Positions 1-64,000 of a stretch of 64,000 bases of DNA are shown here, one piece after another. This stretch comes from Halorarum halophilum. Lineage in GTDB: Archaea > Halobacteriota > Halobacteria > Halobacteriales > Haloferacaceae. A program made the position numbers and the translations under genes. The notes under the pieces were generated by a model, which had not been told where the DNA came from, searched no databases, and saw only the letters and a list, made by a program, of their open reading frames with translations. How positions within the stretch are numbered: position 1 is the first letter of the stretch; the number at the start of each line of letters is the position of its first letter. The stretch spans positions 124,001 to 188,000 of the forward strand of contig NZ_CP058529.1 in NCBI RefSeq assembly GCF_013401515.1, in the 5' to 3' direction.

Positions 1-395
1 CGGGCATCGCCGGGCGCGTCGTGTCCGAGAGCCAGCGGACCATATCTATCCGCACCGACTCGGGGGACAAACAGGTACCCAAACGGGGCGCGACGTTCGA
101 GTTCGCGCTCCCCTCGGCTCACGATTCCGTCGAAACCGCTCCCGCCGGGCAGGCGGCGAGCGGGCCCACAAATGAAGCCGCCGGGGCGCGCAAGCCCCCG
201 GGGTCCACGTGCGAACTTCCGTCGCTCGACGCCGACACTCTGGCCGTCGGCACCGAGCAGGACGATACTGCCGGGGTCACAGCCGGTCAGTCGGGCGGTT
301 GCGAGGACGTGGTCTACGTTACGGTGGATGGGGCCAGACTGCTCTCACGACCCGCCTTCCGCACGGAACGTGCGGGTGATTCGACATGGCAATAG
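1..395 (+). CDS. rnp1: Ribonuclease P protein component 1 (Pop4/Rpp29), C-terminal part
   Basis: The reading frame is open from base 3, so the start lies left of the window. The visible N-terminal stretch reads [10 protein letters not shown], then [20 protein letters not shown] and a FEFALP stretch. This is the characteristic Rpp29/Pop4 Sm-like barrel, which binds RNase P RNA and helps mature tRNA 5' ends. It sits directly upstream of rps17, its usual archaeal position, and overlaps it by 10 bases. The acidic, low-complexity middle (about residues 35-85) is a haloarchaeal expansion. The barrel motif and the gene order make the identity firm. Confidence 0.88.
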
Positions 396-712
396 GACTG
401 AACACAGACGAACCGGAGGAGACCTGCTCCGACGAGAACTGTCCGTACCACGGGACGCTGTCCGTGCGCGGTCAGACGATCGAAGGAACGGTCGCCTCCA
501 CAGCGATGGACAAGACCGTCGTCGTGGAGCGGGAGTACGACGTCTTCGTACCGAAGTACGACCGCTACATGAAACGACGGAGCCGCGTCCCCGCGCACTG
601 CTCGCCCTGCCTCGACGTCGAGGAAGGCGACGAGGTGCGCATCGCCGAGACGCGACCGCTCTCGAAGACGAAATCCCACGTGGTCGTCGAGATCCGGGAG
701 GGTGATTCCTGA
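386..712 (+). CDS. rps17: 30S ribosomal protein uS17
   Basis: This small-subunit protein binds the 5' domain of 16S rRNA during early assembly. The 108-residue product contains the conserved [18 protein letters not shown] stretch of the OB fold and a basic KRRSR turn. Cysteines 14 and 19 with His22, and Cys72/Cys75, form a paired pattern seen in archaeal S17 that could hold zinc; that is inference. It begins inside the end of rnp1, and its TGA shares a base with the rpl14 ATG (TGATG), so translation is probably coupled. Confidence 0.97.
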
Positions 713-1110
713 TGGAAGCCCTCAAGGCCGACGTCACGCAGGGGCTCGAGAAGGGGTCGCTCATCGCGTGTGCCGACAACACAGGCGCGCGTGAGCTGAA
801 GGTTATCAGCGTCTCCGGCTACACCGGGACCAAGAACAGACACCCCAAAGCGGGAGTGGGCGACAAGGTGACCGTCTCGGTCACCAAGGGCACGCCCGAG
901 ATGCGCCGACAGGTCCTCGAGGCCGTCATCGTGCGTCAACGGAAGCCCATCCGTCGCCCCGACGGCACGCGCGTGAAGTTCGCGGACAACGCTGCAGTCG
1001 TCATCGACGACATGAGCGAGCCGCGCGGGACCGAGATCAAGGGTCCCATCGCGCGCGAGGTCGCCGAACGCTTCGGGAGCATCGCATCGACAGCGACGCA
1101 GATCGTATGA
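712..1110 (+). CDS. rpl14: 50S ribosomal protein uL14
   Basis: Large-subunit protein at the subunit interface beside the sarcin-ricin loop, and part of the factor-binding region. At 132 residues it is full length for archaea. The signature region around [13 protein letters not shown] and the later basic segment [14 protein letters not shown] are present. Start and stop both overlap neighbours (TGATG with rps17, ATGA with rpl24), so it lies in a tightly packed polycistron. Confidence 0.97.
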
Positions 1111-1469
1111 CAAAGCAACCGCACAAACAGCGCACCCGACAGCGGGACGCGCCCCTTCACGAGCGACACAAGCAGGTTCGCGCCACCCTCTCGGCCGACC
1201 TCCGCGAGGAGTACGGCCAGCGGAGCGTCCGCGTCAACGCGGGCGACACCGTCGAGGTCATGCGCGGCGACTTCGCCGGCGAGGAGGCCGAGGTCGTCTC
1301 GGTCGACCTGCGCGACGCGAAGATCCACGTCGAGGACGTGACGATCGAGTCGGCCGACGGGGAGGAAGTCCCCCGGCCGCTCGACACCTCGAACGTGCGC
1401 GTGGTGGGGCTCGCCCTCGACGACGAGCGCCGCGAGGCGCGTCTCGAGTCGGACGAGGAGGCAGCATAA
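1107..1469 (+). CDS. rpl24: 50S ribosomal protein uL24
   Basis: Assembly-initiator protein of the large subunit, located near the peptide exit. The product has 120 residues with an N-terminal basic segment ([18 protein letters not shown]) followed by a KOW motif (about residues 45-75, [20 protein letters not shown]). The C-terminus is acidic and variable, as in other haloarchaea. The stop TAA overlaps the ATG of rps4e by one base. Confidence 0.96.
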
Positions 1470-2197
1470 TGAGTAACCATCAGAAGCGACTGTCGGCCCC
1501 GAACTCGTGGCCGGTCGAACGGAAGGAATCGACGTTCACCGTGAAGGCGGGCGCGGGCCCCCACGGCGAGTCGGGCGTCCCCCTGCTCATCGTCCTCCGG
1601 GACGTGCTGGGGTACGTCGACTCGAAGAAGGAGGCGCGCTACGCGCTCGACAACGACTCCGTGCTCGTGAACGGCGTGGCGGTGTCCGACGAGGCCCGCC
1701 CGGTCGGGATGTTCGACATCCTTGCGTTCCGCGAGCGCGAGGAGTTCTTCCGCGTGTTCCCGGGCGAGGGCGGGCGTCTCGCGCTCACCCCCATCGACGA
1801 GGAGTCCGCCTCCTCGCGGCTCGGGAAGGTCGAGGGCAAGACGCAGGTCGCCGGCGGCGGGTTCCAGTACACGCTGCACGACGGCACGACGCTCCAGGAC
1901 GACGAGGGCGAGTACAGCGGCAAGGACTCGCTCGTCGTCGACAACGAGACGAAGGAGGTCGTCGCGCACTTCCCCTACGAGGAGGGTGCGCTCGTCACCG
2001 CGGTCGACGGGACCCACTCCGGCGAGATCGGCACGCTCGAGGAGATCTCCGTCACCCCCGGCTCAGGCGCCAACGGCGTCACCGTGAGCCGGGACGACGA
2101 GGACGACTTCGAGACCGTCGAGAAGTACGTCGTCGTCATCGACGAGAACTTCACGGGGAACGACGCGGCCACCGACACCGCGGGGGATGATTCCTGA
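1469..2197 (+). CDS. rps4e: 30S ribosomal protein eS4
   Basis: Archaeal/eukaryotic-type S4, absent from bacteria. The 242 residues show an N-terminal basic region, an S4-type RNA-binding domain (about residues 35-90, including [19 protein letters not shown]), and a C-terminal KOW-like segment around residues 170-195. There is an insertion rich in Glu/Asp compared with non-halophile homologues. It is flanked by one-base start/stop overlaps with rpl24 and rpl5. Confidence 0.97.
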
Positions 2198-2721
2198 TGT
2201 CTGAGGCCGAGTCCGAGATCCACGAGATGCGCGAACCGCGCATCGACAAGGTCGTCGTCCACATGGGCGTCGGCCGCGGCGGGCGCGAGCTCGCGAACGC
2301 CGAGGAGATCCTCGAGGAGATCACCGGCCAGGAGTCGGTTCGAACGACGGCCAAGCGGGCCATCAACGAGTTCGACATCCGTCCGGGCGATCCCATCGGC
2401 GCGAAGGTCACCCTTCGCGACGAGAACGCCCTCGAGTTCCTCGACACGGCGCTCGAACTGGTCGACCTCTCGGCCGACCAGTTCGACGACAACGGCAACT
2501 TCAGCTTCGGCGTGGCGGAACACACCGAGTTCCCCAGCCAGGAGTACGACCCGAGCATCGGCATCTACGGGCTCGACGTGACGGTCGCGCTCACGCGACC
2601 GGGCTACCGCGTCTCCAAGCGGGACAAGGTCAGCCGGTCGCTGCCGACCAGGCACCGCATGTCCGTCGAGGACGCGGTCGAGTTCCTCGAGCGCGAGTTC
2701 GAGGTCGAGGTGAACGAATGA
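2197..2721 (+). CDS. rpl5: 50S ribosomal protein uL5
   Basis: Binds 5S rRNA and forms part of the central protuberance. At 174 residues it has the archaeal length. The N-terminal segment [19 protein letters not shown] and the later [10 protein letters not shown] segment are typical of L5. The stop codon overlaps the following rps14 start by four bases (ATGA), which keeps L5 and S14 expression coupled. Confidence 0.97.
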
Positions 2722-2909
2722 GCGACGCAGAAATCGAACAGACGGGCCCCGAATCGACGGGCGAACACGCGGAGAAGCGCACGGGCCAGCGGCACGAGTG
2801 CCGCCGGTGCGGGCGGAAACAGGGACTTGTCGGCAAGTACGACATCAACCTCTGCCGCCAGTGCTTCCGCGAGGTCGCCCGCGACATGGGCTTCCGCAAG
2901 TACCGATAA
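2718..2909 (+). CDS. rps14: 30S ribosomal protein uS14, zinc-binding type
   Basis: Small 63-residue S14 that packs in the head of the 30S subunit. Cys28-x2-Cys31 and Cys46-x2-Cys49 form the zinc ribbon of the C+ type. The end MGFRKYR is the conserved archaeal C-terminus. The N-terminal 20 residues are an acidic, probably disordered leader. It overlaps rpl5 and is followed two bases later by rps8. Confidence 0.97.
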
Positions 2910-2911
2910 CA

Positions 2912-3304
2912 ATGGCAGGCAACGATCCCCTCTCCGACGCGCTCGGCGGTCTCGACAACGCCGAGAGCGTCGGCCACTTGGATTACACGGTGAAGCCCGC
3001 CTCGAACATCGTCGGCTCCATCCTCGAAGTACTGTACGACCGCGGCTACGTCGACGGCTTCGAGTACGTCGAGGACGGGAAGGCCGGCCTGTTCGAGGTC
3101 GAACTGAAAGGCGCCATCAACGAGTGTGGCGCGGTGAAGCCCCGATACTCCGTGGGCGCGGACGACTACGAACGATGGGAGAAGCGGTACCTCCCCGCCC
3201 GCGACTACGGCGCGCTCATCGTGACCACCTCGCACGGCGTCATGAGCCACTACGAGGCCCGCGAACAGGGCATCGGTGGTCAGGTAATCGCATACGTATA
3301 CTGA
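2912..3304 (+). CDS. rps8: 30S ribosomal protein uS8
   Basis: Binds helix 21 of 16S rRNA and is central to platform assembly. I take the ATG two bases after the rps14 stop, giving 130 residues (MAGNDPLSDALGGL...), the normal archaeal length; longer in-frame extensions would run through rps14. The C-terminal TTSHGVMSHYEARE stretch is the S8 RNA-binding signature. Confidence 0.96.
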   Translation: MAGNDPLSDALGGLDNAESVGHLDYTVKPASNIVGSILEVLYDRGYVDGFEYVEDGKAGLFEVELKGAINECGAVKPRYSVGADDYERWEKRYLPARDYGALIVTTSHGVMSHYEAREQGIGGQVIAYVY

Positions 3305-3306
3305 CA

Positions 3307-3843
3307 ATGGCACGAACAGAAATCGAACTACCCGAGGACGTGTCGGCCGAACTCGACCACCTCGACCTCACGGTCGAGGGGCCGAACGGCTCGGCGACGC
3401 GTCGCCTGTGGTATCCGAACGTCGGCGTCTCCGTCGAGGACGGCGCGGTCGTCATCGAACACGACGACGACGCGGGCCGGAAGACGACGGCCACCGTCGG
3501 CACCTTCCGGAGCCACGTTCGGAACATGATCCACGGCGTCACCGACGAGTGGGAGTACAAGATGGAAGTCTTCTACGCCCACTTCCCGATGGACGTCTCC
3601 GTGGAGGGCGACGACGTCGTCATCACGAACTTCCTCGGGGAGAAGGCCCCACGCCGCGCGGCGATCCGCGGCGACACGGACGTACAGATCGACGGGGAGG
3701 AGCTCACCCTCACGGGTCCCTCGAAGGAGGACGTCGGACAGACGGCGGCCAACATCGAGCAGCTCACCCGCGTCACGGACAAGGACTCGCGCGTCTTCCA
3801 GGACGGCGTGTACATCACCGAGAAACCGACGGGAGGTGCCTGA
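3307..3843 (+). CDS. rpl6: 50S ribosomal protein uL6
   Basis: Large-subunit protein near the GTPase-associated centre. The chosen ATG follows the rps8 stop by two bases and gives 178 residues made of the two tandem L6 domains. The C-terminal domain carries the conserved rRNA-contact segment around residues 150-165 (EQLTRVTDKDSRVFQDG). The next gene starts three bases after the stop. Confidence 0.96.
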   Translation: MARTEIELPEDVSAELDHLDLTVEGPNGSATRRLWYPNVGVSVEDGAVVIEHDDDAGRKTTATVGTFRSHVRNMIHGVTDEWEYKMEVFYAHFPMDVSVEGDDVVITNFLGEKAPRRAAIRGDTDVQIDGEELTLTGPSKEDVGQTAANIEQLTRVTDKDSRVFQDGVYITEKPTGGA

Positions 3844-3846
3844 TCG

Positions 3847-4566
3847 ATGGCTGACGAAGACATCGAGAGCCTCGAGGACATCTCCGGGGTCGGCCCCTCG
3901 AAGGCGGACGCGCTCCGCGAGGCCGGCTACGAGACCGTCGAGGACGTGAAGGCTGCTTCCCAGTCGGAACTGGCGGACGTCGAGGGCGTCGGAAACGCCC
4001 TCGCGGCCCGCATCAAGGCCGACGTCGGCGGCCTGGAGGTCGAGTCGGAGGACGAGACCGAGGCCGAAATCGAGGAGGAGGAGCCCGAGGCCGAGGAGGC
4101 CGAGGAAGCCGAAGCGGTCGAGACGGAGCTGCGCCCGCGCGGCCACGCCGACAAGACCCCCGACCTCGACGACGAGACGGCGCGTGCGCTCGCCCAGAAG
4201 CACCGCGAGGGCATGCCCCAGTTCAACCGACAGGACTACCACAAGAAGAAGCGGACGCCGACCTCGTGGCGCCGCCCGCGCGGCGGACTCTCGAAGCAGC
4301 GTCGCGGCATCAAGGGCAAGGGCCCCAAGGTCGCGGCCGGCTACGGCTCCCCCAAGGGCGCCCGCGGCCTGCACCCGAGCGGTTTCGAGGAGGTCCACGT
4401 CCACAACGCGGACGACCTCGAGTCCGTCGACGCCGGCACCGAGGCGGTGCGCATCGCCTCCGGCGTCGGCGCGCGCAAGCGCGAGAACATCGAGGACATC
4501 TGTGAGGACCGCGAGATCCGCGTCCTCAACCCGACCTACGTGGAAGTGGAGGTCGACGATGAGTGA
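3847..4566 (+). CDS. rpl32e: 50S ribosomal protein eL32 with N-terminal helix-hairpin-helix extension
   Basis: Archaeal/eukaryotic large-subunit protein. The eL32 domain proper is about residues 110-235, with [19 protein letters not shown] and a [16 protein letters not shown] segment. The first 60 residues form two helix-hairpin-helix repeats ([17 protein letters not shown] and [18 protein letters not shown]), followed by an acidic linker. Such an extension is known in haloarchaeal L32e. Its role is unknown, though HhH units usually contact nucleic acid. The end overlaps rpl19e. Confidence 0.96.
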
Positions 4567-5020
4567 TCTGAGCGCCCAGCGACGGCTCGCCGCCGACGTC
4601 CTCGACGTCGGCAAGAGCCGCGTCTGGTTCAACCCGGAGGCACAGTCCGAGCTGGCGGATTCGATCACGCGCGAGGACATCCGCGAGCAGATCCAGCAGG
4701 GCAACATCCGCGCGGAGGACGCGAAGTCGAACTCCCGCGGCCGCGCCCGCGAGCGCGACGAGAAGCGCTCGTACGGACACCGCAAGGGCGCCGGCTCCCG
4801 GAAGGGGAAGGCCGGCGGCCGGCAGGACTCGAAGTCCGACTGGATCGCCCGCATCCGCGCACAGCGTGCACGCCTGAAGGAACTCCGCGACGACGGCCCG
4901 CTCGACCGCTCGCAGTACCGCGAGCTGTACGACAAGGCCTCCGGCGGGGAGTTCGAGGACGTGCGCCGGCTCGAATCGTACGTCGTGAACAACTACGACG
5001 TGACACTGGAGGACGAATAA
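4559..5020 (+). CDS. rpl19e: 50S ribosomal protein eL19
   Basis: Large-subunit protein of the archaeal/eukaryotic set. The ATG lies 8 bases inside the end of rpl32e and gives 153 residues, the expected size, starting [15 protein letters not shown]. The central basic stretch [16 protein letters not shown] is the typical rRNA-threading segment. The stop overlaps the rpl18 start. Confidence 0.96.
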
Positions 5021-5577
5021 TGGCAACCGGACCACGATACAAGGTGCCGATGCGGCGCCGTCGCGAAGTTCGGACCGACTACCACCAGAGGTTGCGCCTG
5101 CTGAAATCCGGCAAGCCGCGACTCGTCGCGCGCGTGTCGAACAAGCACGTCAGGGCGCAGCTGGTCACCCCCGGTCCGAGCGGAGACGAGACCCACGCCG
5201 CGGCCTCGAGCGAGGACCTGTCGGAGTACGGCTGGGAGGCCCCCACGGGCAACATCCCCAGCGCGTACCTGACGGGTTACCTCGCGGGGCTGCGTGCGGT
5301 CGACGCCGGCCTCGACGAGGCCGTGCTCGACATCGGGCTCAACACGGCGACGCCCGGCAACAAGACGTTCGCTGTACAGGAAGGTGCGATCGACGCGGGG
5401 CTCGACATCCCCCACAACGAGGACGTGCTGGCCGAGTGGCCGCGCAACCGCGGCGAGGACATCGCCGCGTACGCGGAGTCGCTCGACGAGCCGCTCTACT
5501 CGGGGGAGTTCGACGCCGCGGACCTCCCGGACCACTTCGACGAGGTCCGGGAGACGCTAACGGAGGAATTCGAGTAA
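5020..5577 (+). CDS. rpl18: 50S ribosomal protein uL18
   Basis: 5S rRNA-binding protein of the central protuberance, partner of L5. The 185-residue product has the basic N-terminus RYKVPMRRRREVRTDYHQ. The LLKSGKPRLVARVSNKHVRA segment that grips 5S rRNA follows. The C-terminal half carries the archaeal extension (EDIAAYAESLDEPLY). rps5 begins immediately after the stop. Confidence 0.97.
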   Translation: MATGPRYKVPMRRRREVRTDYHQRLRLLKSGKPRLVARVSNKHVRAQLVTPGPSGDETHAAASSEDLSEYGWEAPTGNIPSAYLTGYLAGLRAVDAGLDEAVLDIGLNTATPGNKTFAVQEGAIDAGLDIPHNEDVLAEWPRNRGEDIAAYAESLDEPLYSGEFDAADLPDHFDEVRETLTEEFE

Positions 5578-6234
5578 ATGAGTAGAAACAACGACGGCTG
5601 GGAGCCGCGAACGCGTCTCGGCCGCAAGGTACAGGAGGGCGACATCTCCTCGATGGAGGAGGCGCTCGCCACCGGGCTCCCGCTGAAGGAGCCCCAGATC
5701 GTCGACCAGCTCCTCGGGGGGCTCGACGACGAGGTCCTCGACATCAACATGGTCCAGCGGATGACCGACTCCGGGCGCCGGGTGAAGTTCCGCTGCGTCT
5801 GCGCGGTCGGCAACCGCGACGGCTACCTCGGCTACGCCGAGGCTCGCGACGACCAGGTCGGCGGCGCCATCCAGAAGGCCATCGAGGTCGCGAAGCTGAA
5901 CATCATCAGCGTCGACCGAGGGTCGGGTAGCTGGGAGGACTCCGCCGGCGGGGTCAACTCGCTCACCCGGACCGCCAAGGGCAAAGCGGGCTCCGTCACG
6001 GTCGAGATCCGCCCGGCCCCGCAGGGGCTCGGGCTGGCGGCCGCGGAGACGGTGCGCAACATCCTCGAACTGGCCGGCGTGCAGGACGCCTGGACCAGTT
6101 CCGACGGCAACACGCGCACGACGGTGAACCTCGCGAAGGCGACGTTCAACGCGCTGCAGAACGCCTCGCAGGCACGCACGCCCGACCGGGCCGCGCGGAT
6201 CCAGCGCGAGGCCGGCGGCGAGGAGGCCCGCTGA
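5578..6234 (+). CDS. rps5: 30S ribosomal protein uS5
   Basis: Proofreading and translocation protein of the 30S shoulder. The 218 residues contain the double-stranded-RNA-binding-like N-domain, with [20 protein letters not shown] followed by [16 protein letters not shown]. The C-terminal domain carries an [21 protein letters not shown] loop region. It abuts rpl18 and overlaps rpl30 by one base. Confidence 0.97.
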
Positions 6235-6692
6235 TGCAGGCTGTCGTCCAGCTGCGCGGCGAGGTCGACACCTCGGCCGCCCAGCGCGACACCCTGAAGA
6301 TGCTGAACCTCCACGCCGTGAACCACGCGACGCTGGTTCCCGAGGAGGACACCTACCGCGGGATGATCGCGAAGGTGAACGACTACGTCGCGTTCGGCGA
6401 GCCGTCGGCGGAGGTCGTGGCGACGACCATCGCGCGCCGCGGCGAGCCGCTAGAGGGCGACGCCGACATCGACGACGAGTGGGTCGACGAGCACACCGAC
6501 TACGCCGACCTCGAAGCGCTCGCGGAGGCGCTCGTGGACGAGGAGACGACCCTGCGCGAGCAGGGGCTCTCCCCGGCAATTCGGCTCCACCCCCCGCGAA
6601 AGGGGCACCGTGGCATCAAGCACGCCGAGAAGAACGGCGGCGAGCTCGGTCGCCACGAGAACATCGACGACCTCCTGGAGGCGATGCGATAA
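6234..6692 (+). CDS. rpl30: 50S ribosomal protein uL30
   Basis: Large-subunit protein. At 152 residues it is the long archaeal form, about 2.5 times the bacterial one. The ferredoxin-like core is at the N-terminus (VQLRGEVDTSAAQRDTLKML). The C-terminal extension ends with IRLHPPRKGHRGIKHAEKNG, a conserved archaeal segment. One-base overlaps occur at both ends. Confidence 0.96.
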   Translation: MQAVVQLRGEVDTSAAQRDTLKMLNLHAVNHATLVPEEDTYRGMIAKVNDYVAFGEPSAEVVATTIARRGEPLEGDADIDDEWVDEHTDYADLEALAEALVDEETTLREQGLSPAIRLHPPRKGHRGIKHAEKNGGELGRHENIDDLLEAMR

Positions 6693-7189
6693 TGACGAAC
6701 AAGAAGCGACGCCAGCGCGGCTCGCGGACCCACGGCGGCGGCAGCCACAAGAACCGGCGCGGCGCCGGTCACCGCGGCGGCCGCGGCGCCGCCGGTCGGA
6801 AGAAGCACGAGCGGAACCTCTACGGTCCGCTCGGCAAGCACGGCTTCACCCGCCCGCCAACGCTCCAGGACGAGGTCGCCGAGGTCACCGTCCAGAAGCT
6901 CGACGAGGACGCGGCGCTGCTGGCCGCGGACGGCCTCGCCGAGGAGGAGGGCGACGGCTACGCCATCGACGCCCGCGACGTCGCCGAGGACGGTCACGAC
7001 GTCGACGTCGTGAAGGTACTCGGTAACGGTAGCGTCCGCGGCGAACTGCACGTGACCGCCGACGCGTTCACGGGCAAGGCGCGCTCGCTCATCGAGGAGG
7101 CCGGCGGCTCGGTCGAGCTGACCGACCGTGCCGAGGAGGCGGCCGAATCCGAAGCGGAAGATTCTCAACCGGACGAGGAAGAGGCGTAA
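6692..7189 (+). CDS. rpl15: 50S ribosomal protein uL15
   Basis: Large-subunit protein near the base of the central protuberance. The start ATG shares its first base with the rpl30 stop, giving 165 residues. The glycine- and basic-rich N-terminus (KKRRQRGSRTHGGGSHKNRR, then GAGHRGGRGAAGRKKH) is the typical rRNA-penetrating tail. The C-terminus is a strongly acidic tail. secY follows after three bases. Confidence 0.96.
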   Translation: MTNKKRRQRGSRTHGGGSHKNRRGAGHRGGRGAAGRKKHERNLYGPLGKHGFTRPPTLQDEVAEVTVQKLDEDAALLAADGLAEEEGDGYAIDARDVAEDGHDVDVVKVLGNGSVRGELHVTADAFTGKARSLIEEAGGSVELTDRAEEAAESEAEDSQPDEEEA

Positions 7190-7192
7190 GCC

Positions 7193-8662
7193 ATGAGCTG
7201 GAAGGAGGCTGCGGAACCGGTACTCACTCGGATGCCCACGGTCACCCGGCCGGAGGGGCACGTGCCCTTCAAGCGGAAGCTGGCGTGGACCGCGGGGATC
7301 CTCGTGATGTACTTTTTCCTGACGAACGTAACGCTGTTCGGGCTGCAGACGCAGACCGCGAGCGGCGACTTCTACGGACAGTTCCGTTCGATTCTCGCCG
7401 GACAGTCGGGCTCGATCATGCAGCTCGGGATCGGGCCGATCGTCACGGCGTCGATCGTGCTACAGCTACTCGGTGGGGCGGACCTGCTCGGGCTCGATAC
7501 CGACGACCCGCGCGATCAGGTGCTGTACCAGGGCCTCCAGAAGCTGCTCGTCGTCGTGATGATCTGTCTGACGGGGCTCCCCATGGTGTTCGCCGGCGAG
7601 TTCCTGCCGGCCGACCCCGCGATCGCCCAGTCGCTGTTCGGCTCTGCCGAGGCGACCACCGGCGTCAAGACGCTCATCTTCGCACAGATGTTCGTCGGCG
7701 GGATCCTCATCCTGTTCATGGACGAGGTCATCTCGAAGTGGGGCGTCGGCTCCGGGATCGGACTGTTCATCATCGCCAGCGTGAGCCAGCAGCTCGTCGC
7801 CGGGCTGTTCGCCACGGAGGCGATCGGTAACATCACCGGGTTCTTCCCGGCCTGGATCGGCATCGTCACGGGGAGCGTCCAGCTCGAGGGCTCGCTCGTG
7901 CAGGCGCTGCTCTTCGAGCCGGGGAACCTCCTCGCGCTGTTCACAACGGTGCTCATCTTCGCCATCGTCGTGTACGCCGAGAGCGTGCGCGTCGAGATCC
8001 CGCTGAGCCACGCCCGCGTGAAGGGTGCCCGGGGTCGCTTCCCGGTGAAGCTCATCTACGCGAGCGTCCTACCGATGATCCTCATCCGCGCGCTGCAGGC
8101 GAACGTCCAGTTCCTGGGACAGATTCTCAACTCCCAGCTGGCGTCGATGCCCGCGTGGCTCGGCCAGTATGCCGACGGCCAGGTCGTCGGCGGGGTGTTC
8201 TACTACCTCGCGCCGATCCAGACCCGACAGGACTGGATGTGGTTCATCTACGCGCCCGCCGCAACGCCCTCGGAGATCGCCCTGCGCGTACTCGTCGACC
8301 TCTTCGTGACGGTCGTCGGCTCCGCGATCTTCGCGATCTTCTGGGTGGAGACCACCGGTATGGGGCCGGAGGCGACCGCCCAGCAGATCCAGAACTCCGG
8401 GATGCAGATCCCCGGCTTCCGGCGGAACCCGCAGGTCATCGAGAAGGTCATGGAGCGCTACATCCCGCAGGTGACCGTCATCGGCGGCGCGCTCGTCGGC
8501 CTGCTCGCCGTGCTGGCGAACATGCTCGGCACGCTCGGGGGCGTCTCCGGGACCGGCCTGCTGCTCACGGTGTCCATCACGTACAAGCTGTACGAGGAGA
8601 TCGCCGAGGAGCAGCTCATGGAGATGCACCCGATGATGCGCCAGATGTTCGGCTCCGACTGA
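7193..8662 (+). CDS. secY: Protein translocase subunit SecY
   Basis: Channel subunit of the Sec61/SecY translocon in the cytoplasmic membrane, working with SecE and SecG/Sec-beta. The 489 residues form ten predicted membrane spans. The cytoplasmic amphipathic N-terminus reads MSWKEAAEPVLTRMPTVTRP, and the loop ARVKGARGRFPVKLIY corresponds to the ribosome-facing C4 loop. It ends the spc-type operon, three bases after rpl15, and a T-run lies about 30 bases downstream. In several haloarchaea adk and a DUF106 gene follow secY; here they lie elsewhere in the window. Confidence 0.97.
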   Translation: MSWKEAAEPVLTRMPTVTRPEGHVPFKRKLAWTAGILVMYFFLTNVTLFGLQTQTASGDFYGQFRSILAGQSGSIMQLGIGPIVTASIVLQLLGGADLLGLDTDDPRDQVLYQGLQKLLVVVMICLTGLPMVFAGEFLPADPAIAQSLFGSAEATTGVKTLIFAQMFVGGILILFMDEVISKWGVGSGIGLFIIASVSQQLVAGLFATEAIGNITGFFPAWIGIVTGSVQLEGSLVQALLFEPGNLLALFTTVLIFAIVVYAESVRVEIPLSHARVKGARGRFPVKLIYASVLPMILIRALQANVQFLGQILNSQLASMPAWLGQYADGQVVGGVFYYLAPIQTRQDWMWFIYAPAATPSEIALRVLVDLFVTVVGSAIFAIFWVETTGMGPEATAQQIQNSGMQIPGFRRNPQVIEKVMERYIPQVTVIGGALVGLLAVLANMLGTLGGVSGTGLLLTVSITYKLYEEIAEEQLMEMHPMMRQMFGSD

Positions 8663-8689
8663 GCAGTCGCCCGAACTCACCTTCCCGCA

Positions 8690-8701
8690 CCCCGTTTTTT
8701 C
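8690..8701 (+). terminator. T-run terminator after secY
   Basis: Six consecutive T (8695-8700) follow a C-rich stretch about 30 bases past the secY stop. Archaeal polymerase terminates at such non-template T-runs without needing a hairpin. It is the only T-run near the end of the ribosomal operon. Confidence 0.55.
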
Positions 8702-8831
8702 GACCCAGCGTCGTTCGACGAGCGTTCGCCGTCGCGAAACGTAGGTGGCCCCTGCCCGGCTCACCCCGACGCTCTCAGACCTGATAGGTGGCCGTGAAGA
8801 GATAAGTACGGCCAGGTCACCCCTACTGGTG

Positions 8832-9023
8832 ATGAGTACGACGGACGGTTGGCGGAGTGAGAGGAAACGTACGCTGGACGAGTTGCCCGAGTTCGAACTT
8901 CGGTTCCTCCTCGACGACGGCGAGGACCCGCGCTCGGTGACGGTGTACTCGCCGGACGCGCTCGAGACCGCGTGGCTCACGGCCGACTGCAAGGACTCGG
9001 TGTCGCTCGTGGACGTTCGCTGA
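8832..9023 (+). CDS. Small haloarchaeal protein, DUF7511-like
   Basis: 63-residue protein of unknown function. I choose the internal ATG at 8832 rather than the track's earlier open frame because conserved residues start near LPEFELRFLL. The closing stretch TAWLTADCKDSVSLVDVR resembles the C-terminus of the gene at 58940-59143 (THWLSVDASLAVPLASMR). The two are likely members of one small haloarchaeal family, which I recall as DUF7511. Unlike that paralogue it lacks the PDRCT motif, so the family call is tentative. No neighbours suggest a role. Confidence 0.6.
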   Translation: MSTTDGWRSERKRTLDELPEFELRFLLDDGEDPRSVTVYSPDALETAWLTADCKDSVSLVDVR

Positions 9024-9148
9024 ACCGCCGTCCGCCCGGACCGCCCGTTTTCGAAGGACGTACAGTTAAGCGGGACCACGCTGACGGCCACGTGTGCGCC
9101 CCTCCCTCACCGTTCAGACGGCGATCCGTATCGTGGGACGTCCGTTCG

Positions 9149-9205
9149 TGAGCACGGTCGCTCCGCTCCCTGCTCACACTCGCCACCGGGGGTGGCTCGC
9201 GTGAG
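9149..9205. repeat. 57-bp direct repeat, copy 1
   Basis: This stretch is 53/57 identical to 9258-9314 with no gaps, offset 109 bases. The repeat contains an imperfect 15-bp inverted repeat (CTCACACTCGCCACC against GGTGGCTCGCGTGAG, 12 of 15 paired). It ends with the same GTGGCTCGCGTGAG that carries the start codon of the UspA gene in copy 2, so copy 1 looks like a duplicated 5' leader. Confidence 0.85.
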
Positions 9206-9257
9206 TTACCTCACACGCAGGGCGTGCTCGGCACTCACGGCCGGAGGGATTCGCCCA

Positions 9258-9314
9258 TGAGCACGGTCGCTTTCCTCCCTGCTCACACTCGCCACCGGAG
9301 GTGGCTCGCGTGAG
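9258..9314. repeat. 57-bp direct repeat, copy 2, overlapping the uspA start
   Basis: Second copy of the unit at 9149-9205; four substitutions separate them. The hairpin-forming half (about 9279-9314) covers the candidate start codons GTG 9301 and GTG 9310 of the following universal-stress gene, so it could affect translation initiation there. That consequence is inference. Confidence 0.85.
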
Positions 9315-9741
9315 CGATGTCCTACTGGGGACCGTCGTCGTCCCGGTCGCCTCGCCCGACGACGCCCGCGTGACGGCCACCGCGCTCGACGAGTACGTCG
9401 ACGACATCGACCGCGTCACCGTCGTCCACGTCATCGAGCGGTCGGGCGCCCCGCCCGAGGAGACGGGCGAGGAGGGCCGGACCGGCGTCTCGGACGAGGC
9501 GCTCGCCGCGTTCGAGACGGCCTTCGACGGCTCCGACGTCGAGGGTCGTCGGGTGTACTCGACGGACGTCGTCGACGGAATCCTCGACGTCGCCGCCGAG
9601 GTCGGCGCGACGGCGGTCGTCTTCACCCCGCGCGAGGGCGGTCGACTGGTGCGCTACCTCTCGGGCGACGTCGCCCTTCGGCTGGTCACCGAGGCGCCGA
9701 TACCGGTGATCAGCCTGCCGCGATCGGACGCGGAAGCCTGA
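9310..9741 (+). CDS. Universal stress protein (UspA) family
   Basis: 143-residue single-domain UspA-type protein. The first strand (VLLGTVVVPVASPDDARVTA) and the C-terminal PIPVISLPRS strand are typical. The usual ATP-binding G-x2-G-x9-G-S/T motif is not clear (region GGRLVRYLSGDVALRL), so nucleotide binding is uncertain. Both GTG 9301 and GTG 9310 are possible starts, and both lie in the second copy of a direct repeat. It is monocistronic. Confidence 0.75.
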   Translation: MSDVLLGTVVVPVASPDDARVTATALDEYVDDIDRVTVVHVIERSGAPPEETGEEGRTGVSDEALAAFETAFDGSDVEGRRVYSTDVVDGILDVAAEVGATAVVFTPREGGRLVRYLSGDVALRLVTEAPIPVISLPRSDAEA

Positions 9742-10151
9742 GGACCCTTCGAGGGGCCATCTGGGCCGGACCGAACCCGCCCGTGGCCGCCGGTCGGAAC
9801 CGATCCTGAACCGTCGGTTCGCCAACGGATTCGCGCTCGACAATCGGCGACACCCGGTCCGCTCTCGAAACGCCGTACTGCCGTAGTATCGCGGTTACCG
9901 AGACAGTTCCCCCCTCGCGTTCGACGTCCTGACGCCTCCACCGAACGACCACGACCGGAGAAGTAGTCTCGACGCTGACTGGATGTGAACTGCAGTTCAC
10001 CGAGACGTTAAGTGGCGTGCTGACTCCCATCCGGTGGCGACAGGTCGGGCGGGCACGTGTGCCTCTGACATGTCATCCCCCCGCCCGCTCGGCCTCGCCG
10101 TCCGTTCTGCGCCCCGGAACCGGTAAGTTACGTGCCCGGATACTGTGTCGT
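9742..10151. other. 410-bp region without a convincing gene
   Basis: No reading frame here has the GC-rich third-position bias of the neighbours. The longest antisense frame (9710-10030) resembles nothing I recognise. The only distinct element is a perfect 16-bp palindrome at 9985-10000, followed by an AT-containing stretch (GACGTTAAG) that could be part of a promoter. Confidence 0.5.
9985..10000. promoter_or_regulatory. Perfect 16-bp palindrome, candidate operator
   Basis: GTGAACTGCAGTTCAC is identical to its own reverse complement. It lies 152 bases upstream of the ATG at 10152 in otherwise unstructured intergenic DNA. The symmetry suits a homodimeric regulator. No regulator is known to me for this sequence. 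Confidence 0.45.
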
Positions 10152-10508
10152 ATGCCCGGTGACCTGACGGGCCCCGAAGCGGCGCTCCGGAGCAACGGTA
10201 TCAGCGTCGAGTCCCTCTCACGCGGCGACACGCTCGCGCTGACGTACCTGACGGCCTTCCCGGGCGCGTCGGTGAACCACCAGGAGATGGGACGCGCGTG
10301 CAACACCTTCATCGAACTCACGGAGGAGGGTGCGTGGGACCCGGTACCCGTCGAGGCAACGGTCGTTCGCGCGCCCGGCGACGTCCAGGGACGCTGGCGG
10401 CTCGATCCCGACTGGATCCGGGACCTCGGCGCCTACCGCATCTCGGAGGAGGAGTTCTCCGCCCGCGTGCTCGACACGCTCGAGGAACCGGCAGTGGGGG
10501 AGCCGTGA
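10152..10508 (+). CDS. Conserved haloarchaeal protein of unknown function
   Basis: 118-residue soluble protein, not recognised. Seen: no membrane segment or Cys motif; a central segment ALTYLTAFPGASVNHQEMGR followed by a region rich in W/D (GRWRLDPDWIRDLGAYRISE). The ATG at 10152 is preferred because the upstream extension is arginine-rich and unlike haloarchaeal protein. Its stop overlaps the GTG of the hydrolase gene by four bases (GTGA), so the two form a transcription unit. Confidence 0.65.
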   Translation: MPGDLTGPEAALRSNGISVESLSRGDTLALTYLTAFPGASVNHQEMGRACNTFIELTEEGAWDPVPVEATVVRAPGDVQGRWRLDPDWIRDLGAYRISEEEFSARVLDTLEEPAVGEP

Positions 10509-11437
10509 CCCAGTCCCGCGACCCCGAGGCGGGTGCCCGACGGCGCGACCGCGACGAGCCGTCGCGCGAATCGTACGCCACGCGGCGCGTCACCTTCGAC
10601 TCGGCCGGCGAGGTCTGCACCGGGACGCTCTACCTCCCGGCCGACGTCGCCGACCCTCCCGTCGTCGTCATGGCGAACGGGCTGGCCGCGGAGGCGGGGT
10701 TCGGCCTCCCGCGCTACGCGAAGCGGTTCGCCGCGGCCGGGTTCGCCGCGTTCACGTTCGACTACCGGGGGTTCGGCGGATCGACGGGCAAGCCGCTGGT
10801 GCTCCCCGGGCGCCAGCTCGACGACTGGCGGGCCGCACTCGACGCCACGACCGGGTTCGCCGGCGTCGGGACGGGACGCGCGCTCTGGGGGACGTCGCTC
10901 TCCGGCGGGTACGTGCTCACGCTCGCCGCCGAGCGACACGACATCGACGCGGTGCTCACGCAGGTCCCGTTCCTCGACGGTCGGAAGCTCCTCCGGACGA
11001 AGTCCCCGGGATTCCTGCTCCGGGCCGTCGCCGCGGGTCTGCGCGACCGCCTCGGCGCGTTCGTCGGCCGGACCAGGGACGTGAAGGTGTACGGCGAGAC
11101 CGACGAGTTCGCGCTGCTGAACGAGCCGGGGGCGAAGGACGGCTACGTCCGTCTCATCCCGCGCGAGTCGCGGTGGCGGAACCGGACGCGAGCGCGGACC
11201 ACCCTCGCGCTCCCGCGGTACCGCCCGGTTACCGACGCGGGGGAGGTGTACGCGCCGACGCTCGTCGTCGGGGCCACGGAGGACGACATCCTCCCGTACG
11301 GTCCGGTCGAGACTCTGGTCGAGAACCTCCGCGACCCGACGCTCGTCTCGAAGCGGATCGGTCATTTCGACGTCTACCACGACGCGTTCCCCGAACTCGT
11401 CGACCACCAGCTCGCCTTCCTCCGGGCGACGCTGTGA
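10505..11437 (+). CDS. Alpha/beta hydrolase
   Basis: 310-residue cytoplasmic hydrolase of the COG1073 type. Strand VVVMANGLAAEAGFGLP provides the oxyanion region. The nucleophile elbow is WGTSLSGGY, with serine in an S-x-S-x-G context as in this family. The C-terminal HFDVYHDA holds the likely catalytic histidine, and the acid is probably in VVGATEDDILP. Substrate unknown; these proteins include esterases and acyl-peptide hydrolases. The GTG start overlaps the preceding gene, which fixes the N-terminus. Confidence 0.85.
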   Translation: MTQSRDPEAGARRRDRDEPSRESYATRRVTFDSAGEVCTGTLYLPADVADPPVVVMANGLAAEAGFGLPRYAKRFAAAGFAAFTFDYRGFGGSTGKPLVLPGRQLDDWRAALDATTGFAGVGTGRALWGTSLSGGYVLTLAAERHDIDAVLTQVPFLDGRKLLRTKSPGFLLRAVAAGLRDRLGAFVGRTRDVKVYGETDEFALLNEPGAKDGYVRLIPRESRWRNRTRARTTLALPRYRPVTDAGEVYAPTLVVGATEDDILPYGPVETLVENLRDPTLVSKRIGHFDVYHDAFPELVDHQLAFLRATL

Positions 11438-11537
11438 CCGCCGGGTGGCGCCGCGACCGGTGGGGGCCGCCACGACGACCCGGTGCCGTAATCGCCGACG
11501 GAGCTACCTTTTCCTCCCCCCGTTCCCAGGGCCACAC

Positions 11538-12767
11538 ATGAGCACGAGCGAGGTGGTCGAACTCGAGGGCCACATCATCGACTCCGGGCTGATGGAACGC
11601 GCCTTCACCGTCGTGATGGACATGGGCGCGGAGTTCGAGGTGGAGGAGTTCCGGGTCGGCCGGCACAGCGACGAGGCGTCGTACTGCCGGCTCCGCGTCT
11701 TCGCCGAGGACGAGCACACGCTGCACCCGATCCTCCACGAACTCCACCAGTCGGGCGCGACGCTCGCGGCCCCGACGGACGCGACGCTGGAACCGGCGCC
11801 GGAGGACCGCGTCGTCCCGGACGGCTTCTACTCCACGACGAACCACCCGACGGACGTCCGCGTCGACGGCGAGTGGGTCCCCGTCGCCGACATCGAGATG
11901 GACTGCGCGGTCGTGGTGTCGGAGGCCGCGGACGGGTCGGTGCGCGCGCGAACGAAGGTGCTGAACGCCATCGAAGGCGGGGATCGGGTCGTGACGGGCG
12001 ACGCTGGCATCCGGGTCAAGCCGCCCGAGCGCCCCCGCGGTTCGTCCGGCCCGTTCGGGTTCATGCGCGGCGGCGTCTCCGCGGAGCGTCCCTCGGAGTC
12101 GCTCATCCGCCGGGTCGCCGAGTCAATCGCGGAGACGAAGGCCGAGGGCGGCGACGTGCTCGTCGTCGCCGGCCCGGCGGTCATCCACTCCGGCGCGGGC
12201 CCCGCCCTGGCCCGACTGGTCCGGGAGGGGTACGTCGACGCGATCTCGGCCGGGAACGGGTTCGCCGTCCACGACATGGAGCGGTCGATGTACGGCACGT
12301 CGCTCGGGATGGACGTGGAGACGATGGAGCACCCGCGGAAGGGACACAAGCACCACATCTACACCATCAGCCAGGTGGTCCGCGCCGGCGGTATCGAGGC
12401 GGCGGTCGAGGAGGGGCTCGTCGAGGACGGCGTGATGTACGAGTGCGTCACGAACGACCGCGACTTCGTGCTCGCGGGGTCGATCCGCGACGACGGCCCC
12501 CTGCCCGACACCATCACCGACGCGGTCGAGGCGCAGAACGCCATCCGGGAGCAGGCCCACGAGGCCGACCTGGTGTTGATGCTCTCCTCGCTGCTCCACT
12601 CGGTCGCGGTCGGGAACTGCCTCCCCTCGACGACGCGCGTCGTCTGCGTGGACATCAACCCCGCGACAGTCACCCAACTGCTCGACCGCGGGTCGGCCCA
12701 GGCGGTCGGCATGGTCACCGACGTGGGGATGTTCGTTCCGACGCTCGCCGACGAACTGCTGGAGTAG
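11538..12767 (+). CDS. TIGR00300 family protein (archaeal ornithine cyclodeaminase / LOR-SDH type)
   Basis: 409-residue cytosolic enzyme. The N-terminal LOR domain is about residues 1-110 (VVELEGHIIDSGLMERAFTV). A Rossmann-like C-terminal half includes GGDVLVVAGPAVIHSGAG and VVCVDINPATVTQLLDRGSA. A methanogen member (MMP1218) is described as an ornithine cyclodeaminase making proline, and related plant and cyanobacterial proteins act in lysine or arginine breakdown; the activity here is by homology only. The ATG at 11538 gives the family length. A short T-run follows the stop. Confidence 0.82.
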   Translation: MSTSEVVELEGHIIDSGLMERAFTVVMDMGAEFEVEEFRVGRHSDEASYCRLRVFAEDEHTLHPILHELHQSGATLAAPTDATLEPAPEDRVVPDGFYSTTNHPTDVRVDGEWVPVADIEMDCAVVVSEAADGSVRARTKVLNAIEGGDRVVTGDAGIRVKPPERPRGSSGPFGFMRGGVSAERPSESLIRRVAESIAETKAEGGDVLVVAGPAVIHSGAGPALARLVREGYVDAISAGNGFAVHDMERSMYGTSLGMDVETMEHPRKGHKHHIYTISQVVRAGGIEAAVEEGLVEDGVMYECVTNDRDFVLAGSIRDDGPLPDTITDAVEAQNAIREQAHEADLVLMLSSLLHSVAVGNCLPSTTRVVCVDINPATVTQLLDRGSAQAVGMVTDVGMFVPTLADELLE

Positions 12768-12784
12768 GGCAAGTCGGGGTTCTG

Positions 12785-12789
12785 TTTTT
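12785..12789 (+). terminator. Short T-run after the TIGR00300 gene
   Basis: Five T at 12785-12789 lie 18 bases past the stop codon in otherwise G/C-rich DNA, fitting a minimal archaeal terminator. Confidence 0.4.
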
Positions 12790-12810
12790 CGGGCACTCGG
12801 TCGAACCTAT

Positions 12811-12922
12811 GCGGTGGCGCGTGCCGGCTGGCCTCCGTGCCAGCCGGATGCGCGCGAGGGATGAGCACCACAGCGCGAACGAAGTGAGCGCGAGGAGCGC
12901 AATCGGTTGGGGAGGGTGTGGC
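12811..12922. repeat. Dispersed haloarchaeal intergenic repeat with a hairpin
   Basis: This non-coding block contains an 8-bp perfect stem CCGGCTGG (12824-12831) / CCAGCCGG (12840-12847) extended by imperfect GCGC pairs. It is followed by GATGAGCACCACAGCGCGAA, a CGAACGAAGTGAGCG segment and AATCGGTTGGGGAGGGTGTG. From memory this text recurs many times in intergenic DNA of haloarchaeal chromosomes; only one copy is in this window. Function unknown. Confidence 0.6.
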
Positions 12923-13024
12923 TCACATCACGCTCGGGGTAGTGGTCTGCTCGTTTGCGGTACAAGGTTGGATACGACTGACGAATCTAGCGGATACTGT
13001 GTCGGAACCCACCGAGTTTCTATC

Positions 13025-13423
13025 TTAAACCGACTCACGAGGGACGACGCGCATCGGCAAGTTCGCCCGCAACAGCAGGTCCTGCGCGACGCTGCCGAAC
13101 ACGATCTTCGCGGTCGGGTTCCGCTTGCGGATGCCCATCACGAGTTCGTCCGCGCCCACCTCCTCCGCGTGCCCGAGCACGTCCTCGACGGGGTCGTTCC
13201 CCCGGACGTACTGGTGGGTCTCGACCCGGACGACGCCCCGGAGGTTCTCCTCCACGACCTCTAGGGCGTCCTCCCCCGCCCGGATCTCGTCGGCGTCCGT
13301 CGAGTCGCCCCCCGGTTTCGAGTTCACGGCGTGGACCTCGTCGTCCGCATCGAGGCACTCCCGCAGGTACGAACAGAGGACGTCGCTCGTGCGGACCGAG
13401 TCGGTCGCGAGTACGAACAGCAT
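13025..13423 (-). CDS. Universal stress protein (UspA) family
   Basis: 132-residue UspA domain. MLFVLATDSVRTSDVLCSYL forms the first strand and helix. GADELVMGIRKRNPTAKIVF, continuing into GSVAQDLLLRANLPMRVVP, is the canonical nucleotide-binding motif (G-x2-K-x7-G-S). Unlike the UspA gene at 9310 it therefore keeps the ATP-binding signature. The ATG at 13423 is chosen because the upstream in-frame sequence is not UspA-like. Transcribed away from the DUF7490 gene. Confidence 0.85.
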   Translation of the reverse strand: MLFVLATDSVRTSDVLCSYLRECLDADDEVHAVNSKPGGDSTDADEIRAGEDALEVVEENLRGVVRVETHQYVRGNDPVEDVLGHAEEVGADELVMGIRKRNPTAKIVFGSVAQDLLLRANLPMRVVPRESV

Positions 13424-13555
13424 ACCACCAGGTGCCTCCGGGGGGAGAATAACGGTACCGGCTGATTCGGCCACCCCGCACGGCCCGAACTGCTTCGTTT
13501 CCCGTCGAAGCGCCACTACACAAAACATTTAGGCGGACTCCGAGAAGCCGACCTC

Positions 13556-14566
13556 GTGTCACGCGAGAGACTACTGGCGGGATCGGCCGCCGTCGTACTC
13601 GCGCTCGCCCTCCTCACGGCCACCCTCGCGCCGGGCGTCCTCGCCTCGCCCGCCGAGGACGACCCGGTTCGGCCGGGCCCGGTCGGCGTCGAGGAGGTCG
13701 CCATCGCTCACGGCGACGTCGGCGGCGCGACGGCTGAACTCCGCCTCCACGCGCGCATCGATCACGACCGCAACCCGACCGACAACGTGTCGGTCCGGTT
13801 CCGCGCCTACGACGCCGAGTCGGGGCTCCTGGCGGCCGAGCGGACGGTCGACGTCGGAACGCTCACGGGCGACGCCTCGGTCCCCGTGAACGCCACCCTC
13901 CGCGTCGACCGCGAGGGCGGCTACCGCCTGGAGACGACCGTGTTCCGCGACGGTAGGCGGGTCGACCGGTCGTCCACCGAGGTCAGGGGGATGGAAGCGC
14001 TGACCCCGGCGTACGCCGAGACGGACGTCCGCTTCACCGAGAGCGACGTCGTTCCCCCGGTGGCCGTGTCGGTCGACGCGGTCGAGGGTGACCGGACGAC
14101 GCTCCGCGTTGCCGCGTCGCTGACGAACGCGGGCGACGCGCCGAGCGAGGACCTCCGCGTGGAACTCCTGCTCCGCCAGGCGGACTCGAACCTCGTCGCG
14201 GACCGGACGAGCGTCGACGTCGGCGACATCCGGCCGGGTCGGACGACGGACGCGGCGACGACGCTCACCGTGCCGGCGAACTACAACTACTACGTCGACG
14301 CCGCGCTGTACAAGGACGGCGTGCTCGTCGACTCGGCCCGCTCGGTCGCCAACCTCGACCCGCGGGAGACCATCTCGGCCAACGAGACCGAGCGCGAGAT
14401 CGAGTTCAGCGTCGGCGACTTCGCGGACGGCGGCGGCGGCGCCGACCGTCCGACCAATGGAGCCGAGGAGACATCGTACACCCAGACCCCCGGATTCACG
14501 GCCGCACTCGCGGTCGTCGCACTGCTCGCCGCGGCGCTCTTCGCACGGAGGAGGACCAATGACTGA
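13556..14566 (+). CDS. DUF7490-type surface protein with PGF-CTERM anchor
   Basis: 336-residue exported protein. The GTG start is followed by a signal peptide (residues 1-30). Two repeated beta-sandwich modules follow, each with a V-x-V/L-R-V ... YRLETTVF / YVDAALYKDG pattern, suggesting Ig-like repeats. The C-terminus has a PGF tripeptide (about residues 312-314), one membrane helix and ARRR, which is the archaeosortase-processed PGF-CTERM signal, so mature protein is probably lipid-linked at the cell surface. It overlaps the next gene by 8 bases. Ligand unknown. Confidence 0.8.
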   Translation: MSRERLLAGSAAVVLALALLTATLAPGVLASPAEDDPVRPGPVGVEEVAIAHGDVGGATAELRLHARIDHDRNPTDNVSVRFRAYDAESGLLAAERTVDVGTLTGDASVPVNATLRVDREGGYRLETTVFRDGRRVDRSSTEVRGMEALTPAYAETDVRFTESDVVPPVAVSVDAVEGDRTTLRVAASLTNAGDAPSEDLRVELLLRQADSNLVADRTSVDVGDIRPGRTTDAATTLTVPANYNYYVDAALYKDGVLVDSARSVANLDPRETISANETEREIEFSVGDFADGGGGADRPTNGAEETSYTQTPGFTAALAVVALLAAALFARRRTND

Positions 14567-14846
14567 CGCACCCACCACCGACCGAACCGAACAGCGCGAC
14601 GACCGCCACGCCACCGACGCCGACGGGGGTGACCGCGACATCGCGACCCTGTTGAACAGGATCGCGCTCGCGGCGCTGGTGCTGCTCGCCCTCGTCGCGG
14701 CCCTCCAGTTCTACCTGGCGGTCTCGGCGACCATCGACCGCTGGGTGGTCCGCGAGTACCGGTCGCTGTTCCGCGCGGCGTTCAATCTCGCCCTGCTGCT
14801 GCTGGCGGGGTACGGAATCTCGGTGCAGGTTCGGCGACTGCGGTAA
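14559..14846 (+). CDS. Small two-helix membrane protein paired with the DUF7490 protein
   Basis: 95 residues with an acidic, soluble N-terminus (1-30) and two membrane helices (about 33-55 and 70-88), ending VQVRRLR on the cytoplasmic side. Not recognised beyond being a haloarchaeal companion of DUF7490 genes. Its start lies 8 bases inside the upstream gene, so the two are co-translated, which suggests a membrane complex or an accessory for surface display. Confidence 0.72.
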   Translation: MTDAPTTDRTEQRDDRHATDADGGDRDIATLLNRIALAALVLLALVAALQFYLAVSATIDRWVVREYRSLFRAAFNLALLLLAGYGISVQVRRLR

Positions 14847-14918
14847 ACTGTGCCGCCCGGGTGACGGTAGCCCGAACTTACCGGTGTTCGTTCCCGTACC
14901 GTTGGACCGGAGTGCGGT

Positions 14919-15491
14919 CTACGGTCCGTTCTTCCACGGTTTCTCCGCCAGCCAGTCGTCGCGCAGGAGCCCGTACCACAGCACGTCGTGGTACTCCCCG
15001 CGGAACCAGGCCGCCTCCCGAAGGGTGCCCTCGTGCTGGAAGCCAAGCGACTCCAGCAGGGCGGCCGACGCCTCGTTGAAACTCCCGAGCCGTGCGCTCA
15101 CCCGCCGGAGGTTCCGGTCCTCGAAGGCGTACTGCACCATCCGCGCGGCGGCGTCCGAGCCGTACCCCTGCCTGTGGTGTTCGGGTGCGAGCCAGTAGGC
15201 GAGTTCCGCCGAGCGCGACCGGGCCGTCTCCCCGGGTCCGTACTTCGACTCGGTCAGCGAGACGAATCCGATCGGCTCCTCTCCGTCGCAGACGAGACAC
15301 CGTACACCGTCGTCACCGCAGACGACGTCCTCGAAGAACTCCGCTCCCTGTCGACGGTTCATCGGGTCGACGTCGAGCGCCGGCCGCCACACCCGGGGGT
15401 CGTTCATACAGCGCTGGATGAACTCGACGTCCTCCTCCTCCGCCGGTCGAAGGGTCACTGCATCGCCCTCGAGAAAGACCGGTCCTGGCAT
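14919..15491 (-). CDS. GNAT family N-acetyltransferase (RimJ/RimL type)
   Basis: 190-residue acetyl-CoA-dependent transferase. VTLRPAEEEDVEFIQRCMND opens the fold. The acetyl-CoA loop is in AYWLAPEHHRQGYGSDAAAR (Q/R-x2-G-x-G/A), and the C-terminal ESLGFQHEGTLREAAWFRGE is typical of the RimJ/L group that acetylates protein N-termini or small amines. The ATG at 15491 is preferred to an upstream one because the family begins near VFLEGDAVTLR. Acceptor unknown. Confidence 0.88.
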   Translation of the reverse strand: MPGPVFLEGDAVTLRPAEEEDVEFIQRCMNDPRVWRPALDVDPMNRRQGAEFFEDVVCGDDGVRCLVCDGEEPIGFVSLTESKYGPGETARSRSAELAYWLAPEHHRQGYGSDAAARMVQYAFEDRNLRRVSARLGSFNEASAALLESLGFQHEGTLREAAWFRGEYHDVLWYGLLRDDWLAEKPWKNGP

Positions 15492-15533
15492 ACCTCCCGA
15501 TTCCACCGCCCGGGGAAAAGTGCACCTCCGGAT

Positions 15534-16391
15534 TCAGGCCACGACGAGCCACGCGAGGAACACGACGAGTCCGCCCAGTATCGTGCTCGCGACGGCGTGG
15601 ACGCGCATCCGGTCGAGCACCACGTGGGCGTTCCCCTCGTGTGCGAGCGAGTCGTGGATCTCGCTCCCGAGTTCGCACTCCGGGAGGAAGTCCATCGCGA
15701 CGTGGAGGAACACGCCCGTCGCGAAGCCGAAGACGACCCCGCGAACCGGCCCGGACGCGGGGAGCGCGAGGAACGACGAGACGGCCGCGGCGATGCCGAC
15801 CCCTGCGGCCGGCAGGAGTATCGCACGCCAGTCCCCTCCCTGTCCAGTGTAGCGGTTCACCGCCGCGTAGCCGGCGGGCCCCTTGTGCGAGACGATTGCG
15901 AGCCCGAGCAGCGGTCCGAGTTCCGGCATGTTGCCGTAGATGATACCGATGATCGCGCCTGCGGAGACGGCGTGGGCGGTCAGTTCGGCGAGCGTCCGGT
16001 CGATCGGTAGGTCCATGTGCGCGAGCCGGTGGCCGAGCGTGTGGGCGCCGAAGCCGACGAGCAGGCCCAGCGCGACGCCGAACCCGCCGTAGGTGGGGTC
16101 CTGGCCCATCGCCTGGGGCAGCAGGAACACGGCGGCGCTCGTCACCATCGCACCGCTCGCGAGGCCGTACCCCCACACGAGGACGCCCGCGTTCTCCCTG
16201 GGCGCCCGGGAGCCGAACCAGCCGGCCACCGCCATCCCGAGGAACGCCACCCAGGCGATTCCGAACAGCTTCTCGCGGCCGGCTCCCAGCGCGAGCAGCG
16301 TCGTCCCGACGAGTGCGGCCGTGCTGAGACCGCCGAGGACCGCCGTCCGTCTGGTCGTCCGGGCGGCGTCGGCGTCGACTGTCGCTTCCAT
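15534..16391 (-). CDS. ZIP family metal transporter
   Basis: 285-residue membrane protein with about eight spans, importing Zn2+ or related divalent metals. The family signature is in the fourth and fifth spans: LTAHAVSAGAIIGIIYGNMP and IVSHKGPAGYAA carry metal-binding His residues. A third metal-site helix reads FATGVFLHVAMDFLPE. It is preceded by a very AT-rich 42-bp promoter region (16392-16433) next to the end of the Mo-enzyme gene, so it probably has its own promoter despite the shared orientation. Confidence 0.85.
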   Translation of the reverse strand: MEATVDADAARTTRRTAVLGGLSTAALVGTTLLALGAGREKLFGIAWVAFLGMAVAGWFGSRAPRENAGVLVWGYGLASGAMVTSAAVFLLPQAMGQDPTYGGFGVALGLLVGFGAHTLGHRLAHMDLPIDRTLAELTAHAVSAGAIIGIIYGNMPELGPLLGLAIVSHKGPAGYAAVNRYTGQGGDWRAILLPAAGVGIAAAVSSFLALPASGPVRGVVFGFATGVFLHVAMDFLPECELGSEIHDSLAHEGNAHVVLDRMRVHAVASTILGGLVVFLAWLVVA

Positions 16392-16433
16392 CTTATTACT
16401 AATTCTATTATGGGAGTTAATAACAACTACGAT
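16392..16433 (-). promoter_or_regulatory. AT-rich promoter region of the ZIP transporter gene
   Basis: The segment between the two minus-strand genes is markedly AT-rich (ATTACTAATTCTATTATGGG and TTAATAACAAC). TTATTA near 16393 and TAATAA near 16420 can pair as an inverted repeat. A TATA-like element and an operator are both plausible; the factor is unknown. Confidence 0.45.
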
Positions 16434-17957
16434 TCAGGGGGCGACCCGGCGGGAGACCCATCCACTCGCGCCGCTCGGGAACGGCTTCGACTCCGCGTCG
16501 TCCTGGACTGTACCGTCGGCCTCGACGGCGCGGACGACCACCTCGTGTCCCCCGGTCGCCTCGTACTCGTGGCGCCACATCCGCCAGGCGTCGGCCGCCT
16601 CGCCGCCGACGTCCTCCGGGTCAGCGTCGGCCGGTATCGCCGCCGGAAGGCGCTCCGAGAGCGTCGCCTCCGTCCACGACTCCCCGCCGTCCGTGGACAC
16701 CTCGACGGCGGAGACGCCCCGGGTTCCAGCGTAGGCGTGTCCGCCGACGGTCACGCTGCCGCTGGAAGCGTCGACGCTGTGGAGCTTTGCGACCGTGTTC
16801 ACCGGTCCGGTGCCGTGCCAGCCGCGCTTCTCCCAGTAGCCCTCGCGCTCCTCGCGGACGACTTCGATCTCGGTGAGCCACTTCACGTTGATCTCGCCCC
16901 AGTGACCGGGGACGAGTGCGCGGACCGGGGCACCGTGTCCCTTCGGGAGGGACCGCCCGTTCATCCCGTAGGCCAGGAACGCCGACCGCATCGCCTCCAG
17001 CGGGAACGACTGGAAGTAACCGTCGGCCGCCCGGACGTACACGCAACAGGGCTCGTCGTCGGGAACACCTACCTCTTCGAGCACGTCCGTCATCGGGACG
17101 CCCGTCCACAGCGCGTTGTCCAACTTCTTCCCGTTCAGCGAGTCGCCGACGCATCGGAGGGTGACGAACCGGTGCTCCGCCGGCCGACCCTCCAGGTCCG
17201 CGAGGGAATACTCGCGCACCCCCTCCACGGCCCCGGAAACGGTGAGCGACCACGTCTCGCGGTCGACGTCGGGGTCGGCCGGGTTGATGTCGACCTGGTA
17301 GAACCGTTCCGAGACGAGCGGATCGATGTCGGCGAGCGGGAGCGAGCGGTCCTCGGCGGTCGAGAGCATGGTTCGGACGAGCGAGTCCGACGTCTCCTTG
17401 GCGGGATTCCCCCCTGCCTTGGGATCGCTACTGCCACCTGCTCCCCGTCGTACGCCGAGAACGCCGGCGAGCCCGACGGTCGCTGCCGCGGTGCCGAGAG
17501 AGCGGAGCAGGTCCCGCCGCGCCACGTCCACTCCGCCGACAGCTCCGCGGCCCGCGACGCCGACGACCGCCGCGCCGACGGCCCCGCCGACGAGCGCGGG
17601 GAGCGGGGCGACGGTGAGCGCGAACGCGACGAACGCCTGCACTGTCCCGACGGCGAACACGGTCTCCGCCCGCTCGCGGTCGAGCGCCCGGCCGGTCAGG
17701 ACGGTCACGAATGCGAGCCCGCCGAACAACAGGACGGTCGTCAGGCCGGCGCCGACGACCAGGAGCGGCTGTGCGAGGTCGCCGAGCCGCTGGATGCCGA
17801 ACGCCACCAGCCCGTCCGGCGTGAGGAAGAACAGGGTTCGGGCGAGCGCGAGGACGACCCAGCGCTCCGCGAAGCCCGCGACGAGGAACGACCCGGCGAC
17901 GACGCCGACTCCCGAGGCGAGCGTGACCAGCGCCCGTCGCCGCGTCGGCCGGTTCAT
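16434..17957 (-). CDS. Sulfite oxidase-like molybdopterin oxidoreductase fused to an N-terminal membrane domain
   Basis: 507 residues. Residues 10-140 form four to five membrane helices. Residues 147-170 (ARRDLLRSLGTAAATVGLAG) look like an internal twin-arginine signal. From about 205 on is the Mo-cofactor domain, with the Mo-ligating cysteine at Cys269 (FVTLRCVGDSLNGK), followed by the Mo-Co dimerisation domain (about 390-490). The enzyme probably faces outward and passes electrons to the respiratory chain. The substrate may be sulfite or another S/N oxide; MsrP-like sulfoxide reduction is an alternative. Confidence 0.85.
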   Translation of the reverse strand: MNRPTRRRALVTLASGVGVVAGSFLVAGFAERWVVLALARTLFFLTPDGLVAFGIQRLGDLAQPLLVVGAGLTTVLLFGGLAFVTVLTGRALDRERAETVFAVGTVQAFVAFALTVAPLPALVGGAVGAAVVGVAGRGAVGGVDVARRDLLRSLGTAAATVGLAGVLGVRRGAGGSSDPKAGGNPAKETSDSLVRTMLSTAEDRSLPLADIDPLVSERFYQVDINPADPDVDRETWSLTVSGAVEGVREYSLADLEGRPAEHRFVTLRCVGDSLNGKKLDNALWTGVPMTDVLEEVGVPDDEPCCVYVRAADGYFQSFPLEAMRSAFLAYGMNGRSLPKGHGAPVRALVPGHWGEINVKWLTEIEVVREEREGYWEKRGWHGTGPVNTVAKLHSVDASSGSVTVGGHAYAGTRGVSAVEVSTDGGESWTEATLSERLPAAIPADADPEDVGGEAADAWRMWRHEYEATGGHEVVVRAVEADGTVQDDAESKPFPSGASGWVSRRVAP

Positions 17958-18044
17958 GCCGGAGGGTTTCGACGCTATTCATAAAGGGATGCCGCGGATT
18001 GGCGCGGGCCGAACACTGATGGCCCGCCGCTCCGTGTTTCCGGC

Positions 18045-18260
18045 ATGGACGAGTCGGGCGACGCTGGCGGGAGCGGCAGTGTCGACGGGACGGGCGGCGA
18101 TGGCGGATCGGGCAGCGTTGACGCGTCCGAGGGCGTCGAGACGGTGCGAACGCGGCCGTGCCCCTTCTGCGGCGCGTCGATGGACCACCGGCACTGCAAG
18201 TACGTCTGCCCCGAACACGGCGTCGTGATGGACTGCGCCGACACCTTCTACCACCGCTAG
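18045..18260 (+). CDS. Small zinc-finger protein, HVO_2523 type
   Basis: 71 residues. The first 35 are a Gly/Ser/Asp-rich leader. The remainder holds CPFCGASMDHRHCKYVCPEHG, whose C-x2-C and C-x4-C pairs with His should bind one zinc. The compact C-terminus VMDCADTFYHR is typical of the family I recall as HVO_2523. Short single-zinc proteins are common in haloarchaea and few have known roles. It stands alone between the Mo-enzyme and crtB. Confidence 0.72.
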   Translation: MDESGDAGGSGSVDGTGGDGGSGSVDASEGVETVRTRPCPFCGASMDHRHCKYVCPEHGVVMDCADTFYHR

Positions 18261-18314
18261 GGTACGAACGAGGTCTGCGGGCTGGATGGCGGACCGAGCC
18301 GTGCCCACCAATCG

Positions 18315-18320
18315 TTATAG
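18315..18320 (+). promoter_or_regulatory. Candidate TATA box for crtB
   Basis: TTATAG lies 31 bases before the ATG of the 16-codon leader ORF (18351). With haloarchaeal spacing the transcript would begin around 18342-18347, a few bases before that ATG, and about 50 bases before the crtB GTG. crtB would then have a short 5' leader, unusual in a group where leaderless mRNAs are common. Confidence 0.4.
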
Positions 18321-18350
18321 TGTCCGCGTCCCTACTTCGTTCCAGCTAGG

Positions 18351-18401
18351 ATGAACGCACCGAACGTCCGTGACCGAGTGAGCGTCCGCTCACTCCAGTG
18401 A
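18351..18401 (+). CDS. 16-codon leader ORF overlapping the crtB start
   Basis: ATG at 18351 opens MNAPNVRDRVSVRSLQ and stops at TGA 18399-18401, which overlaps the crtB start GTG 18398-18400. A 9-bp perfect hairpin lies inside it just before the crtB start. Too small for homology; it is proposed from position only, as a translational-coupling or attenuating leader. Confidence 0.4.
   Translation: MNAPNVRDRVSVRSLQ
18376..18395 (+). promoter_or_regulatory. Perfect hairpin immediately before the crtB start codon
   Basis: GAGTGAGCG (18376-18384) and CGCTCACTC (18387-18395) pair perfectly, ending two bases before the GTG of crtB. As RNA it would mask the ribosome access site unless a ribosome translating the leader ORF opened it; as DNA it could equally be an operator downstream of the promoter. 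Confidence 0.55.
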
Positions 18402-19354
18402 CGGGAGCAGACGACCCTGTTGCGCGGAGCAAACGCATCCAGCAGCGGACCGGCAGGACGTTCCACTTCGCGACACGCCTGCTCCCCGAGCGCGTTCGGC
18501 ACCCCACGTACGTCCTGTACGCGTTCTTCCGGGTCGCGGACGAGGTCGTCGACGCCGAGGACACCGCACCTCCGGCGGAACAGCACGCGCAACTCGAACG
18601 ACTCCGCGAGGCCGCGCTCGGGCGGGTCGAAGCGGACGACCCCGTCCTCGCCGCGTTCGCGGAGATACGCGAGGCGTACGGTATCGCCGAGGAGGACGTC
18701 GAGGCGTTCGTTGACGCGATGATCGCCGACATCACCACCGACCGCTACGAGACGTACGCGGACCTGGAAGCGTACATGGACGGCTCCGCCGCCGCGGTCG
18801 GGCGGATGATGACGGCGGTGATCGGCCCCGACGACCCCGACGCGGCGCTTCCGCACGCGACCGCCCTCGGCGAGGCGTTCCAGTTGACGAACTTCGTCCG
18901 TGACGTTCGGGAGGACATCGTCGACCAGGACAGGGTGTACCTCCCGAGGGAGACGCTTGCGACTAACGGCGTCACCGAGGAACAACTCCGGCGGTTCGAG
19001 TTCGACGAGAACGTCGCGGCGGCCGTTCGTCACGAACTCCGGCGGGCCGAATCGCTGTACGAGGAGGGCGTCGCCGGCATCGAATACCTCCCCCGGGACT
19101 GCCAGTTCGCCGTGCTGCTCGCCGCCGTCCTGTACGCCGAACACCACCGACTCGTCCGCCGACGAGGTTTCGACACGCTCACGGCGACACCGTCGCTGGG
19201 AACGGCCCGGAAGGCGTGGCTCCTGGTGCGGACGCGGGGCGCCTGGGCGCGAACGAAGGACCCCGAGGCCGTCTTCCACCGGGTGAGTGCGACGAACCCC
19301 GACGGGCGGACCCGCGACAGCCGGGACCACCTGGACTGTATGCCGGCCCGGTAG
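18398..19354 (+). CDS. crtB: Phytoene synthase
   Basis: 318 residues of the squalene/phytoene synthase fold; condenses two geranylgeranyl diphosphates to phytoene, the first step to C50 bacterioruberin. The first Asp-rich motif is DEVVD (48-52), the second is D168-x3-D172 in NFVRDVREDIVDQDRVYLPR. The upstream frame is closed by a stop at 18371, so GTG 18398 is the only reasonable start. It converges on the crtD-lyeJ-cruF operon with 72 bases between stops. The squalene synthase alternative is less likely given these neighbours. Confidence 0.92.
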   Translation: MTGADDPVARSKRIQQRTGRTFHFATRLLPERVRHPTYVLYAFFRVADEVVDAEDTAPPAEQHAQLERLREAALGRVEADDPVLAAFAEIREAYGIAEEDVEAFVDAMIADITTDRYETYADLEAYMDGSAAAVGRMMTAVIGPDDPDAALPHATALGEAFQLTNFVRDVREDIVDQDRVYLPRETLATNGVTEEQLRRFEFDENVAAAVRHELRRAESLYEEGVAGIEYLPRDCQFAVLLAAVLYAEHHRLVRRRGFDTLTATPSLGTARKAWLLVRTRGAWARTKDPEAVFHRVSATNPDGRTRDSRDHLDCMPAR

Positions 19355-19426
19355 ACTCCCGCGATCCGGTCGACACTCTCGCCAACACGGATACTTTCGC
19401 CCTCGTGAACACTCCCGCCACCCGAG

Positions 19427-20314
19427 TCAGGGACGAAGGAGCGACGCGTCGAACCGGTTCGCCCGGACCAGCCAGTACCCGATCAGGGCGGCGACGAGCG
19501 CCGGAACGGCGTTGCCGAAGGCGGCGTTCACGCCGCCCCAGAGGATGACGAAGCTCACCATGTCGTCGAGGGCGAACTCGCAGTCAGCGAGCCGTCGCCG
19601 GAGCGCGGCCCGGTCGAACGCCGCGTCGAACGTCGCGACGGCGACGGTCGCCGAGAGGATCCAGCCGCCGAAGTTCGAGAGCGGGACGCCGTAGAACCCG
19701 CCGCCTGAGAGCGCCGCGAGCGCGCCCCCCCGAGCCACGTCGTCGTACGACCAGAAGCCCAGCGCGACCGCGCCGGGGTCCAGCACCACGTCCATCAGCA
19801 GGACGAGCGCGACGACTGCGCCGAGCCGCGTCGCCGCGTGCTCGGCCCGGTCGCCGAGCAGCAGGAGACACAGCAGGTACGCGTTCGCCACCAGCGGGAG
19901 GAAGAACACCGGCAGTCCAAGGGGGACGCCGGCGGCCATCGGCCCGAGGGCGACGCCGTACTCGAACGCCCCGTAGGGCCAGCCGGTGTGGACGCCGACG
20001 TACTCGATCCCGTAGGCGTACAGCGTCAGCAGGCCGACGCCGGCGAGGGCGCGACGGTCCGCGACGGGCGCGACGGCGGCGATCAGCGGCGAGCGCATCA
20101 CGAGCGTACCCAGTAGGACGAGGGTCCCGTTGAACGCCAGCCAGTCCGGAACCGCGGGGACGGTAGCGCTCGCGAGCAGCAGGACGATCCCGATCAACGG
20201 GAAGACGACGGAGATGGTGAAGCGGTTCCCGCGGACGAGCGCTTCGAGCCGAGTCTCCGCGTCGCGGCGGTCGTCGGGCCACCACTCGCGCACCGTCGAG
20301 GCGACCGTGCTCAC
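19427..20314 (-). CDS. cruF: Bisanhydrobacterioruberin hydratase (CruF-type carotenoid biosynthesis protein)
   Basis: 295-residue polytopic membrane protein of the carotenoid biosynthesis/DUF422 family. In Haloarcula japonica, CruF adds the final hydroxyl groups that yield bacterioruberin. Seven or so membrane helices are visible. Conserved segments include YAYGIEYVGVHTGWPYGAFE, DVVLDPGAVALGFWSY and GGGFYGVPLSNFGGW. GTG 20314 overlaps the lyeJ stop by four bases. The order crtD-lyeJ-cruF matches the characterised cluster, which supports this over a generic label. Confidence 0.9.
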   Translation of the reverse strand: MSTVASTVREWWPDDRRDAETRLEALVRGNRFTISVVFPLIGIVLLLASATVPAVPDWLAFNGTLVLLGTLVMRSPLIAAVAPVADRRALAGVGLLTLYAYGIEYVGVHTGWPYGAFEYGVALGPMAAGVPLGLPVFFLPLVANAYLLCLLLLGDRAEHAATRLGAVVALVLLMDVVLDPGAVALGFWSYDDVARGGALAALSGGGFYGVPLSNFGGWILSATVAVATFDAAFDRAALRRRLADCEFALDDMVSFVILWGGVNAAFGNAVPALVAALIGYWLVRANRFDASLLRP

Positions 20315-21174
20315 GGCAGCACCGCCCCGGGCGGCACGATGCGCGTTAACCCGCCGATCGTGAGCGCCGTGCCGACGACCGTGTTGATAGCCGGATACCA
20401 CCAGTACGCGCGGTCCACGTCGACGTCGGCTCGGCGGATCCCGACGACGAGAACCGGGTACACCAGGAGGAGCGCGCCGAGTCGCGGGTCGACGAGCGCG
20501 AACGCGAGGGCGGCCAGCAGCCAGCAGACCGCACAGTAGGCGAGCGTCCGATCCTCGCCGAGCACCGTCGCCGTGGTGCGGATTCCTGCTGCCCGGTCGG
20601 GTTCGATGTCGGGGATCGCCGAGAACGTGTGCATCGCCATCGCCCACAGCCATCCACCGACGAGCGCCGCGAGCGGCGGGTGGGCGCCGGCGACGGTCGC
20701 GAACGCGGCCGTGCCGGGGAGGACGTACAGGCCGTTCGAGAGCGAGTCGAGGGGCGGCGTCGTCTTGAACCGGAGCGGCGGCGCGCTGTACGCCACCCCG
20801 AGCAGGAGGAAGCCGGCGAGGTACGGCCACGCGACCCGGGGCGTGACCGGGAAGAGCGCGAGGCCGAGCAGGAACGAGACGGCGACGACGGTCGGGACGA
20901 GACGACCGCCACCGTACCGGGCCTCGCGGCCGTCCTTCTTCGGGTTCTCCGCGTCGACCCCGCGGTCGAACACGTCGTTCACGCCGTACAGCAGGAGGTT
21001 CGCCGGAACGAGGAAGTAGCCGAACAGCGCCAGGGTCCGCGGCGTAACGAGTTCGGGGACGCTCCCGGCGCCGAACGCGACCCCGACGAGCACCGGGCCG
21101 GCGAGGTAGAGCCAGAATCGGGGCCGCGAGAGCGTGAGGAGGTAGTCGAACCGGGCAGCGGGAGCCGCGTTCAT
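20311..21174 (-). CDS. lyeJ: Lycopene elongase/1,2-hydratase (UbiA-type prenyltransferase)
   Basis: 287 residues, about nine membrane helices. The first prenyl-diphosphate motif is NDVFDRGVDAENPKKDGREA (N-D-x2-D-x3-D type). A second Asp motif is in SAIPDIEPDRAAGI. LyeJ adds C5 units and water to lycopene on the way to C50 carotenoids. ATG 21174 follows the crtD stop by 17 bases. Close UbiA paralogues make other prenyl-lipids; the cluster position favours the carotenoid role. Confidence 0.9.
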   Translation of the reverse strand: MNAAPAARFDYLLTLSRPRFWLYLAGPVLVGVAFGAGSVPELVTPRTLALFGYFLVPANLLLYGVNDVFDRGVDAENPKKDGREARYGGGRLVPTVVAVSFLLGLALFPVTPRVAWPYLAGFLLLGVAYSAPPLRFKTTPPLDSLSNGLYVLPGTAAFATVAGAHPPLAALVGGWLWAMAMHTFSAIPDIEPDRAAGIRTTATVLGEDRTLAYCAVCWLLAALAFALVDPRLGALLLVYPVLVVGIRRADVDVDRAYWWYPAINTVVGTALTIGGLTRIVPPGAVLP

Positions 21175-21191
21175 CGTGGATCTTCCATCGG

Positions 21192-22688
21192 TCACTCCCT
21201 GGCTATGACCTCGGCGGTGAGCAGCCCGCTGATGAGACACATCGGGACGCCGATGCCGGGGGTCGTGTACGAGCCGGTGAAGTAGAGCCCGTCGACGGCC
21301 GAGGAGCGGTGGCTCGGCCGGAACGGCGCGGTCTGGCGGAGCGTGTGCGCCATCCCGAGCGCCGTGCCGTTCCGGGAGTTGTAACGGTCCGCGAACTCCT
21401 CGATGCAGAACGTCTCCTCGAGGACGATCCGGTCGCGGAGGTCGACGCCGGTGTTCTCGGCGACGTCGTCGAGGACGTGTTCGCGATAGCGGTCCCGGTG
21501 CTCCTGACTGTCGTCGAGGCCTGGTGCGATGGGGACCAGCGCGAACAGGGCGCTGTGTCCCTCGGGCGCGACGGAGTCGTCCGTCTCGGAGGGGACGCAG
21601 AGGTAGTACGCCGGGTCGTCGGGCCACGCCGGGTCGTCGAAGATGGCCGCGAAGTGGTCGTCCCAGTCGGTCGGGAGCACGAGCGTGTGGTGCGCGAGGG
21701 GGTCGAGGTCGCCCTCGACGCCGAGGTAGAGCAGGTACGCGGAGGGCGCGTACGTTCGGGACTCCCAGTACTCCGCATCGTACTGGCGCTTCCCGGGCGG
21801 GAGGAGCTCCTGCTCGGTGTAGGCGTAGTCGGCGTCGGAGACGACGCGGTCGGCCAGGAACCGCCGGCCGTCCTCCAAGTCGACGGCGAAGCCCCCCCGT
21901 CTGCCCTCGATGGCCTCGACCGGCGCGTCGGTGACGTACTCCACGCCGAGCTCGCGGCCGAGGTCCGCGATACCGTCGACGACCGCGCCGATACCGCCGT
22001 CGGGGTAGTAGACGCCCAGCGTGAAGTCGACGTGGCTCATCAGGTTGTACAGCGCGGGCGTGTTGTGCGGGGACCCGCCGAGGAAGACGAGCGAGTACTG
22101 CATCAGCTGCTGGAGCTTCGGGCTCTCGAAGTAGTCCTCGACGTGGCCCTGCATCGTGCCGAGCAGCGAGAGCCCGCGGGCGTTGCGGAGCACGTCGAGG
22201 TCGACGAAGTCGCGGAGGCGCTCGCGGTGCTCGTACACGAAGTGCTCCATGCCGACCTCGTAGTCGCGCTTCGACTTCTCGAGGTACGCCTCGAACACCT
22301 CGCCCGCGCCGGCCTCGTAGGACTCGAACGTCTCCCGGTTGGCCTCCCGGTCGGGGACCATGTCGACCCGGTCCCCGTCCTTGAAGAAGACGCGGTAGTG
22401 CGGGTCGAGTCGCGAGAGGGTGTAGTACTCCTCCGGCGTCCGGTCGAAGTGGTCGAAGAACGTCTCGAACACGTCGGGCATCAGGTACCACGAGGGGCCC
22501 ATGTCGAACCGGAACCCGTCGGCCTCCAGGACGGACGCGCGGCCGCCGAGCTGCTCGTTCTTCTCCAGCAGGGTCACGTCCGCGCCGGCGTCGGCGAGGT
22601 AACAGGCCGTCGAGAGCCCGCCGAACCCCCCGCCGACGACGGTCACGTCGTCGCCGGCGAGCGCCGACAGGTCCCGGGGCTGTCGCAT
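21192..22688 (-). CDS. crtD: Carotenoid 3,4-desaturase (CrtD; phytoene desaturase family)
   Basis: 498-residue FAD flavoprotein. The dinucleotide-binding motif VVGGGFGGLSTACYLADAGA is at residues 17-36. GGRASVLEADGFRFDMGPS is typical of CrtI-type desaturases. The C-terminal FAD motif region is DGLYFTGSYTTPGIGVPMCL. First gene of crtD-lyeJ-cruF, so the 3,4-desaturase step is likelier than phytoene desaturation, though sequence alone cannot exclude CrtI. A TATA-like TATAAA on the opposite strand at 22714-22719 would give a nearly leaderless mRNA. Confidence 0.88.
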   Translation of the reverse strand: MRQPRDLSALAGDDVTVVGGGFGGLSTACYLADAGADVTLLEKNEQLGGRASVLEADGFRFDMGPSWYLMPDVFETFFDHFDRTPEEYYTLSRLDPHYRVFFKDGDRVDMVPDREANRETFESYEAGAGEVFEAYLEKSKRDYEVGMEHFVYEHRERLRDFVDLDVLRNARGLSLLGTMQGHVEDYFESPKLQQLMQYSLVFLGGSPHNTPALYNLMSHVDFTLGVYYPDGGIGAVVDGIADLGRELGVEYVTDAPVEAIEGRRGGFAVDLEDGRRFLADRVVSDADYAYTEQELLPPGKRQYDAEYWESRTYAPSAYLLYLGVEGDLDPLAHHTLVLPTDWDDHFAAIFDDPAWPDDPAYYLCVPSETDDSVAPEGHSALFALVPIAPGLDDSQEHRDRYREHVLDDVAENTGVDLRDRIVLEETFCIEEFADRYNSRNGTALGMAHTLRQTAPFRPSHRSSAVDGLYFTGSYTTPGIGVPMCLISGLLTAEVIARE

Positions 22689-22713
22689 GAAACCGTACTA
22701 CGGAGGCGTGCTG

Positions 22714-22719
22714 TATAAA
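22714..22719 (-). promoter_or_regulatory. TATA box of the crtD-lyeJ-cruF operon
   Basis: Read on the minus strand the sequence is GGTTTATACAG, centred about 28 bases upstream of the crtD ATG (22688). That spacing places transcription initiation at or within a few bases of the ATG, as expected for a haloarchaeal leaderless mRNA. Confidence 0.55.
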
Positions 22720-22842
22720 CCTGGGCTGCTCGGGTTCGTAGAACGGTCATCCCCGACGAGTATGGAGTCGCTGACGTGTTGGGCAGCCGAAGGGGTGGTA
22801 TCCGAACGGGGATGCTCCGAGGAGTGCCGTAGCGAAGACCGC

Positions 22843-22874
22843 GGAAGCTCCCGCGGCTCCTTCCATTCCCACCC
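22843..22874. repeat. Structured extragenic palindrome, minimal copy (A)
   Basis: Layout GGAAG-CTC-CCGCGG-CTC-CTTCC then ATTCCCACCC. The outer GGAAG/CTTCC arms pair, the CTC/CTC triplets face each other unpaired, and CCGCGG is self-complementary. It matches the ends of copies at 46141 and 54375 with the interior missing. Confidence 0.65.
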
Positions 22875-23045
22875 GGAGGCCAGTTCGACGGCGTATCGAT
22901 TCCTGGCTGACCGGTGTGTGTCGTCAGGTGGTCAGCCGGCAATGGCGCGCAGGAGCTTTCATCACGTTATGAGGACTGGTCGCAGCACCAATAACAACCG
23001 ACCAGACGAAAGTGAAAGTCCGCGAAATTCGATCGAATCGTCAGG

Positions 23046-23966
23046 TTACGACGTCGAGGGGCTCATCTGGATGTTCAGCCCCTTCTGGATGATCTGGGTG
23101 AACGCCATCGAGCACAGGAAGTACCAGATGATCCACGTCGGCATGATGAGCAGGTTGTCCGTCCAGGCGACCTGCCCCCAGATGGGGAGGACGACGTCGG
23201 CGAACTCCGCCGACGGGTCGCCGCTGGCGCCGCGGAAGCCGACCTTCCAGTAGAGCCAGAGGAAGAACGGTATCGTGAACACCATGATCCACACCATCGG
23301 GCGGAACTGCTCCTTGAACATCCCGAGCTGGTCGCCCATCGCGTCCATCTGCTCCTCCTGGATGCGGTCGACGGCGTCGTCGTCGCCGCGGTTCTTGGCC
23401 TCCTTCATCCGGCCCTGGATGTCCTTCATCCGGTTCTGGTAGGCCGCCATGCGGTCCATGTCCATGAGGTTCGCACGCAGGAGCGTGGAGTAGAGCCCGG
23501 TCAACGTGGCGATGACCATGATGACCGCGTACAGCGGGAGCGAGTCCTGCAGCGGGCCGAGGACGACGTCCATGCCGCCGCCGATGACGTCCCGCACCGG
23601 GCCGTAGGAGTAGCCGATGAAGAACAGCACGGTGACCGCGGCCGCGCCCTTGTCCCACTTGCTCCACGAGGCCCCCTCGGAGTCGGGGACCTCCGGGATG
23701 TCGCCACCGCCGCCTGCGCCGTCGGTGCCCTCCTTCGGTTCGAGGCCCGCCTCGATGGCCTCCCGGTCCGCGAGCGCGAACCCGGACTGGCCGTCCTCGA
23801 GGATGCCCCGCTCGATGAGCCGGCCCCACTGACCGCTGGAGATGTCCCCGCGCACGTCGACCCACTGGATCTCGCCGTCCTCCGCGCGCTCGAGGACGAG
23901 TTCGATGGCCTCGCGCATCTCGGGGTCCTCGGCCAGGTCCCGGACGCGCGATTCGATACGTGCCAT
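23046..23966 (-). CDS. DUF106 membrane protein (archaeal Oxa1/YidC-superfamily insertase-like) with N-terminal winged-helix domain
   Basis: 306 residues. Residues 8-75 resemble a winged helix (REAIELVLERAEDGEIQWVD ... ADREAIEAGL). The remainder is DUF106: membrane helices near 108-128, 140-160, 218-238 and 262-285, with a charged coiled coil between spans (YQNRMKDIQGRMKEAKNRGD). DUF106 belongs with EMC3/TMCO1/YidC insertases, which bind ribosome-emerging membrane proteins; a role here is inferred. It commonly sits beside secY and adk in haloarchaea. Divergent from the iron operon. Confidence 0.85.
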   Translation of the reverse strand: MARIESRVRDLAEDPEMREAIELVLERAEDGEIQWVDVRGDISSGQWGRLIERGILEDGQSGFALADREAIEAGLEPKEGTDGAGGGGDIPEVPDSEGASWSKWDKGAAAVTVLFFIGYSYGPVRDVIGGGMDVVLGPLQDSLPLYAVIMVIATLTGLYSTLLRANLMDMDRMAAYQNRMKDIQGRMKEAKNRGDDDAVDRIQEEQMDAMGDQLGMFKEQFRPMVWIMVFTIPFFLWLYWKVGFRGASGDPSAEFADVVLPIWGQVAWTDNLLIMPTWIIWYFLCSMAFTQIIQKGLNIQMSPSTS

Positions 23967-24031
23967 TGTCAGGCGCTAAGCGACGGGTGGGTAAGAAGGT
24001 TGTACTCTTCGATGCGCGTCGGAGCGCCGCA

Positions 24032-24047
24032 TTTAGGCATCCCTAAA
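24032..24047. promoter_or_regulatory. Iron-box-like operator 1 (TTTAGG-N4-CCTAAA)
   Basis: TTTAGGCATCCCTAAA is a perfect 6-bp inverted repeat with four spacer bases. TTAGG-N4-CCTAA is exactly the half-site geometry of the DtxR/IdeR box (TTAGGTTAGCCTAA...). It lies 46-61 bases upstream of the ATG of the operon containing an Fe(III)-type ABC transporter. Confidence 0.7.
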
Positions 24048-24058
24048 GAACGACAGAC

Positions 24059-24074
24059 TTTAGGACGGCCTAAA
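24059..24074. promoter_or_regulatory. Iron-box-like operator 2 (TTTAGG-N4-CCTAAA)
   Basis: TTTAGGACGGCCTAAA is a second perfect palindrome of the same form, centred 27 bases (about 2.5 helical turns) from the first and 19-34 bases before the ATG 24093. This position would cover the core promoter, fitting repression by a metal-bound dimer. Confidence 0.7.
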
Positions 24075-24092
24075 CAACGGTGGAGACGACAG

Positions 24093-25334
24093 ATGGCTTC
24101 GGACACGTTCGAATCGGTGGGGAAGGGAGCCGGCACGAAGTCGCCGGACATCTGCGTAGTCGTCCCGACGATCCGCGAGTACGAGTGCGTGCGGGCGTAC
24201 GTCGAGAACGCCCGCCAGCACGGCTTCGACGTCGACCGGCTCCACGTCGTCCTCGTCACCGAGGACTTCTGTGACGCCGACGCGATGCGGGCGATGCTCC
24301 GCGAGGAGGACGTCTCCGGCACGGTGTTCGACGGCGCCGGCCGGGACGAGTGGCTCGCGGACCGCGGCGTCGCCGACTACGGGCACCTCGTTCCCGCGGC
24401 CAGCCACGCCCAGACCTCCTTCGGCCTGCTCTACCTCTGGGCCAACGAGTTCGAGTACGGCGTCTTCGTCGACGACGACACGCTCCCGCACCCGGACCAC
24501 GACTTCTTCGGCGAGCACCTCGCGACCCTCGAGTACGAGGGCGACCTGACCGAGGTGCGGTCGGACGAGCGGTGGGTGAACGTGCTCTACCAGAACGCCG
24601 ACGAGCACGGCCTCTACCCTCGGGGCTACCCGTACGGGGCGATGGACGAGGCCGTCGAGACGGACACCGCACGCGTCGAGAACGTCGTCGCCTCGCAGGG
24701 GCTGTGGACGAACGTTCCCGACCTCGACGCCGTCCGCATCCTGATGGACGGCGACCTGCGGGGACAGGCCCGCACCCGCACGTCGGCCGCGGACTTCGAC
24801 GGGGACTTCGTCGCTGCGCCGGGCCAGTACCTCACGGTCTGCTCGATGAACCTCGCGTTCCGCCGGGAGGTCGTCCCCGCGTTCTACCAGCTCCCGATGG
24901 ACGACAACGAGTGGGACGTCGGGCGCTTCGACGACATCTGGTCGGGCGTCTTCCTGAAGCGCGCGGCCGACCTGCTCGGGGACCGGATCGTCACGGGGAG
25001 CCCCCTCTGCGAGCACAACAAGGCGCCCCGACCGACGTTCGACGACCTCAACGACGAGGTGCCGGGGCTCGAACTGAACGAGCACCTCTGGGAGATCGTC
25101 GACCAGGTGTCGCCACCGACCGCCGGGACCCCCGACACCGATGGCGTCGCCGATGCGGAGGAGTACGCGGCCGTCTTCGACGCGATGGCCGAGCGGCTCG
25201 CGACCGGCGACTGGAGCGAGTACGCGAACGGCGCGTTCCTGACCCACTGCGGGGTGTACATGCGCGACTGGCTGGATTGCCTCGCGGCGCTGGCGCCGGC
25301 CGAGGAGCGACGGGTGGTGACCGCCGATGACTGA
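24093..25334 (+). CDS. GT75-type glycosyltransferase/mutase (reversibly glycosylated polypeptide-like)
   Basis: 413 residues, cytosolic. The fold starts DICVVVPTIREYECVRAYVE, has a DDD motif (127-129) in YGVFVDDDTLPHPDHDFFGE for metal and nucleotide-sugar binding, and a later DDNEWDVGRFDDIWSGVFLK stretch. This matches the plant RGP / UDP-arabinopyranose mutase family (GT75), also found in archaea. Substrate unknown. ATG 24093 is chosen over an extension that would run through both operators. It heads the operon and overlaps the binding-protein gene by 8 bases. Confidence 0.78.
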   Translation: MASDTFESVGKGAGTKSPDICVVVPTIREYECVRAYVENARQHGFDVDRLHVVLVTEDFCDADAMRAMLREEDVSGTVFDGAGRDEWLADRGVADYGHLVPAASHAQTSFGLLYLWANEFEYGVFVDDDTLPHPDHDFFGEHLATLEYEGDLTEVRSDERWVNVLYQNADEHGLYPRGYPYGAMDEAVETDTARVENVVASQGLWTNVPDLDAVRILMDGDLRGQARTRTSAADFDGDFVAAPGQYLTVCSMNLAFRREVVPAFYQLPMDDNEWDVGRFDDIWSGVFLKRAADLLGDRIVTGSPLCEHNKAPRPTFDDLNDEVPGLELNEHLWEIVDQVSPPTAGTPDTDGVADAEEYAAVFDAMAERLATGDWSEYANGAFLTHCGVYMRDWLDCLAALAPAEERRVVTADD

Positions 25335-26529
25335 CGGAGCGCCGAACTCCGACGCGGACGCCGGGTGCGTCGGGCGGGCCGACCCGGTCGGGACGGTTCG
25401 ACGGAGCCGTCGGCGGTTCCTCGCGGCGGCCGGCGCCGCCGGAACGGCCGGACTGGCGGGCTGTTCGTCCGGCTCCCCGTTCGGATCGTCCACGGAGACC
25501 CCCGGGGAGGTCTCGTTCTCGGACTTCCGCGGCTCCGGGCCGCTCGTCGAGTCGCGGCCGCCCCTGGAGGGAACCCGCATCGAGGACCTGCCCGAACTGA
25601 GCGGCGAACTGGACGTCTACCTCGGCGGCGGCGAGAGCGGACTCTACCGCGACCTCGTCTCGCTGTTCGAGGGGATCTACCCCGACTTCACGGGGCGGAT
25701 CCGCGCCTACGGCGCCGCTGAGGCCGCGAACACCATCGTCACCGAGGGCGAGTCGACGCCGGCCGACGTGTTCTGGTCCGTCGACGCGGGGTCGCTCGGC
25801 GCTGTGGCCGCCGAGGGGCTCACCGCGACGCTCCCCGACGAGGTCGTCGAGCCGGTTCCCGACACCTTCCACCCCGACGGCCAGTGGGTCGGTACCGCGG
25901 GCCGCGCCCGCGCAGTCCCGTACAACACGGATCAGCTCTCGGCCGACCAGATCCCCGACACCGTGATGGACTTCCCCGGTGCGGCACCGCTGGGGGGCGC
26001 GATGGGCTGGGCGCCGACGTACGGCGCCTTCCAGGCGTTCGTCACCGCGATGCGCGTCCTCGTGGGCCGCGACCGGACCGAACGGTGGCTGCGGGGGATG
26101 CTCGACGCGGGCGTCTCCGAGTACCAGGACGAGTTCCTCGTCTCCAACGCCGTCGCGGAGGGCGAGATAGCCGCCGGCTTCGCGAACCACTACTACGCGC
26201 TCCGTGTGCGGTCGAGCAGGCCGGACGCGCCGCTCGACCTCGCGTTCACCAGCGGCGACGCGGGCGCGCTCATCAACGTCGCCGGCGCGGCACAGCTGGC
26301 GCCGAGCGACGACGAGGAGCTCGCCCGGAACTTCATCCGACACCTCCTCTCGGCGGAGGCCCAGGAGTTCTTCGCCACCCGGACGTACGCGTACCCGACG
26401 ATCCCGGGGATCCCGCCGGTCGGCGGCCTCCCCACCATCGACGAACTGGACCCGCCCGAACTGGACCTGACCGAACTCTCGGACGTCCAGCCGACGCTGG
26501 AACTGCTCCGGGAGACCGGCGTTCTCTGA
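25327..26529 (+). CDS. Fe(III)-type ABC transporter substrate-binding lipoprotein
   Basis: 400 residues. A twin-arginine signal (RRSRRRFLAAAGAAGTAGLA) ends in lipobox LAGC with Cys46, so the folded protein is exported by Tat and lipid-anchored outside. The rest is a periplasmic-binding-protein fold of the iron/thiamine group: LDVYLGGGESGLYRDLVSLF near the start, DVFWSVDAGSLGAV, and ARAVPYNTDQL. Tyr/His residues typical of FbpA iron sites (NHYYALR) are present. Its gene overlaps both neighbours in the operon. Confidence 0.88.
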   Translation: MTDGAPNSDADAGCVGRADPVGTVRRSRRRFLAAAGAAGTAGLAGCSSGSPFGSSTETPGEVSFSDFRGSGPLVESRPPLEGTRIEDLPELSGELDVYLGGGESGLYRDLVSLFEGIYPDFTGRIRAYGAAEAANTIVTEGESTPADVFWSVDAGSLGAVAAEGLTATLPDEVVEPVPDTFHPDGQWVGTAGRARAVPYNTDQLSADQIPDTVMDFPGAAPLGGAMGWAPTYGAFQAFVTAMRVLVGRDRTERWLRGMLDAGVSEYQDEFLVSNAVAEGEIAAGFANHYYALRVRSSRPDAPLDLAFTSGDAGALINVAGAAQLAPSDDEELARNFIRHLLSAEAQEFFATRTYAYPTIPGIPPVGGLPTIDELDPPELDLTELSDVQPTLELLRETGVL

Positions 26530-28163
26530 TGCCGACCGACGGCGACGACGCGTCGGGCGGCGGCGGCGTCCTCGCTCACCGATGGGGCGAGGAAACGGCG
26601 GGAGGAACGGCCGGGCTGCTCCTGGCGGCCGCGGCCGTGGCGGTCGCCATCGCCGTGCTGTCGCCGGTCCTATGGCTGGTGCTCAGGGCGGCCGAGGTCG
26701 GGGTCGTGGAGGCCGTCGCGCTCGCCACCTCCCCCACCGCGCTCGGCGTGCTCGTCAACAGCCTGCTGCTCGTCGGCCTCGTCACCGCCGCATCGCTCGC
26801 GCTCGGCGTCCCGCTCGCGGTCCTCACCGTCCAGACCGATCTCCCGTTCGGCCGCTTCTGGACCGTCGTCGCCGCGCTGCCGCTCGTCCTGCCGAGCTAC
26901 GTCGGCGCGTTCGCGTACGTCTCGGCGTTCGGCCCGCGCGGCGAACTCGCGGACCTGCTGGCGCCGCTGGGCGTTCGGGTCCCGACCATCTACGGGCTCG
27001 AGGGAACCGTGCTCGTCCTGACGCTGTTCGTCTACCCCTACGTGTTCCTCACGACGCGCGCGTCCCTGCTGTCGTTCGACACGGCGCAACTGGAGGCAGC
27101 GCGGACGCTGAACCACGACTACCGGTCCGCGTTCAGGCGGATCGTGTTGCCCCAGATCGCGCCGGGCGTGACCGCGGGCGCGCTGCTGGTCGCGCTGTAC
27201 GCCCTGTCGGACTTCGGGACGCCTGCGATCATGCAGTACGACGCCTTCACGCGCGTCATCTACGTCGAACTCGGCGCCTTCGGGCAGGGCCGGGCGACGG
27301 TGCTCGCGCTCGAACTGCTCGGCGTCACCGCGCTCGTCCTCGCGCTCGAATCCCGGGTCGGCCCCGACGAGTCCGGCGGCTACGGGTCGGCCGCGTCGTC
27401 GTCGACGGTCCTCGAACTGGGTCGGCTTCGGTGGCCCGCGACGCTGTTCCCGGCGGCCGTGGCGACGTTCACGCTCGCGCTGCCCGTCAGTATCCTCGCG
27501 ATGTGGCTGCTCAGGAGCGGTCCGGCATACGCGGGCGGGGGACTCGCGTTCGAGTGGTCGTTCGGCCTGAACTCGGTGTCCGCCTCGCTGCTCGCCGCCG
27601 CCGCGACCGTGGTGCTCGCGCTGCCGGTCGCCTACTACGCCGGGCGCTCCGATTCGGTCGCGGCGAGGCTGGCGGAGCGCTCGACGTACGTCGGCTACGC
27701 GATGCCCGGCGTCGTGCTCGCGCTCGCGCTGGTGTTCTTCGGGACGCGCTACGCCCCCGGGCTGTACCAGACCCTCCCGCTGCTGGTGTTCGCGTACGTC
27801 GTCCGCTTCCTGCCCCAGGCGGTGGGCACCACTCGGTCGTCGGTGCTCGGCGTCGACGCGGACCTCGTGGGCGCGGCCCGGACCCTCGGGGAGCCCCCGC
27901 GGGGCGCGTTCCGCCGGGTGACGCTCCCCCTCATCGCGCCGGGGCTGGTCGCCGGCGCCACGCTGGTCTTCCTCACGACGATGAAGGAGCTTCCCGCAAC
28001 GCTCGTTCTCCACCCGACAGGGTTTACAACGCTCGTGACGTACATCTGGCGAGTTCAGGAGGCCGGGTACTACGGCCGGGCCGCGCTGCCGGCGCTCGCG
28101 CTGGTGGCCGTCTCCGGCCTGTCGATGGTGCTCCTGTTGCGCCAGGAGGGAACCGATGGTTGA
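26529..28163 (+). CDS. Fe(III)-type ABC transporter permease, two fused halves
   Basis: 544 residues, about twelve membrane helices, with the permease domain duplicated within one chain as in FbpB/AfuB. Each half has an EAA loop for the ATPase: EAARTLNHDYRSAFRRIVLP (first) and GAARTLGEPPRGAFRRVTLP (second), both followed by a IAPG motif. The ATG overlaps the binding-protein stop (TGATG), and the end overlaps the ATPase start by 8 bases. Confidence 0.9.
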   Translation: MPTDGDDASGGGGVLAHRWGEETAGGTAGLLLAAAAVAVAIAVLSPVLWLVLRAAEVGVVEAVALATSPTALGVLVNSLLLVGLVTAASLALGVPLAVLTVQTDLPFGRFWTVVAALPLVLPSYVGAFAYVSAFGPRGELADLLAPLGVRVPTIYGLEGTVLVLTLFVYPYVFLTTRASLLSFDTAQLEAARTLNHDYRSAFRRIVLPQIAPGVTAGALLVALYALSDFGTPAIMQYDAFTRVIYVELGAFGQGRATVLALELLGVTALVLALESRVGPDESGGYGSAASSSTVLELGRLRWPATLFPAAVATFTLALPVSILAMWLLRSGPAYAGGGLAFEWSFGLNSVSASLLAAAATVVLALPVAYYAGRSDSVAARLAERSTYVGYAMPGVVLALALVFFGTRYAPGLYQTLPLLVFAYVVRFLPQAVGTTRSSVLGVDADLVGAARTLGEPPRGAFRRVTLPLIAPGLVAGATLVFLTTMKELPATLVLHPTGFTTLVTYIWRVQEAGYYGRAALPALALVAVSGLSMVLLLRQEGTDG

Positions 28164-29397
28164 GAGGACGCTCGACGAGGGGACGGCGGACGGGACCGGT
28201 GGGAGCGACGCATCCGTCGGAAGCGGCCGGGAACGACGGCGTCACGGGGGCGGAGCGGACGACGGGACCGAGGACGTGCTCGACACCGAGGCGGACGCCT
28301 CCTCGGATCAGTACGCCGACGCCGAGCCAGTGCTGGAACTGCGGGGCGTCGCCAGGGAGTACGGCACCGAGACCGCAGTCAGCGGACTCGACCTGACCGT
28401 CCGGGAAGGGGAGCTGCTCACCCTCCTCGGCCCGTCGGGCTGTGGGAAGACGACGACCCTCCGGACGATCGCCGGGCTGGAGGAGCCGACCGACGGGGTC
28501 GTCGTCGTGGCCGGCGAGACGGTCGCCGGCGACGGTGCGGCGACGGACCCCGAGGACCGTGACGTCGGCATGGTGTTCCAGGAGTTCGCGCTGTTCCCCC
28601 ACCTCTCGGTCGCCGAGAACGTCGCCTTCGGCCTGCAGGACGCCGGAAACGGAGAAACTGAGCGACGGGTGGCGGACCTGCTGGATCTCGTCGGACTGTC
28701 CGAGTACGCCGACACGTCCCCCGACGCGCTCTCGGGCGGCCAGCGTCAGCGGGTCGCGCTCGCCCGGTCGCTCGCGCCCGAACCGGACGTGCTGCTGCTC
28801 GACGAACCGTTCTCGAACCTCGACGTGCGGCTCCGGACCCGGATGCGCGAGGAGGTCCGCCGTATCCTGAAGGAGGCCGGCGTCACGGCCGTCTCGGTCA
28901 CCCACGACCAGGAGGAGGCGCTCAGCATCTCCGACCGCGTCGCCGTGATGCACGACGGGACCGTCGAGCAGGTCGGCACGCCCGAGGAGGTGTTCGAGCA
29001 TCCCGAGTCCCGGTTCGTCGCGGAGTTCATCGGCCAGGCGAGCTTCCTCCCCGGCCGCTTCGAGGACGGCAGCGTCGAGACGGCGCTGGGCGTGCTCGGC
29101 GAGGACCTGCTTCAGGGACTGACGCCCGACTACGACGGGGCCGACATCGACGTGCTCGTACGGCCCGACGACCTCCGCGCCGTCCCGACCGAGGGGGCGG
29201 GCGACGGCGTCATCGTCGGCCGGACGTACACCGGCCCGTCGTTCGTCTACGACGTCGAACTCGACGGCGGCCGGGTCGTCCGGTGTGAACACAACCACGC
29301 GACCGAGTTCGCGCTGGACCGACGGGTCGCGGTCGACCTCGTCGCCGACCACACGCTCGCGTGGTACCCCGCCTCGTCGGACGCCGCCGGGGAATGA
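28156..29397 (+). CDS. Fe(III)-type ABC transporter ATP-binding protein
   Basis: 413 residues. Walker A GPSGCGKT (92-99), Q-loop Q142, signature LSGGQRQR (192-199) and Walker B LLLDEP (213-218) are all intact, and a C-terminal OB-type regulatory domain (about 300-400) is typical of FbpC/PotA. The first 55 residues are an acidic, Gly/Asp-rich extension not found in the family and possibly disordered. An internal start near residue 56 (the family's usual N-terminus) lacks an ATG/GTG at the right place. ATGA overlap with the GT39 gene. Confidence 0.9.
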   Translation: MVERTLDEGTADGTGGSDASVGSGRERRRHGGGADDGTEDVLDTEADASSDQYADAEPVLELRGVAREYGTETAVSGLDLTVREGELLTLLGPSGCGKTTTLRTIAGLEEPTDGVVVVAGETVAGDGAATDPEDRDVGMVFQEFALFPHLSVAENVAFGLQDAGNGETERRVADLLDLVGLSEYADTSPDALSGGQRQRVALARSLAPEPDVLLLDEPFSNLDVRLRTRMREEVRRILKEAGVTAVSVTHDQEEALSISDRVAVMHDGTVEQVGTPEEVFEHPESRFVAEFIGQASFLPGRFEDGSVETALGVLGEDLLQGLTPDYDGADIDVLVRPDDLRAVPTEGAGDGVIVGRTYTGPSFVYDVELDGGRVVRCEHNHATEFALDRRVAVDLVADHTLAWYPASSDAAGE

Positions 29398-31571
29398 TCG
29401 ACAGCCTCGCGTGGGCGGTCCGACGGCGCCTCCACTCCGTGACGCGCACTGCGAGAAGGGGCGTGACTCGCGCGGACGCCGTCGCTCTCCTCCTGACGGT
29501 CGCCGCGGCGGTCGTCGCCGTGCTCGTCGCGACGCGCCTGTTCCCCTACCACACGCCCAACCACGACGAGGCCGTCTACCTGCAGCAGGCGGCGATGCTG
29601 CTCGACGGGCGACTGTTCCTCGACCCGCCGGTGGCCGAGTCGTTCCGGCCGTGGTTCTTCGTCCGAGCCGAAGACGGCTCGCTGTACTCGAAGTACGCGC
29701 CCGTGCCGGCGGCGATGTTCGCGGTCGGGACGCTGCTCGGCGGTCCCCGACTCGCGCTCGGCGGCATCGCCGCCGCCGTCGTCGTCCTGACCCACCTGAC
29801 GGTCCGTGAGGCGTTCGACGCGCGCCACGGCGCCGTCGCCGCCGGGTTCCTCCTCGCCTCGCCGCTGTTCGTCGTCCAGTCTGGCGTGTTCCTCCCGTAC
29901 GCGGCGACGACCGTGTGGAACCTCCTGTTCGCGTTCGCGTACCTGCGGGCCGACCGCACCGGATCCATCCCCTGGGCGGCGGTCGCCGGCGTCGCGGTCG
30001 GCGTCGCGTTCTTCTCGCGGCCGTACACGGCGACGCTGTTCGCGGCGCCGTTCGTCGCCCACGCGGTTTGGCGAATCGGCAACTGGGGGGCGGTCGGATC
30101 GCTGGGATCGCACGCCTCGGCTGTCGCCGACGGGGTCGACCGCGACGCGCTCGACCGAAATTTCGTCACCGCGGTACTCGGCTGTGCCGGCGTCACGGGC
30201 GCGCTCGTGTACAACTGGGGTCTCACGGGCGACCCGCTGGTGTTCCCCTACGCCGCGTTCGCGCCCGCGGACGGCCTGGGGTTCGGCCGTCGCGAGATCC
30301 TCGGCTACGAGGTCGTGTACACGCCGGGCCTCGCGATCGAGGCGAACGCACGGGTGCTCGCCGCGTTGCTCTCCGACTGGGTCGCAGGCGGCCCCGTCGG
30401 GAGCCTGCTCGCCGCGGTCGGCCTCGGCCTGGTTGCGGCACGGGCCGCCGGTCAGGGGGGAGCCGACTCCCGCCGGCTCGCGCTCGCCGGTCTCGCCCTC
30501 TCCATCCCGCTGGGGAACGTCCTCTTCTGGGGGAACCTGAACGTCCTCGGCACCCTCGAGACGCCCGGAGACGGGCTGATCTCGCTGCTCGGGCCGTACT
30601 ACCACTTCGACGTGCTCGTCCCCGCGGCGGCGTTCGCGGCCCACGCGCTGATCGTCGGCGGGGGTCGCCTGACGGCGCTCGTGCGCGGCCGAGTGCCGTC
30701 GGAGCGACGCTCGGCCGCGCTCCTCGCGGCCGTCGCGGTGGTGAGCGCGGCGACGTTCGCGGTGCCGGCGGCCACCGCGATGGGGGAGCCGGTCGAGCGG
30801 AACGCCGCCGTGACGGAGGCGTACGCGGAGGCGTACGAGCCGTTCGAGGAGCGCTCGTTCGACGACGCGCTCGTGTTCCTCCCGACGCCGTACGGCGACT
30901 GGCTCAACCACCCGTTCCAGCCGCTTCGGAACGATCCCGGGTACGACGGCGACGCGGTGTACGCGCTCCGGGAGAACCAGTTCGCCGTCGTCGACGCGTT
31001 CCCGGACCGGAGCCTCTACCGCTACACGTACCGCGGAACCTGGGCGCCGTCGGCTGGCGCGACAGTCGAGCCCCGACTCCAGCGCGTGCGCCACGTCTCG
31101 GGGGACGGCGTCCGGATGGACGCGGCGGTCGGAATCCCGACCGACGCGCAGTCGGTCTCGGTCCGCCTCGATAGCGCGAACGGGAGCGCGTTGTTCGCGG
31201 CGAACGGGACGCCCGACTCCCTCCCGCTCTCGCTGATCGTCGCGGACGGGCGGGCGACCCTCGACGGTCCCGTCAGCCCGGTCGGCGACGACACGTCGGT
31301 CCCGGTTCGGGGGCGCGAGACGCTCGAACTCGAGGTCTACGTCAGCACGGGAGGGACGGCCGCGTTCAGCTACTGGCTCGATGTTCCGGTTCTCGTCGAG
31401 GGGGACGGTGCCCGCGCGCTGACGCCCTACGCCGAAGTGTGTACGACGCCGCGTCTCTGCGGCGGGGAAGCGGCGTACGTCCCCCGTACGGCCGGGGAGG
31501 GCGTCTCGGCCGATCTCGAACTGACGACGGCGAACGGGAGCGCCCCCGACGGACTCGCCTCGAACGGATGA
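29394..31571 (+). CDS. GT39/ArnT-like membrane glycosyltransferase
   Basis: 725 residues. Residues 30-490 carry about ten to twelve membrane helices. The external loop after the first helix has PNHDEAVYLQQAAMLLDG (Asp58-Glu59), the catalytic DE pattern of lipid-linked-sugar transferases, and KYAPVPAAMFAVGTLLGGPR follows. Residues 520-725 are an extracellular beta-rich domain with several N-glycosylation sequons. Transfer from a dolichyl-phosphate sugar to a surface acceptor is expected; the acceptor is unknown. Last gene of the iron-box operon (ATGA overlap). Confidence 0.8.
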   Translation: MIDSLAWAVRRRLHSVTRTARRGVTRADAVALLLTVAAAVVAVLVATRLFPYHTPNHDEAVYLQQAAMLLDGRLFLDPPVAESFRPWFFVRAEDGSLYSKYAPVPAAMFAVGTLLGGPRLALGGIAAAVVVLTHLTVREAFDARHGAVAAGFLLASPLFVVQSGVFLPYAATTVWNLLFAFAYLRADRTGSIPWAAVAGVAVGVAFFSRPYTATLFAAPFVAHAVWRIGNWGAVGSLGSHASAVADGVDRDALDRNFVTAVLGCAGVTGALVYNWGLTGDPLVFPYAAFAPADGLGFGRREILGYEVVYTPGLAIEANARVLAALLSDWVAGGPVGSLLAAVGLGLVAARAAGQGGADSRRLALAGLALSIPLGNVLFWGNLNVLGTLETPGDGLISLLGPYYHFDVLVPAAAFAAHALIVGGGRLTALVRGRVPSERRSAALLAAVAVVSAATFAVPAATAMGEPVERNAAVTEAYAEAYEPFEERSFDDALVFLPTPYGDWLNHPFQPLRNDPGYDGDAVYALRENQFAVVDAFPDRSLYRYTYRGTWAPSAGATVEPRLQRVRHVSGDGVRMDAAVGIPTDAQSVSVRLDSANGSALFAANGTPDSLPLSLIVADGRATLDGPVSPVGDDTSVPVRGRETLELEVYVSTGGTAAFSYWLDVPVLVEGDGARALTPYAEVCTTPRLCGGEAAYVPRTAGEGVSADLELTTANGSAPDGLASNG

Positions 31572-31582
31572 CAAGCCATTTG

Positions 31583-31598
31583 TTTAGGCCGCCCTAAT
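31583..31598. promoter_or_regulatory. Iron-box-like operator 3 (TTTAGG-N4-CCTAAT)
   Basis: TTTAGGCCGCCCTAAT differs from the perfect box by its last base. It begins 11 bases after the GT39 stop and ends 9 bases before the next ATG (31608), so the following pair of genes probably has a separate, likewise controlled promoter. Confidence 0.6.
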
Positions 31599-31607
31599 CC
31601 GGTTCCG

Positions 31608-32192
31608 ATGGAGTTGAGCCGTCGTGACGCGCTGGCGGCGCTCGCTGCGGGGGGTGCAGGGGTCGCGGGCGGCTGTGCGACGCTCCGCTGGGGGGAGGGT
31701 GACAGGGACGACCGGGGGTTCACGACCGCCGAGCGGGAGACGCTCGTGGCGGTGGCGCGGACGGTGTTCCCGAGCGCCGTCTCCGGCGTCCCCGAGTTCG
31801 TCGAGACGTACAGCGTCGGCCGGTTGCGCGACCGTCCGGCGTACCGCGACGGCGTCGCCGACGCCGTGGCGGCGCTCGACGAGTACGCGGAGGCGTGGTC
31901 CGACGCTCGGTTCGTCGATCTCGACCCGGAGGCCCGCGACGCCCTCCTCCGCGAGATGGACGTCGACGCGGCCGACCCGGTCCCCGACGGCGACGACCCC
32001 GAGCGGGTCCGCCACTACCTCGTGAACGAACTGCTGTACGCGCTCTACACGACGCCCACGGGCGGCCAACTCGTCGGTGTCGAGAACCCACAGGGCTTCC
32101 CGGGCGGCATCACCAGCTATCGACAGCCGCCGGAGGACGGCGAGGGAGGCGACGGGGGAACGGGGACGCGAGATGGGGTGGAGGATGAGTGA
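31608..32192 (+). CDS. Gluconate 2-dehydrogenase subunit 3 family protein
   Basis: 194 residues. N-terminal Tat-like signal (SRRDALAALAAGGAGVAGGCA, with a possible lipobox Cys). Then the Gluconate_2-dh3 fold: FTTAERETLVAVARTVFPSA, and near the C-terminus LLYALYTTPTGGQLVGVENP with QGFPGGITSY. Such small subunits chaperone or export a GMC-type flavoprotein partner, here the next gene, which it overlaps by 8 bases. The cytochrome c subunit of bacterial complexes is not nearby. Confidence 0.85.
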   Translation: MELSRRDALAALAAGGAGVAGGCATLRWGEGDRDDRGFTTAERETLVAVARTVFPSAVSGVPEFVETYSVGRLRDRPAYRDGVADAVAALDEYAEAWSDARFVDLDPEARDALLREMDVDAADPVPDGDDPERVRHYLVNELLYALYTTPTGGQLVGVENPQGFPGGITSYRQPPEDGEGGDGGTGTRDGVEDE

Positions 32193-33855
32193 GTCGCCGG
32201 AGGACGACGTCGATCAGGCTCTCGACGCCGACCGAACGCCGAGCGAGCGCGTCGACGTCTGCGTCGTCGGCAGCGGTCCGGCGGGCGCGCTCGTCGCCCA
32301 TCGACTCGCCGAGGCCGGCCACGACGTCGTCGTGCTGGAGGCCGGCGAGCGTTTCGAGGGGGACCGGCGCGAACGGATGGAGCAGGCTATCCGGCCCGCG
32401 TTCGGCCCAGGTTCGGTGTGGGATATGGGCGGCGAGCGCGACGCGTTCACCACCCGCGGCGACCGCCGGTACCCGCTGAACGCCTCGCGCGTGAAGGGTG
32501 TCGGCGGGACGACGCTCCACTGGCAGGGGATGGTGATGCGCCTCCACGAATCCGACTTCCGGCGGCGGACGCGCGACGGCGTCGCGGCCGACTGGCCGAT
32601 CGACTACGACGACCTCCGGCCGTACTACGCGGCCGCGGAGTCGGCACTCGGCGTCGCCGGCGCAGCGGACAATCCCTTCGCCCCGCCGCGCGAGGAACCA
32701 CACCCGTTGCCGGCGTTCGCTCCATCCTACAGCGACTCGCTGTTCGCCGGCGCGTGCGAGCGACTCGGGGTGGCGACCCACTCCGTGCCGAACGCACGTC
32801 TCTCCGAGTCCCGCGGCGACGACTCGGCGTGCGTCGGCTACGGGACCTGCAAGCCCGTGTGCCCCTCGGGCGCGAAGTACACCGCCGAACGACACGTCGA
32901 GCGGGCGGAGGCGGCAGGGGCGCGGGTGCTCACGCGGGTCCCCGTCCAGCGACTCGAACACGACGACGCGGGCGAACGCGTCGCGGCCGCCGTGTACGCG
33001 ACCCCGGACGGGAGCGAGCGGCGGCAGGAGGCCCGCCAGTTAGTCGTCGCCTGCGGCGGCGTCGAGACGGCGCGACTGCTCCTCCTCTCGCGCTCGGAAC
33101 GGTACCCTGACGGCCTGGCGAACTCCTCGGGGCTGGTGGGTCGCTACTTCATGGACCACCTGTTCGCCGGCGTCGGCGGGGTGCTCGGGGAACCGACCCG
33201 GCAGAACCACGTCGGCTTCCTCACGAGCGAGTCCCATCAGTTCTACGACGACCCGGGCGCGGCCATGTCGGGGAAAGGGGGCTCGATTCCGCCCGCGGAC
33301 GACGACCTCGGCCCGATCAAGCTGGAGTTCCTGAACTACGCCGGCCCCTCGCCCGTGGAGACGGCGCTCTCAGGCGACGAGTGGGGTGACGAACTGCTGG
33401 AGACGCTCCGGGAGTCGTACGGCACCCACGTCGCGATGGGCGGACTGGTCGGTCAGCTCCCCCGGCGGGAGAACCGCATCACCCTCGACAAGTCACGCAC
33501 CGACGACCACGGCAACCCGGTGCCGACGGTCCACTGGTCGCTCGACGACCGCACGAGGCGGACGCTTCGCCGCGCCAATGAGATCCAACGACGGATCCTG
33601 GAGGAACTCGGCGCCGAGGTCCGGTGGACCGTCGGTCCGTCGAACACCGGACCTGCGTTCCACCACATGGGGACGACGCGGATGGGAACGGACCCCTCCG
33701 AGAGCGTCGTAACCCCGCGACTCCGGACGCACGACCTGGAGAACTGCTGGGTCCCCTCGTCGAGCACATTCGTCACGAGCGGCGCGATGAACCCGACGCT
33801 CACCATCGCGGCGCTGGCGCTCCGGGTCGCGGACCATCTGGACGCAGAACTGTGA
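32185..33855 (+). CDS. GMC-type FAD oxidoreductase (gluconate/sugar dehydrogenase-like large subunit)
   Basis: 556 residues. FAD-binding GSGPAGA at 29-35 with the acidic strand end at LEAGE. GGTTLHWQGMVMRLHESDFR is typical of the gluconate 2-dehydrogenase group, as is the cysteine-bearing CVGYGTCKPVCPSGAKY. The C-terminal GMC_C domain has HHMGTTRMGTDPSESVV and TSGAMNPTLTIAALALR. It oxidises a sugar or polyol and passes electrons to an unknown acceptor. It has no signal of its own, so piggy-back Tat export with the upstream small subunit is likely. Confidence 0.88.
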   Translation: MSESPEDDVDQALDADRTPSERVDVCVVGSGPAGALVAHRLAEAGHDVVVLEAGERFEGDRRERMEQAIRPAFGPGSVWDMGGERDAFTTRGDRRYPLNASRVKGVGGTTLHWQGMVMRLHESDFRRRTRDGVAADWPIDYDDLRPYYAAAESALGVAGAADNPFAPPREEPHPLPAFAPSYSDSLFAGACERLGVATHSVPNARLSESRGDDSACVGYGTCKPVCPSGAKYTAERHVERAEAAGARVLTRVPVQRLEHDDAGERVAAAVYATPDGSERRQEARQLVVACGGVETARLLLLSRSERYPDGLANSSGLVGRYFMDHLFAGVGGVLGEPTRQNHVGFLTSESHQFYDDPGAAMSGKGGSIPPADDDLGPIKLEFLNYAGPSPVETALSGDEWGDELLETLRESYGTHVAMGGLVGQLPRRENRITLDKSRTDDHGNPVPTVHWSLDDRTRRTLRRANEIQRRILEELGAEVRWTVGPSNTGPAFHHMGTTRMGTDPSESVVTPRLRTHDLENCWVPSSSTFVTSGAMNPTLTIAALALRVADHLDAEL

Positions 33856-33883
33856 TCGCGACCCGGTAGTGCAGTCCAGTCGG

Positions 33884-34741
33884 TCAGAGCCGCCGGAGGC
33901 GCTCCTCTAACGTCACGGTGAGGATGGACTTCGCGATGGCGGCGCCGCCGGCGAACGGGTCGAGTTTCGTCTCGCCGCGCCGCTCGTCGTACGGGATGGG
34001 GCGTTCGACGACCTCGTAGCCCCGCATCAGCGGCCGGACGAGGAGCTCGGCCGAGAGGCCGGTGTTCTCGGTCCACTCGATGGTCTCGATCACCTCGCGG
34101 CGGTAGGCCCGCATGCCGGTGGTGGTGTCGTGGACGCGCTCGCCCGCGAGGACGCTCGCGAGCGTCGCGAACGCCCGGTTGCCGAGTCGGTTCAGCGCCG
34201 GCATCTCGGCGGCCCCCCAGTAGAGCCGGTCGCCGCCCACCACGTCGGCGCCGTCGTTGACGGCCGCGAGGAACGCCGGCAGTTCCTCCATCGGGTACGT
34301 GTCGTCGCAGTCGGTGGTGACGACGACCGGACGGTCGGCCGCCGACAGCGCCGCCTCGACGGCGACGCCGTACCCCCGGGGCTCCTGCTCGATGACGCGG
34401 GCGCCGTGCTCGCGCGCGATCTCCGGCGTTCGGTCGTCCGAGCCGTCGACGCACACGACCTCCGCGCGACCGTCCGTGACCGCATCGATGTCCGCGAGGA
34501 CGTGGCCGACGGCGGCCTCCTCGTTGTACGTACCCATGACGACGCTCACGTCGTCGAAGGTGTACCCATTCTCGTCGTCGTTGGTGCCTCCTTCCCCGCC
34601 GGACGGTTCGGCGGTGCCGGTCCGCACCTCGGTGGCGGTTCCCGTGTCGGTCGACGCGTCCCCGTCGAGGGGTCCGCTCGCTCGGTCCGTTTCGGGTTCG
34701 ACCGGCACGTCCGCGTTCATACCTGTGGGTCGGGCGGCCAT
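33884..34741 (-). CDS. GT2 family glycosyltransferase (dolichyl-phosphate sugar synthase-like)
   Basis: 285 residues. After a 65-residue acidic, disordered leader the GT-A fold starts DVSVVMGTYNEEAAVGHVLA. The donor-binding acidic residues are in VVTTDCDDTYPMEELPAFLA. VHDTTTGMRAYRREVIE is the acceptor region typical of polyprenyl-phosphate glucose/mannose synthases. No C-terminal membrane helices. ATG 34741 sits 10 bases past an iron-box-like palindrome; ATG 34720 is also possible. It could supply the lipid-linked sugar for the GT39 enzyme; inference. Confidence 0.82.
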   Translation of the reverse strand: MAARPTGMNADVPVEPETDRASGPLDGDASTDTGTATEVRTGTAEPSGGEGGTNDDENGYTFDDVSVVMGTYNEEAAVGHVLADIDAVTDGRAEVVCVDGSDDRTPEIAREHGARVIEQEPRGYGVAVEAALSAADRPVVVTTDCDDTYPMEELPAFLAAVNDGADVVGGDRLYWGAAEMPALNRLGNRAFATLASVLAGERVHDTTTGMRAYRREVIETIEWTENTGLSAELLVRPLMRGYEVVERPIPYDERRGETKLDPFAGGAAIAKSILTVTLEERLRRL

Positions 34742-34751
34742 CACTTGAGGT

Positions 34752-34767
34752 TTTAGGTTGGCCGAAA
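34752..34767. promoter_or_regulatory. Iron-box-like operator 4 (TTTAGG-N4-CCGAAA)
   Basis: TTTAGGTTGGCCGAAA keeps the left half-site and the four-base spacing, with one mismatch in the right half (CCGAAA). TTAGGTTGGCC is close to the DtxR box core TTAGGTTAGCC. It lies 10 bases upstream of the GT2 start codon and 14 bases past the adk stop. Confidence 0.5.
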
Positions 34768-34780
34768 AGGAACGTCTCGG

Positions 34781-35407
34781 TTAGCCCTCGACCACGTCGC
34801 GGATGCGGTCGAACACGTCGTCGGGCGTCCCCTCGCCGTCGACCTCGACCAGCGATCCCTCCTCGCGGTAGTGCTCGACGACGGGTTCGGTGTTCTCGCG
34901 GTAGACGCGGAGGCGCTCGCGTACGGTCTCCTCGGTGTCGTCCTCGCGCTGGACCAGCTCGCCGCCGCACTCGTCGCAGACGCCCTCCTCCTCGGGCGGG
35001 TCGAACCGGACGTGGTAGGTCGCGCCGCACTCGGAACACACCCGGCGGCCGGTGAGGCGGTCGACCAGTTCATCCTCGGGGACGGCGAGGAAGACCACCG
35101 TGTCGAGGTCCGTCTGCTCCGAGAGGTACTCGGCCTGTTCGAGGTTCCTGGGGTAGCCGTCGAGCACGAAGCCGTCGGCGTCCTCGAGGGCGGTGACGAC
35201 GATCTCGTTGACTACCGGGTCCGGGACGAGTTCGCCGGCGTCCATGTACTCGCCGGGCGTCCCGTACTCCGTCTCCATCCCCTTGTTCGCCCGGAGCGCG
35301 TCGCCGGTCGTGATGTGGTCGAGGCCGTACTCGTCGGCGAGGCGCGTGCTCTGCGTTCCCTTGCCGGCACCCGGCGGTCCGAGCAGCAGGATTCGGTGAT
35401 CGCCCAT
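34781..35407 (-). CDS. adk: Adenylate kinase
   Basis: 208 residues; interconverts ATP + AMP and 2 ADP in the cytosol. P-loop [10 protein letters not shown] (10-19), AMP site residues around TTGDALRA and [13 protein letters not shown], and a LID with four cysteines (CSECG ... CDECG) that should bind zinc. ATG 35407 is the family start. Long-form bacterial-type enzyme, as usual in haloarchaea, where it is often close to secY; here it is 26 kb away. Confidence 0.96.
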
Positions 35408-35504
35408 GTCGAAACCGTCCCCGGCCACGGTAAAAGGCGTGCTGAAAGCCGCTCGCCTTGCCCGGGGAGAAGGTCGGCCCCCGGCGAGGACCGGGGAGCG
35501 CCCG

Positions 35505-35511
35505 GTTTTTA
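35505..35511 (+). promoter_or_regulatory. TATA-like element before the 35536 gene
   Basis: GGTTTTTACC, the only A/T run in the divergent adk/35536 spacer, is centred about 27 bases upstream of ATG 35536, the distance expected for a leaderless haloarchaeal transcript on the + strand. Confidence 0.4.
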
Positions 35512-35535
35512 CCCCGGTTCGTCGTACCCGGACGT

Positions 35536-36000
35536 ATGACACGCTTCGACGCCGACGAGCCGACCGACCGGCGGAAGCTCTTCGCCGACGCCGTGACCGC
35601 CCACCGAACCCGCGGCAGCTCCTTCCTCACGGTCGAGGCCCGCGAACCCGAGCAGGCGGTGCAGTTCGGTGAGGACGACGGTGGCGAGGCGGGCGGAACC
35701 GACGGCGGGGACGAGGAAGCCGAGGAGGACGAACCGCGGGCGCCCCCGTGGATCCAGTTCGCCGAGAAGACGTTCAACCTCGACTGCACCGACGGGGAAC
35801 TGGAGCGCCTGAACGCCCTGCTCGACGAGTATCCGGAGTTCCGCATCGACGAGATGGAGTCGCCCGAGGAGGCCGACGGGACGAACGTCCGCATCTCGGC
35901 CCGATCGGACGCGAACCGACTCGCCGACTTCCTGGAGCGGGCGTTCCGCGAGGTGTACGAACAGCCGGAGGGCTACCGGGCCTGGGTCGTGCAGGTGTAA
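35536..36000 (+). CDS. Conserved haloarchaeal protein of unknown function
   Basis: 154 residues, soluble, not recognised. A basic N-terminus ([20 protein letters not shown]), a 30-residue acidic low-complexity linker, and a folded C-terminal part: [20 protein letters not shown] ... [20 protein letters not shown] ... YRAWVVQV. The alternating helix/strand pattern suggests a small alpha/beta domain. Divergent from adk with a probable leaderless start. Codon bias is normal for the chromosome. Confidence 0.68.
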
Positions 36001-36057
36001 CTTCGCTGCTTCGCTGGAATTCTATTACTGAAACGCTATCGAGAATGGAAGAACCGC

Positions 36058-36456
36058 TCAGTCAGGTTGCTTTTGAGTGATCACTTCTGTTACCGAGACC
36101 GTTTCCGAATCTTCAACTTCAATTAGATACGGTCGCCACTCTTCCAATCTGTGTTCCGTCGTAGATACCTCGGTGCCATCGACAGTCACTGTGATCGTGA
36201 ACTGGTGGTCGTAGTCAAGTATCGGTATGAGATCTTCGAATAGAGTCTCCTCATCGGAACCGAGCGTGGCAGACCTCGTGCGACCGGTGAAGTCACCAGT
36301 GATGTCCACTCTGGCCTCATGTTTGACCGTATCAGCGTTGTAGAGTCGTACGTCAAGGTCGTTGGAGTTTCCAAGTCCACCGAGACACCCCGTAGTTGCC
36401 GAGACCGAAACAGTCAACCCTGAGAGGAGGACTGCTCGACGCGAGAGCAAGGACAT
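36058..36456 (-). CDS. Predicted lipoprotein in a low-GC patch
   Basis: 132 residues. Signal LSRRAVLLSGLTVSVSATTG ends in a lipobox Cys (TTGCLGG), with SRR hinting at Tat export. The rest is a single beta-sandwich-like domain: LDVRLYNADTVKHEARVDIT, FTITVTVDGTEVSTTEHRL, with the end VTEVITQKQPD. No family recognised. The surrounding 36001-36560 has clearly lower GC and A/T-ending codons compared with everything nearby, consistent with recent acquisition. Upstream ATAATATAAG (around 36478-36485) could be its promoter. Confidence 0.65.
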   Translation of the reverse strand: MSLLSRRAVLLSGLTVSVSATTGCLGGLGNSNDLDVRLYNADTVKHEARVDITGDFTGRTRSATLGSDEETLFEDLIPILDYDHQFTITVTVDGTEVSTTEHRLEEWRPYLIEVEDSETVSVTEVITQKQPD

Positions 36457-36600
36457 ATTTCACCTATCCGGAGTGATAATATAAGTAATTTCTATTTACT
36501 GACGACTTTCCGGGTAAGCGATCTGGAACCCACCAATACTTAGCGGGGATTCCGCTGAACCGGTAACCCATCGAGGAGTTCGACCGAACCGCTACGCACG

Positions 36601-36843
36601 TCACTCCCGGCCGACGAGCACGTACAACAGCGCCACGGCCGGCGCGCCGACGATCCAGGCGAACAGCCCGGCGACGACTGTCGCGATCGCCCAGACCGTC
36701 GCGTTGTCGTTACGACGGGCCGTCGCGTCCTGGTACACCCAGTAGGCGACGCCGACGGGGATGAGCAGGCCGAACGCCCCGAACATCAGGAAGACGATGA
36801 GCAGTTCCGGACCGCCGGGGATCGCACCGAAGAGGGGGACCAT
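36601..36843 (-). CDS. Small two-helix membrane protein, tandem paralogue 1
   Basis: 80 residues. MVPLFGAIPGGPELLIVFLM opens with the same pattern as the next gene upstream (MVPLFGALPGG). Two or three membrane helices, with YWVYQDATARRNDNATVWAI between them. The Y-x-D-A-x-x-R-x-x-N-A pattern resembles the short phospholipase-D-N/SHOCT-associated hydrophobic domains. Function unknown. One of three adjacent homologous genes on the minus strand. Confidence 0.7.
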   Translation of the reverse strand: MVPLFGAIPGGPELLIVFLMFGAFGLLIPVGVAYWVYQDATARRNDNATVWAIATVVAGLFAWIVGAPAVALLYVLVGRE

Positions 36844-36869
36844 GCTCCGCCCGTCTCACCTCTCCGGTA

Positions 36870-37148
36870 TCAAATTTCCCGTTCCGGCGCCTCCCCGTCC
36901 CGCCCGGAGGGATCCGGCCTCGGGTGGTCGCGCCCCGCGACGACGTAGAGCAGACTGACGACGACAGCCGAGAGGACGGAGCCGAGGCCGGCGAGCACGA
37001 CGGCCGTCGGCCACGCCCGCGGGTTGTCGCTCCGGAGGCCGGCGTCCCACCCGACCAGCAGGGCGATGCAGGCGGTCGGGACCAGTCGAACGAGTAGTGC
37101 GGTCGCGAACGTTCCGCCGCCCGGGAGCGCGCCGAAGAGGGGGACCAT
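36870..37148 (-). CDS. Small membrane protein, tandem paralogue 2
   Basis: 92 residues. Shares MVPLFGALPGG with its neighbour and the helix-loop-helix plan (ACIALLVGWDAGLRSDNPRA, then a second and third hydrophobic segment, LLYVVAGRD). It has an additional hydrophilic tail of 20 residues rich in Pro/Asp/Glu. The loop has diverged from the Y-x-D-A form, so it may be on a separate functional path or decaying. Confidence 0.65.
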   Translation of the reverse strand: MVPLFGALPGGGTFATALLVRLVPTACIALLVGWDAGLRSDNPRAWPTAVVLAGLGSVLSAVVVSLLYVVAGRDHPRPDPSGRDGEAPEREI

Positions 37149-37186
37149 ACGCGTACGTCACCCGAATCGGACAAAAATCGACCGGC

Positions 37187-37411
37187 TCACTTCCGCACGA
37201 CGACGATGTAGTAGACGACGTACGCGATTACGAACCCGATCAGGGAAAGGAACAGCGACGCCGCGGCCATGCCGACGGCCCAGAGCGCGGCGTTGTCGGT
37301 CCGCTTCTGCGCGTCGCGGTAGATGAAGTAACCGACGACGAGCGCGATGAGGACGTTGAACGCCAGCAACTCGACTCCGCCGGGAACCTGCAGGACGGCA
37401 GGCGTGAACAT
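37187..37411 (-). CDS. Small membrane protein, tandem paralogue 3
   Basis: 74 residues from ATG 37411 (MFTPAVLQVPGGVELLAFNV). Two or three membrane helices around GYFIYRDAQKRTDNAALWAV, which aligns well with YWVYQDATARRNDNATVWAI in the gene at 36601. It ends VVVRK in place of VLVGRE. The upstream in-frame extension is rejected because it is arginine-rich and hydrophilic. Confidence 0.68.
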   Translation of the reverse strand: MFTPAVLQVPGGVELLAFNVLIALVVGYFIYRDAQKRTDNAALWAVGMAAASLFLSLIGFVIAYVVYYIVVVRK

Positions 37412-37480
37412 GGTCCGCTGTACACGGGGGATTCGGAAATAGCCGGTGGCCGGCCGGAGCGCCACCGGCCGAGGGCCGTC

Positions 37481-38413
37481 TCAGACGACGTCGGGGTCCG
37501 TGAGGTCCGCGCTCATCACGAAGTCCGGCTCGTCGGAGACGCTCATCCGTGCGGCCGCGACGTCGCTCACCGGGCCCGCACCCTCAGGAATCAGTACGCG
37601 CGTGTTGTCGTAGCCCTGCTCGCCGGCGTCGCGTGCGACCGCACGGAGGACCGCTCGGGCGGCGTCCGTCGTCTCCCACGCGCCGACGCCGTAGATTCCC
37701 CAGGTCTCGGCGTCTCCTTCCTCGGTCTCCCGTTCGTAGTCGTACGACCGGTAGCTGAACCCGCGGGTTCCGCCGTCGTTCGCGACGAACAGGCGGTCGT
37801 CGTCGGCCGCCTCGCGGAGCTGTTCGCGTCGGAACTCCGAGACCGCCCAGGACTCGTTCGCGTCCATCGCCAGCCCGCGGAGGTGCGTCCGGGCGTCGCT
37901 GGAACCCCACCAGGCCCACGCTGCGGCGGGGTCGGCGGTCACGTCGAGGTCGGGCGCGGCGTCCGGGTCCGGGTCGGGCTGTGCCCAGCGGAACTCCGTG
38001 GCCGGTTCGAAGCCGACCGCGCGCGACTGGCCGAGGCCGGCGACGTTCCACGAGAACACCATGTTCCGGCAGACCGCGGCGCCCCGCTCGCGGGTCCACC
38101 GGAACATCGCCTCCGAGAGGCTCGGGGAGAGTCCCTGACCCCTGTAGTCGGGGTTGACGCGCATTCCCTGGGCCCACCCTTCCGTGTCGGAGAGCATGAC
38201 GCCCTGGGCGACGCCGGCGACGTCGGCGCCGTCGTTCACGTCGACGACGAACGTCCGCTGGTCGGGGCCGTCCGTCTCGACCCAGTGGCCGAACACCTCC
38301 GGGATGTAGTCGCCGTGCCGGTCGCCCCAAGTGTTCCGGGTGAACGAGACGACCGCCTCCTCGTCGTCCGCGCGGGCCTGGCGGACGGTGAACTCGGGGT
38401 TCGAGTCGGTCAC
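37481..38413 (-). CDS. GNAT family N-acetyltransferase, long form
   Basis: 310 residues. The N-terminal GNAT domain is about residues 6-150: FTVRQARADDEEAVVSFTRN, then the acetyl-CoA loop GMRVNPDYRGQGLSPSLSEA and the C-terminal NMVFSWNVAGLGQSRAVGFE. The C-terminal half (about 170-305) resembles a second, degenerate GNAT domain. The GTG start overlaps the gatD stop by four bases, so the two are co-translated. Substrate unknown. Confidence 0.82.
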   Translation of the reverse strand: MTDSNPEFTVRQARADDEEAVVSFTRNTWGDRHGDYIPEVFGHWVETDGPDQRTFVVDVNDGADVAGVAQGVMLSDTEGWAQGMRVNPDYRGQGLSPSLSEAMFRWTRERGAAVCRNMVFSWNVAGLGQSRAVGFEPATEFRWAQPDPDPDAAPDLDVTADPAAAWAWWGSSDARTHLRGLAMDANESWAVSEFRREQLREAADDDRLFVANDGGTRGFSYRSYDYERETEEGDAETWGIYGVGAWETTDAARAVLRAVARDAGEQGYDNTRVLIPEGAGPVSDVAAARMSVSDEPDFVMSADLTDPDVV

Positions 38414-39669
38414 GCCCACGGCCGGGACTCCTCCGTGAGTTCGCCGGCGAGGTCGCGGCCCATCGCGTCGGCCGGATCCTCGACGTTGGCGAGCGCCCAC
38501 ATCAGCTTCACCTTCGCCGTCCCGGGGAGGGTGTCGCCGGCCTCCACGACGCCGGCGTCGAGCAGGTCGCGGCCGGTGTCGTACACGCGGTCGCAGACCC
38601 GTCCCTCGAGGCACTGGCTCGTCATGACGACCGTCGCGCCCTCGTCGACGAGTTCGCCGAGCCGCGGGATCCGGTCGGTGTGGACGTGCCCGAGGCCCGT
38701 CCCCTCGACGACGACGCCGGCCTTCCCGTCGAGGTAGTCGAACGCGGCCGGGTCCATGCCGGGCGTGAACTTCACGAGCTCAACGCCCGGTTCGAGATCG
38801 GGGGCGACGTCGAGTTCGACCCCGTCGCGCTCGGCGTACTCCCTCCCGTCGGCGAACGTCACGGCCTCCGTCTCGTAGTCCACGCGGCCGAGCGGCTCGC
38901 CGCCGACCGTCTGGAACGCGTCACGGCGCGAGGTGTGGTTCTTCCGCACACGCGTCCCGCGGTGGAGCGAACAGTAGTCGTCCGAGGGCGTCCCGTGCAT
39001 GCAGACCATCACCTCCGCGCAGTCGGCCTTCGCGGCCTCGACGGCGCAGACGGCGTTCATCACGTTGTCCGAGGAGGGGCGGTCGGCCGACCGCTGGCTC
39101 CCGGTGAACACGACGGGGACGGGCGTGTCGAGCATGAACGACAGCGCCGACGCGGAGTACTGCATGGTGTCGGTGCCGTGCATCACGACGACGCCGTCGG
39201 CGCCGGCCTCGATCTCCTCGTGGACCGCGCCGGCGAGCCGCTGCCAGACGTTGGGCTCCATGTTCTCCGAGAGGATGTTGGCGACGACGCGCCCGCGGTA
39301 GTTCGCCCGGCCGGCGAGGTCAGGGACGGCGCGGAGCACGTCCTCGGCGTCGAACTGCGCGGTCACGGCGCCGGTCCGGTAGTCGACCGTCGAGGCGATG
39401 GTCCCGCCGGTGGAGATGAGTGAGACGGTCGGCAGGTCGTCGTCGAACTCGATCTCCGAGACGTCGTCCTCGTCTCCGTCCTCCTCGCCGACGACGTGGG
39501 CGTCGCTCTCGAGCACCTCGACGTCGGCGTCCTCGCGGGCGACGCCGACGTTGTAGCCGCCCTCCAGTTTCACGACGAGGTGTTCTGCGTCCGAGGAGGG
39601 CATCAACACGCCCTCGTCCGTCACGTCCGCGTGGGTGACGCGGACGCGGTCTCCGGGGCTCGGTGACAT
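38410..39669 (-). CDS. gatD: Glutamyl-tRNA(Gln) amidotransferase subunit D
   Basis: 419 residues; the glutaminase subunit of archaeal GatDE, which converts Glu-tRNA(Gln) to Gln-tRNA(Gln). The N-terminal SH3-like domain (1-65) precedes an asparaginase-type domain with STGGTIAST (86-94) and VVMHGTDTMQYSASALSFML. The catalytic Thr, Thr, Asp and the Lys region around FTGSQRSADRPSSDN are present. gatE is not in the window; it is often separate in archaea. The downstream GNAT overlap is unusual. Confidence 0.95.
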   Translation of the reverse strand: MSPSPGDRVRVTHADVTDEGVLMPSSDAEHLVVKLEGGYNVGVAREDADVEVLESDAHVVGEEDGDEDDVSEIEFDDDLPTVSLISTGGTIASTVDYRTGAVTAQFDAEDVLRAVPDLAGRANYRGRVVANILSENMEPNVWQRLAGAVHEEIEAGADGVVVMHGTDTMQYSASALSFMLDTPVPVVFTGSQRSADRPSSDNVMNAVCAVEAAKADCAEVMVCMHGTPSDDYCSLHRGTRVRKNHTSRRDAFQTVGGEPLGRVDYETEAVTFADGREYAERDGVELDVAPDLEPGVELVKFTPGMDPAAFDYLDGKAGVVVEGTGLGHVHTDRIPRLGELVDEGATVVMTSQCLEGRVCDRVYDTGRDLLDAGVVEAGDTLPGTAKVKLMWALANVEDPADAMGRDLAGELTEESRPWA

Positions 39670-39847
39670 ACGTTCGAGTGGGCCGTGGCCGGACTTGAAA
39701 CTGCCCTTGTCGGGTTATCGTTGACGGACCGATCGGAGGATTTCGGGGCGGTCGTGACCATCGGGCCCGATGGGACCACGGTTTCCGTCGAGAACACCGG
39801 CGCATCGCGACACAAGAATCATAGCACCTCGTCACCGACGCTCGAAC

Positions 39848-40366
39848 ATGTCGAAGAGCGTCGAGGAGCTCAAGGAACTCGCCGACCGCGACGTGAGCGA
39901 CTCCGGTTCGGGGAGCGAAGCCGACGCGGACGATTCCTCGACCGCGTCGAAGGGATCCGGAAACCGCGGCGGACTACTGGGACGGACGCCGCTAACACTC
40001 CGCGGGTTCCTCCTCTCGCTGGTCGTCTGTGTCGCCGGTCTCGTCGTCGGCAGCGCCGTCCCGCTGATCGGCGGGCTGACGCGCTATCTCGGCCTGGGGG
40101 TCGCCGGCTTCGCCCTCGGGCTCCTCCGGTCCCGTCGCGCGTACCTCGAGGTCGGCACGGCCGGCGCGCTCTCCGCCACGGGCGTGTTCCTCCTCGGTCT
40201 GCTCACCAGCGGTAGCCTCCTGCTCGGCACGAACCTGGTCGCGGAGTTCGGCGTCTCGGCAGCGGTCGCGGGGGTCGGCGTCGGCGTGGGGGTCGGCCTC
40301 CTGCTGTCGCTCACGGGCTACTACTTCGGGCGGGACCTCCGCGACGGGCTGACGCGGGACGTCTGA
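39848..40366 (+). CDS. Membrane protein of unknown function
   Basis: 172 residues. The N-terminal 50 are acidic and Ser-rich (VEELKELADRDVSDSGSGSE). Then four or five membrane helices: TLRGFLLSLVVCVAGLVVGS, LGVAGFALGLL, AGALSATGVFLLGLLTS and the glycine-rich SAAVAGVGVGVGVGLLLSLT. Not recognised. The gene stands alone between gatD (divergent) and an ArsR-type regulator (convergent). Gly-x-Gly helices suggest tight packing or oligomerisation. Confidence 0.7.
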   Translation: MSKSVEELKELADRDVSDSGSGSEADADDSSTASKGSGNRGGLLGRTPLTLRGFLLSLVVCVAGLVVGSAVPLIGGLTRYLGLGVAGFALGLLRSRRAYLEVGTAGALSATGVFLLGLLTSGSLLLGTNLVAEFGVSAAVAGVGVGVGVGLLLSLTGYYFGRDLRDGLTRDV

Positions 40367-40391
40367 ATCGAACCGGTAATCTGATCGAAGG

Positions 40392-41060
40392 CTACGCCAG
40401 CGCCCAGGACCCGCCCCTGTTCCGCAACAGACCGCCGTCGGCGAGCTGTCGGAGTCCCTCCTCGACGGTCTCCCTGTCGGTCCCGACCTCGTCGGCGACC
40501 GACGGGACGGAGCCGTCCGTCGCGACGACCGCCGCGAGGAGTTCGGCGAAGAACCGCGAGTCCGCATCGACGCCGAGCTGATCGTTCACCCGGTCGAGCG
40601 TCTCGCTGATGCGACCGTGGACCCATCGTTGCGCGAGCGATAGCTCGCTCTCCAGCTCCTGGAGCCGGTCGAACTCGGCGGCCAGTTCCGCGAGGTCGTC
40701 GTTCTCGGTCGGCGGCTCCGAGGGGACCTCGGCGTCGAACTGCATGTGCGGGCAGCGACCGGCGATGTCGAGGCTCGGGTTCGCCGGGTAGGCGCTCTTC
40801 GCGCCGAAGCCGTGGCGGGAGACGTTCACCTCCAGCCTGATGTCCCGGGCGATGTGGAAGTACTTCCGCCGCCGGTCGTCGGTGTGGCTCTCGATGATCC
40901 CCGCCTCCTCGAGCTTTCGGAGGTGGTCGATGACGGCCTTCGGCGACACGCCGAGGTACTCGGAGATCTCCGTCACGTAACACGACTTGTGCGAGAGTAG
41001 CCGGAGGATGCGCCGGCGGTTCTCGTTGCCGAGGAGATCGAGGAGTACCGCGGAGTCCAT
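40392..41060 (-). CDS. ArsR-type winged-helix transcriptional regulator
   Basis: 222 residues. The winged helix is residues 5-65, with LLGNENRRRILRLLSHKSCY, VTEISEYLGVSPKAVIDHLR as the recognition helix-turn-helix, and RRRKYFHIARDIRLEV as the wing. The central part carries a coiled region (DDLAELAAEFDRLQELESEL). The C-terminal 60 residues resemble a second, HTH-like domain (VPSVADEVGTDRETVEEGLR). Target unknown; autoregulation is plausible. Upstream DNA contains an inverted repeat at 41111-41188. Confidence 0.82.
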   Translation of the reverse strand: MDSAVLLDLLGNENRRRILRLLSHKSCYVTEISEYLGVSPKAVIDHLRKLEEAGIIESHTDDRRRKYFHIARDIRLEVNVSRHGFGAKSAYPANPSLDIAGRCPHMQFDAEVPSEPPTENDDLAELAAEFDRLQELESELSLAQRWVHGRISETLDRVNDQLGVDADSRFFAELLAAVVATDGSVPSVADEVGTDRETVEEGLRQLADGGLLRNRGGSWALA

Positions 41061-41110
41061 ACACGTGAGGTAAGCGACCCGCTACATAAAAGGTGCTCGT
41101 CGTACCCCGG

Positions 41111-41188
41111 TCGTGTTTAGATAGTCCCATTCAACCAGCGAGCGAACGTTTGGAGCCGGTTTTCAGTGGTTTCAGTAACTAAACACGA
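41111..41188. mobile_element. MITE-like element with 10-bp perfect terminal inverted repeats
   Basis: TCGTGTTTAG (41111-41120) and CTAAACACGA (41179-41188) are perfect inverted repeats, and 13 of the first 16 positions pair. The 58-bp interior is non-coding and lower in GC than the surroundings. Size and ends fit a miniature inverted-repeat element; no target duplication is obvious. Confidence 0.45.
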
Positions 41189-41240
41189 CGGCCACGGGTT
41201 ACCACAACGGCTATGAGTCGCTCCCTCGTCACCCGGTTCG

Positions 41241-41459
41241 ATGAGCAGTCTCACCGACCGCTTCGGCGGCGAGTCGTCCTGGAGCGGCGAGCACGAGTAC
41301 AAGGTCGTCCCCGCGCCCTCCAGCCTCCTCTGGTTCCGGATCAAGCACGACGAGACCGAGCAGCTACTGAACGAACTCGCTCACGACGGGTGGGAACTCG
41401 ACGAGGCCGTCGTCAACTGGTGGGGCGGTGCGGACCTGATCCTCCGCCGGGAACGCTGA
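41241..41459 (+). CDS. Small DUF4177-like protein
   Basis: 72 residues. EYKVVPAPSSLLWFRIKHDE followed by LLNELAHDGWELDEAVVNWW is the compact beta-alpha-beta pattern of DUF4177 proteins (EYKVV ... LN-x-L-x-x-x-GWEL-v). Cytosolic; role unknown. The ATG at 41241 is in the correct frame; the 41213 frame is a shadow. Between two putative inverted-repeat elements. Confidence 0.7.
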   Translation: MSSLTDRFGGESSWSGEHEYKVVPAPSSLLWFRIKHDETEQLLNELAHDGWELDEAVVNWWGGADLILRRER

Positions 41460-41522
41460 CCTGAGCGTCGCACGACGCTCGAACCGCACGCCGGGTGTAC
41501 GCGCGACGCCATGTCGCGCTGG

Positions 41523-41650
41523 CAGTGTTTAGTCAAGCGACTCACCGGACAAAGACTGGCGACGACTGGCCAGCCAAGCATTCTCGGGCGGGAATTCCGC
41601 AACCCTCCGAACCAGCCCTCCTACCGCCCCTCTCTCCTAACTGAACACTA
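41523..41650. mobile_element. Degenerate inverted-repeat element related to the one at 41111
   Basis: CAGTGTTTAGTCAAG (41523-41537) and CCTAACTGAACACTA (41636-41650) are imperfect inverted repeats (11 of 15), with ends like GTGTTTAG of the element 340 bases away. The interior carries no gene. This may be a decayed insertion-sequence or MITE remnant. Confidence 0.35.
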
Positions 41651-41723
41651 CCCGTATTCCGGAAGCCAGCGTCGACCCCGCGGAAGCCATCAGGTCGGGT
41701 GGTGGCGCTCCGTTCGAACGCTC

Positions 41724-42497
41724 CTACTGGCCTGCACTCCGCCGGGTGAGGAGCCGAGCCGCCACGCCGACGGCGAGGAGGGACGTGAGCACCGTCGCCG
41801 CCGCGAGCAGCCACCCCGGTTCGTACCGGACGGGCGGGTAGTTCGACAGCGGGAGGCCGACGAGGAAGCCGTAGTCGAACAGGTCGTTCGCCAGCGCGAG
41901 CACGAGCACCGCGGCCAGCGCACGCCGACTCGTCCGCCCGACGTGCGCGAGCACGCCCGCCCACAGCAGGAACGCGAGGTGGGTGAGGAGGATGCCCCAG
42001 TAGGCCCACAGCGAGTCGGGGCCGAAGCCGACGTAGAGGTCGTTCGGGAGGTCCGGACGGACGAGCGGGACGTTCAGCGCGAGGAACGTCCAGAGCCCCG
42101 TCTTGAGGAGCCAGACGACCGCGAGCGTGACGAGTGCATCGAGCAGGCGGTTCCGTGGAACGTCGGCGAGTCGCCGTCCGGCGAACGGGAGGACAGCGGC
42201 GAGTACGAGCGTTCCGAGCGCGATGGCCGTGGGGGAGTCGCCGTACAGCGGCCAGGCGTACGTCGCCACCGACGGTAGCGTCTCGACGTAGTACCGGACG
42301 CCGACGAGGAACGCCAGTCCGTTGGTGACGAGCAGCAGCGCGAGCGTCCACGGCGTAGTGAGGTAGAACTCGGCCAGCTCGCGCGGGACGAGGTCGTCCG
42401 GTGGCACGATCGGCGGTTCGGACGGGGGTGGGATAGCCCTCCCGGTCCTCGAACCGACAGTGATCGGTGGTGGAGCGCCGGCTGCTCCGGGCGCCAA
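41724..42497 (-). CDS. DUF1405 membrane protein
   Basis: 257 residues with six or seven membrane helices after a 35-residue proline-rich N-terminus. DUF1405 features: FLVGVRYYVETLPSVATYAW and the later LAHVGRTSRRALAAVLVLAL, then NDLFDYGFLVGLPLSNYPP. A second DUF1405 gene with the same ND-x-x-DY motif lies at 43052. The start could be an internal one near PPDDLVPRELAEFY, which would remove the Pro-rich part. Confidence 0.8.
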   Translation of the reverse strand: MAPGAAGAPPPITVGSRTGRAIPPPSEPPIVPPDDLVPRELAEFYLTTPWTLALLLVTNGLAFLVGVRYYVETLPSVATYAWPLYGDSPTAIALGTLVLAAVLPFAGRRLADVPRNRLLDALVTLAVVWLLKTGLWTFLALNVPLVRPDLPNDLYVGFGPDSLWAYWGILLTHLAFLLWAGVLAHVGRTSRRALAAVLVLALANDLFDYGFLVGLPLSNYPPVRYEPGWLLAAATVLTSLLAVGVAARLLTRRSAGQ

Positions 42498-42610
42498 CGG
42501 GCGTCGTTTGCGTTACGGGGAGTGTCCGACCGCTGCGTGGGCGTGTGAACTCGCCGCTTCGACTCACGGTGTTTCGAGCGGTGGTGTCGCGATGTGCGGG
42601 CGAACGGGGG

Positions 42611-42808
42611 CTACCGGGAGGAGTAGTCTACCTGCCCCTCCTCCTCGCTCATCTCTATCGAGTAGAGGCGGGTATACGGAACGTGGAGGTAGGAACCGTC
42701 GTCGAGCTTGATTCTGACGCCGCGTACCTTCCCCGAGTCCGAGATCTTGTCTGCATCCACCTCCGCCTCCTCGATCCCGCTCGGCCCCTCGTAAACGACT
42801 TTTGCCAT
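42611..42808 (-). CDS. Small conserved haloarchaeal protein
   Basis: 65 residues from ATG 42808 (MAKVVYEGPSGIEEAEVDAD). VRGVRIKLDDGSYLHVPYTR and LYSIEMSEEEGQVDY follow. It reads as an all-beta barrel-like domain with no signal or Cys. Function unknown. The earlier in-frame ATG at 42862 would add an unlikely basic segment. Located between the two DUF1405 genes. Confidence 0.66.
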   Translation of the reverse strand: MAKVVYEGPSGIEEAEVDADKISDSGKVRGVRIKLDDGSYLHVPYTRLYSIEMSEEEGQVDYSSR

Positions 42809-43051
42809 CCTCGCTAGGGAGGCATCCCGTTTCAATAAGGATGTCCTCGAGGGGTGGGACACGTCCCCGGTCAGGTTTGCCCGTCACCAGCCTGTCGGCC
42901 GGACGTAGCCCATCCCCGCCGCCGGGCCCGCCAGCCGCCCAGTTCGTCGACAGCTGCAGTTCCCACGCCGACAAGTTCGGGGGACGAGGACGCCTCGTGG
43001 GCGGACCGCCACCGCTATGACGGGTCGGTCCCTCGCTCCGTCCGATTCCGT

Positions 43052-43816
43052 ATGGTCTCTACCGCCGACGTCCGGTCGCTGTTCGCCGACGACGGGCTGC
43101 CCGAACCGGACGAACTCCCCTGGTACGTCGCGCCCCTCCCGCGATGGCTGGAGAACTTCGGCCTGCGACTCGCCGGCGTCATCGCGCTCGTCAACCTCGT
43201 CGGCACCGCGTTCGGCTTCTGGTACTACGGCTTCCACCCCCTCCCGCTGTCCGACCCCCTCATCACCGGTCAGTTCGCCGGCGAACCGTCGATCATGTGG
43301 GCGTTCGTGCCCGACAGCCCCGTGGCGACGCTGTTCATCGCCGTCGCGCTCGGGCTCTGGTGGCTCGGCCGACCCAGCGAGTACTGGAACGTCATGGCGT
43401 TCTTCGGCTGCTGGAAGCTCGGGCTCTGGACGCCGTTCGTCCTGCTCGCGTTCGCGGACGGTTTCCTCGCCGGGACGGCGCTGCCGATGTACCTGTTCCT
43501 CTTCTTCTCGCACCTCGCGATGGTCGTCGAGGCGTTCCTCCTCCACCGCTTCTCCGACTTCCCGCTCCGCGCCGTCGCCGTCGCGGTCGCCTGGTACGGC
43601 CTCAACGACGTCCTGGACTACTTCGTGCCGATCGTCGGAACCCCCCACCACACGCTCCTCCCCGGTCAGGGGTACGACGCCGTCGCCGGCGGGTTCACCC
43701 ACCCGCCCGAGATCCACACCGTCGCGGCCGCCGGCGCCGTCACGCTCACCGTCACCGCGACGCTCCTCGCGCTGGCCACGCGGCGGGCGAAGGCGCGGAA
43801 CGACCGCCGGGCGTAG
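43052..43816 (+). CDS. DUF1405 membrane protein, second copy
   Basis: 254 residues with seven membrane helices after a soluble 30-residue segment (SLFADDGLPEPDELPWYVAP). The core contains GFWYYGFHPLPLSDPLITGQ, SHLAMVVEAFLLHRF, and YGLNDVLDYFVPIVGTPHHT, whose ND-x-x-DY matches the paralogue at 41724. ATG 43052 gives MVSTADVRSLF. Function unknown; the family occurs in Firmicutes and haloarchaea. Confidence 0.8.
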   Translation: MVSTADVRSLFADDGLPEPDELPWYVAPLPRWLENFGLRLAGVIALVNLVGTAFGFWYYGFHPLPLSDPLITGQFAGEPSIMWAFVPDSPVATLFIAVALGLWWLGRPSEYWNVMAFFGCWKLGLWTPFVLLAFADGFLAGTALPMYLFLFFSHLAMVVEAFLLHRFSDFPLRAVAVAVAWYGLNDVLDYFVPIVGTPHHTLLPGQGYDAVAGGFTHPPEIHTVAAAGAVTLTVTATLLALATRRAKARNDRRA

Positions 43817-43929
43817 CTCGCGGAGGGTTGGGGCTCGCAGAGGTGTGGAGCCCGTCGACGTGCGGTATGAGGGAACCGCGGAGTTCTCGGAGGTCACGAC
43901 GTTAAGGGGTGCGCGGACCAGAACGTCGT

Positions 43930-45024
43930 ATGGCACTCTACGACGCCGTCGCCGACCTCCCCGTCACAGTCGAGTCAGTCGCCCTGCGACGCCGGGCACG
44001 CGACACCTCCTCCGGCTTCGAGCGCGTCACGACGACGTTCCGCCTGCGCGGCGGCGGCGAACTCGGTAGAGGGGAGGACGTCACCTACGACGCCCCGGAC
44101 CACGACGCGCTGTACGACGACCCGGAGGCGGCGACCGACGGGGCGGCCGCGGCCGACGGGGACGCGGCTGCCGATTTCTCCGAACTACTCGGGGAGTGGA
44201 CGTTCGCAGAGTTCTCCGACCACCTCGACGACGCGGACCTGTTCCCCCGAGGCGACCCGGAGCGGATGACGGCCCGACCGTACCGACGATGGGCCGTCGA
44301 GAGCGCGGCGCTCGACCTGGCGCTCCGGCGGGCCGACACGGACCTCGGAACGGTACTTGGGCGCGACCGCGATCCCGTTCGGTTCGTCGCCTCGACGCGG
44401 CTCGGCGACCCGCCGAGCCTCGACCGTGTGAACACCATCTCCGAGCGGGTTCCGGGCGTCGAGTTCAAACTCGACCCGACGAGCGACTGGTCGGACGCGG
44501 TGTTCGAGGGGCTGCCGGTCGAGCGGGTCCGCATCCTCGACCTGAAGGGGCTGTACGAGGGGACCGACGTAGACCAGGAGCCGGACCCCGCGTTCTACGA
44601 GCGCGTGGTGTCGGCGTTCCCCGAGGCCGTCCTCGAGGACCCGAACCTGACCGACGAGACACGGCGGATCTTCGAGGGCGAGGAGGACCGGGTCTCGTGG
44701 GACTACCCCATCACCGGCGTCGGGAGCGTCGATGCGCTCCCGTTCGAACCGCGGTGGCTGAACGTCAAGCCCTCGCGGTTCGGCACGATCGAGTCGCTGT
44801 TCGAGACGCTTGAGTGGGCAGCCGAGCGCGACGTGTCGCTGTACGGCGGCGGCCAGTTCGAACTCGGCGTCGGCCGGTCGCACCTCCACCTCCTCGCGTC
44901 GCTGTTCTACCCCGACGGGCCGAACGACGTCGCCCCCGGCACGTACAACGACCACGAGGTCCCTGCGCGCCTGCCCGCGAGCCCACTCGCGCCGTCGGCC
45001 GCGCCACGCGGGCTGGACTTCTGA
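43930..45024 (+). CDS. Enolase-superfamily (MLE/MR-type) enzyme
   Basis: 364 residues. The N-terminal capping domain (1-110) is followed by a beta-barrel domain. RRWAVESAALDLALRRADTD is typical of the family. Candidate active-site residues: FKLD (Lys after the second strand), DLKGLY, LEDPNLTD and WLNVKPSRFGTIESL, although the K-x-K motif is weak. Reactions in this superfamily start with proton abstraction alpha to a carboxylate; the substrate here is not deducible. Monocistronic. Confidence 0.75.
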   Translation: MALYDAVADLPVTVESVALRRRARDTSSGFERVTTTFRLRGGGELGRGEDVTYDAPDHDALYDDPEAATDGAAAADGDAAADFSELLGEWTFAEFSDHLDDADLFPRGDPERMTARPYRRWAVESAALDLALRRADTDLGTVLGRDRDPVRFVASTRLGDPPSLDRVNTISERVPGVEFKLDPTSDWSDAVFEGLPVERVRILDLKGLYEGTDVDQEPDPAFYERVVSAFPEAVLEDPNLTDETRRIFEGEEDRVSWDYPITGVGSVDALPFEPRWLNVKPSRFGTIESLFETLEWAAERDVSLYGGGQFELGVGRSHLHLLASLFYPDGPNDVAPGTYNDHEVPARLPASPLAPSAAPRGLDF

Positions 45025-45094
45025 GCGGTCGGTCGGCGCGTGACGGTGTCCTCGCTCCGTCCGTCGACGGTTCGCCCGCGAACTCGTCGGCGAA

Positions 45095-46012
45095 CTACGA
45101 GGCCTCCTGTAGGTCGGCCTCGCCGTCCTCGTGGTGGGCGCGCACCCACAGCTCCCCGATGCGCGAGAGCCGCGTCCGGTAGGACTTCCCGCCGGACTCC
45201 TGCTCGACGTACCCCTTCCCACCCGGGCCGAGCCGGTCGACGTTGTAGATGACCTTCGACCGGAACGCGTCGGTGTACTCCTCGTTCAGCTCCGCGGCGA
45301 GCGACTTCGCCAGGTCGCTCACGGAGTCGAACTCGCCGTGCTCACCGAGCTTGAAGAGGATGACCTCCTCGAACGGCTTGACGTTCGAGAAGGAGGCCAC
45401 CGGCAGTTCGACGATGTGGCTCCCGTCGATCTCCTTCGCGCCGATGGTGACACCGCGCTCGTCGAACTCCTCCAGCAGGTCGCCGGCCGCGCTGAGGCGC
45501 TCGGCGACCCGGTCCTCGTCCACGTCCTCGCCCGCCCGGAGGTCGGCGAGGAGGTCGCGCTCGGCCCGGAGTTCCTCGGCGAGTTCGGTCTCGAGGTACT
45601 TCTCGGGGGCGGTGTAGTAGGTGTGGATGCGGTCGCGGTCCTCCTGGCGCTCCAGGGTCACCGAGTGGGCGGCGGTGGCGAACGCGAACGAGACGGGACG
45701 GGGCATCGCGGAGACGTTCACCCACACCTCGGAGCCGGCGTCGAGTTCGGCGTTGATGAGGTCGTACGCCTGCTCGAAGGCGGCGTCGTAGTCGTACACG
45801 TCAGCGATCGGGACCCGCTCCGTCTCGGCGCCCAGCAGGTTGCCGAAGTCCGTCTCCAGCTTCTTGGCGAGGTTGCGCGAGTACTCGACGTTCGCCTCGC
45901 TCCCCACCGCGCCCTCGAGGAGGACCACGCGATCCACGTCGAGCTGGTCGCGGACGAGGGGCGCGATGAGCCGGTCGTAGTCGAAGCCGACCGGGACGAC
46001 GTGCGTCTGCAT
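45095..46012 (-). CDS. DUF6293 / HFX_2341-type transcriptional regulator, CARF-like plus winged helix
   Basis: 305 residues. Residues 1-115 resemble a CARF/Rossmann ligand-sensing fold: MQTHVVPVGFDYDRLIAPLV, VEYSRNLAKKLETDF, and VWVNVSAMPRPVSFAFATAA, comparable to the N-x-T/S-G-G-T loop of Csa3-type proteins but without Gly-Gly-Thr. A charged helical linker (residues 130-200) leads to a winged helix (about 225-300: FSNVKPFEEVILFKLGEHGE ... GKSYRTRLSRIGELW). No CRISPR genes are in the window. ATG 46012 is preferred over upstream arginine-rich sequence. Confidence 0.75.
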   Translation of the reverse strand: MQTHVVPVGFDYDRLIAPLVRDQLDVDRVVLLEGAVGSEANVEYSRNLAKKLETDFGNLLGAETERVPIADVYDYDAAFEQAYDLINAELDAGSEVWVNVSAMPRPVSFAFATAAHSVTLERQEDRDRIHTYYTAPEKYLETELAEELRAERDLLADLRAGEDVDEDRVAERLSAAGDLLEEFDERGVTIGAKEIDGSHIVELPVASFSNVKPFEEVILFKLGEHGEFDSVSDLAKSLAAELNEEYTDAFRSKVIYNVDRLGPGGKGYVEQESGGKSYRTRLSRIGELWVRAHHEDGEADLQEAS

Positions 46013-46417
46013 TGATTGGTGTGAGGTATTGCTCGGGGTGGGAAAAGCGTGCCGCGATGATTGGTTGGATTCGACTCGCTCGATATCTCCGGTTCGTCTG
46101 CTTTCAGGGCCGACGCGTCCACGACCGTTCCCGTAACCTCGGAAGCCCCCGCGGCTGTCGACTCGGTGCGGCCGCTGTCGTTCGAAAGACTGCGCTTTGC
46201 GCAGTCTTTCGTGATGACGAAAGGCGCTCCGCGCCTTTCGAACCACGCTCCTCGCGCTCCCTTCGGTCGCGCTGCGGTGCTTGTCGGTCCGCGCCTTCGT
46301 CGACAGCCGCGGCCCCTTCCATTCCCCCCTGTGGGCGGTCGGGTGGGGTTTTCAAGTTGATCTCCGCGGTGGTACCAATGACCGAGAACGGAAAGCGATC
46401 GACGAATGATTTCAGAG
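46013..46417. other. 405-bp intergenic region dominated by a structured palindrome
   Basis: No gene. Holds the promoter region of the DUF6293 gene (to about 46060) and the 190-bp palindromic element at 46141-46330. From 46331 to the symporter stop at 46418 I see nothing distinct except an AT-richer stretch (46385-46430). Confidence 0.65.
46141..46330. repeat. Structured extragenic palindrome, long copy (B)
   Basis: Outer arms GGAAG (46141-46145) / CTTCC (46316-46320), a CCC/CCC 3x3 mismatch, then a 14-bp perfect stem 46149-46162 / 46299-46312, with conserved 3' flank ATTCCCCCC. Inside are two perfect hairpins: 46183-46195/46199-46211 and 46218-46227/46231-46240. A GGTGCTTG..GGTCC core (46277-46290) is shared with the copy at 54375. 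Confidence 0.75.
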
Positions 46418-47896
46418 CTAATCAGCGGAGACGCCGAACTTCGCGGCATCCTCTCCTACTGCGGGCGAGGTCACGATCGAGACGCCCACGGTCACGACCG
46501 CGCCCAGCAGCATGCACCACAGGGCGAAGTCCCAGGTGAGGTACGTCGCCGGCAGCGGGAGGAACACGTGCGACAGGTAGGCGAGTTGCCCGACGATCAC
46601 GCCCGACGCGATGCCCCAGCGGGTCACGCCGCCCCAGTACAGCGCGAGCATGACGGGGATGGTCAACTGGGCGTACCCGCCGAACGCCGTGTCGCCGAGT
46701 TCGACGAGGAAGTTCAGTCCGGTGCCGGCGCCCGTGACCAGCGACGCGAGGAAGGTGAGCCCCGCGAAGACGGCGACGCCGACGCGGCCGACCCATCCCT
46801 CGCGCTCGTCGCTCGCGTCCGGCGCGACGAACGGCCGGTAGAGGTCGCGGGTGAAGTAGGACGCCCCCGAGAGCAGCATCGAGTCAGAGGAGGACATCAT
46901 CGCGGCCATCGCCCCGGCGATGACCAGCGCCGCGAACCACACCGGCGTGTACTCCCGCAGGAGCGCGGGGATGACGTTCCCGCCGTCCGGCACCGTGATG
47001 CCGAGCCCCGCGGCCCACGTGCCGAGCAGGAACGTCGGGACGAACAGCAGGAGCACGAGCACCGGCCAGAGCGCGAACGAACGCTTCAGCGTCGCCGCGT
47101 CGCGCGCGATGAAGAACCGCTGGTTCACCTGCGGGAACATCGTCACGCCGAAGGCGATGACGACCGCCGTCGAGATGACGTACTGCGGGCTGTACAGCCC
47201 GCCGCCCAGCGCGAGGAACTCCGGCCTGTTCGTCGCGAGCGCGGAGGAGACCGAGCCGAACCCGCCCGCGGCCGAGAGCACCCACGCGACGGCGATCCAG
47301 ACGACGCCGAGCATGAACAGCCCCTGGAGCGTGTCGGTCCAGGCGACCCCGCGCATCCCGGCCAGGCCGACGTACAGCACCATGAACACGGTGATGAGCG
47401 CCGCGCCGGCCCAGTAGGGAACCGCGCCGTCGGTCAGGCCGACGATGGCCTGGCCGGCCCCGACCTGCTGGAGCATCACGTACGGGAACAGCCACAGCAG
47501 GCCGACGCCCGCCACGACTCCCCGAAGCAGTCGCGAGCCGAAGCGATCCCCGAGCATCTCCCCGAGCGTGACGTAGCCGTGCGCCTGCCCGACGAGCCAC
47601 TGCTTGTAGCCGATGACGTACCAGAGGATGGCGAACAGGATGCCGTCCATCAGCCCCATCACGAGGATCCACTCAGGGCCAGCGGAGAACGCGACGTTCG
47701 GACCCCCGAAGAACGTGAACGCCGACAGCAGGGTGGCGAACGTCGTGAACAGGAGCACCACCGTTCCGACCGATCGGCTCGCGAGGTAGTAGTCCTCGGC
47801 GCTGCGGTCGGTGAGCCGGTAGGCGAGCAGGCCGATCGCGAGCGCGACCAGCAGGTAGCCACCGACGATGCCGAGCGAGAGGCCGACGTCAGCCAC
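46418..47896 (-). CDS. Sodium:solute symporter (SSS family)
   Basis: 492 residues with about thirteen membrane helices; Na+-coupled uptake of an organic solute such as a carboxylate or amino acid. YYLASRSVGTVVLLFTTFAT is the SSS start signature. QVGAGQAIVGLTDGAV and FPQVNQRFFIARDAATLK match the family, with Na+-site serines near MMSSSDSMLLSGASYFTRDL. GTG start; overlaps the DUF3311 gene by 8 bases, the usual pairing for this subgroup (PanF/YhjB-like). Confidence 0.88.
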   Translation of the reverse strand: MADVGLSLGIVGGYLLVALAIGLLAYRLTDRSAEDYYLASRSVGTVVLLFTTFATLLSAFTFFGGPNVAFSAGPEWILVMGLMDGILFAILWYVIGYKQWLVGQAHGYVTLGEMLGDRFGSRLLRGVVAGVGLLWLFPYVMLQQVGAGQAIVGLTDGAVPYWAGAALITVFMVLYVGLAGMRGVAWTDTLQGLFMLGVVWIAVAWVLSAAGGFGSVSSALATNRPEFLALGGGLYSPQYVISTAVVIAFGVTMFPQVNQRFFIARDAATLKRSFALWPVLVLLLFVPTFLLGTWAAGLGITVPDGGNVIPALLREYTPVWFAALVIAGAMAAMMSSSDSMLLSGASYFTRDLYRPFVAPDASDEREGWVGRVGVAVFAGLTFLASLVTGAGTGLNFLVELGDTAFGGYAQLTIPVMLALYWGGVTRWGIASGVIVGQLAYLSHVFLPLPATYLTWDFALWCMLLGAVVTVGVSIVTSPAVGEDAAKFGVSAD

Positions 47897-48113
47897 GGTA
47901 GATCGCCTCCGCGTCGACGCCGCGGTCCCACGCCCCGCGCGTGAAGCCGTAGAAGGTCAGGGATGCGAGCGCCATCCAGGCGATGTGCCACCAGAGCCAG
48001 AGGGGGAGGCCGGCGACCGTCGTCGCGTCGCGCCACAGGAACCAGGGGACCGCGAGCGCCACCAGGACGGCGAACGCGAGCACCCACAGGAAGTCCGTCC
48101 GTTTCCGGGTCAT
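47889..48113 (-). CDS. DUF3311 small membrane partner of the symporter
   Basis: 74 residues, two membrane helices: FLWVLAFAVLVALAVPWFLW and LWLWWHIAWMALASLTFYGF. DUF3311 genes characteristically precede SSS-type symporters, and this one overlaps the symporter start by 8 bases. It likely stabilises or modulates the transporter. The conserved PWF-x-W and WD-R-G residues are present. Confidence 0.82.
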   Translation of the reverse strand: MTRKRTDFLWVLAFAVLVALAVPWFLWRDATTVAGLPLWLWWHIAWMALASLTFYGFTRGAWDRGVDAEAIYRG

Positions 48114-48252
48114 CGAAGCGGGATTCCCGTGTCTACTCCCTAAGTGTTACTGTTCCTTCTGTCTATAACCGGTTCCGAAGACAAATTCTCTTCAATCCCG
48201 CCCGCCGAGCGGAACACCGGCTTTATGCGCCGGACGGACTCACGCTCTCCCG

Positions 48253-49476
48253 ATGGAGTACGTCCAGGAGCGCGTCGCGACGCTCCACGACCTCGGCGTG
48301 GGGACGAGGACGGGAATCGACGCGGGCGGGGGGACCGCATCGAACTCCCGACCAGGTGTCGACTCGCGACCCGGCCTCGATCCCCGGGCCGTGCCGACGG
48401 GGCGCGCGTCGGTCGTCGTCCCGATGACCGAACGGGAGTACGCGGGCATCGCCGCCGAACGGGTGCTGTCGGAACTGGAGGCGCTCGACGTCGGCCGGGT
48501 CGTCGTCCCCCTGCGCGCCTCCGCCTCGCGCGTCGGGGAGGTACGGGACTGGCTCGACGGCTTCGACCTCCCGCTGGACCTGCTGTGGTGTGACGGGCCC
48601 AGGGTGGCTGACCTCCTCGCGGACGCCGACCTCGACGGCGGCCGGGGGAAGGGACGGGACGTCTGGCTCGCGCTCGGCATCGCGCTCGACGCGGCCGACG
48701 CGGAGTACGTCGTCCTCCACGACGCCGACACCACGTCGTACTCGCGGGAGTACGTCCGACGTCTGGTGTTCCCCCTCGCGCACGGCTACGAGTTCTCGAA
48801 GGGGTACTACGCCCGCGTCGAGGGTGGGCGGCTGTACGGCCGGCTGTTCCGACTGTTCTTCGCCCCGCTCGTCCGGGCGCTCTGCGACGCCCACGACGAC
48901 CCGTTGCTCTCGTATCTCGACTCGTTCCGCTACGCGCTCGCAGGCGAGTTCGCCGCGACAACCGACGTCGCCGCCTCGCTCCGCGTCCAGCGCACCTGGG
49001 GGCTGGAGGTCGGCACCCTCGCGGACGCCTTCGCGGCCGCGGGGTTCGACGGGACGGCGCAGGTCGACCTGGGGAGCTACACCCACGACCACCGCGCCGT
49101 CTCCGGGCCGACGGGGCTCTCGGACATGAGCGATTCAGTCGGCGCCGCGCTCCTCCGGGCGGTCGAGGAACGCGGGGTGGAACCGGCGTACGACACCCTG
49201 CCGGCGCGCTACCGCGAGGCCGCCGACTCGTTCGTCCGGTCGTACGCGACCGACGCGGCGTTCAACGGCCTCGACTACGACGCGGCCGACGAGCGCGAGC
49301 AGGTGGCGACGTACGCCGAGGCGATCGGCCCGCCAGGCGCGGACGACAGGCTCCCCTCGTGGAGGGAGACGTCCCTCGATCCGTCCGCGGTGGGCGCGGC
49401 AGCCGCCGCGGACGTGGACGCCGTAACGGGCGCCGACGCGGACGCGGCGACCGACGTCGACGACGCGACCGAGTGA
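48253..49476 (+). CDS. GT81-like glycosyltransferase (glucosyl-3-phosphoglycerate synthase type)
   Basis: 407 residues. SVVVPMTEREYAGIAAERVL begins the GT-A fold. The metal-binding DAD motif is in EYVVLHDADTTSYSREYVRR. GYEFSKGYYARVEGGRLYGR continuing into LFRLFFAPLVRAL matches the GpgS/MgpS group that makes glucosyl- or mannosyl-glycerate precursors, compatible solutes. The substrate is unproven; the C-terminal 60 residues are low complexity. The start is ATG 48253. A hairpin CGAGAC-GA-GTCTCG at 49492-49505 follows the gene. Confidence 0.82.
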   Translation: MEYVQERVATLHDLGVGTRTGIDAGGGTASNSRPGVDSRPGLDPRAVPTGRASVVVPMTEREYAGIAAERVLSELEALDVGRVVVPLRASASRVGEVRDWLDGFDLPLDLLWCDGPRVADLLADADLDGGRGKGRDVWLALGIALDAADAEYVVLHDADTTSYSREYVRRLVFPLAHGYEFSKGYYARVEGGRLYGRLFRLFFAPLVRALCDAHDDPLLSYLDSFRYALAGEFAATTDVAASLRVQRTWGLEVGTLADAFAAAGFDGTAQVDLGSYTHDHRAVSGPTGLSDMSDSVGAALLRAVEERGVEPAYDTLPARYREAADSFVRSYATDAAFNGLDYDAADEREQVATYAEAIGPPGADDRLPSWRETSLDPSAVGAAAAADVDAVTGADADAATDVDDATE

Positions 49477-49491
49477 GCGGACGCGGGTGCG

Positions 49492-49505
49492 CGAGACGAG
49501 TCTCG
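49492..49505 (+). terminator. Hairpin downstream of the GT81 gene
   Basis: CGAGAC and GTCTCG (49492-49497 / 49500-49505) form a 6-bp stem with a two-base loop, 16 bases past the stop codon. There is no following T-run, so it may stabilise the mRNA end rather than terminate. Confidence 0.3.
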
Positions 49506-49603
49506 CCGAGCGAGACGACCGGATCGTGTAGGCCGGGGTAGCCGGCGCGAGCAAGCACGGCCAGGACTGCAACGTTGAAGGGTCGTCGTCGCACACAAGA
49601 GGC

Positions 49604-50203
49604 ATGGACCTCGACGGGGTGCGGCGCCACACGCCGGTGACGTTCACCGACGCCGAGGAGCGAGCGGCGGTGCTCGCCCCCGTCATCGACCGGGACGGCG
49701 AGCCACACATCCTGTTCACGAAGCGTGCGGAACACCTGAGCAGTCACCCGGGGCAGATGAGCTTCCCGGGCGGCGGCGTCGAGTCGATCGACGCAAACCT
49801 GGAGGAGACGGCACTCCGGGAAGCGGAGGAGGAGATCGGCCTCGAACCTACGGAGGTGGGCGTCGTCGGAAAACTCGACGACGTTCCGACGGTGTCCGAG
49901 TTCGCGGTAACGCCCTTCGTCGGCACGGCCCCGGACCGCGAGTACCGGCCGAACGACGGCGAGGTCGCCGAGATCGCCGTCCTCGCGGTCGCCGACCTGA
50001 CCGACCCGGCGAACTACGAGTCGGAGCGCCGCGACCACAGTCACTACGGCCAGGTCCGCATCCACTTCTTCCACGTCGACGGCTACACGGTCTGGGGCGC
50101 GACCGGGCGGATGCTCGTGCAACTGCTCGAGCTCACCACCGACTGGCGGATGCCCGAGGAGGTCGACCGCGTCGTCGACCCGGACGCGGACCTGCCGTCC
50201 TGA
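49604..50203 (+). CDS. Nudix hydrolase, CoA pyrophosphatase type
   Basis: 199 residues. LFTKRAEHLSSHPGQMSFPG is the NudL/CoAse signature preceding the Nudix box. The box is GGGVESIDANLEETALREAE continuing into EEIGLE (G-x5-E-x7-RE-x2-EE-x-G-x, slightly stretched). It cleaves CoA or related nucleotides into 4'-phosphopantetheine and 3',5'-ADP. Leaderless or near-leaderless ATG at 49604. Monocistronic. Confidence 0.88.
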   Translation: MDLDGVRRHTPVTFTDAEERAAVLAPVIDRDGEPHILFTKRAEHLSSHPGQMSFPGGGVESIDANLEETALREAEEEIGLEPTEVGVVGKLDDVPTVSEFAVTPFVGTAPDREYRPNDGEVAEIAVLAVADLTDPANYESERRDHSHYGQVRIHFFHVDGYTVWGATGRMLVQLLELTTDWRMPEEVDRVVDPDADLPS

Positions 50204-50268
50204 CCGATGCAGGAACCGGAGCACTCGCCGGTCAGGAAGAATGGCTCGAGTAGCGCCCGTGTCGGGAA

Positions 50269-50421
50269 CTACACGTAGCTGAAGACGACTATCGCGCCGA
50301 AGATCAGGACGAGGAACGTCACGAGCACGAGCACCGTCTTGACGCGGTCGGACTCGACGAACCCGTCGCCCGGCTTCCCCGCGCCCCGTCCTTCCCCGCC
50401 GATAGGGCCGATACTGTCCAT
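50269..50421 (-). CDS. 50-residue single-span membrane protein
   Basis: ATG 50419-50421 opens a short frame, MDSIGPIGGEGRGAGKPGDG, then VESDRVKTVLVLVTFLVLIF and a C-terminal AIVVFSYV, ending at TAG 50269-50271. One membrane helix (about residues 29-48) after a Gly-rich soluble part. This is a typical small haloarchaeal membrane protein; no function known. It converges on the Nudix gene with 65 bases between stops. Confidence 0.6.
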   Translation of the reverse strand: MDSIGPIGGEGRGAGKPGDGFVESDRVKTVLVLVTFLVLIFGAIVVFSYV

Positions 50422-50714
50422 ACACATATCGTTTCAGACGATGAGGTATGTATCTTGTCCCGAACACCACGCGTCGTTCGGGACGACGCCCACGTCGAGG
50501 ACGTGCCGAGCGAACTCCGAGGGGAACGCGCCGATACTGTCGGAGACGCCACGCTTATCCCCGCCCCCCGACTCGTTCGGACATGGCCGCACAGGCGATG
50601 GATCGCGTTCCGCGACCGTTCTGACCGACCCGATTCGATGACAGGTACTCGCATGACCGATAGCCACTGCCCCTGCTCGTCCCTTCCACTCTACTGGTCC
50701 AATGGGGGTCGCCG
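50422..50714. other. 293-bp region without a clear gene
   Basis: Only very short frames are seen (for example MAAQAMDRVPRPF at 50583-50624). An 8-bp inverted repeat GTCCCGAA (50457-50464) / TTCGGGAC (50477-50484) lies 36 bases upstream of the small membrane protein's start codon; it may be an operator or hairpin. Nothing else stands out. Confidence 0.45.
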
Positions 50715-51506
50715 ATGAGGACCCGCACCGACCACGCCGCCGGCATCGCCGCCCGGACCGGCCTCGACGGCGTCGCGCTCAAGCCGACCGAGTGCGACGT
50801 CGCCGTCGCCCGGGACCTCCAGTTCGACCTGGTCTGCGTGGACTACGAGGGGCGCGAGGCGCTCCCGGAGTTCGACCGGCTCGCCGCGCTCGCGGGCGAG
50901 CGCGAGGTCAGGCTCACGACGCCGGTCCGCGCGGACGGCTTCGACCCCCGGGGTGACGACTCCCTGACGGCATCGCTCCCGGACGGCGTTCGACGCGTGC
51001 TCGTCGCGGGTCACCCGGCGTACCTCACCGAGCGGGAGAAGTCGCGGGCCGTCGCCCCGCGACTCGGCGAGGCCGTCGCCGTCAGCGCCGACCCCTGGGT
51101 CGGCACCGAGGGCGTCGAACGGCTGGCGCTCGCCGCCGGCGGGACCCAGTACGAACTCCTCTCGCGGGCGACCGAGCGGGACGTCCGCGGGCTCCGGGCC
51201 GCGGGATTCGACGGTGAAGTCGCCGTCTACGCGCCGACGGTCCCGACCGCCGACGAGGACGCCGTACTAGACGCCGTGGGACCGTACGCCGCCCGACGGA
51301 AGCCGGTCCGGACGGCCCTTCCCGACGACGCGCCCACCGATTCGACGGCGACTGGGCGCGCCCGCGAGGTGCTCTCGAAGGCGGTCCGGGACTACGCGCT
51401 CGTCGGGGAACCCGACGCGGTCGCCGAGCGCGTGACGGCGCTGAAGGAGGCCGGGGTGGACTACGTGGTCGGGTACCCCGCTGCAGGCGTCGAGTCGTTC
51501 CGATAG
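50715..51506 (+). CDS. Haloarchaeal luciferase-like protein of unknown function
   Basis: 263 residues, TIM-barrel-like alternation. The C-terminal ALVGEPDAVAERVTALKEAG continuing into VDYVVGYPAAGVES strongly resembles the C-terminus of F420-dependent LLM oxidoreductases (GdP-e-v-a-e-r). The N-terminal half is divergent (ARTGLDGVALKPTECDVAVA) and has lost the usual NPF/F420 features, so activity is uncertain. The name DUF7388 comes to mind, from memory. It is not in an operon. Confidence 0.65.
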   Translation: MRTRTDHAAGIAARTGLDGVALKPTECDVAVARDLQFDLVCVDYEGREALPEFDRLAALAGEREVRLTTPVRADGFDPRGDDSLTASLPDGVRRVLVAGHPAYLTEREKSRAVAPRLGEAVAVSADPWVGTEGVERLALAAGGTQYELLSRATERDVRGLRAAGFDGEVAVYAPTVPTADEDAVLDAVGPYAARRKPVRTALPDDAPTDSTATGRAREVLSKAVRDYALVGEPDAVAERVTALKEAGVDYVVGYPAAGVESFR

Positions 51507-51591
51507 GTCGTCCGCTCCGTTCTTCGTCGTCGCCGGTTCAGCCGCCCACCCCCACCCGACCGGCTAAGTAGGTTCCCGCGGACTGCCGGGT

Positions 51592-52359
51592 ATGCGACTC
51601 CTGCACGAGCAAACCACCACGGAGGCGGGCGACCTGTTCGACGACGAGGTCGAGGTCGCCGTGCTCCCCGCGGGCTCCGTCGAACAGCACGGCCCGGCGC
51701 TTCCGCTGGGCACCGACTTCCTCGCGGCCGAGGCAGTCGCGCGCGGGCTCGACCGCGACGACTCGGTCGTCCTTCCGACGGTCCCGGTCGGCGTGTCGAC
51801 CCACCACCGTCAGTTCGACGGGACGCTGTGGGTCGACCCCGAGACGTTCGAGGACTACGTCGGCGAGATCCTCGCGTCCGTCGCGAGCCACGGCGTCCGC
51901 AAACTGGTCGTCGTCAACGGTCACGGGGGGAACGTAGACGCGCTCTCGCGGACCGCGCGTCGGCTGCGGGGCGAACGGATCGCCTTCGCCGCGCCGTGGA
52001 ACTGGTGGTCGAGCCTCGACGGCCTCGACGAGGCGCTGTTCGACCAGTCGGGAATCGGTCACGCCGACGCGATGGAGACGTCGATGATCGCCCACCTGGC
52101 CGCCGACCTCGTGCGCGAGGCCGCGATCGAGGAGGCGGAGGCCGGCGCCGCCGACTCGTGGGGGAGGACGGTCCACGGCGCGGAGGTCGGGTTCGACGTG
52201 GCCGACTTCTCCGAGTCTGGCGCGGCCGGTCGGCCGACCGACGGGAGCGCCGAGAAGGGGCGGCGGCTGTACGAGCAGTCCGTGAGCGAACTCGACGCGC
52301 TCGTGGGGTGGCTGACCGAACGGCCGTTCGACGCGCTCATGCCCGAACCGCATCGATGA
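51592..52359 (+). CDS. Creatininase-family amidohydrolase (ArfB-like)
   Basis: 255 residues. Metal ligands in VLPAGSVEQHGPALPLGTDF (E, H, D), LVVVNGHGGNVDAL (H) and GHADAMETSMIAHL (E). The family includes creatinine amidohydrolase and the archaeal ArfB formamide hydrolase of riboflavin/F420 synthesis. The G-S-x-E-Q-H-G-P-x-L-P-x-x-T-D core is intact. Both activities are possible; haloarchaea make F420, supporting ArfB, while the overlap (ATGA) with a sarcosine/glycine-oxidase-like gene supports a creatinine route. Confidence 0.85.
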   Translation: MRLLHEQTTTEAGDLFDDEVEVAVLPAGSVEQHGPALPLGTDFLAAEAVARGLDRDDSVVLPTVPVGVSTHHRQFDGTLWVDPETFEDYVGEILASVASHGVRKLVVVNGHGGNVDALSRTARRLRGERIAFAAPWNWWSSLDGLDEALFDQSGIGHADAMETSMIAHLAADLVREAAIEEAEAGAADSWGRTVHGAEVGFDVADFSESGAAGRPTDGSAEKGRRLYEQSVSELDALVGWLTERPFDALMPEPHR

Positions 52360-53486
52360 GGGTCGCGGTCATCGGCGCGGGCGCAGTCGGGCTCACGGCC
52401 GCCCGCGACCTGGCGGCCGGCGGCGCGTCGGTCACCGTGTACGACCGGGGAGAGCCCGGCTCCGGGTCGTCGGGTCGCGCCGCGGGCGTGCTGTACGACG
52501 CGTACGCCGAGGACGTGGACGCCGAACTGGGCGCGCGAGCGATGGAACGGTTTCGCGAGTTCTCGGGGACGGGCGGCTTCGAGTTCCGCGAGTGCCCGTA
52601 CGTGTTCCTCGCGCGAACGGGAGACGAGGACGTGGCGGAGGCTATCCCCGCGAGCGTCGAACGCATGCAATCCCACGGTCGGCCCGTCGAGTCCGTCACC
52701 CCAGCAGAACTGGGAGAGCGGTTCCCCACGCTTCGGACCGACGACGTCACCGTCGCGGCCGTCGCCGAGAACGCCGGCTGGACCGACCCCGGGTCGTACG
52801 TCGAGATGATGGCCGGACGGGCGGGTGAGGCGGGCGTCGAACTGCGTCCGAACGAGTCGGTCTGCGTCGACCCCGACGGGCCTGGCGTCATCGCCGATGG
52901 CGGAGGGACGGCGACGGGGTACGACGCGGTCGTCGTCGCGGCGGGCGCACACACGAAGCGGGTGCTCGTGGACGCCGGTATCCCGGTCCCGCTGAAGCCG
53001 TACCGCGTGCAGGCGCTCGTCTCCGGGACCGCCTACGACGGGCCGATGTGCTACGACGCGACCGCCGGGGCGTACTTCCGCCCGCACCCGACGGGCCTGC
53101 TCGGCGGTGACGGCACGGTGCCGGTGGAGGCCGACCCCGACGACTGGGACCGGGAGGCGGACAACTGGTTCGTCGACGAACTCGGTGGGATGCTCCGGCA
53201 CCGCGCCGATCACGACCCGGCGGTCGAGCGCGCGTGGGCCGGCCTCTGCACTGCGACGCCGGACGGGGATCCGCTGCTTGGGGAACTCCGCGAGGGCCTA
53301 TACGTTGCCGCCGGGTGGCAGGGCCACGGGTTCATGCGCGCGCCGGCCGTCGGTGAAGCCGTCGCGGCGCAAGTGCTGGGCAAGTCGGACGGCATCGCCC
53401 CGTTCGACCCGAGGCGGTTCTCGGGCGACGAGACGTTCGAGATCAGCGAAGGAATGGCGGTGGAGACGGACCGGGACGGCGCATGA
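52356..53486 (+). CDS. FAD-dependent oxidoreductase (DAO/sarcosine-glycine oxidase family)
   Basis: 376 residues. MRVAVIGAGAVGLTAARDLA is the dinucleotide-binding motif, with D at YDRGEPGSGSSGRAAGVLY. The C-terminal GLCTATPDGDPLLGELREGL followed by YVAAGWQGHGFMRAPAVGEA is the DAO-family FAD-binding end. Likely deaminates or demethylates an amino acid-like substrate (sarcosine, glycine, D-amino acid). Its start overlaps the creatininase-family stop; co-expression is expected. Confidence 0.87.
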   Translation: MRVAVIGAGAVGLTAARDLAAGGASVTVYDRGEPGSGSSGRAAGVLYDAYAEDVDAELGARAMERFREFSGTGGFEFRECPYVFLARTGDEDVAEAIPASVERMQSHGRPVESVTPAELGERFPTLRTDDVTVAAVAENAGWTDPGSYVEMMAGRAGEAGVELRPNESVCVDPDGPGVIADGGGTATGYDAVVVAAGAHTKRVLVDAGIPVPLKPYRVQALVSGTAYDGPMCYDATAGAYFRPHPTGLLGGDGTVPVEADPDDWDREADNWFVDELGGMLRHRADHDPAVERAWAGLCTATPDGDPLLGELREGLYVAAGWQGHGFMRAPAVGEAVAAQVLGKSDGIAPFDPRRFSGDETFEISEGMAVETDRDGA

Positions 53487-54104
53487 CTACTCCCCGTCGT
53501 CTCTCGACTGCTCGTACTCCTCGGGGCTGTCGTACTCGTCGGACTCGTCGTACTCCCCACCCTCCTCGAGGGTCTCGGCCTCGTCCTCGGGTTCGCCCAT
53601 GCCCACGTCCTCGCCGGGCGGCCGCTTCCAGTCGTCGTCCTCGGTGTCGGCGTCCCGGTCGGCCTCCTCGTCCCCCTCGATGGTGAGGGTCGTGCTCCGC
53701 TCCTCTTCCGTCTTCGGGAGCGTCACCCGGAGCGTGCCGTTGTCCGTCAGCGTCGCCTCGGCTCCGGCGGGGTCGACGGACGCGTGGGGCGGCAGCTGCG
53801 CGCGTCCGTCGAGCGACAGCCCCCGACCGGGGAAGCGCATCTCGAACCCCTCGTGGAAGTCGCGGAAGCGGTCCACGCGCACCTCGACGGCGCCCTCGCG
53901 GAAGCGCACCTGGATGTCGCTCCGGGTGGTTCCGGGGGCGTCGAAGACGACGAGGTAGGCGTCCTCGGACTCCAGCAGGTCGTATGGGAGCGGGGTCCGC
54001 TCCTGGACCTTCCCCATCCCGCGACCGACGCGGTCGAGCACGGTCGTCACCGCCGACTTGCCGACCTCCTTCAGGTCGCCGCGGCGCTCGCTCCGGCCCT
54101 TCAT
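53487..54104 (-). CDS. Hsp20/alpha-crystallin family protein
   Basis: 205 residues. The crystallin domain spans about 40-125: PYDLLESEDAYLVVFDAPGT, TRSDIQVRFREGAVEVRVDR, and LTDNGTLRVTLPKTEEER carrying the G-x-L-x-V/I motif (GTLRVTL). The N-terminus is short (RGDLKEVGKSAVTTVLDRVG) and the last 75 residues are an acidic tail (EEADRDADTEDDDWKRPPGE...). ATPase-independent chaperone or, by the acidic tail, a GvpH-like gas-vesicle accessory; no gvp genes are near. ATGA overlap with the zinc-ribbon gene. Converges on the DAO gene without a gap. Confidence 0.85.
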   Translation of the reverse strand: MKGRSERRGDLKEVGKSAVTTVLDRVGRGMGKVQERTPLPYDLLESEDAYLVVFDAPGTTRSDIQVRFREGAVEVRVDRFRDFHEGFEMRFPGRGLSLDGRAQLPPHASVDPAGAEATLTDNGTLRVTLPKTEEERSTTLTIEGDEEADRDADTEDDDWKRPPGEDVGMGEPEDEAETLEEGGEYDESDEYDSPEEYEQSRDDGE

Positions 54105-54259
54105 AGTTCGATCTCCTCCAGGCAGTCCGTCCCGCCACAGAGCGGGCACGAGAGGTCCGAGACGGCGTGGTCGTCCGCGATATCGTACGTGTAGTGGTTC
54201 TCGAACATGTCGAGCTCGCAGTCCGCGCTCGTGCACTTGACTTCCTTCGTGGCAGGCAT
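54101..54259 (-). CDS. Small zinc-ribbon protein upstream of hsp20
   Basis: 52 residues from ATG 54259 (MPATKEVKCTSADCELDMFE). C-x4-C and C-x2-C pairs (CTSADC and CPLCGGTDC) should bind one zinc; there is a HYTYDIADD helix between. I recall this as DUF7559. The stop overlaps the Hsp20 start by four bases, which suggests that the two form a protein-quality unit. The start at 54286 is rejected because the Pro-rich leader is unlike the family. Confidence 0.72.
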   Translation of the reverse strand: MPATKEVKCTSADCELDMFENHYTYDIADDHAVSDLSCPLCGGTDCLEEIEL

Positions 54260-54651
54260 GGGTGACGCTAGGGGCGGGCGGGGCATAAACGACGTGGGGG
54301 CTGGGCGTCCGGAGCGTGTGGATGTCAGTCGTCCTCGAGGGGATCAGCGGTGGTGCCTAGGGGAGGACCGCCTCGAAAGCCCCCACCTGCTCCGCTCCCG
54401 CGGACCGCGCTGCGCTCCTCGGCCTCCGGCCTGTGGTGCTTGCTGGTCCGGGGTTCGCGGAGCAGGTGGCCCCTTTCAGTCCCACCCGAACCGCACCACT
54501 CACGCTCGCTCCCGTTGGTCGCTCGCGTGACCGAGGCGCGGCCGCCGCGCGCCAGCCAGCTGATCCGTGATCGTGAGCAGTCGTAGGGCGCTGGATACTC
54601 ACGTCGCTGGGGACCGCACGTCTTTAGCCCCTCGCGGCCCGAGGGCGTCCC
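54260..54651. other. 392-bp intergenic region with structured palindrome C
   Basis: Divergent spacer of the zinc-ribbon/hsp20 unit and the radical SAM gene, without a gene of its own. It contains the 113-bp palindromic element (54375-54487). The radical SAM promoter is probably at 54628-54635 (CTTTAGCC), 17-24 bases upstream of its ATG. Confidence 0.6.
54375..54487. repeat. Structured extragenic palindrome, medium copy (C)
   Basis: GAAAG (54375-54379) / CTTTC (54473-54477), a CCC/CCC mismatch, then a 13-bp perfect stem CCACCTGCTCCGC (54383-54395) / GCGGAGCAGGTGG (54457-54469); 3' flank AGTCCCACCC. The stem sequence is unrelated to that of copy B though each pairs perfectly. Shares the GGTGCTTG..GGTCC core (54435-54449). 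Confidence 0.75.
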
Positions 54652-56391
54652 ATGACCGCGCCGCAGCTCGACGGCGACCGGGTGCCGTCTCGCGCACCCG
54701 CTCCCTCCGACCTCTCCGTCACCATCGTCGACGGCTACGTGGACGAGCCGGCGCACTTCGGCGTCCCGCCCTACATCTCGACGTACCCCCGGTTCACGGC
54801 CGGGGCGCTCGTCGACGCCGGCGTCCCCGAGTCGGGGATCACCTACCACACCATCGACGAACTCCGGGACGACCGGCGGAAGTGGGCCGACGTCGCCGAC
54901 GCAGACCTGTTGGTGTACGTCGGCGGGATGACCGTCCCCGGGAAGTACGTCGGGGGCACCCCCGCTGAACCGGACGAGGTCCGTGAACTCGCCTGGACCG
55001 CGGACGGCGTCACCCTGCTCGGCGGCCCGGTCCGCTTCGGCGTCGGCGACGAGAACGCCGGCGCACAGGAGATGCAGCGGGACGACCTCGACTACGACTT
55101 CGTCGCGATGGGCGACGTGGAGGCCGCCGCCTACGACCTCGTCGAGGCGGGGCTGGAGGGGTTCGGCAACCGCATCCGCGAGTACGACGAGGTGTCGCGC
55201 TGGTCGAGCCTCGGCGCGTTCGTCGTCGAACAGCACCCGAACCACCCCGACTATCTCATCGCCGAACTCGAGACCTCCCGCGGCTGCGCCTACCGCTGCT
55301 CGTTCTGCACCGAGCCGCTGTACGGCGACCCGGACTTCCGCACCGCGCCGGACGTCGTCTCCGAGGTGGACGCGCTCTCGGACCGCGGGGTTCGCCACTT
55401 CCGGCTCGGCCGGCAGGCAGACATCCTCGCGTTCGGCGGCGACGGCGAGGCGCCGAACCCCGACGCCCTCCGTCAGCTGTACGGCGGCATCCGCGACGTG
55501 GCGCCGGACCTGGAGACGCTCCACCTCGACAACATGAACCCCGTGACCATCACGGACTACCCGGAGGCGTCGCGGGCGGCCATCCGGGTCATCGCCGAGC
55601 ACAACACGGCCGGCGACACGGCCGCCTTCGGCCTCGAATCGGCCGACCCGGCGGTGCGCGAGGAGAACAACCTCCTCGTCTCGGCCGAGGAGTGCCTCGA
55701 GGCCGTCCGTGTCGTCAACGAGGAGGCCGGGTGGCGCCCCGACGACGAGCGCGGGACGCGCCTCCCCAAACTGCTTCCGGGAATCAACCTCGTCCACGGC
55801 CTCCAGGGCGAGACGGAGGACACCTTCGCGCACAACAGGGAGTTCCTGGAGGACGTGATGGAGGAGGGGCTGATGCTCCGCCGGGTGAACATCCGGCAGG
55901 TGATGGCCTTCGAGGGGACCGAGATGGCGGAGACAGGCGCCGACCTCGCGCGCGAGCACAAGAAGGAGTTCCAGCGGTACAAGCGCGAGGTGCGCGAGAC
56001 CGTCGACCGGCCGATGCTGGAGCGGGTGATGCCGACCGGCACCGTCCTGCCCGACGTCCACCTGGAGTACCACGAGGACGGCACCACCTTCGGCCGCCAA
56101 CTGGGGACTTACCCGATCCTCGTCGGCGTCCCGGGCGAGCGCGAACTCGGCCGGTCGATCGACGTCACCGTCGTGGACTGGGGCTACCGATCGGTGACGG
56201 GCGTGCCGTTTCCCCTCGACGTGAACGGCGCGTCGATGGACGAACTCGTCGCCATCCCGGGCGTCGGGAAGGGGACCGCCGGCGACATCATCGTCAACCG
56301 ACCGTACGGGTCGACCGAGGAGGCCGGCGAGACCGCCGGGGTCGACCTCTCGCGGTTCGCGACAGTACGGACGCCCGAGCGGGCCGACTGA
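54652..56391 (+). CDS. Radical SAM protein with B12-binding-like N-terminus and C-terminal helix-hairpin-helix
   Basis: 579 residues. N-terminal Rossmann-like domain (20-170) as in B12-binding radical SAM proteins (VGGMTVPGKYVGG; no DxHxxG motif). The 4Fe-4S/SAM motif is C212-x3-C216-x2-C219 (RGCAYRCSFCTEPLYG). A third part, residues 430-520, is uncharacterised. The C-terminus has an HhH unit (DELVAIPGVGKGTAGDIIVN), rare in this group and suggestive of nucleic-acid binding. The substrate is unknown. The metallo-hydrolase gene starts 5 bases after the stop. Confidence 0.82.
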   Translation: MTAPQLDGDRVPSRAPAPSDLSVTIVDGYVDEPAHFGVPPYISTYPRFTAGALVDAGVPESGITYHTIDELRDDRRKWADVADADLLVYVGGMTVPGKYVGGTPAEPDEVRELAWTADGVTLLGGPVRFGVGDENAGAQEMQRDDLDYDFVAMGDVEAAAYDLVEAGLEGFGNRIREYDEVSRWSSLGAFVVEQHPNHPDYLIAELETSRGCAYRCSFCTEPLYGDPDFRTAPDVVSEVDALSDRGVRHFRLGRQADILAFGGDGEAPNPDALRQLYGGIRDVAPDLETLHLDNMNPVTITDYPEASRAAIRVIAEHNTAGDTAAFGLESADPAVREENNLLVSAEECLEAVRVVNEEAGWRPDDERGTRLPKLLPGINLVHGLQGETEDTFAHNREFLEDVMEEGLMLRRVNIRQVMAFEGTEMAETGADLAREHKKEFQRYKREVRETVDRPMLERVMPTGTVLPDVHLEYHEDGTTFGRQLGTYPILVGVPGERELGRSIDVTVVDWGYRSVTGVPFPLDVNGASMDELVAIPGVGKGTAGDIIVNRPYGSTEEAGETAGVDLSRFATVRTPERAD

Positions 56392-56396
56392 GGCCG

Positions 56397-57185
56397 ATGC
56401 ACGTCGACAGTTTCTCCGTCCCCGTCGCGACGCGAGCGCCGACCGGGCAGACGAACGCCTACCTCGTCTCCGGACCCGGACCGGACGGCGACACCGAGCG
56501 ACTGCTCGTCGACCCGGCGGGACGGACCGACACCCTCGACACGGCCGTCCGCGAGAAGGGCGTCGACCACGTCGCGGTGACGCACACCCATCCGGACCAC
56601 GTCGGTGCAGTAGCCGAGTACGCGGCCGAGACCGACGCGACCGTCTGGGCGCGAAGCGGTCGGGAGGCGCGCTTCGCGGACGCGACGGGACTCGAACCCG
56701 ACAGGACGTTCGCTGAGGGCAACCGCGTCGGGCCCGCCACTGCCCTGGACACGCAGGGGCACGCCCCCGACCACGTCGCATTCGAGATCTCGATCGGAAC
56801 CCTCTCCGGCGACGTGGCGGTCGCCGAGGGGAGCGTCGTCGTCGGCGCGCCGGAGGGTGACGTCCGGGCGTACCTCACCGCGCTCCGGCGTCTCCACGCG
56901 CGGAACCCGCGGGTGCTGTACCCCGGACACGGACCGGTCACCGAGGACCCCCGGGCGACCTGCGAGCGGCTCGTGGCCCACCGGAACGACCGCGAGGAGC
57001 GGGTGCTCGCTGCGGTCGAACGCGGCGCTGCCGACGTCGACGCCGTCCTCGAGGCCGCGTACGGGAAGGACCTCTCGGGAGTGAAGGACCTCGCCCGGGC
57101 GACTGTTCGCGCCCACCTGGAGAAGCTCTCGCGGGCGGGGCGAGTGCAGTACGACCCCACGACGGGTCGCGTCGGAACCGCCTGA
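56397..57185 (+). CDS. Metallo-beta-lactamase-fold hydrolase with C-terminal winged helix
   Basis: 262 residues. The metal site H-x-H-x-DH is in VAVTHTHPDHVGAVAEY. Further ligands are in LDTQGHAPDHVAFE and YPGHGPVTED. Residues 185-262 form a winged-helix-like tail (RVLAAVERGAADVDAVLEAA ... LEKLSRAGRVQYD) as in LACTB2-type RNases/esterases. Such proteins hydrolyse thioesters or RNA; activity here unassigned. Downstream partner of the radical SAM gene. Confidence 0.85.
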   Translation: MHVDSFSVPVATRAPTGQTNAYLVSGPGPDGDTERLLVDPAGRTDTLDTAVREKGVDHVAVTHTHPDHVGAVAEYAAETDATVWARSGREARFADATGLEPDRTFAEGNRVGPATALDTQGHAPDHVAFEISIGTLSGDVAVAEGSVVVGAPEGDVRAYLTALRRLHARNPRVLYPGHGPVTEDPRATCERLVAHRNDREERVLAAVERGAADVDAVLEAAYGKDLSGVKDLARATVRAHLEKLSRAGRVQYDPTTGRVGTA

Positions 57186-57218
57186 TCGGCGCCCGCACGT
57201 GCCAGTCGCTGTCGGCGC

Positions 57219-58898
57219 TCACGTAGCTCGATCCGGCAGGACGGTCGGACGCCTGAAGGTGAGCGTCACGATCGAGCCCGACGGCTCGTTCTCCGCGAAC
57301 GAGACGTCGCCGCCGGCGGCCTCCATCGCCCACTTCACCATCCAGAGGCCGAGACCGCTCCCGTGCGAGAGCGGGGTCTCCTCCCGGGCGTCGAACGGCA
57401 CGCGCTCGTCCGTCGGGATGCCTTGGCCGTCGTCGGCGACGACGACCGCGACCGTCTCCGTACCGAGTTCGACCGTCACGCGGACCTCGGCGTCCGGCCC
57501 GGTGTGTTCGAGCGCGTTCTCCACGACGTCCGCGACCGCCCGCTCGACCAGCAGGTCGCTCGGCGCTGCGACCGTCGTCCCCGCCGGCGCGTCGACCTCG
57601 ACGACGTCGGGGTCCGCCGAGTCGGCGACGACGTCGGTGATGACTCTGGACACGTCGATGGGCCTGTCACGAGCGCCCTGCTGTTCCAGCGCGGTCGTCA
57701 CCCCGCGGATCCGCTCGGTGAGGTCGACGATGCGCCCGACCCTGTCTGCCGCGACCGACGCGCGCTCCGTGGCCTCGTCGACGTCCAACACGCCGCCCTC
57801 GGCGACCGCGGTGAGGTGACCGAGCGCGACGTTCCCCTCGTTACGGACGTTGTGTCGGAGTACTCGGTCCGCGACGCCGATCCGCCGCTGGTACTCCTCG
57901 CGGTCGGTGACGTCCCGGAGGCCGACGAGGTGGGCGACCCGGCGGCCGTGCCTGTCGGTCATCGGTCCGACGGAGACGTCGTAGTAGCGGTGGTCCCCGT
58001 CGAGGGTCGCCTCGACGACCGCCCCGTCGGCCGCCGCGAGGTCGTCGCCCGGGAGCGACGCTGCGGCCGGCTCGCCGACGACCGGCCGAGGATCGAGTAC
58101 CTGTCGCGCGACGCCCTCGACGTCCGTTACCCGGCCCGCGTCGTCGACCACCAGCAGTCCGTCGCCCAGCGCCTCGACCCAGCGTCTGTGGGCGATCGGT
58201 GCGAGGTCGAGGAAGTCGTACCGGAACAGGGCCAGTCCGATGATGACCCCCGAGAGGGCGAAGGTGAACGTCGTCAGGTCGAGGTTCGGGATCGGGCTCG
58301 CCCCGAGGGTGAAGGCGACGTTGGCGCCGAACGGGAGCATCGCCGCGGCGGTGATGAGTCCGGCTTGCTTGCGGTGGAGCCGGGAGCCGGAGACGGCGAC
58401 CCACAGCAGCAGGCAGACGCCCGCCAGGATGAGGAGGTACACGTACCCGATGTGCAGGAGGTAGATGGGACCGATGCCGAACTCGACGATCGGTGCCGCG
58501 CCGGCGGAGGCCGGCCGAGGGTTCCGCCAGATCAGGCCGGCGGGCTTCAGCCAGACCGCCGCGGCGAACGCGACCGGTTCGAGCGCGAGCACGGCGACCA
58601 CCCACCGTCGGAGTACCCCGTCGAAGCCGGCGTACCGGACGGCGAAGACGAACCAGAGCGGGCCGATGGTGCTGCTCACCGAGAACGACACCTGCTGCCA
58701 GAACAGCTGCGTCCCCGGGTCGGTGTAGCCGATCTGGATAGCGTAGGCGGCTGACCACGCGAAGAGAACGCCGATCACCGCGATGAACGGCCTGGCGGCG
58801 GGTTCGCCGCGGTGACGCCAGGCGCCCGCGAAGACGCCGAGGGCGATGACCGCGGCGAGGAGCGGCGGGACGGAGTAGATCGTCGGCACCCAGGGCAC
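57219..58898 (-). CDS. 7TM-sensor histidine kinase
   Basis: 559 residues. Residues 1-215 form seven membrane helices of the HisKA_7TM type (PTIYSVPPLLAAVIALGVFA, GPLWFVFAVRYAGFDGVLRR). A PAS domain is near 225-340 (VEALGDGLLVVDDAGRVTDV). The phospho-acceptor histidine is in VADRVLRHNVRNEGNVALGH. The HATPase has N-box ENALEHTG, G1 DDGQGIP and G2 HGSGLGLWMV. GTG 58898 is preferred to upstream ATG/GTG codons, which would run through the AT-rich promoter. No response regulator is adjacent. Confidence 0.9.
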   Translation of the reverse strand: MPWVPTIYSVPPLLAAVIALGVFAGAWRHRGEPAARPFIAVIGVLFAWSAAYAIQIGYTDPGTQLFWQQVSFSVSSTIGPLWFVFAVRYAGFDGVLRRWVVAVLALEPVAFAAAVWLKPAGLIWRNPRPASAGAAPIVEFGIGPIYLLHIGYVYLLILAGVCLLLWVAVSGSRLHRKQAGLITAAAMLPFGANVAFTLGASPIPNLDLTTFTFALSGVIIGLALFRYDFLDLAPIAHRRWVEALGDGLLVVDDAGRVTDVEGVARQVLDPRPVVGEPAAASLPGDDLAAADGAVVEATLDGDHRYYDVSVGPMTDRHGRRVAHLVGLRDVTDREEYQRRIGVADRVLRHNVRNEGNVALGHLTAVAEGGVLDVDEATERASVAADRVGRIVDLTERIRGVTTALEQQGARDRPIDVSRVITDVVADSADPDVVEVDAPAGTTVAAPSDLLVERAVADVVENALEHTGPDAEVRVTVELGTETVAVVVADDGQGIPTDERVPFDAREETPLSHGSGLGLWMVKWAMEAAGGDVSFAENEPSGSIVTLTFRRPTVLPDRAT

Positions 58899-58928
58899 GA
58901 GGCGCCGCTTTCTCCCGGGGTAGCAAAA

Positions 58929-58936
58929 GATTATCT
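58929..58936 (-). promoter_or_regulatory. AT-rich promoter of the histidine kinase gene
   Basis: AGATTATC on the + strand (minus strand GATAATCT) is the only A/T-rich element between the kinase GTG (58898) and the next gene, centred about 35 bases upstream of the start. It is consistent with a TATA-like box. Confidence 0.4.
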
Positions 58937-58939
58937 CAG

Positions 58940-59143
58940 TCAGCGCATGGATGCCAGCGGCACGGCCAGCGACGCGTCGACGGAGAGCCAGTGGGTGAGC
59001 ACGTCCTCCTCGTCGACGTCTCGCGGCGAGAGGGTGCACCGATCCGGGGAGTCGTCGTACCGGACCACGGCCAGTTCGAGACCCGACGGGGGCACGAACC
59101 GCGGATCCGATTCCGCGGCGGGGGTATCGGAGTGGGCGGCCAT
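58940..59143 (-). CDS. DUF7511-type small protein
   Basis: 67 residues from ATG 59143. LELAVVRYDDSPDRCTLSPR continues with DVDEEDVLTHWLSVDASLAV, the conserved pattern of this small haloarchaeal family. The gene at 8832 shares the last 20 residues. No membrane segment. Start choice: ATG 59143 gives MAAHSDTPA; the further upstream ATG at 59176 is possible. Diverges from the YkgJ gene across an inverted repeat at 59166-59187. Confidence 0.7.
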   Translation of the reverse strand: MAAHSDTPAAESDPRFVPPSGLELAVVRYDDSPDRCTLSPRDVDEEDVLTHWLSVDASLAVPLASMR

Positions 59144-59165
59144 CACCAGCATCTGGTCGGGGGTT

Positions 59166-59187
59166 CCACTTAACACCCGCTAAGTGG
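59166..59187. promoter_or_regulatory. Inverted repeat CCACTTA-N8-TAAGTGG
   Basis: CCACTTA (59166-59172) and TAAGTGG (59181-59187) are perfect 7-bp arms in the divergent spacer between the DUF7511 gene and the YkgJ gene. Placement fits an operator of a dimeric regulator controlling one or both. The nearest YkgJ start is 76 bases away, the DUF7511 start 23 bases away. Confidence 0.45.
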
Positions 59188-59263
59188 TGTTCGGAGGGGT
59201 ATTGAGCGGTCCGGAGACGCCGGAGGCGACGGGGTTTTCCGCCCGGACGCCCGACGGAGCGTC

Positions 59264-59986
59264 GTGAAGTCGCTCGAATCCGAACTCGCGGAGGCGCGCG
59301 CGCTCGAGGAGGACGCCCTCGCGGACGCCATCGAGTCCATCGGGTTCGAGTGTACGCGGTGTGGCGCCTGCTGCAAGAGCGAGGAGCCGAGCGCCTCGAA
59401 GGACGCGAGCGGGGAGTTCGACGACCGGCAAGCGAGCGACGGGACGGACCCGCACACGGCGACGGTGTTCCCCGACGAGATCCGGGACCTCCAGGCCGCC
59501 GGCGACTACGACTTCCGCGACGTCGCCCGGCCGATGCCGTACGGCCTCGTCGACGGCCCCGACGGACCGTCGGGGGAGACGTTCGAGTGGGCGCTCCAGA
59601 CCGACGCGTGCGGGGACTGCACGTTCTACGAGGAGGACGGCGAGGGCGTCGGCGCCTGCACCGTGCACGAGGACCGGCCGCTCATCTGCGAGACGTACCC
59701 GTTCAGCGTCGCGCTCGGCGGGACGTCCCAGCCGATGGGCGAGGCCGTGGACGGGGAGGGGATGGTCCGGGCCCACGAGTGTGAGGGGCTCGGACGCGAC
59801 ATCCCGAGAGCGGACGCCGAGGATCTCGCGGGCGCGTTGAAGGAACGGGCGATCCGCGAACTGGAGGAGGCCATCGCGGTTCGGGACAACTACGAACCGG
59901 TCGACGCCGACGAGGGCGATATCGTCGTCCACGATTCGGAGGGCGCGAAGCGTGTGGACGGGACGCCGTTCGAAGACGCGAGCTAG
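59264..59986 (+). CDS. YkgJ-family cysteine cluster protein
   Basis: 240 residues. CTRCGACCKS (29-38), CGDCTFY and C-x-VHEDRPLICETYPF form the CxxCxxCC and C-x2-C-type clusters of YkgJ/Fe-S or zinc proteins. The family's role is unclear; proposals include Fe-S or zinc delivery. The interior has acidic insertions typical of halophiles. ATG/GTG start at 59264 (GTG), giving VKSLESELAEARALEEDALA. Confidence 0.82.
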   Translation: MKSLESELAEARALEEDALADAIESIGFECTRCGACCKSEEPSASKDASGEFDDRQASDGTDPHTATVFPDEIRDLQAAGDYDFRDVARPMPYGLVDGPDGPSGETFEWALQTDACGDCTFYEEDGEGVGACTVHEDRPLICETYPFSVALGGTSQPMGEAVDGEGMVRAHECEGLGRDIPRADAEDLAGALKERAIRELEEAIAVRDNYEPVDADEGDIVVHDSEGAKRVDGTPFEDAS

Positions 59987-60067
59987 CTCCGGATACATGC
60001 GAGCTGTCCGAAATCGGGGTCGACCGTGAGCTGACCGACTCCCGCCTTCAGGTCGCTACCGCCCTGC

Positions 60068-60508
60068 TCACTCGATGCCTCTCTCGCGTGCTCCTTCTCG
60101 AATCCCCGCAGCGCGCTTGCGGACGCGGGAGACGTATCGTTCGATCTTCTCCGGTTTCTCCCCGTAGAAGGAGGCGATCCAGTGGACGTCGGTGTACGGC
60201 TGCGTGAGGAAGTACGCGACGAGCGTGTCGCGGCCGGCCTGGATGATTGTTGGCGGGACGCCACGCTCGCCGGTCCCCGCCTCCTCGAAGCCGTTGACGT
60301 CGAAGTAGACGTCGGCGTACAGCGTGGCGAGGTCCGGGTCGTCGAACTCGATCCCCTCGTGCCGGGGCGCCTCGAACCGGTAGCTGTCGTCGCCGTCCGG
60401 GCTGGCCTGCCTGACGATTCGCACCTCCAGGATGTACTCGCGGTACGTCGATTCCCTTGTCGCTGGCGTCGTCTCGTCCGCTGCCGTCGGCGTGTCTGAT
60501 CGGGACAT
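60068..60508 (-). CDS. Conserved haloarchaeal protein (DUF5820-like)
   Basis: 146 residues. A 25-residue disordered N-terminus, then YREYILEVRIVRQASPDGDD, FEDPDLATLYADVYFDVNGF (as written FDDPDLATLYADVYF), and the helical end PEKIERYVSRVRKRAAGIRE. The pattern of GVPPTIIQAGRDTLVAYFLT is distinctive of a haloarchaeal family I recall as DUF5820. Function unknown; predicted soluble. It lies 24 bases downstream of the large secreted protein gene on the same strand. Confidence 0.68.
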   Translation of the reverse strand: MSRSDTPTAADETTPATRESTYREYILEVRIVRQASPDGDDSYRFEAPRHEGIEFDDPDLATLYADVYFDVNGFEEAGTGERGVPPTIIQAGRDTLVAYFLTQPYTDVHWIASFYGEKPEKIERYVSRVRKRAAGIREGARERGIE

Positions 60509-60531
60509 CGTTGATCGAGGGTTCGTCGCGA

Positions 60532-63030
60532 TTACTCGTCCCCGGCGTCGTCGGAGCTGGAGTCGCTACCGGCGGTACCGTCGTCATCGGCACACGGTCC
60601 CCGACCATCAGTTTCGCTGACGAGGACACCGCTCCGGGCCTCCACGTCGATGGCGTCGCCGTCCTGGTCGTCCAGTCGGTGGACGTCGACGTCGAGGTCG
60701 GTCGTGCCCGGCCCTCTCGCTCGCAGGGTGAGCGACGCGAGGGTGACCTCGTTCCCGCCCGGCTGGACGTTCCCGTCCGGGTCGGCGAACCCCAGCGTCG
60801 CCGACGAGCCGTCGGGACTGATCGAGTGCTCCGAGGACGACAGGTCGTCGTGGACGGAGACGTCGATGATGCTCGCGACGGTGTGGTCCGAGAGCGAGAC
60901 GGTCACTCGCCCTTCGGAGACGCCCGACGGGAACGCCGACGCGTACAGCTCCGTCGTCCCCGTGTCACCCGTGCGAAGATCGATCGACCCGACGTCGACG
61001 AGGACGTTCGGCTGGTAGACGTACAGCCCGTCGTTGGGGTACGAGCGCGCAGGACCGCCGAAGCCGTCCTCGCAGCAGATGAGGCGGCCGTCGTCCATCG
61101 CGTAGACGTTGTCGACGTTGCGGAGCGCGTCGTCGGCGTCCTCGGGCGGATCGGTGAAGTCGGGACCGGTGATTACCGGTTCGAGCGTCGAGACGTCGTA
61201 GTCCGGTTCGAGTTCGGCCCGGTACACCACGCCACCGTCGACGCGGTCCATCCGGACGTCGCCAACGTCGTTGGCGAGGTCGTCGTTGAACTCCGAGATC
61301 CCGAAGTAGACGAAGTCGCCGGGGCCAGCGTCGTCGACGCTGTCGACGCCCTCGGCCTTGTTGAACTCGATCGACGCGTCGATCTCCTTCGCGGCTGCCC
61401 GGGTCTCGAGGAACGGTACCTTCCGGAGGTCCTCGTCGACGCCGTCGGGCCCCTCCTCCTCGTACTGCTCGGCCCACTCGATGATCTCCTCGTCGGTGAC
61501 GTAGTTCCGGTTGCCGTCCTCCACGACCGCCCGGTCGGCCTCCTCGAGCACCGACGGCGTGACGGGGTCTCCCTCCTCCCAGTCCTCGGTGTGGCGTTCG
61601 AGGTAGTCCACCTGGGTGACGTCGTCGTACTCGGCGATCCAGGACTCGCACTCAGCGTTGCTGGCGTGGCCAAGTTCGAGCCACTCGACCTCCAGGTCCA
61701 CCTCGGCCGGGGAGTTCCGCTCCTCGGCCTCGTCGTTGGTGATCTTCGGGGCGTAGAGCGTGCCAGCGACGTCCATCGGGTCGTCGTAGCTCGGGATCGG
61801 CTCGTTGGCGACGAACTTGTAGATGCCCTTGCTGTCGCCGTCGGAGCAGCCGTAGACGGTCCGCTCGTCGGACTGGACGTCCGGCGCCTCCCAGGCTGCC
61901 CGTCCCATCACGTAATACTTGACCGGCTGGGGCGGGTCGGCCGCCGGTTCGCGGAAGTCGACGTGGTAGCCGTACCGGTAGGGGTTCGGGTAGACGTCGC
62001 CGATCGGGATCGTGTCGTTCTCCCCGTCCCCGGACCCGTCGACAGGCTCCGCGCCGAGGTAGTACGCGAGGAACTCGACGCCGTCGAGCGCCCAGAACCC
62101 CTGCGGGGTGAACGGGTCCTCGTAATACTCGTCGATCGCGTCGACGATGCTGCTCGGGTTCGGCCGATTCCAGAACTGCGCGCCGCCGACGAGGCCGTGG
62201 CCGCTCCCGGCCGCCTCGATGTCGCTCACCGTCGCGGTCAGGTTCACCCGGGTGTGCGCGTAGTTCTCCTCGGAGGAGAGCATCGTCCCCCACGGGCTGA
62301 GATCGCCGTAGCAGTTGATGCGCGTCCCGCCGAGTTCGCGGAGCGGTCCGGTGTTCGCGAGGTTGATCGCGCCCTCCGGGTCGGCCTCCCACTCGCCGTC
62401 GTCCGTGGTGCTGATCGGGATCCGGGAGACGTTCCCGGGGCTGTTCTCCCAGTTTGTGAACAGGTACCCCTCCGTCCCCTCCTCGTCCGTGGGGACGAAC
62501 TGGTTGCAGTCCGGGTTGGTCGCCGCGTCGCCGTACATCGTCCCGGCGAAGTTATCCGTGGTGAGGTCGGTGCCGTCGGGCGTCTGAGTGACGCCCAGAA
62601 GTTCGGACCCTCCGTTGATCGGCTCACGTCCCTTCGCGAGGAAGACGTACTCGCCGTCGCCGGACCGGACGGCACCCTGTTCCGCGTCGGTCTGGGGGGT
62701 CGACACTTCGGAGAAGTCGTCGTTGTCGCCGTCGAGGTCGAACTGGAACCCGCTGAAGTAACCCACTCCCGCGCGGTCGTACGGTTCCGGGTTCTCCTCG
62801 CTCGGGTGCTGGAGGCTGTAGAGCAGCGACCCGTCCGCGAACACGAACGGGCCCGTCACCTCCGCGCCGAACGCCGTCGTCGAGAACCGTTTGAGTTCCC
62901 CTCTGACGCTCGGCGCGCCCGGCGTGTCGGACTCCTCCACCTCGTCGGCGCTCGCCACCCCGGTCACACTGGCACCGAGCGCGGCGGCTACCGACGTTCC
63001 CATCAGCCGTCGTCGAGACATGTCCACCAT
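60532..63030 (-). CDS. Large secreted PhoX-like (DUF839) protein with C-terminal cohesin-like domain
   Basis: 832 residues. Tat signal SRRRLMGTSVAAALGASVTG. Residues 40-680 resemble PhoX/DUF839 Ca2+/Fe-dependent phosphatases: GDLSPWGTMLSSEENYAHTR, AAWEAPDVQSDERTVYGCSD, and LICCEDGFGGPARSYPNDGL. About 690-800 is a beta-sandwich like haloarchaeal cohesin/dockerin-type domains (LYASAFPSGVSEGRVTVSLS). The tail is Ser/Asp-rich. Likely hydrolyses extracellular phosphoesters or anchors at the surface; no PGF-CTERM motif is seen. ATG 63030 or 63021 are both possible. Confidence 0.8.
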   Translation of the reverse strand: MVDMSRRRLMGTSVAAALGASVTGVASADEVEESDTPGAPSVRGELKRFSTTAFGAEVTGPFVFADGSLLYSLQHPSEENPEPYDRAGVGYFSGFQFDLDGDNDDFSEVSTPQTDAEQGAVRSGDGEYVFLAKGREPINGGSELLGVTQTPDGTDLTTDNFAGTMYGDAATNPDCNQFVPTDEEGTEGYLFTNWENSPGNVSRIPISTTDDGEWEADPEGAINLANTGPLRELGGTRINCYGDLSPWGTMLSSEENYAHTRVNLTATVSDIEAAGSGHGLVGGAQFWNRPNPSSIVDAIDEYYEDPFTPQGFWALDGVEFLAYYLGAEPVDGSGDGENDTIPIGDVYPNPYRYGYHVDFREPAADPPQPVKYYVMGRAAWEAPDVQSDERTVYGCSDGDSKGIYKFVANEPIPSYDDPMDVAGTLYAPKITNDEAEERNSPAEVDLEVEWLELGHASNAECESWIAEYDDVTQVDYLERHTEDWEEGDPVTPSVLEEADRAVVEDGNRNYVTDEEIIEWAEQYEEEGPDGVDEDLRKVPFLETRAAAKEIDASIEFNKAEGVDSVDDAGPGDFVYFGISEFNDDLANDVGDVRMDRVDGGVVYRAELEPDYDVSTLEPVITGPDFTDPPEDADDALRNVDNVYAMDDGRLICCEDGFGGPARSYPNDGLYVYQPNVLVDVGSIDLRTGDTGTTELYASAFPSGVSEGRVTVSLSDHTVASIIDVSVHDDLSSSEHSISPDGSSATLGFADPDGNVQPGGNEVTLASLTLRARGPGTTDLDVDVHRLDDQDGDAIDVEARSGVLVSETDGRGPCADDDGTAGSDSSSDDAGDE

Positions 63031-63054
63031 GCGATTGCGGCCTGTTGTGGAGAT

Positions 63055-63092
63055 TAATTGACTGTTTATATTTGGTATATATATTAGAAATA
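63055..63092 (-). promoter_or_regulatory. AT-rich promoter of the PhoX-like gene
   Basis: TTTATA at 63065-63070 (TATAAA on the minus strand) is about 35 bases upstream of ATG 63030. The 40-bp patch is more than three-quarters A/T in a GC-rich chromosome. A further AT patch is at 63164-63190. Together they may hold a regulated promoter with several upstream elements. Confidence 0.5.
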
Positions 63093-63316
63093 ATCTGGGT
63101 GGTGTCGTACGTGGTTCCGTCGAATGTATTGTGGGACCGGAGCGATACGGTACCGGCTGGAGGAAATATATAATAATCGTTCATAAAAGAAACTCCGCCT
63201 TCCACTCCAGCAACTTCGCTGACACGGACCGAAGCCACCGGAACGTCGGCGCCCCCGCCACCGACGGCGGTAGGTATTTGTCACGTCGGCCGAACCGCTG
63301 ATTGGAGGTCTGTATC

Positions 63317-63721
63317 GTGAAAATCTCCGACGAACTCCTCTGTCTGTTCAGTGCCGAAGTCCGCGAGGACGACGACCGATTCGTGCTCGAAGTGCCCCGT
63401 CGCGAGGTGGAGACCGGCAGCGTCGCCCCGGGCGAGGTGTACCGCGTCGCGCTCATCTCCCGAACCGAAGATTCCGCCTCCGGCGGGACGTCGGGCACGG
63501 GCGGAAGCGGGGGCGCCCGCGACGGCCCGCAACCCCCGGTCGAGACCGGCGAGATCCGCTACGTCGAGATCGAGGACCTGGGGAAGCAGGGCGACGGCAT
63601 CGCGCGCGTCGAGCGCGGCTACGTCATCATCGTCCCCGGCGCCGAGGTCGGCGAACGGGTGAAGATCGAGGTGACCGAAGTGAAGTCGAACTTCGCTGTC
63701 GGCGAGGTCCTCGAAGAGTAA
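63317..63721 (+). CDS. TRAM-domain protein
   Basis: 134 residues. The C-terminal TRAM domain is GIARVERGYVIIVPGAEVGE and RVKIEVTEVKSNFAVGEVLE, an OB-like RNA-binding fold common in archaea. The N-terminal half contains strands (LCLFSAEVREDDDRFVLEVP) and a Gly/Ser/Pro linker. Likely an RNA chaperone. GTG 63317 (VKISDELLC) is chosen over a further upstream TTG. Divergent from the PhoX-like gene. Confidence 0.82.
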   Translation: MKISDELLCLFSAEVREDDDRFVLEVPRREVETGSVAPGEVYRVALISRTEDSASGGTSGTGGSGGARDGPQPPVETGEIRYVEIEDLGKQGDGIARVERGYVIIVPGAEVGERVKIEVTEVKSNFAVGEVLEE

Positions 63722-63756
63722 CCGATCCGCCCCCGGACGCGCCCGGGGACCCCCGT

Positions 63757-64000
63757 TCAGACTTCGGCGGTCCAGTACGAGACGGACGCGAGAACGTTGC
63801 CCAGCGGCGTCGCACCCAGTTTCGTGTCCGCGTTCCGGAACGGATCGGCGACCGCGTTCGGCACCTTCCGGTAGAAGCCGTACGGGAGCAGGAAGTCGTG
63901 CGTCTGGTTCGCCAGGTGGAGGCCGGCGTCCGTGACGAGCCGTTCGACCTCGCTGCCGGAGTAGAGCCGGGACCCCATCGGGAGCGCCCAGTTGTACAGC
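63757..64000 (-). CDS. Class I SAM-dependent methyltransferase, C-terminal part
   Basis: The frame is open to the right edge; visible C-terminus LYNWALPMGSRLYSGSEVER, LVTDAGLHLANQTHDFLLPY, GFYRKVPNAVADPFR. The VERLV-x-DAGL pattern is the last beta-alpha unit of many class I methyltransferases. The SAM-binding motif I lies beyond the window. The in-frame ATG at 63978 is internal. Substrate undetermined. Confidence 0.6.
   Translation of the reverse strand, partial: LYNWALPMGSRLYSGSEVERLVTDAGLHLANQTHDFLLPYGFYRKVPNAVADPFRNADTKLGATPLGNVLASVSYWTAEV

Follow-up and report, generated by a model that had tools for sequence, protein, structure and literature searches.

The described elements closest to the repeat reported here are the bacterial REP sequences and REPINs, and the PATEs and SMRs of Haloquadratum. 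Hairpins with a variable stem and a constant foot, recognised by their structure on one folded strand, are also known from integrons (attC sites). REPs and REPINs with their RAYTs are palindromic and intergenic, occur in tens to more than 100 copies, form inverted doublets and imply a folded single strand (PMC3116915, PMC2817692, PMC3733652). RepRanger (PMC12306157) surveys archaeal REPs, in a text that does not mention halophiles. PATEs are palindrome-associated transposable elements that lack terminal inverted repeats and are related to IS605/IS1341 ends, while the short mobile repeats (SMRs) HqIRS42, HqIRS43 and HqIRS55 measure about 110 bp, have inverted terminal repeats, reach dozens of copies and leave no target duplication (PMC3119063).

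The window, a 64,000-nucleotide stretch of Halorarum halophilum DNA, contains three palindromes at 22843-22874, 46141-46330 and 54375-54487 (copies A, B and C), which an earlier note had described as sharing one plan. All three are present, and they are members of a previously unnamed family of haloarchaeal elements of about 105-135 bp, of which many haloarchaea carry dozens in their genome. On the + strand, a full element consists of a GRAAG arm, an unpaired CCC, a 10-14 bp stem, a core, the complementary stem, another unpaired CCC, CTTYC and the tail ANTCCCNCCC. Confirmed features are the outer arm, the CCC/CCC triplets that face each other, the 3' tail and the core GGTGCTTG..GGTCC common to copies B and C, and the stems of these two copies, unrelated in sequence, both pair perfectly. 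A covariance model trained on 51 genus copies returned the same three elements as the best three matches of the window, with identical ends: copy C scored 103 bits (E 2.5e-20), copy B 65 bits (E 2.8e-12) and copy A 33.5 bits (E 1.7e-5). Since copies B and C are among the genome's copies and C-like copies were included in the training of the model, these scores denote family membership rather than independent discovery.

Copy C (54375-54487, + strand) is a clean example of the full type I element, 113 bp long, as judged by the covariance model and by its folding energy, which on either strand is better than that of 200 out of 200 shuffles. Its outer arm GAAAG (54375-54379) pairs with CTTTC (54473-54477), and its perfect 13-bp stem is formed by CCACCTGCTCCGC (54383-54395) and GCGGAGCAGGTGG (54457-54469). 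The first core 12-mer, CTGCGCTCCTCG (54410-54421), is conserved in the alignment and is directly repeated by the second, CTGTGGTGCTTG (54431-54442); the right end (54470-54487) comprises CCC, CTTTC and the tail AGTCCCACCC. Copy B (46141-46330, + strand) had been taken for a single element. It is an element and its ends are real, but the segment 46178-46245 is a second, nested two-hairpin insertion by which it is enlarged. This 68-bp insertion, TCGTTCGAAAG..CGTGATGACG..CTTTCGAACCA, has its hairpins at 46183-46211 and 46218-46240 and interrupts the first core 12-mer. Around it, on the same strand, lie the covarying outer arm GGAAG (46141-46145) with its partner CTTCC (46316-46320), the unpaired CCC (46146-46148) facing CCC (46313-46315), the perfect 14-bp stem of CCGCGGCTGTCGAC (46149-46162) and GTCGACAGCCGCGG (46299-46312), the second core 12-mer CTGCGGTGCTTG (46272-46283) and the right end of CCC, CTTCC and the tail ATTCCCCCC (46313-46330). 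Copy A (22843-22874, + strand) is a collapsed, or mini, form made up of arms and CCGCGG only, GGAAG-CTC-CCGCGG-CTC-CTTCC-ATTCCCACCC. CCGCGG is self-complementary and a common stem base, so collapsed forms are explained by deletion between two stem bases. One orthologous pair joins a full element in the host genome to a collapsed form in a sister species, and copy A is therefore read as a deletion between CCGCGG stem bases. In some genera (L177, L206, L208, L222, L238 and L264), the core 12-mers are near-identical direct repeats, CTGCGGTCCTYG, around an apical hairpin, an arrangement that suggests paired protein sites.

The family extends well beyond the window. Exact-pattern counts, which are lower bounds, gave 62 matches to the motif CTTYCANTCCCNCC in the 4.28-Mb host genome and 49 to the longer 3' motif GGCCCCTTYCANTCCCRCC, the latter with 82 and 69 matches in two sister species of the genus. 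This longer motif was found in 81 of the 195 genomes of the order and its reversed control in none of the 195; 49 host matches against 0 rule out chance. The covariance model matched 65 of 99 haloarchaeal genomes, in 32 of 43 genera, with at least 35 matches in each of several genomes, model-based copy numbers again being lower bounds. All matches in the phylum sample fell within the order, and the 69 genomes outside it gave none. Among the carriers are Halobaculum, Haloarcula, Haladaptatus, Halorussus and Salinarchaeum, and copies also occur on plasmids of Natrinema and Halobaculum, where the matches are mostly unannotated. Phage records contained no match to the element and the single match in IMG/VR lacked its structure, and viral or phage carriage was rejected. 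Rfam 15 gave no match in the window at gathering thresholds and none at the element positions up to E 5. No description of the element's sequence was found in the literature, searched mostly in its openly readable part.

Stem pairing is maintained across this sequence diversity. In the 51 genus copies, 95.8% of cells in the arm and 13-bp stem are paired, whereas shuffles give 78.1 +/- 0.8% and slid arms 32-49%; double-change cells number 126, against 31.3 +/- 4.2 in shuffles, and 10 of the 13 stem pairs have changed on both sides. Copies from other genera behave alike (94.6% paired against 75.9% shuffled; 53 copies). Distinct arm pairs number 142 among 195 copies. Of 104 copies collected by a search that ignored the tail, 88 have GAAAG/CTTTC as outer arms and 16 have GGAAG/CTTCC, with no mixed pair, and the tail is kept to position 10 and random beyond it. 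Further copies in another genus carry the arm variants CAAAG/CTTTG and CGAAG/CTTCG. A core-anchored search independently recovered the arms and the CCC/CCC loop, the latter strictly kept in 45 of 57 copies, with exceptions that are mostly register shifts or inverted cores. The covariation that the earlier note had proposed to look for is thus strong and significant within the genus, in other genera and at one orthologous locus (see below). Its proviso, that the copies might be unique to their loci and their stems might not covary, does not apply, and the additional copies, the covariation and a strand-specific tolerance of mismatches strongly support a structurally constrained family.

This tolerance bears on which strand folds. 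If the arms were kept matched only as duplex, or if complementary arms were re-paired at random, each mismatch should be as frequent as its complement. On the written strand, counts over all copies are 56 A.C against 18 G.T, 52 C.T and T.C against 12 A.G and G.A, and 29 C.C against 2 G.G. These counts include related copies; with distinct arm pairs only, which reduces the effect of kinship though not fully, A.C, C.T and C.C total 130 and G.T, A.G and G.G total 31. A sign test by copy gave 74 against 15 (p 1.5e-10), and the asymmetry is seen at positions 5-12 alone (81 against 22) and in copies with a single mismatch (37 against 12). On the complementary strand the excess mismatches are G.T, G.A and G.G, the tolerated kinds, which indicates that one strand folds. 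From these sequence comparisons, the folded form appears to be the complementary single strand, 5'-GGGTGGGACTGAAAGGGG..GGGCTTTC-3' (5'-GGGTGGGACTGAAAG..CTTTC-3'). Both orientations relative to genes occur among the copies, making a simple mutational strand bias an unlikely cause. A replication-strand bias is weak in the host genome (p 0.045) and absent in genome G104.

A preference for one strand, together with covariation, is also what a structured RNA would produce. The complementary strand would then be transcribed, alone or within intergenic mRNA, and would act in mRNA stability, processing or protein binding, the many copies representing the spread of a useful cassette. Wobble pairs speak against this: the folded strand has 56 G.T pairs against 2433 Watson-Crick pairs, whereas tRNA stems of a sister genome have 24 against 281 (Fisher p 2e-6). 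This rarity of wobble pairs relative to tRNA stems is read as leaning towards DNA as the folded form, with RNA less likely.

A case for RNA comes from one orthologous locus, the spacer between an ABC permease gene and an ATPase gene. This locus was found in 17 species of a single genus, of which 15 carry the element in the same place and orientation and 2 lack it, and the element is retained in a spacer that is otherwise unalignable. Its folded strand is mRNA-sense, as it is, by a mild bias, in tandem-gene spacers generally (72 against 45, or 72/117; binomial p 0.016). Such a copy looks like retention rather than activity, and makes an RNA role the main rival to the reading that we prefer. Yet at this same locus, with 96.9% of cells paired over 40 pairs in 14 species, 19 pairs are doubly changed and double-change cells number 63 (20.5 in shuffles), against only 2 one-sided cells. 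The position of copies relative to genes is that of the background, the core can be inverted and no Rfam family matches, all of which tell against RNA. An RNA function is possible, if somewhat unlikely.

On the folded strand, collapsed copies match the canonical G-quadruplex motif GGGTGGGACTGAAAGGGGCCGCGGGGG, although copy A itself has GGAG where one G run should be. Under DNA parameters, the quadruplex was favoured over the hairpin in two of three collapsed copies. Several genomes, however, carry a TCCACCC tail that breaks the motif, and for this reason the G-quadruplex was not retained as a claim.

Within the genus, copies are always intergenic, and the orientation of flanking genes, called by a simple codon-usage script rather than taken from annotation, is near background. 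Orientation classes match the background too, and a transcription terminator or leader was rejected. In the genomes of the genus, all 18 closely spaced pairs stand tail to tail. An inverted right end lies within 460 bp downstream of 63 of 220 copies, a direct one downstream of none and one of any kind upstream of 4. Such doublets are mostly spaced by 17-29 bp in other genera; in this genus, where other modules intervene, the spacing is mostly 136-409 bp.

Orthologous copies at the ABC permease/ATPase locus are 73-97% identical and copies within a genome up to 91%, so that both are about equally divergent. At the orthologous sites L013 and L049, the sister species has a different stem; at L022, the orientation of the core differs, and an inverted core occurs in 10 of 167 copies overall. 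Elsewhere the orthologous site holds a collapsed form, a remnant or nothing. No site was found where the element itself is cleanly inserted opposite an intact empty target, the surrounding spacer usually differing too, and a search for an empty site by comparison of plasmid strains returned only the self-match. Gene-order breakpoints between sister species coincide with copies at L015/L016 versus L145/L148, at L019/L020 versus L152/L153 and at 39.8-54.3 kb of the window versus L170.

Such sites, with wholesale-different stems or cores or with inverted cores, could be read as those of a palindromic repeat in decay, with arms held complementary by DNA metabolism alone, through template switching, hairpin-templated repair or gene conversion between copies, with no recognition of structure. 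The large excess of double over one-sided changes, the collapsed forms and the rearrangement breakpoints at copies all fit that account. The CCC/CCC loop does not, as it should be the first feature to be corrected and is strictly kept in most copies; since it would not survive palindrome correction, pure correction is unlikely. Moreover, the tail and core lie outside the palindrome and are conserved, and a strand-symmetric correction does not predict the 130:31 asymmetry. We consider this account improbable. A BIME-like chromosomal site for protein binding or topology, a bound landmark with neither mobility nor an RNA role, would agree with the intergenic placement, the conserved core 12-mer repeats and the retention at one locus. 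Neither the strand asymmetry of mismatches nor covarying stems are expected of a duplex binding site, however, and the presence of the element differs at many sites between sister species, making this the least probable of the accounts considered, and a very unlikely one.

Copies and their surroundings also harbour other small repeats. Nested two-hairpin elements inside copies are of the type GTT-hairpin-GTGATGA-hairpin-AAC or are TTAC/GTTCACG-type doublets (46178-46245 of the window; L138 at about 9240-9430), and their inner stems vary as well. At one orthologous copy, G104 has the nested insertion and G195 does not, with a clean boundary. Downstream of the tail, a module termed T1 forms a second hairpin, GACTACCG..CGTGCACGCCG..CGGTAGTC, whose stem varies with compensation (L022 1520-1600, L013 1516-1590 and many host copies). 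Many copies are followed, 33-44 bp downstream, by a member of another repeat family, T2, CCTCCCCARCCGATT..CATCCCTCGCGCG..hairpin, which is also found on its own (L146 10680-10960, L138 4109, L144 16793). In G104, degenerate direct repeats of about 57-58 bp with further left-end motifs precede the left end (L148 14130-14250, L146 10550-10690, L128 and L133).

The earlier note had suggested single-strand transposition as in REP/RAYT systems, and predicted an IS200/IS605-type, RAYT-like transposase elsewhere in the genome. The analogy stands in the doublets, the intergenic spread and the folding of one strand; the predicted transposase is absent, with 0 matches to Y1_Tnp in the host genome. Seven other high-copy genomes (G104, G195, G133, G008, G026, G041 and G038) likewise lack the Y1 domain (PF01797), whose presence in 8 of the 15 genomes tested bears no relation to element copy number. 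TnpB (PF07282) has no match in the host genome, and Cas1 is absent from it and present in 3 of 10 carrier genomes. With Y1, TnpB and Cas1 all missing from the host, the RAYT idea fails here; a RAYT/IS200 enzyme acting in cis was rejected on the lack of Y1_Tnp in the host and other high-copy genomes, and a link to CRISPR, suggested by the likeness of GTGGGAYTGAAAG to repeat ends, on the lack of Cas1 in most carriers. No autonomous version was found: no copy has 300-8000 bp between complementary arms, low-copy genomes revealed none, and no transposase recurs among the genes neighbouring copies. Compared with a MITE of a DDE transposon, which would carry the terminal inverted repeats of a resident transposon and a target duplication, the arms differ from copy to copy and no autonomous partner lies near copies.

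Set against the described systems, the family resembles REP/REPIN-RAYT in being intergenic, of high copy number and arranged in inverted doublets. Membership was rejected on enzyme, tag and size: the host and several high-copy genomes have no Y1/RAYT, the foot is GRAAG or CRAAG with no GTAG/CGTC tag, and the length is 105-135 bp rather than 20-40. Here, too, stems are hypervariable between copies while loop and tail are fixed, in contrast to REP/REPIN. With PATEs the family shares a haloarchaeal host, a non-coding nature, palindromes, many copies and the targeting of palindromes by other small elements, but its arms are terminal and the host genome has no Y1 or TnpB match. The length and inverted ends of the SMRs HqIRS42/43/55 fit, a likeness drawn from their description and not their sequence; covarying stems do not appear in the accessible part of that description (PMC3119063). 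The variable stem, constant foot and single folded strand recall attC. However, the attC R box GTTRRRY/RYYYAAC does not occur, the ends being GRAAG..CTTYC with no R/L boxes, and copies are dispersed rather than set in cassette arrays.

Our preferred reading, to which we assign a probability somewhat below one half (about 0.47), is a REPIN-like, non-autonomous interspersed element that acts as a folded single strand with a putative trans-acting enzyme. A trans-acting protein would read the foot, loop, core and tail of the folded strand but not the sequence of its stem, which would explain both the free stem sequence and the preserved mismatch loop. The same protein would copy or move the element, in many cases as a doublet of inverted copies, in the manner of RAYTs acting on REPINs; stems would then be free to drift provided that both arms match, and collapsed copies would arise by deletion across the palindrome. 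The step from recognition of a folded strand to mobility is inferred by analogy with these systems; the failure to find a clean insertion, an autonomous relative, a recurrent transposase or a clear replication-strand bias, and the copy retained at the ABC permease/ATPase locus, weigh against it. The host genome encodes no recognisable Y1 transposase, TnpB or Cas1 that could be this enzyme. More doubtful is a broader version, also drawn by analogy, in which a haloarchaeal single-strand hairpin system would span the class and possess its own undescribed enzyme, reading foot, loop and tail rather than stem, as in REPIN/RAYT or attC/IntI but without Y1 or IntI chemistry. In that version, the GGG-rich folded strand, with its GGGTGGG tail and GGG/GGG loop, might adopt a quadruplex-duplex hybrid fold in a cytoplasm rich in K+.

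A repeat present in about two-thirds of the sampled haloarchaeal genomes, with clear covariation, has been nameless in the searched papers and in Rfam. Its stems diverge both within genomes and at single orthologous loci, which makes it a natural experiment in the maintenance of complementary palindrome arms. If an enzyme moves the element, that enzyme lies outside the known single-strand transposases; if the element is an RNA, it would be among the most numerous structured RNAs in haloarchaea. As a host of nested hairpins and a marker of rearrangement breakpoints, it also bears on genome plasticity.

Follow-up and report, generated by a model that had tools for sequence, protein, structure and literature searches.

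Two short perfect hairpins lying side by side within a long palindrome raise the question of whether they are an integral part of that palindrome, duplicates of one of its arm motifs, or a separate element that has come to lie inside it. The pair considered here occupies positions 46183-46240 of the window, i.e., the whole 64-kb stretch of Halorarum halophilum DNA (contig positions 124001-188000) that was analyzed. The reading that we favor, with a probability of roughly 0.6, is that the two hairpins are one copy of a small noncoding mobile DNA unit, termed module A, which has inserted into a larger mobile palindrome, termed P1, at its apical junction (Table 1).

Table 1. Positions in the window of the features of P1 and of the module A copy that it carries
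Feature	Position	Strand	Remarks
P1 element, long dispersed palindrome	46141..46320	+	180 nt here; 36 distinct full copies in the same genome
P1 left terminal helix GGAAG	46141..46145	+	GGAAG/CTTCC, GAAAG/CTTTC, or CAAAG/CTTTG among copies
P1 outer stem, left arm	46149..46162	+	14 bp, perfect
P1 second stem, left arm	46165..46174	+	Predicted fold
Module A, inserted double-hairpin unit TCGTTCGA-hairpin 1-TGATGA-hairpin 2-AACCA	46178..46245	+	68 nt; junctions defined by P1 copies lacking it and by L231 versus L010
Hairpin 1	46183..46211	+	13 bp, loop TTT; pairing and covariation
Linker TGATGA between hairpins	46212..46217	+	
Hairpin 2	46218..46240	+	10 bp, loop TCC; pairing and covariation
P1 apical part, CGCTCCTCG-variable hairpin-GCGGTGCTTGT	46246..46283	+	Limits approximate
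P1 second stem, right arm	46285..46295	+	One bulged base; predicted fold
P1 outer stem, right arm	46299..46312	+	14-bp pairing with left arm
P1 right terminal helix CTTCC	46316..46320	+	Extends the outer stem; 46141-46145 pairs with 46316-46320

The hairpins and the enclosing palindrome

The pairing described in the earlier note is borne out. In hairpin 1, CGAAAGACTGCGC at 46183-46195 pairs perfectly with 46199-46211 across the loop TTT; in hairpin 2, CGAAAGGCGC at 46218-46227 pairs equally well with 46231-46240 across the loop TCC, and both are enclosed by the outer 14-bp stem formed by 46149-46162 with 46299-46312. The proposal that the whole element could adopt a multibranched structure is likewise upheld by the predicted fold and by compensatory changes in both the outer palindrome and the inner hairpins. 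When the 186 nt from 46138 to 46323 were folded as RNA against shuffled controls, the free energy was -113.7 kcal/mol, compared to a shuffled mean of -72.1 kcal/mol (z-score of -10.1; 0 of 200 shuffles as good), and folding of the same segment as DNA gave a z-score of -9.0, again with 0 of 200 shuffles as good. No other perfect hairpins with a stem of at least 10 bp and a loop of 3 to 8 nt were found in the 64-kb window; with all loop readings counted, its four entries all come from these two. Dinucleotide shuffles of the window (15 in number) yielded 0 to 10 entries each, with a mean of 2.9, and stems of at least 13 bp in none, which places the 13-bp hairpin outside chance expectation on its own. 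The 10-bp hairpin is not so when taken alone but becomes so because of its close neighbor and its covarying homologs. Chance palindromes are therefore ruled out by the fold z-scores, the hairpin count of the window, and the covariation taken up below.

The enclosing palindrome belongs to a widely dispersed family. A 201-nt P1 query recovered 83 match pieces from the 4.28-Mb genome at an E value of 10 and 63 at an E value of 0.001, with 74 and 73 pieces at the latter value in two genomes of the same genus, and no match in the phage collection searched. Across the class, the 20-nt right end of P1, with at most one mismatch, is present in 213 of 391 genomes and 64 of 86 genera, compared to 0 for the reversed control. 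Copies from the same genome without long inserts span 107 to 120 nt; the 36 full copies were drawn from 38 loci of that genome, with 8 loci holding no full P1 and with overlapping loci and L229 to L231 left out of the set. The two outermost pairs of the terminal helix are paired in 217 of 222 cells across 111 copies selected for their end motifs and for pairing of the inner stem, a choice that left only these two pairs free to vary, and compensatory changes are seen at 16 of the 26 predicted pairs among 27 copies from the genus that lack module A.

At the locus studied, P1 is flanked by minus-strand open frames on both sides (45095-46012 and 46418-47896); an internal ATG was chosen as the start of the first, whose listed open frame extends to 46246. 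The homologs of both flanking genes in genome G002 are approximately 1.3 kb apart, with other sequence and no P1 match between them. According to crude gene calls, 15 of 96 placed copies touch a gene, and the orientations relative to neighboring genes are evenly spread (28, 24, 24, and 20 of 96), for which reason a terminator or 3' untranslated region element is not supported.

The family displays further rearrangements. Copies L006 and L070 from the genus combine normal ends with an inverted interior; in L233, L240, L007, and L071, P1 copies form inverted pairs separated by a few hundred bases; and L063, L067, and L188 have arrays of approximately 55- to 61-nt units upstream of P1, each starting with the P1 left end and, in L188, carrying TTATAA. 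Elsewhere in the window, 12864-12899 is a partial minus-strand match to the P1 apical part that falls in a palindromic repeat of another kind (CTCCCCAGCC...GCGCGC), which follows P1 in several copies elsewhere.

P1 itself is present in some genomes and absent from others at one orthologous site in Halorubrum. A query comprising a neighboring gene and some repeat sequence found matches in 52 of 52 Halorubrum genomes. Thirty loci, one per genome, were read, and exclusion of the 9 without the upstream gene left 21 genomes with both neighboring genes in order; P1, called by pattern, is present in 8 of these and absent from 13, and in 8 of the latter the gap is at most 62 nt. Only one of the 8 copies, L187, carries module A. 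By eye, P1 of L187 is interrupted at three places, each time by a double-hairpin insert, with none in the P1 copies of L188, L190, and L192, and further position-specific inserts of this kind occur in L187, L109, L141, and L173. One such insert family was seen at two places in opposite orientations, the two being reverse complements as judged by eye. In another of the 8 copies, L193, nothing but the outer arms of P1 is left, as would be seen after deletion of the core.

Module A as an insert in P1

The earlier note had regarded the two hairpins as part of the palindrome element and had held that interiors free of hairpins in other copies would mark the pair as an insertion. Comparison of interiors shows this to be the case: 30 of the 36 full P1 copies in the genome lack module A, and the site then reads GCTGCGCTCC. 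The occupied junction reads GCTG-TCGTTCGA...TCGAACCA-CGCTCC, TCGTTCGA and TCGAACCA being the left and right ends of the unit, so that the insertion point is GCTG^CGCTCC, clean and without target duplication. An earlier thought that module A replaces a base C was dropped after this comparison. Of the remaining six copies, five have module A at the usual site, and one (L239) has it inverted elsewhere. Across copies, the unit ranges from 56 to 68 nt, and the bases preceding it are GCTG in 71 of 83 strictly matched copies. Module A is thus an insert in P1 rather than an integral part of the palindrome: it has a clean junction without duplication, it is present in some and absent from other like hosts, and it occurs in both orientations and in several hosts.

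These hosts are diverse. In L013, module A lies within a truncated P1, and in L231 it lies inside another double-hairpin insert, of which L010 is the version without module A. In Haladaptatus and Natrinema plasmids it occurs without P1 ends within approximately 200 nt, and in Natronosalvus its left-side context is unlike P1. The Natribaculum copy is in P1, and that of Haloterrigena is in a P1-like palindrome. Nesting can go one level deeper, as L005 (one of the five usual-site copies) and L013 have another hairpin pair within the linker of module A. Single-hairpin relics of the unit numbered 0 among the loci examined.

With a free gap for hairpin 2, the module A framework was recovered from 59 of the 391 class genomes, representing 21 of 86 genera, compared to 0 for the reversed control. 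Hosts named in 73 stretches include many Halorubrum species, Halosimplex carlsbadense, Haloarcula rara, Haloarchaeobius iranensis, Halolamina pelagica, Natronoglomus mannanivorans, and Haloglomus halophilum. The pattern used to fetch most of the copies contained the linker and the right end, whose invariance is therefore a selection effect, and it left both hairpins and the left end TCGTTCGA free, the counting pattern allowing one change in the left end. This left end hardly varies, even though the search pattern did not cover it. An exact-pattern search of IMG/VR gave 0 matches to module A, the P1 query had none in the phage collection, and carriage by viruses is not supported.

These contexts bear on the most credible of the alternatives, namely, that P1 has module A as an optional structural domain, one not itself mobile and spread by movement of P1 together with gene conversion, the copies without it being losses. 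In its favor, 86 of the 88 module A copies found are at the same P1 junction, although most loci were fetched with a pattern ending in GCTCC, which favors that junction. Moreover, L001 and L002, with hairpin 1 entirely in common, look like copies of one P1 plus its module. However, L231, L239, and the plasmid contexts unlike P1 would each need a separate insertion under this alternative, and a loss would have to restore GCTGCGCTCC exactly. We consider it rather unlikely. Within the favored reading of module A as a mobile unit, its copies at the usual site may nevertheless travel with P1 instead of by themselves. Movement of either element is read here from sequence comparison.

Arm turnover and probable folding as DNA

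Near-perfect pairing is kept in the hairpins while their arms change. Across 91 module A copies, 579 of 592 and 570 of 580 hairpin cells are Watson-Crick pairs, with the arms drawn from a menu that includes AAGGCGC, GACGCC, GAGAGC, and AACGGC. Two alignments free of gaps, with 28 and 20 copies, have 100 and 99.4% of their cells paired, and the covariation scores of 0.232 and 0.302 exceed those of all 500 shuffles (0.093 and 0.105), a comparison in which relatedness among the copies overstates independence. Two further measures are less telling: the number of further pair types is not above the shuffles (reached by 404 and 339 of 500), and the number of pairs changed on both sides was reached by 13 of 500 shuffles in the second alignment.

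The suggestion that the two hairpins are themselves duplicates of one arm motif is not supported by this survey, as like arms were found within one unit in 0 of 91 copies. The expectation was 10.2 (P = 5e-5, ignoring relatedness, by which the arm shuffles too overstate independence); with only distinct arm pairs counted, the figure is 0 of 39, with 2.4 expected (P = 0.06).

How arms and loops vary was followed in 51 pairs of copies, drawn from 86 copies and sharing members, whose flanks are at least 80% identical (102 hairpins). The arm is the same in 37 hairpins, of which 18 have another loop, 14 have the same loop, and 5 have the loop reverse complemented. It differs in 65: by length in 27, at three positions in 17, at two in 9, and at one in 12. 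Loop reversal is exemplified by L001 and L002, where hairpin 2 has common arms with loops TCC and GGA, which are reverse complements, and is limited to those 5 of 37 like-armed hairpins. The least probable alternative, to which we give very little credence, explains such patterns (37 hairpins with the same arm, 44 differing in length or at three positions, and 21 differing at one or two, with near-perfect pairing between like-flanked copies) by template switching during replication, which would generate and repair perfect palindromes at a hotspot with no element moving, but one framework in 21 genera with a nearly invariant left end TCGTTCGA, found also at sites unlike P1, needs descent or insertion of one unit.

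A third alternative is that P1 and its inserts form a structured noncoding RNA with its own promoter, the hairpins being peripheral RNA helices under selection for folding. The strong predicted fold and the compensatory changes in P1 and the hairpins would be in keeping with it, and its best point is that 22 of 36 P1 copies of the CAAAG type have a TATA-like motif 25 to 48 nt upstream, on the 5' side of their left end, which would suit transcription. However, this motif is found in just 3 of 74 other copies. Mismatches of the G·T kind (G·U in an RNA) are not significantly in excess over A·C in either P1 (9 versus 20; P = 0.06) or module A (11 versus 5; P = 0.21). GNA triloops closed by C-G are known to form very stable DNA minihairpins. 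Triloops of the form GNA or TNC account for 129 of 177 in module A, against baselines of 6 of 57 (window) and 17 of 160 (shuffled sequence), and they are balanced between the strands (65 GNA and 64 TNC). This even strand balance and the inversions, including that of the P1 interior in L006, argue for DNA. The linker TGATGA resembles a C box, but an archaeal C/D box RNA was rejected, as CTGA is absent from both strands of module A. No Rfam family matched at its gathering score in the whole window or in the further stretches searched; the best match below threshold, at 46182-46244, is to STnc290, with 29 bits against the 60 needed, and serves as a lead only. STnc290, a two-hairpin RNA of Salmonella, is located immediately 5' of an IS200 transposase gene (PMC2515195). 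Taken together, the loops, wobble counts, and inversions favor, as far as sequence features can indicate, folding as DNA rather than RNA, and the RNA alternative appears improbable. Probing of a transcript, which the earlier note had proposed, is accordingly the less likely route to a test.

Relationship to known elements and possible mobilization

Single-strand transposases of the IS200/IS605 kind would be expected to produce just such a duplication-free insertion of a two-hairpin unit. Yet, Y1 transposases (PF01797) were undetected in the genome studied (G000) and in G001, G002, and G013, while being detected in the other 8 of the 12 genomes searched, and TnpB (PF01385) had no match in G000. 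Mobilization by TnpB or Y1 from the same genome is hence not supported, and the mobilizing enzyme might have been lost, belong to another family, or be one not yet recognized.

By its way of working, module A is best read, by analogy, as a haloarchaeal double-hairpin mobile element that stands beside REPINs, SMRs, and mitochondrial double-hairpin elements while being a member of none. The mitochondrial elements of Allomyces reportedly consist of two hairpins with a short spacer and are noncoding and mobile by inference; they resemble module A in architecture and differ in being organellar. As in REPINs, which are REP doublets behaving as one unit (PMC3116915), and in GTAG REPs, a pair of short hairpins forms a single unit in module A, dispersed and mostly intergenic. 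It differs in having no GTAG on either strand of 46178-46245, in the lack of a detected Y1 (RAYT-like) gene in its own genome and the other two of the genus, and, compared to REPs generally, in being haloarchaeal and nested in a larger palindrome.

CGTC REPs offer a parallel on some counts. According to PMC3733652, these are defined by a CGTC tag at one end, an 8- to 9-bp stem, a 4- to 5-nt loop, and a CCA tail; they have no dedicated transposase and mostly end in CCA, and in most families heterodimers are preferred over homodimers without an obvious explanation. Module A likewise ends in CCA, avoids like hairpins, and has no detected transposase, but its single CGTC is on the minus strand and in the linker rather than at an end, and its loops are mostly 3 nt.

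The SMR-A elements of Haloquadratum, as described in PMC3119063, are approximately 110 bp long, have prominent inverted ends and neither a transposase nor a target duplication, and insert in PATE/IS605 palindromes. Module A shares with them the haloarchaeal setting, the absence of duplication, and the use of another mobile element's palindrome as a target, but it is 56 to 68 nt long, has two hairpins, and lies mostly in P1, the comparison being with the published description. PATE/IS200-IS605 ends resemble it in being palindromic and free of target duplication (same source), the difference being that TnpB was undetected in its own genome and Y1 in the three genomes of the genus. The repetitive hairpin elements of sponges, relatives of the mitochondrial double-hairpin elements, conserve their stems and vary their loops (PMC2800124), whereas the arms of module A change. 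Finally, the ends TCGTTCGA and TGGTTCGA match at 7 of 8 positions when inverted, as might be expected of a MITE, but there is no target duplication; a parent transposon was sought only as Y1 and TnpB. The open-access library searched, including passages of PMC3119063, PMC7230728, and PMC11431627, yielded no description of the P1/module A family.

We propose that module A would move as single-stranded DNA with its two hairpins serving as recognition ends and that an enzyme acting in trans would paste it into its target. The hairpins would form in living cells, as a consequence of which tips and whole palindromes could flip, and hairpins could be swapped between copies. Like arms in adjacent hairpins would presumably not be tolerated, because they would cross-pair or recombine.

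More tentatively, and against the odds as we see them, haloarchaea may harbor class-wide nested double-hairpin DNA cassettes: the framework would stay almost constant while entire hairpins are exchanged, tips and whole palindromes would invert, and each unit would have to hold two mutually orthogonal hairpins. If so, these cassettes would preserve natural evidence that hairpins extrude in living cells, and their existence would imply an unrecognized enzyme that recognizes and pastes hairpin DNA. With the framework in 59 and the P1 right end in 213 of the 391 genomes, the family constitutes a large natural data set that bears on how small palindromic DNAs move without a transposase, on hairpin extrusion in vivo, and on the avoidance of alike paired hairpins.
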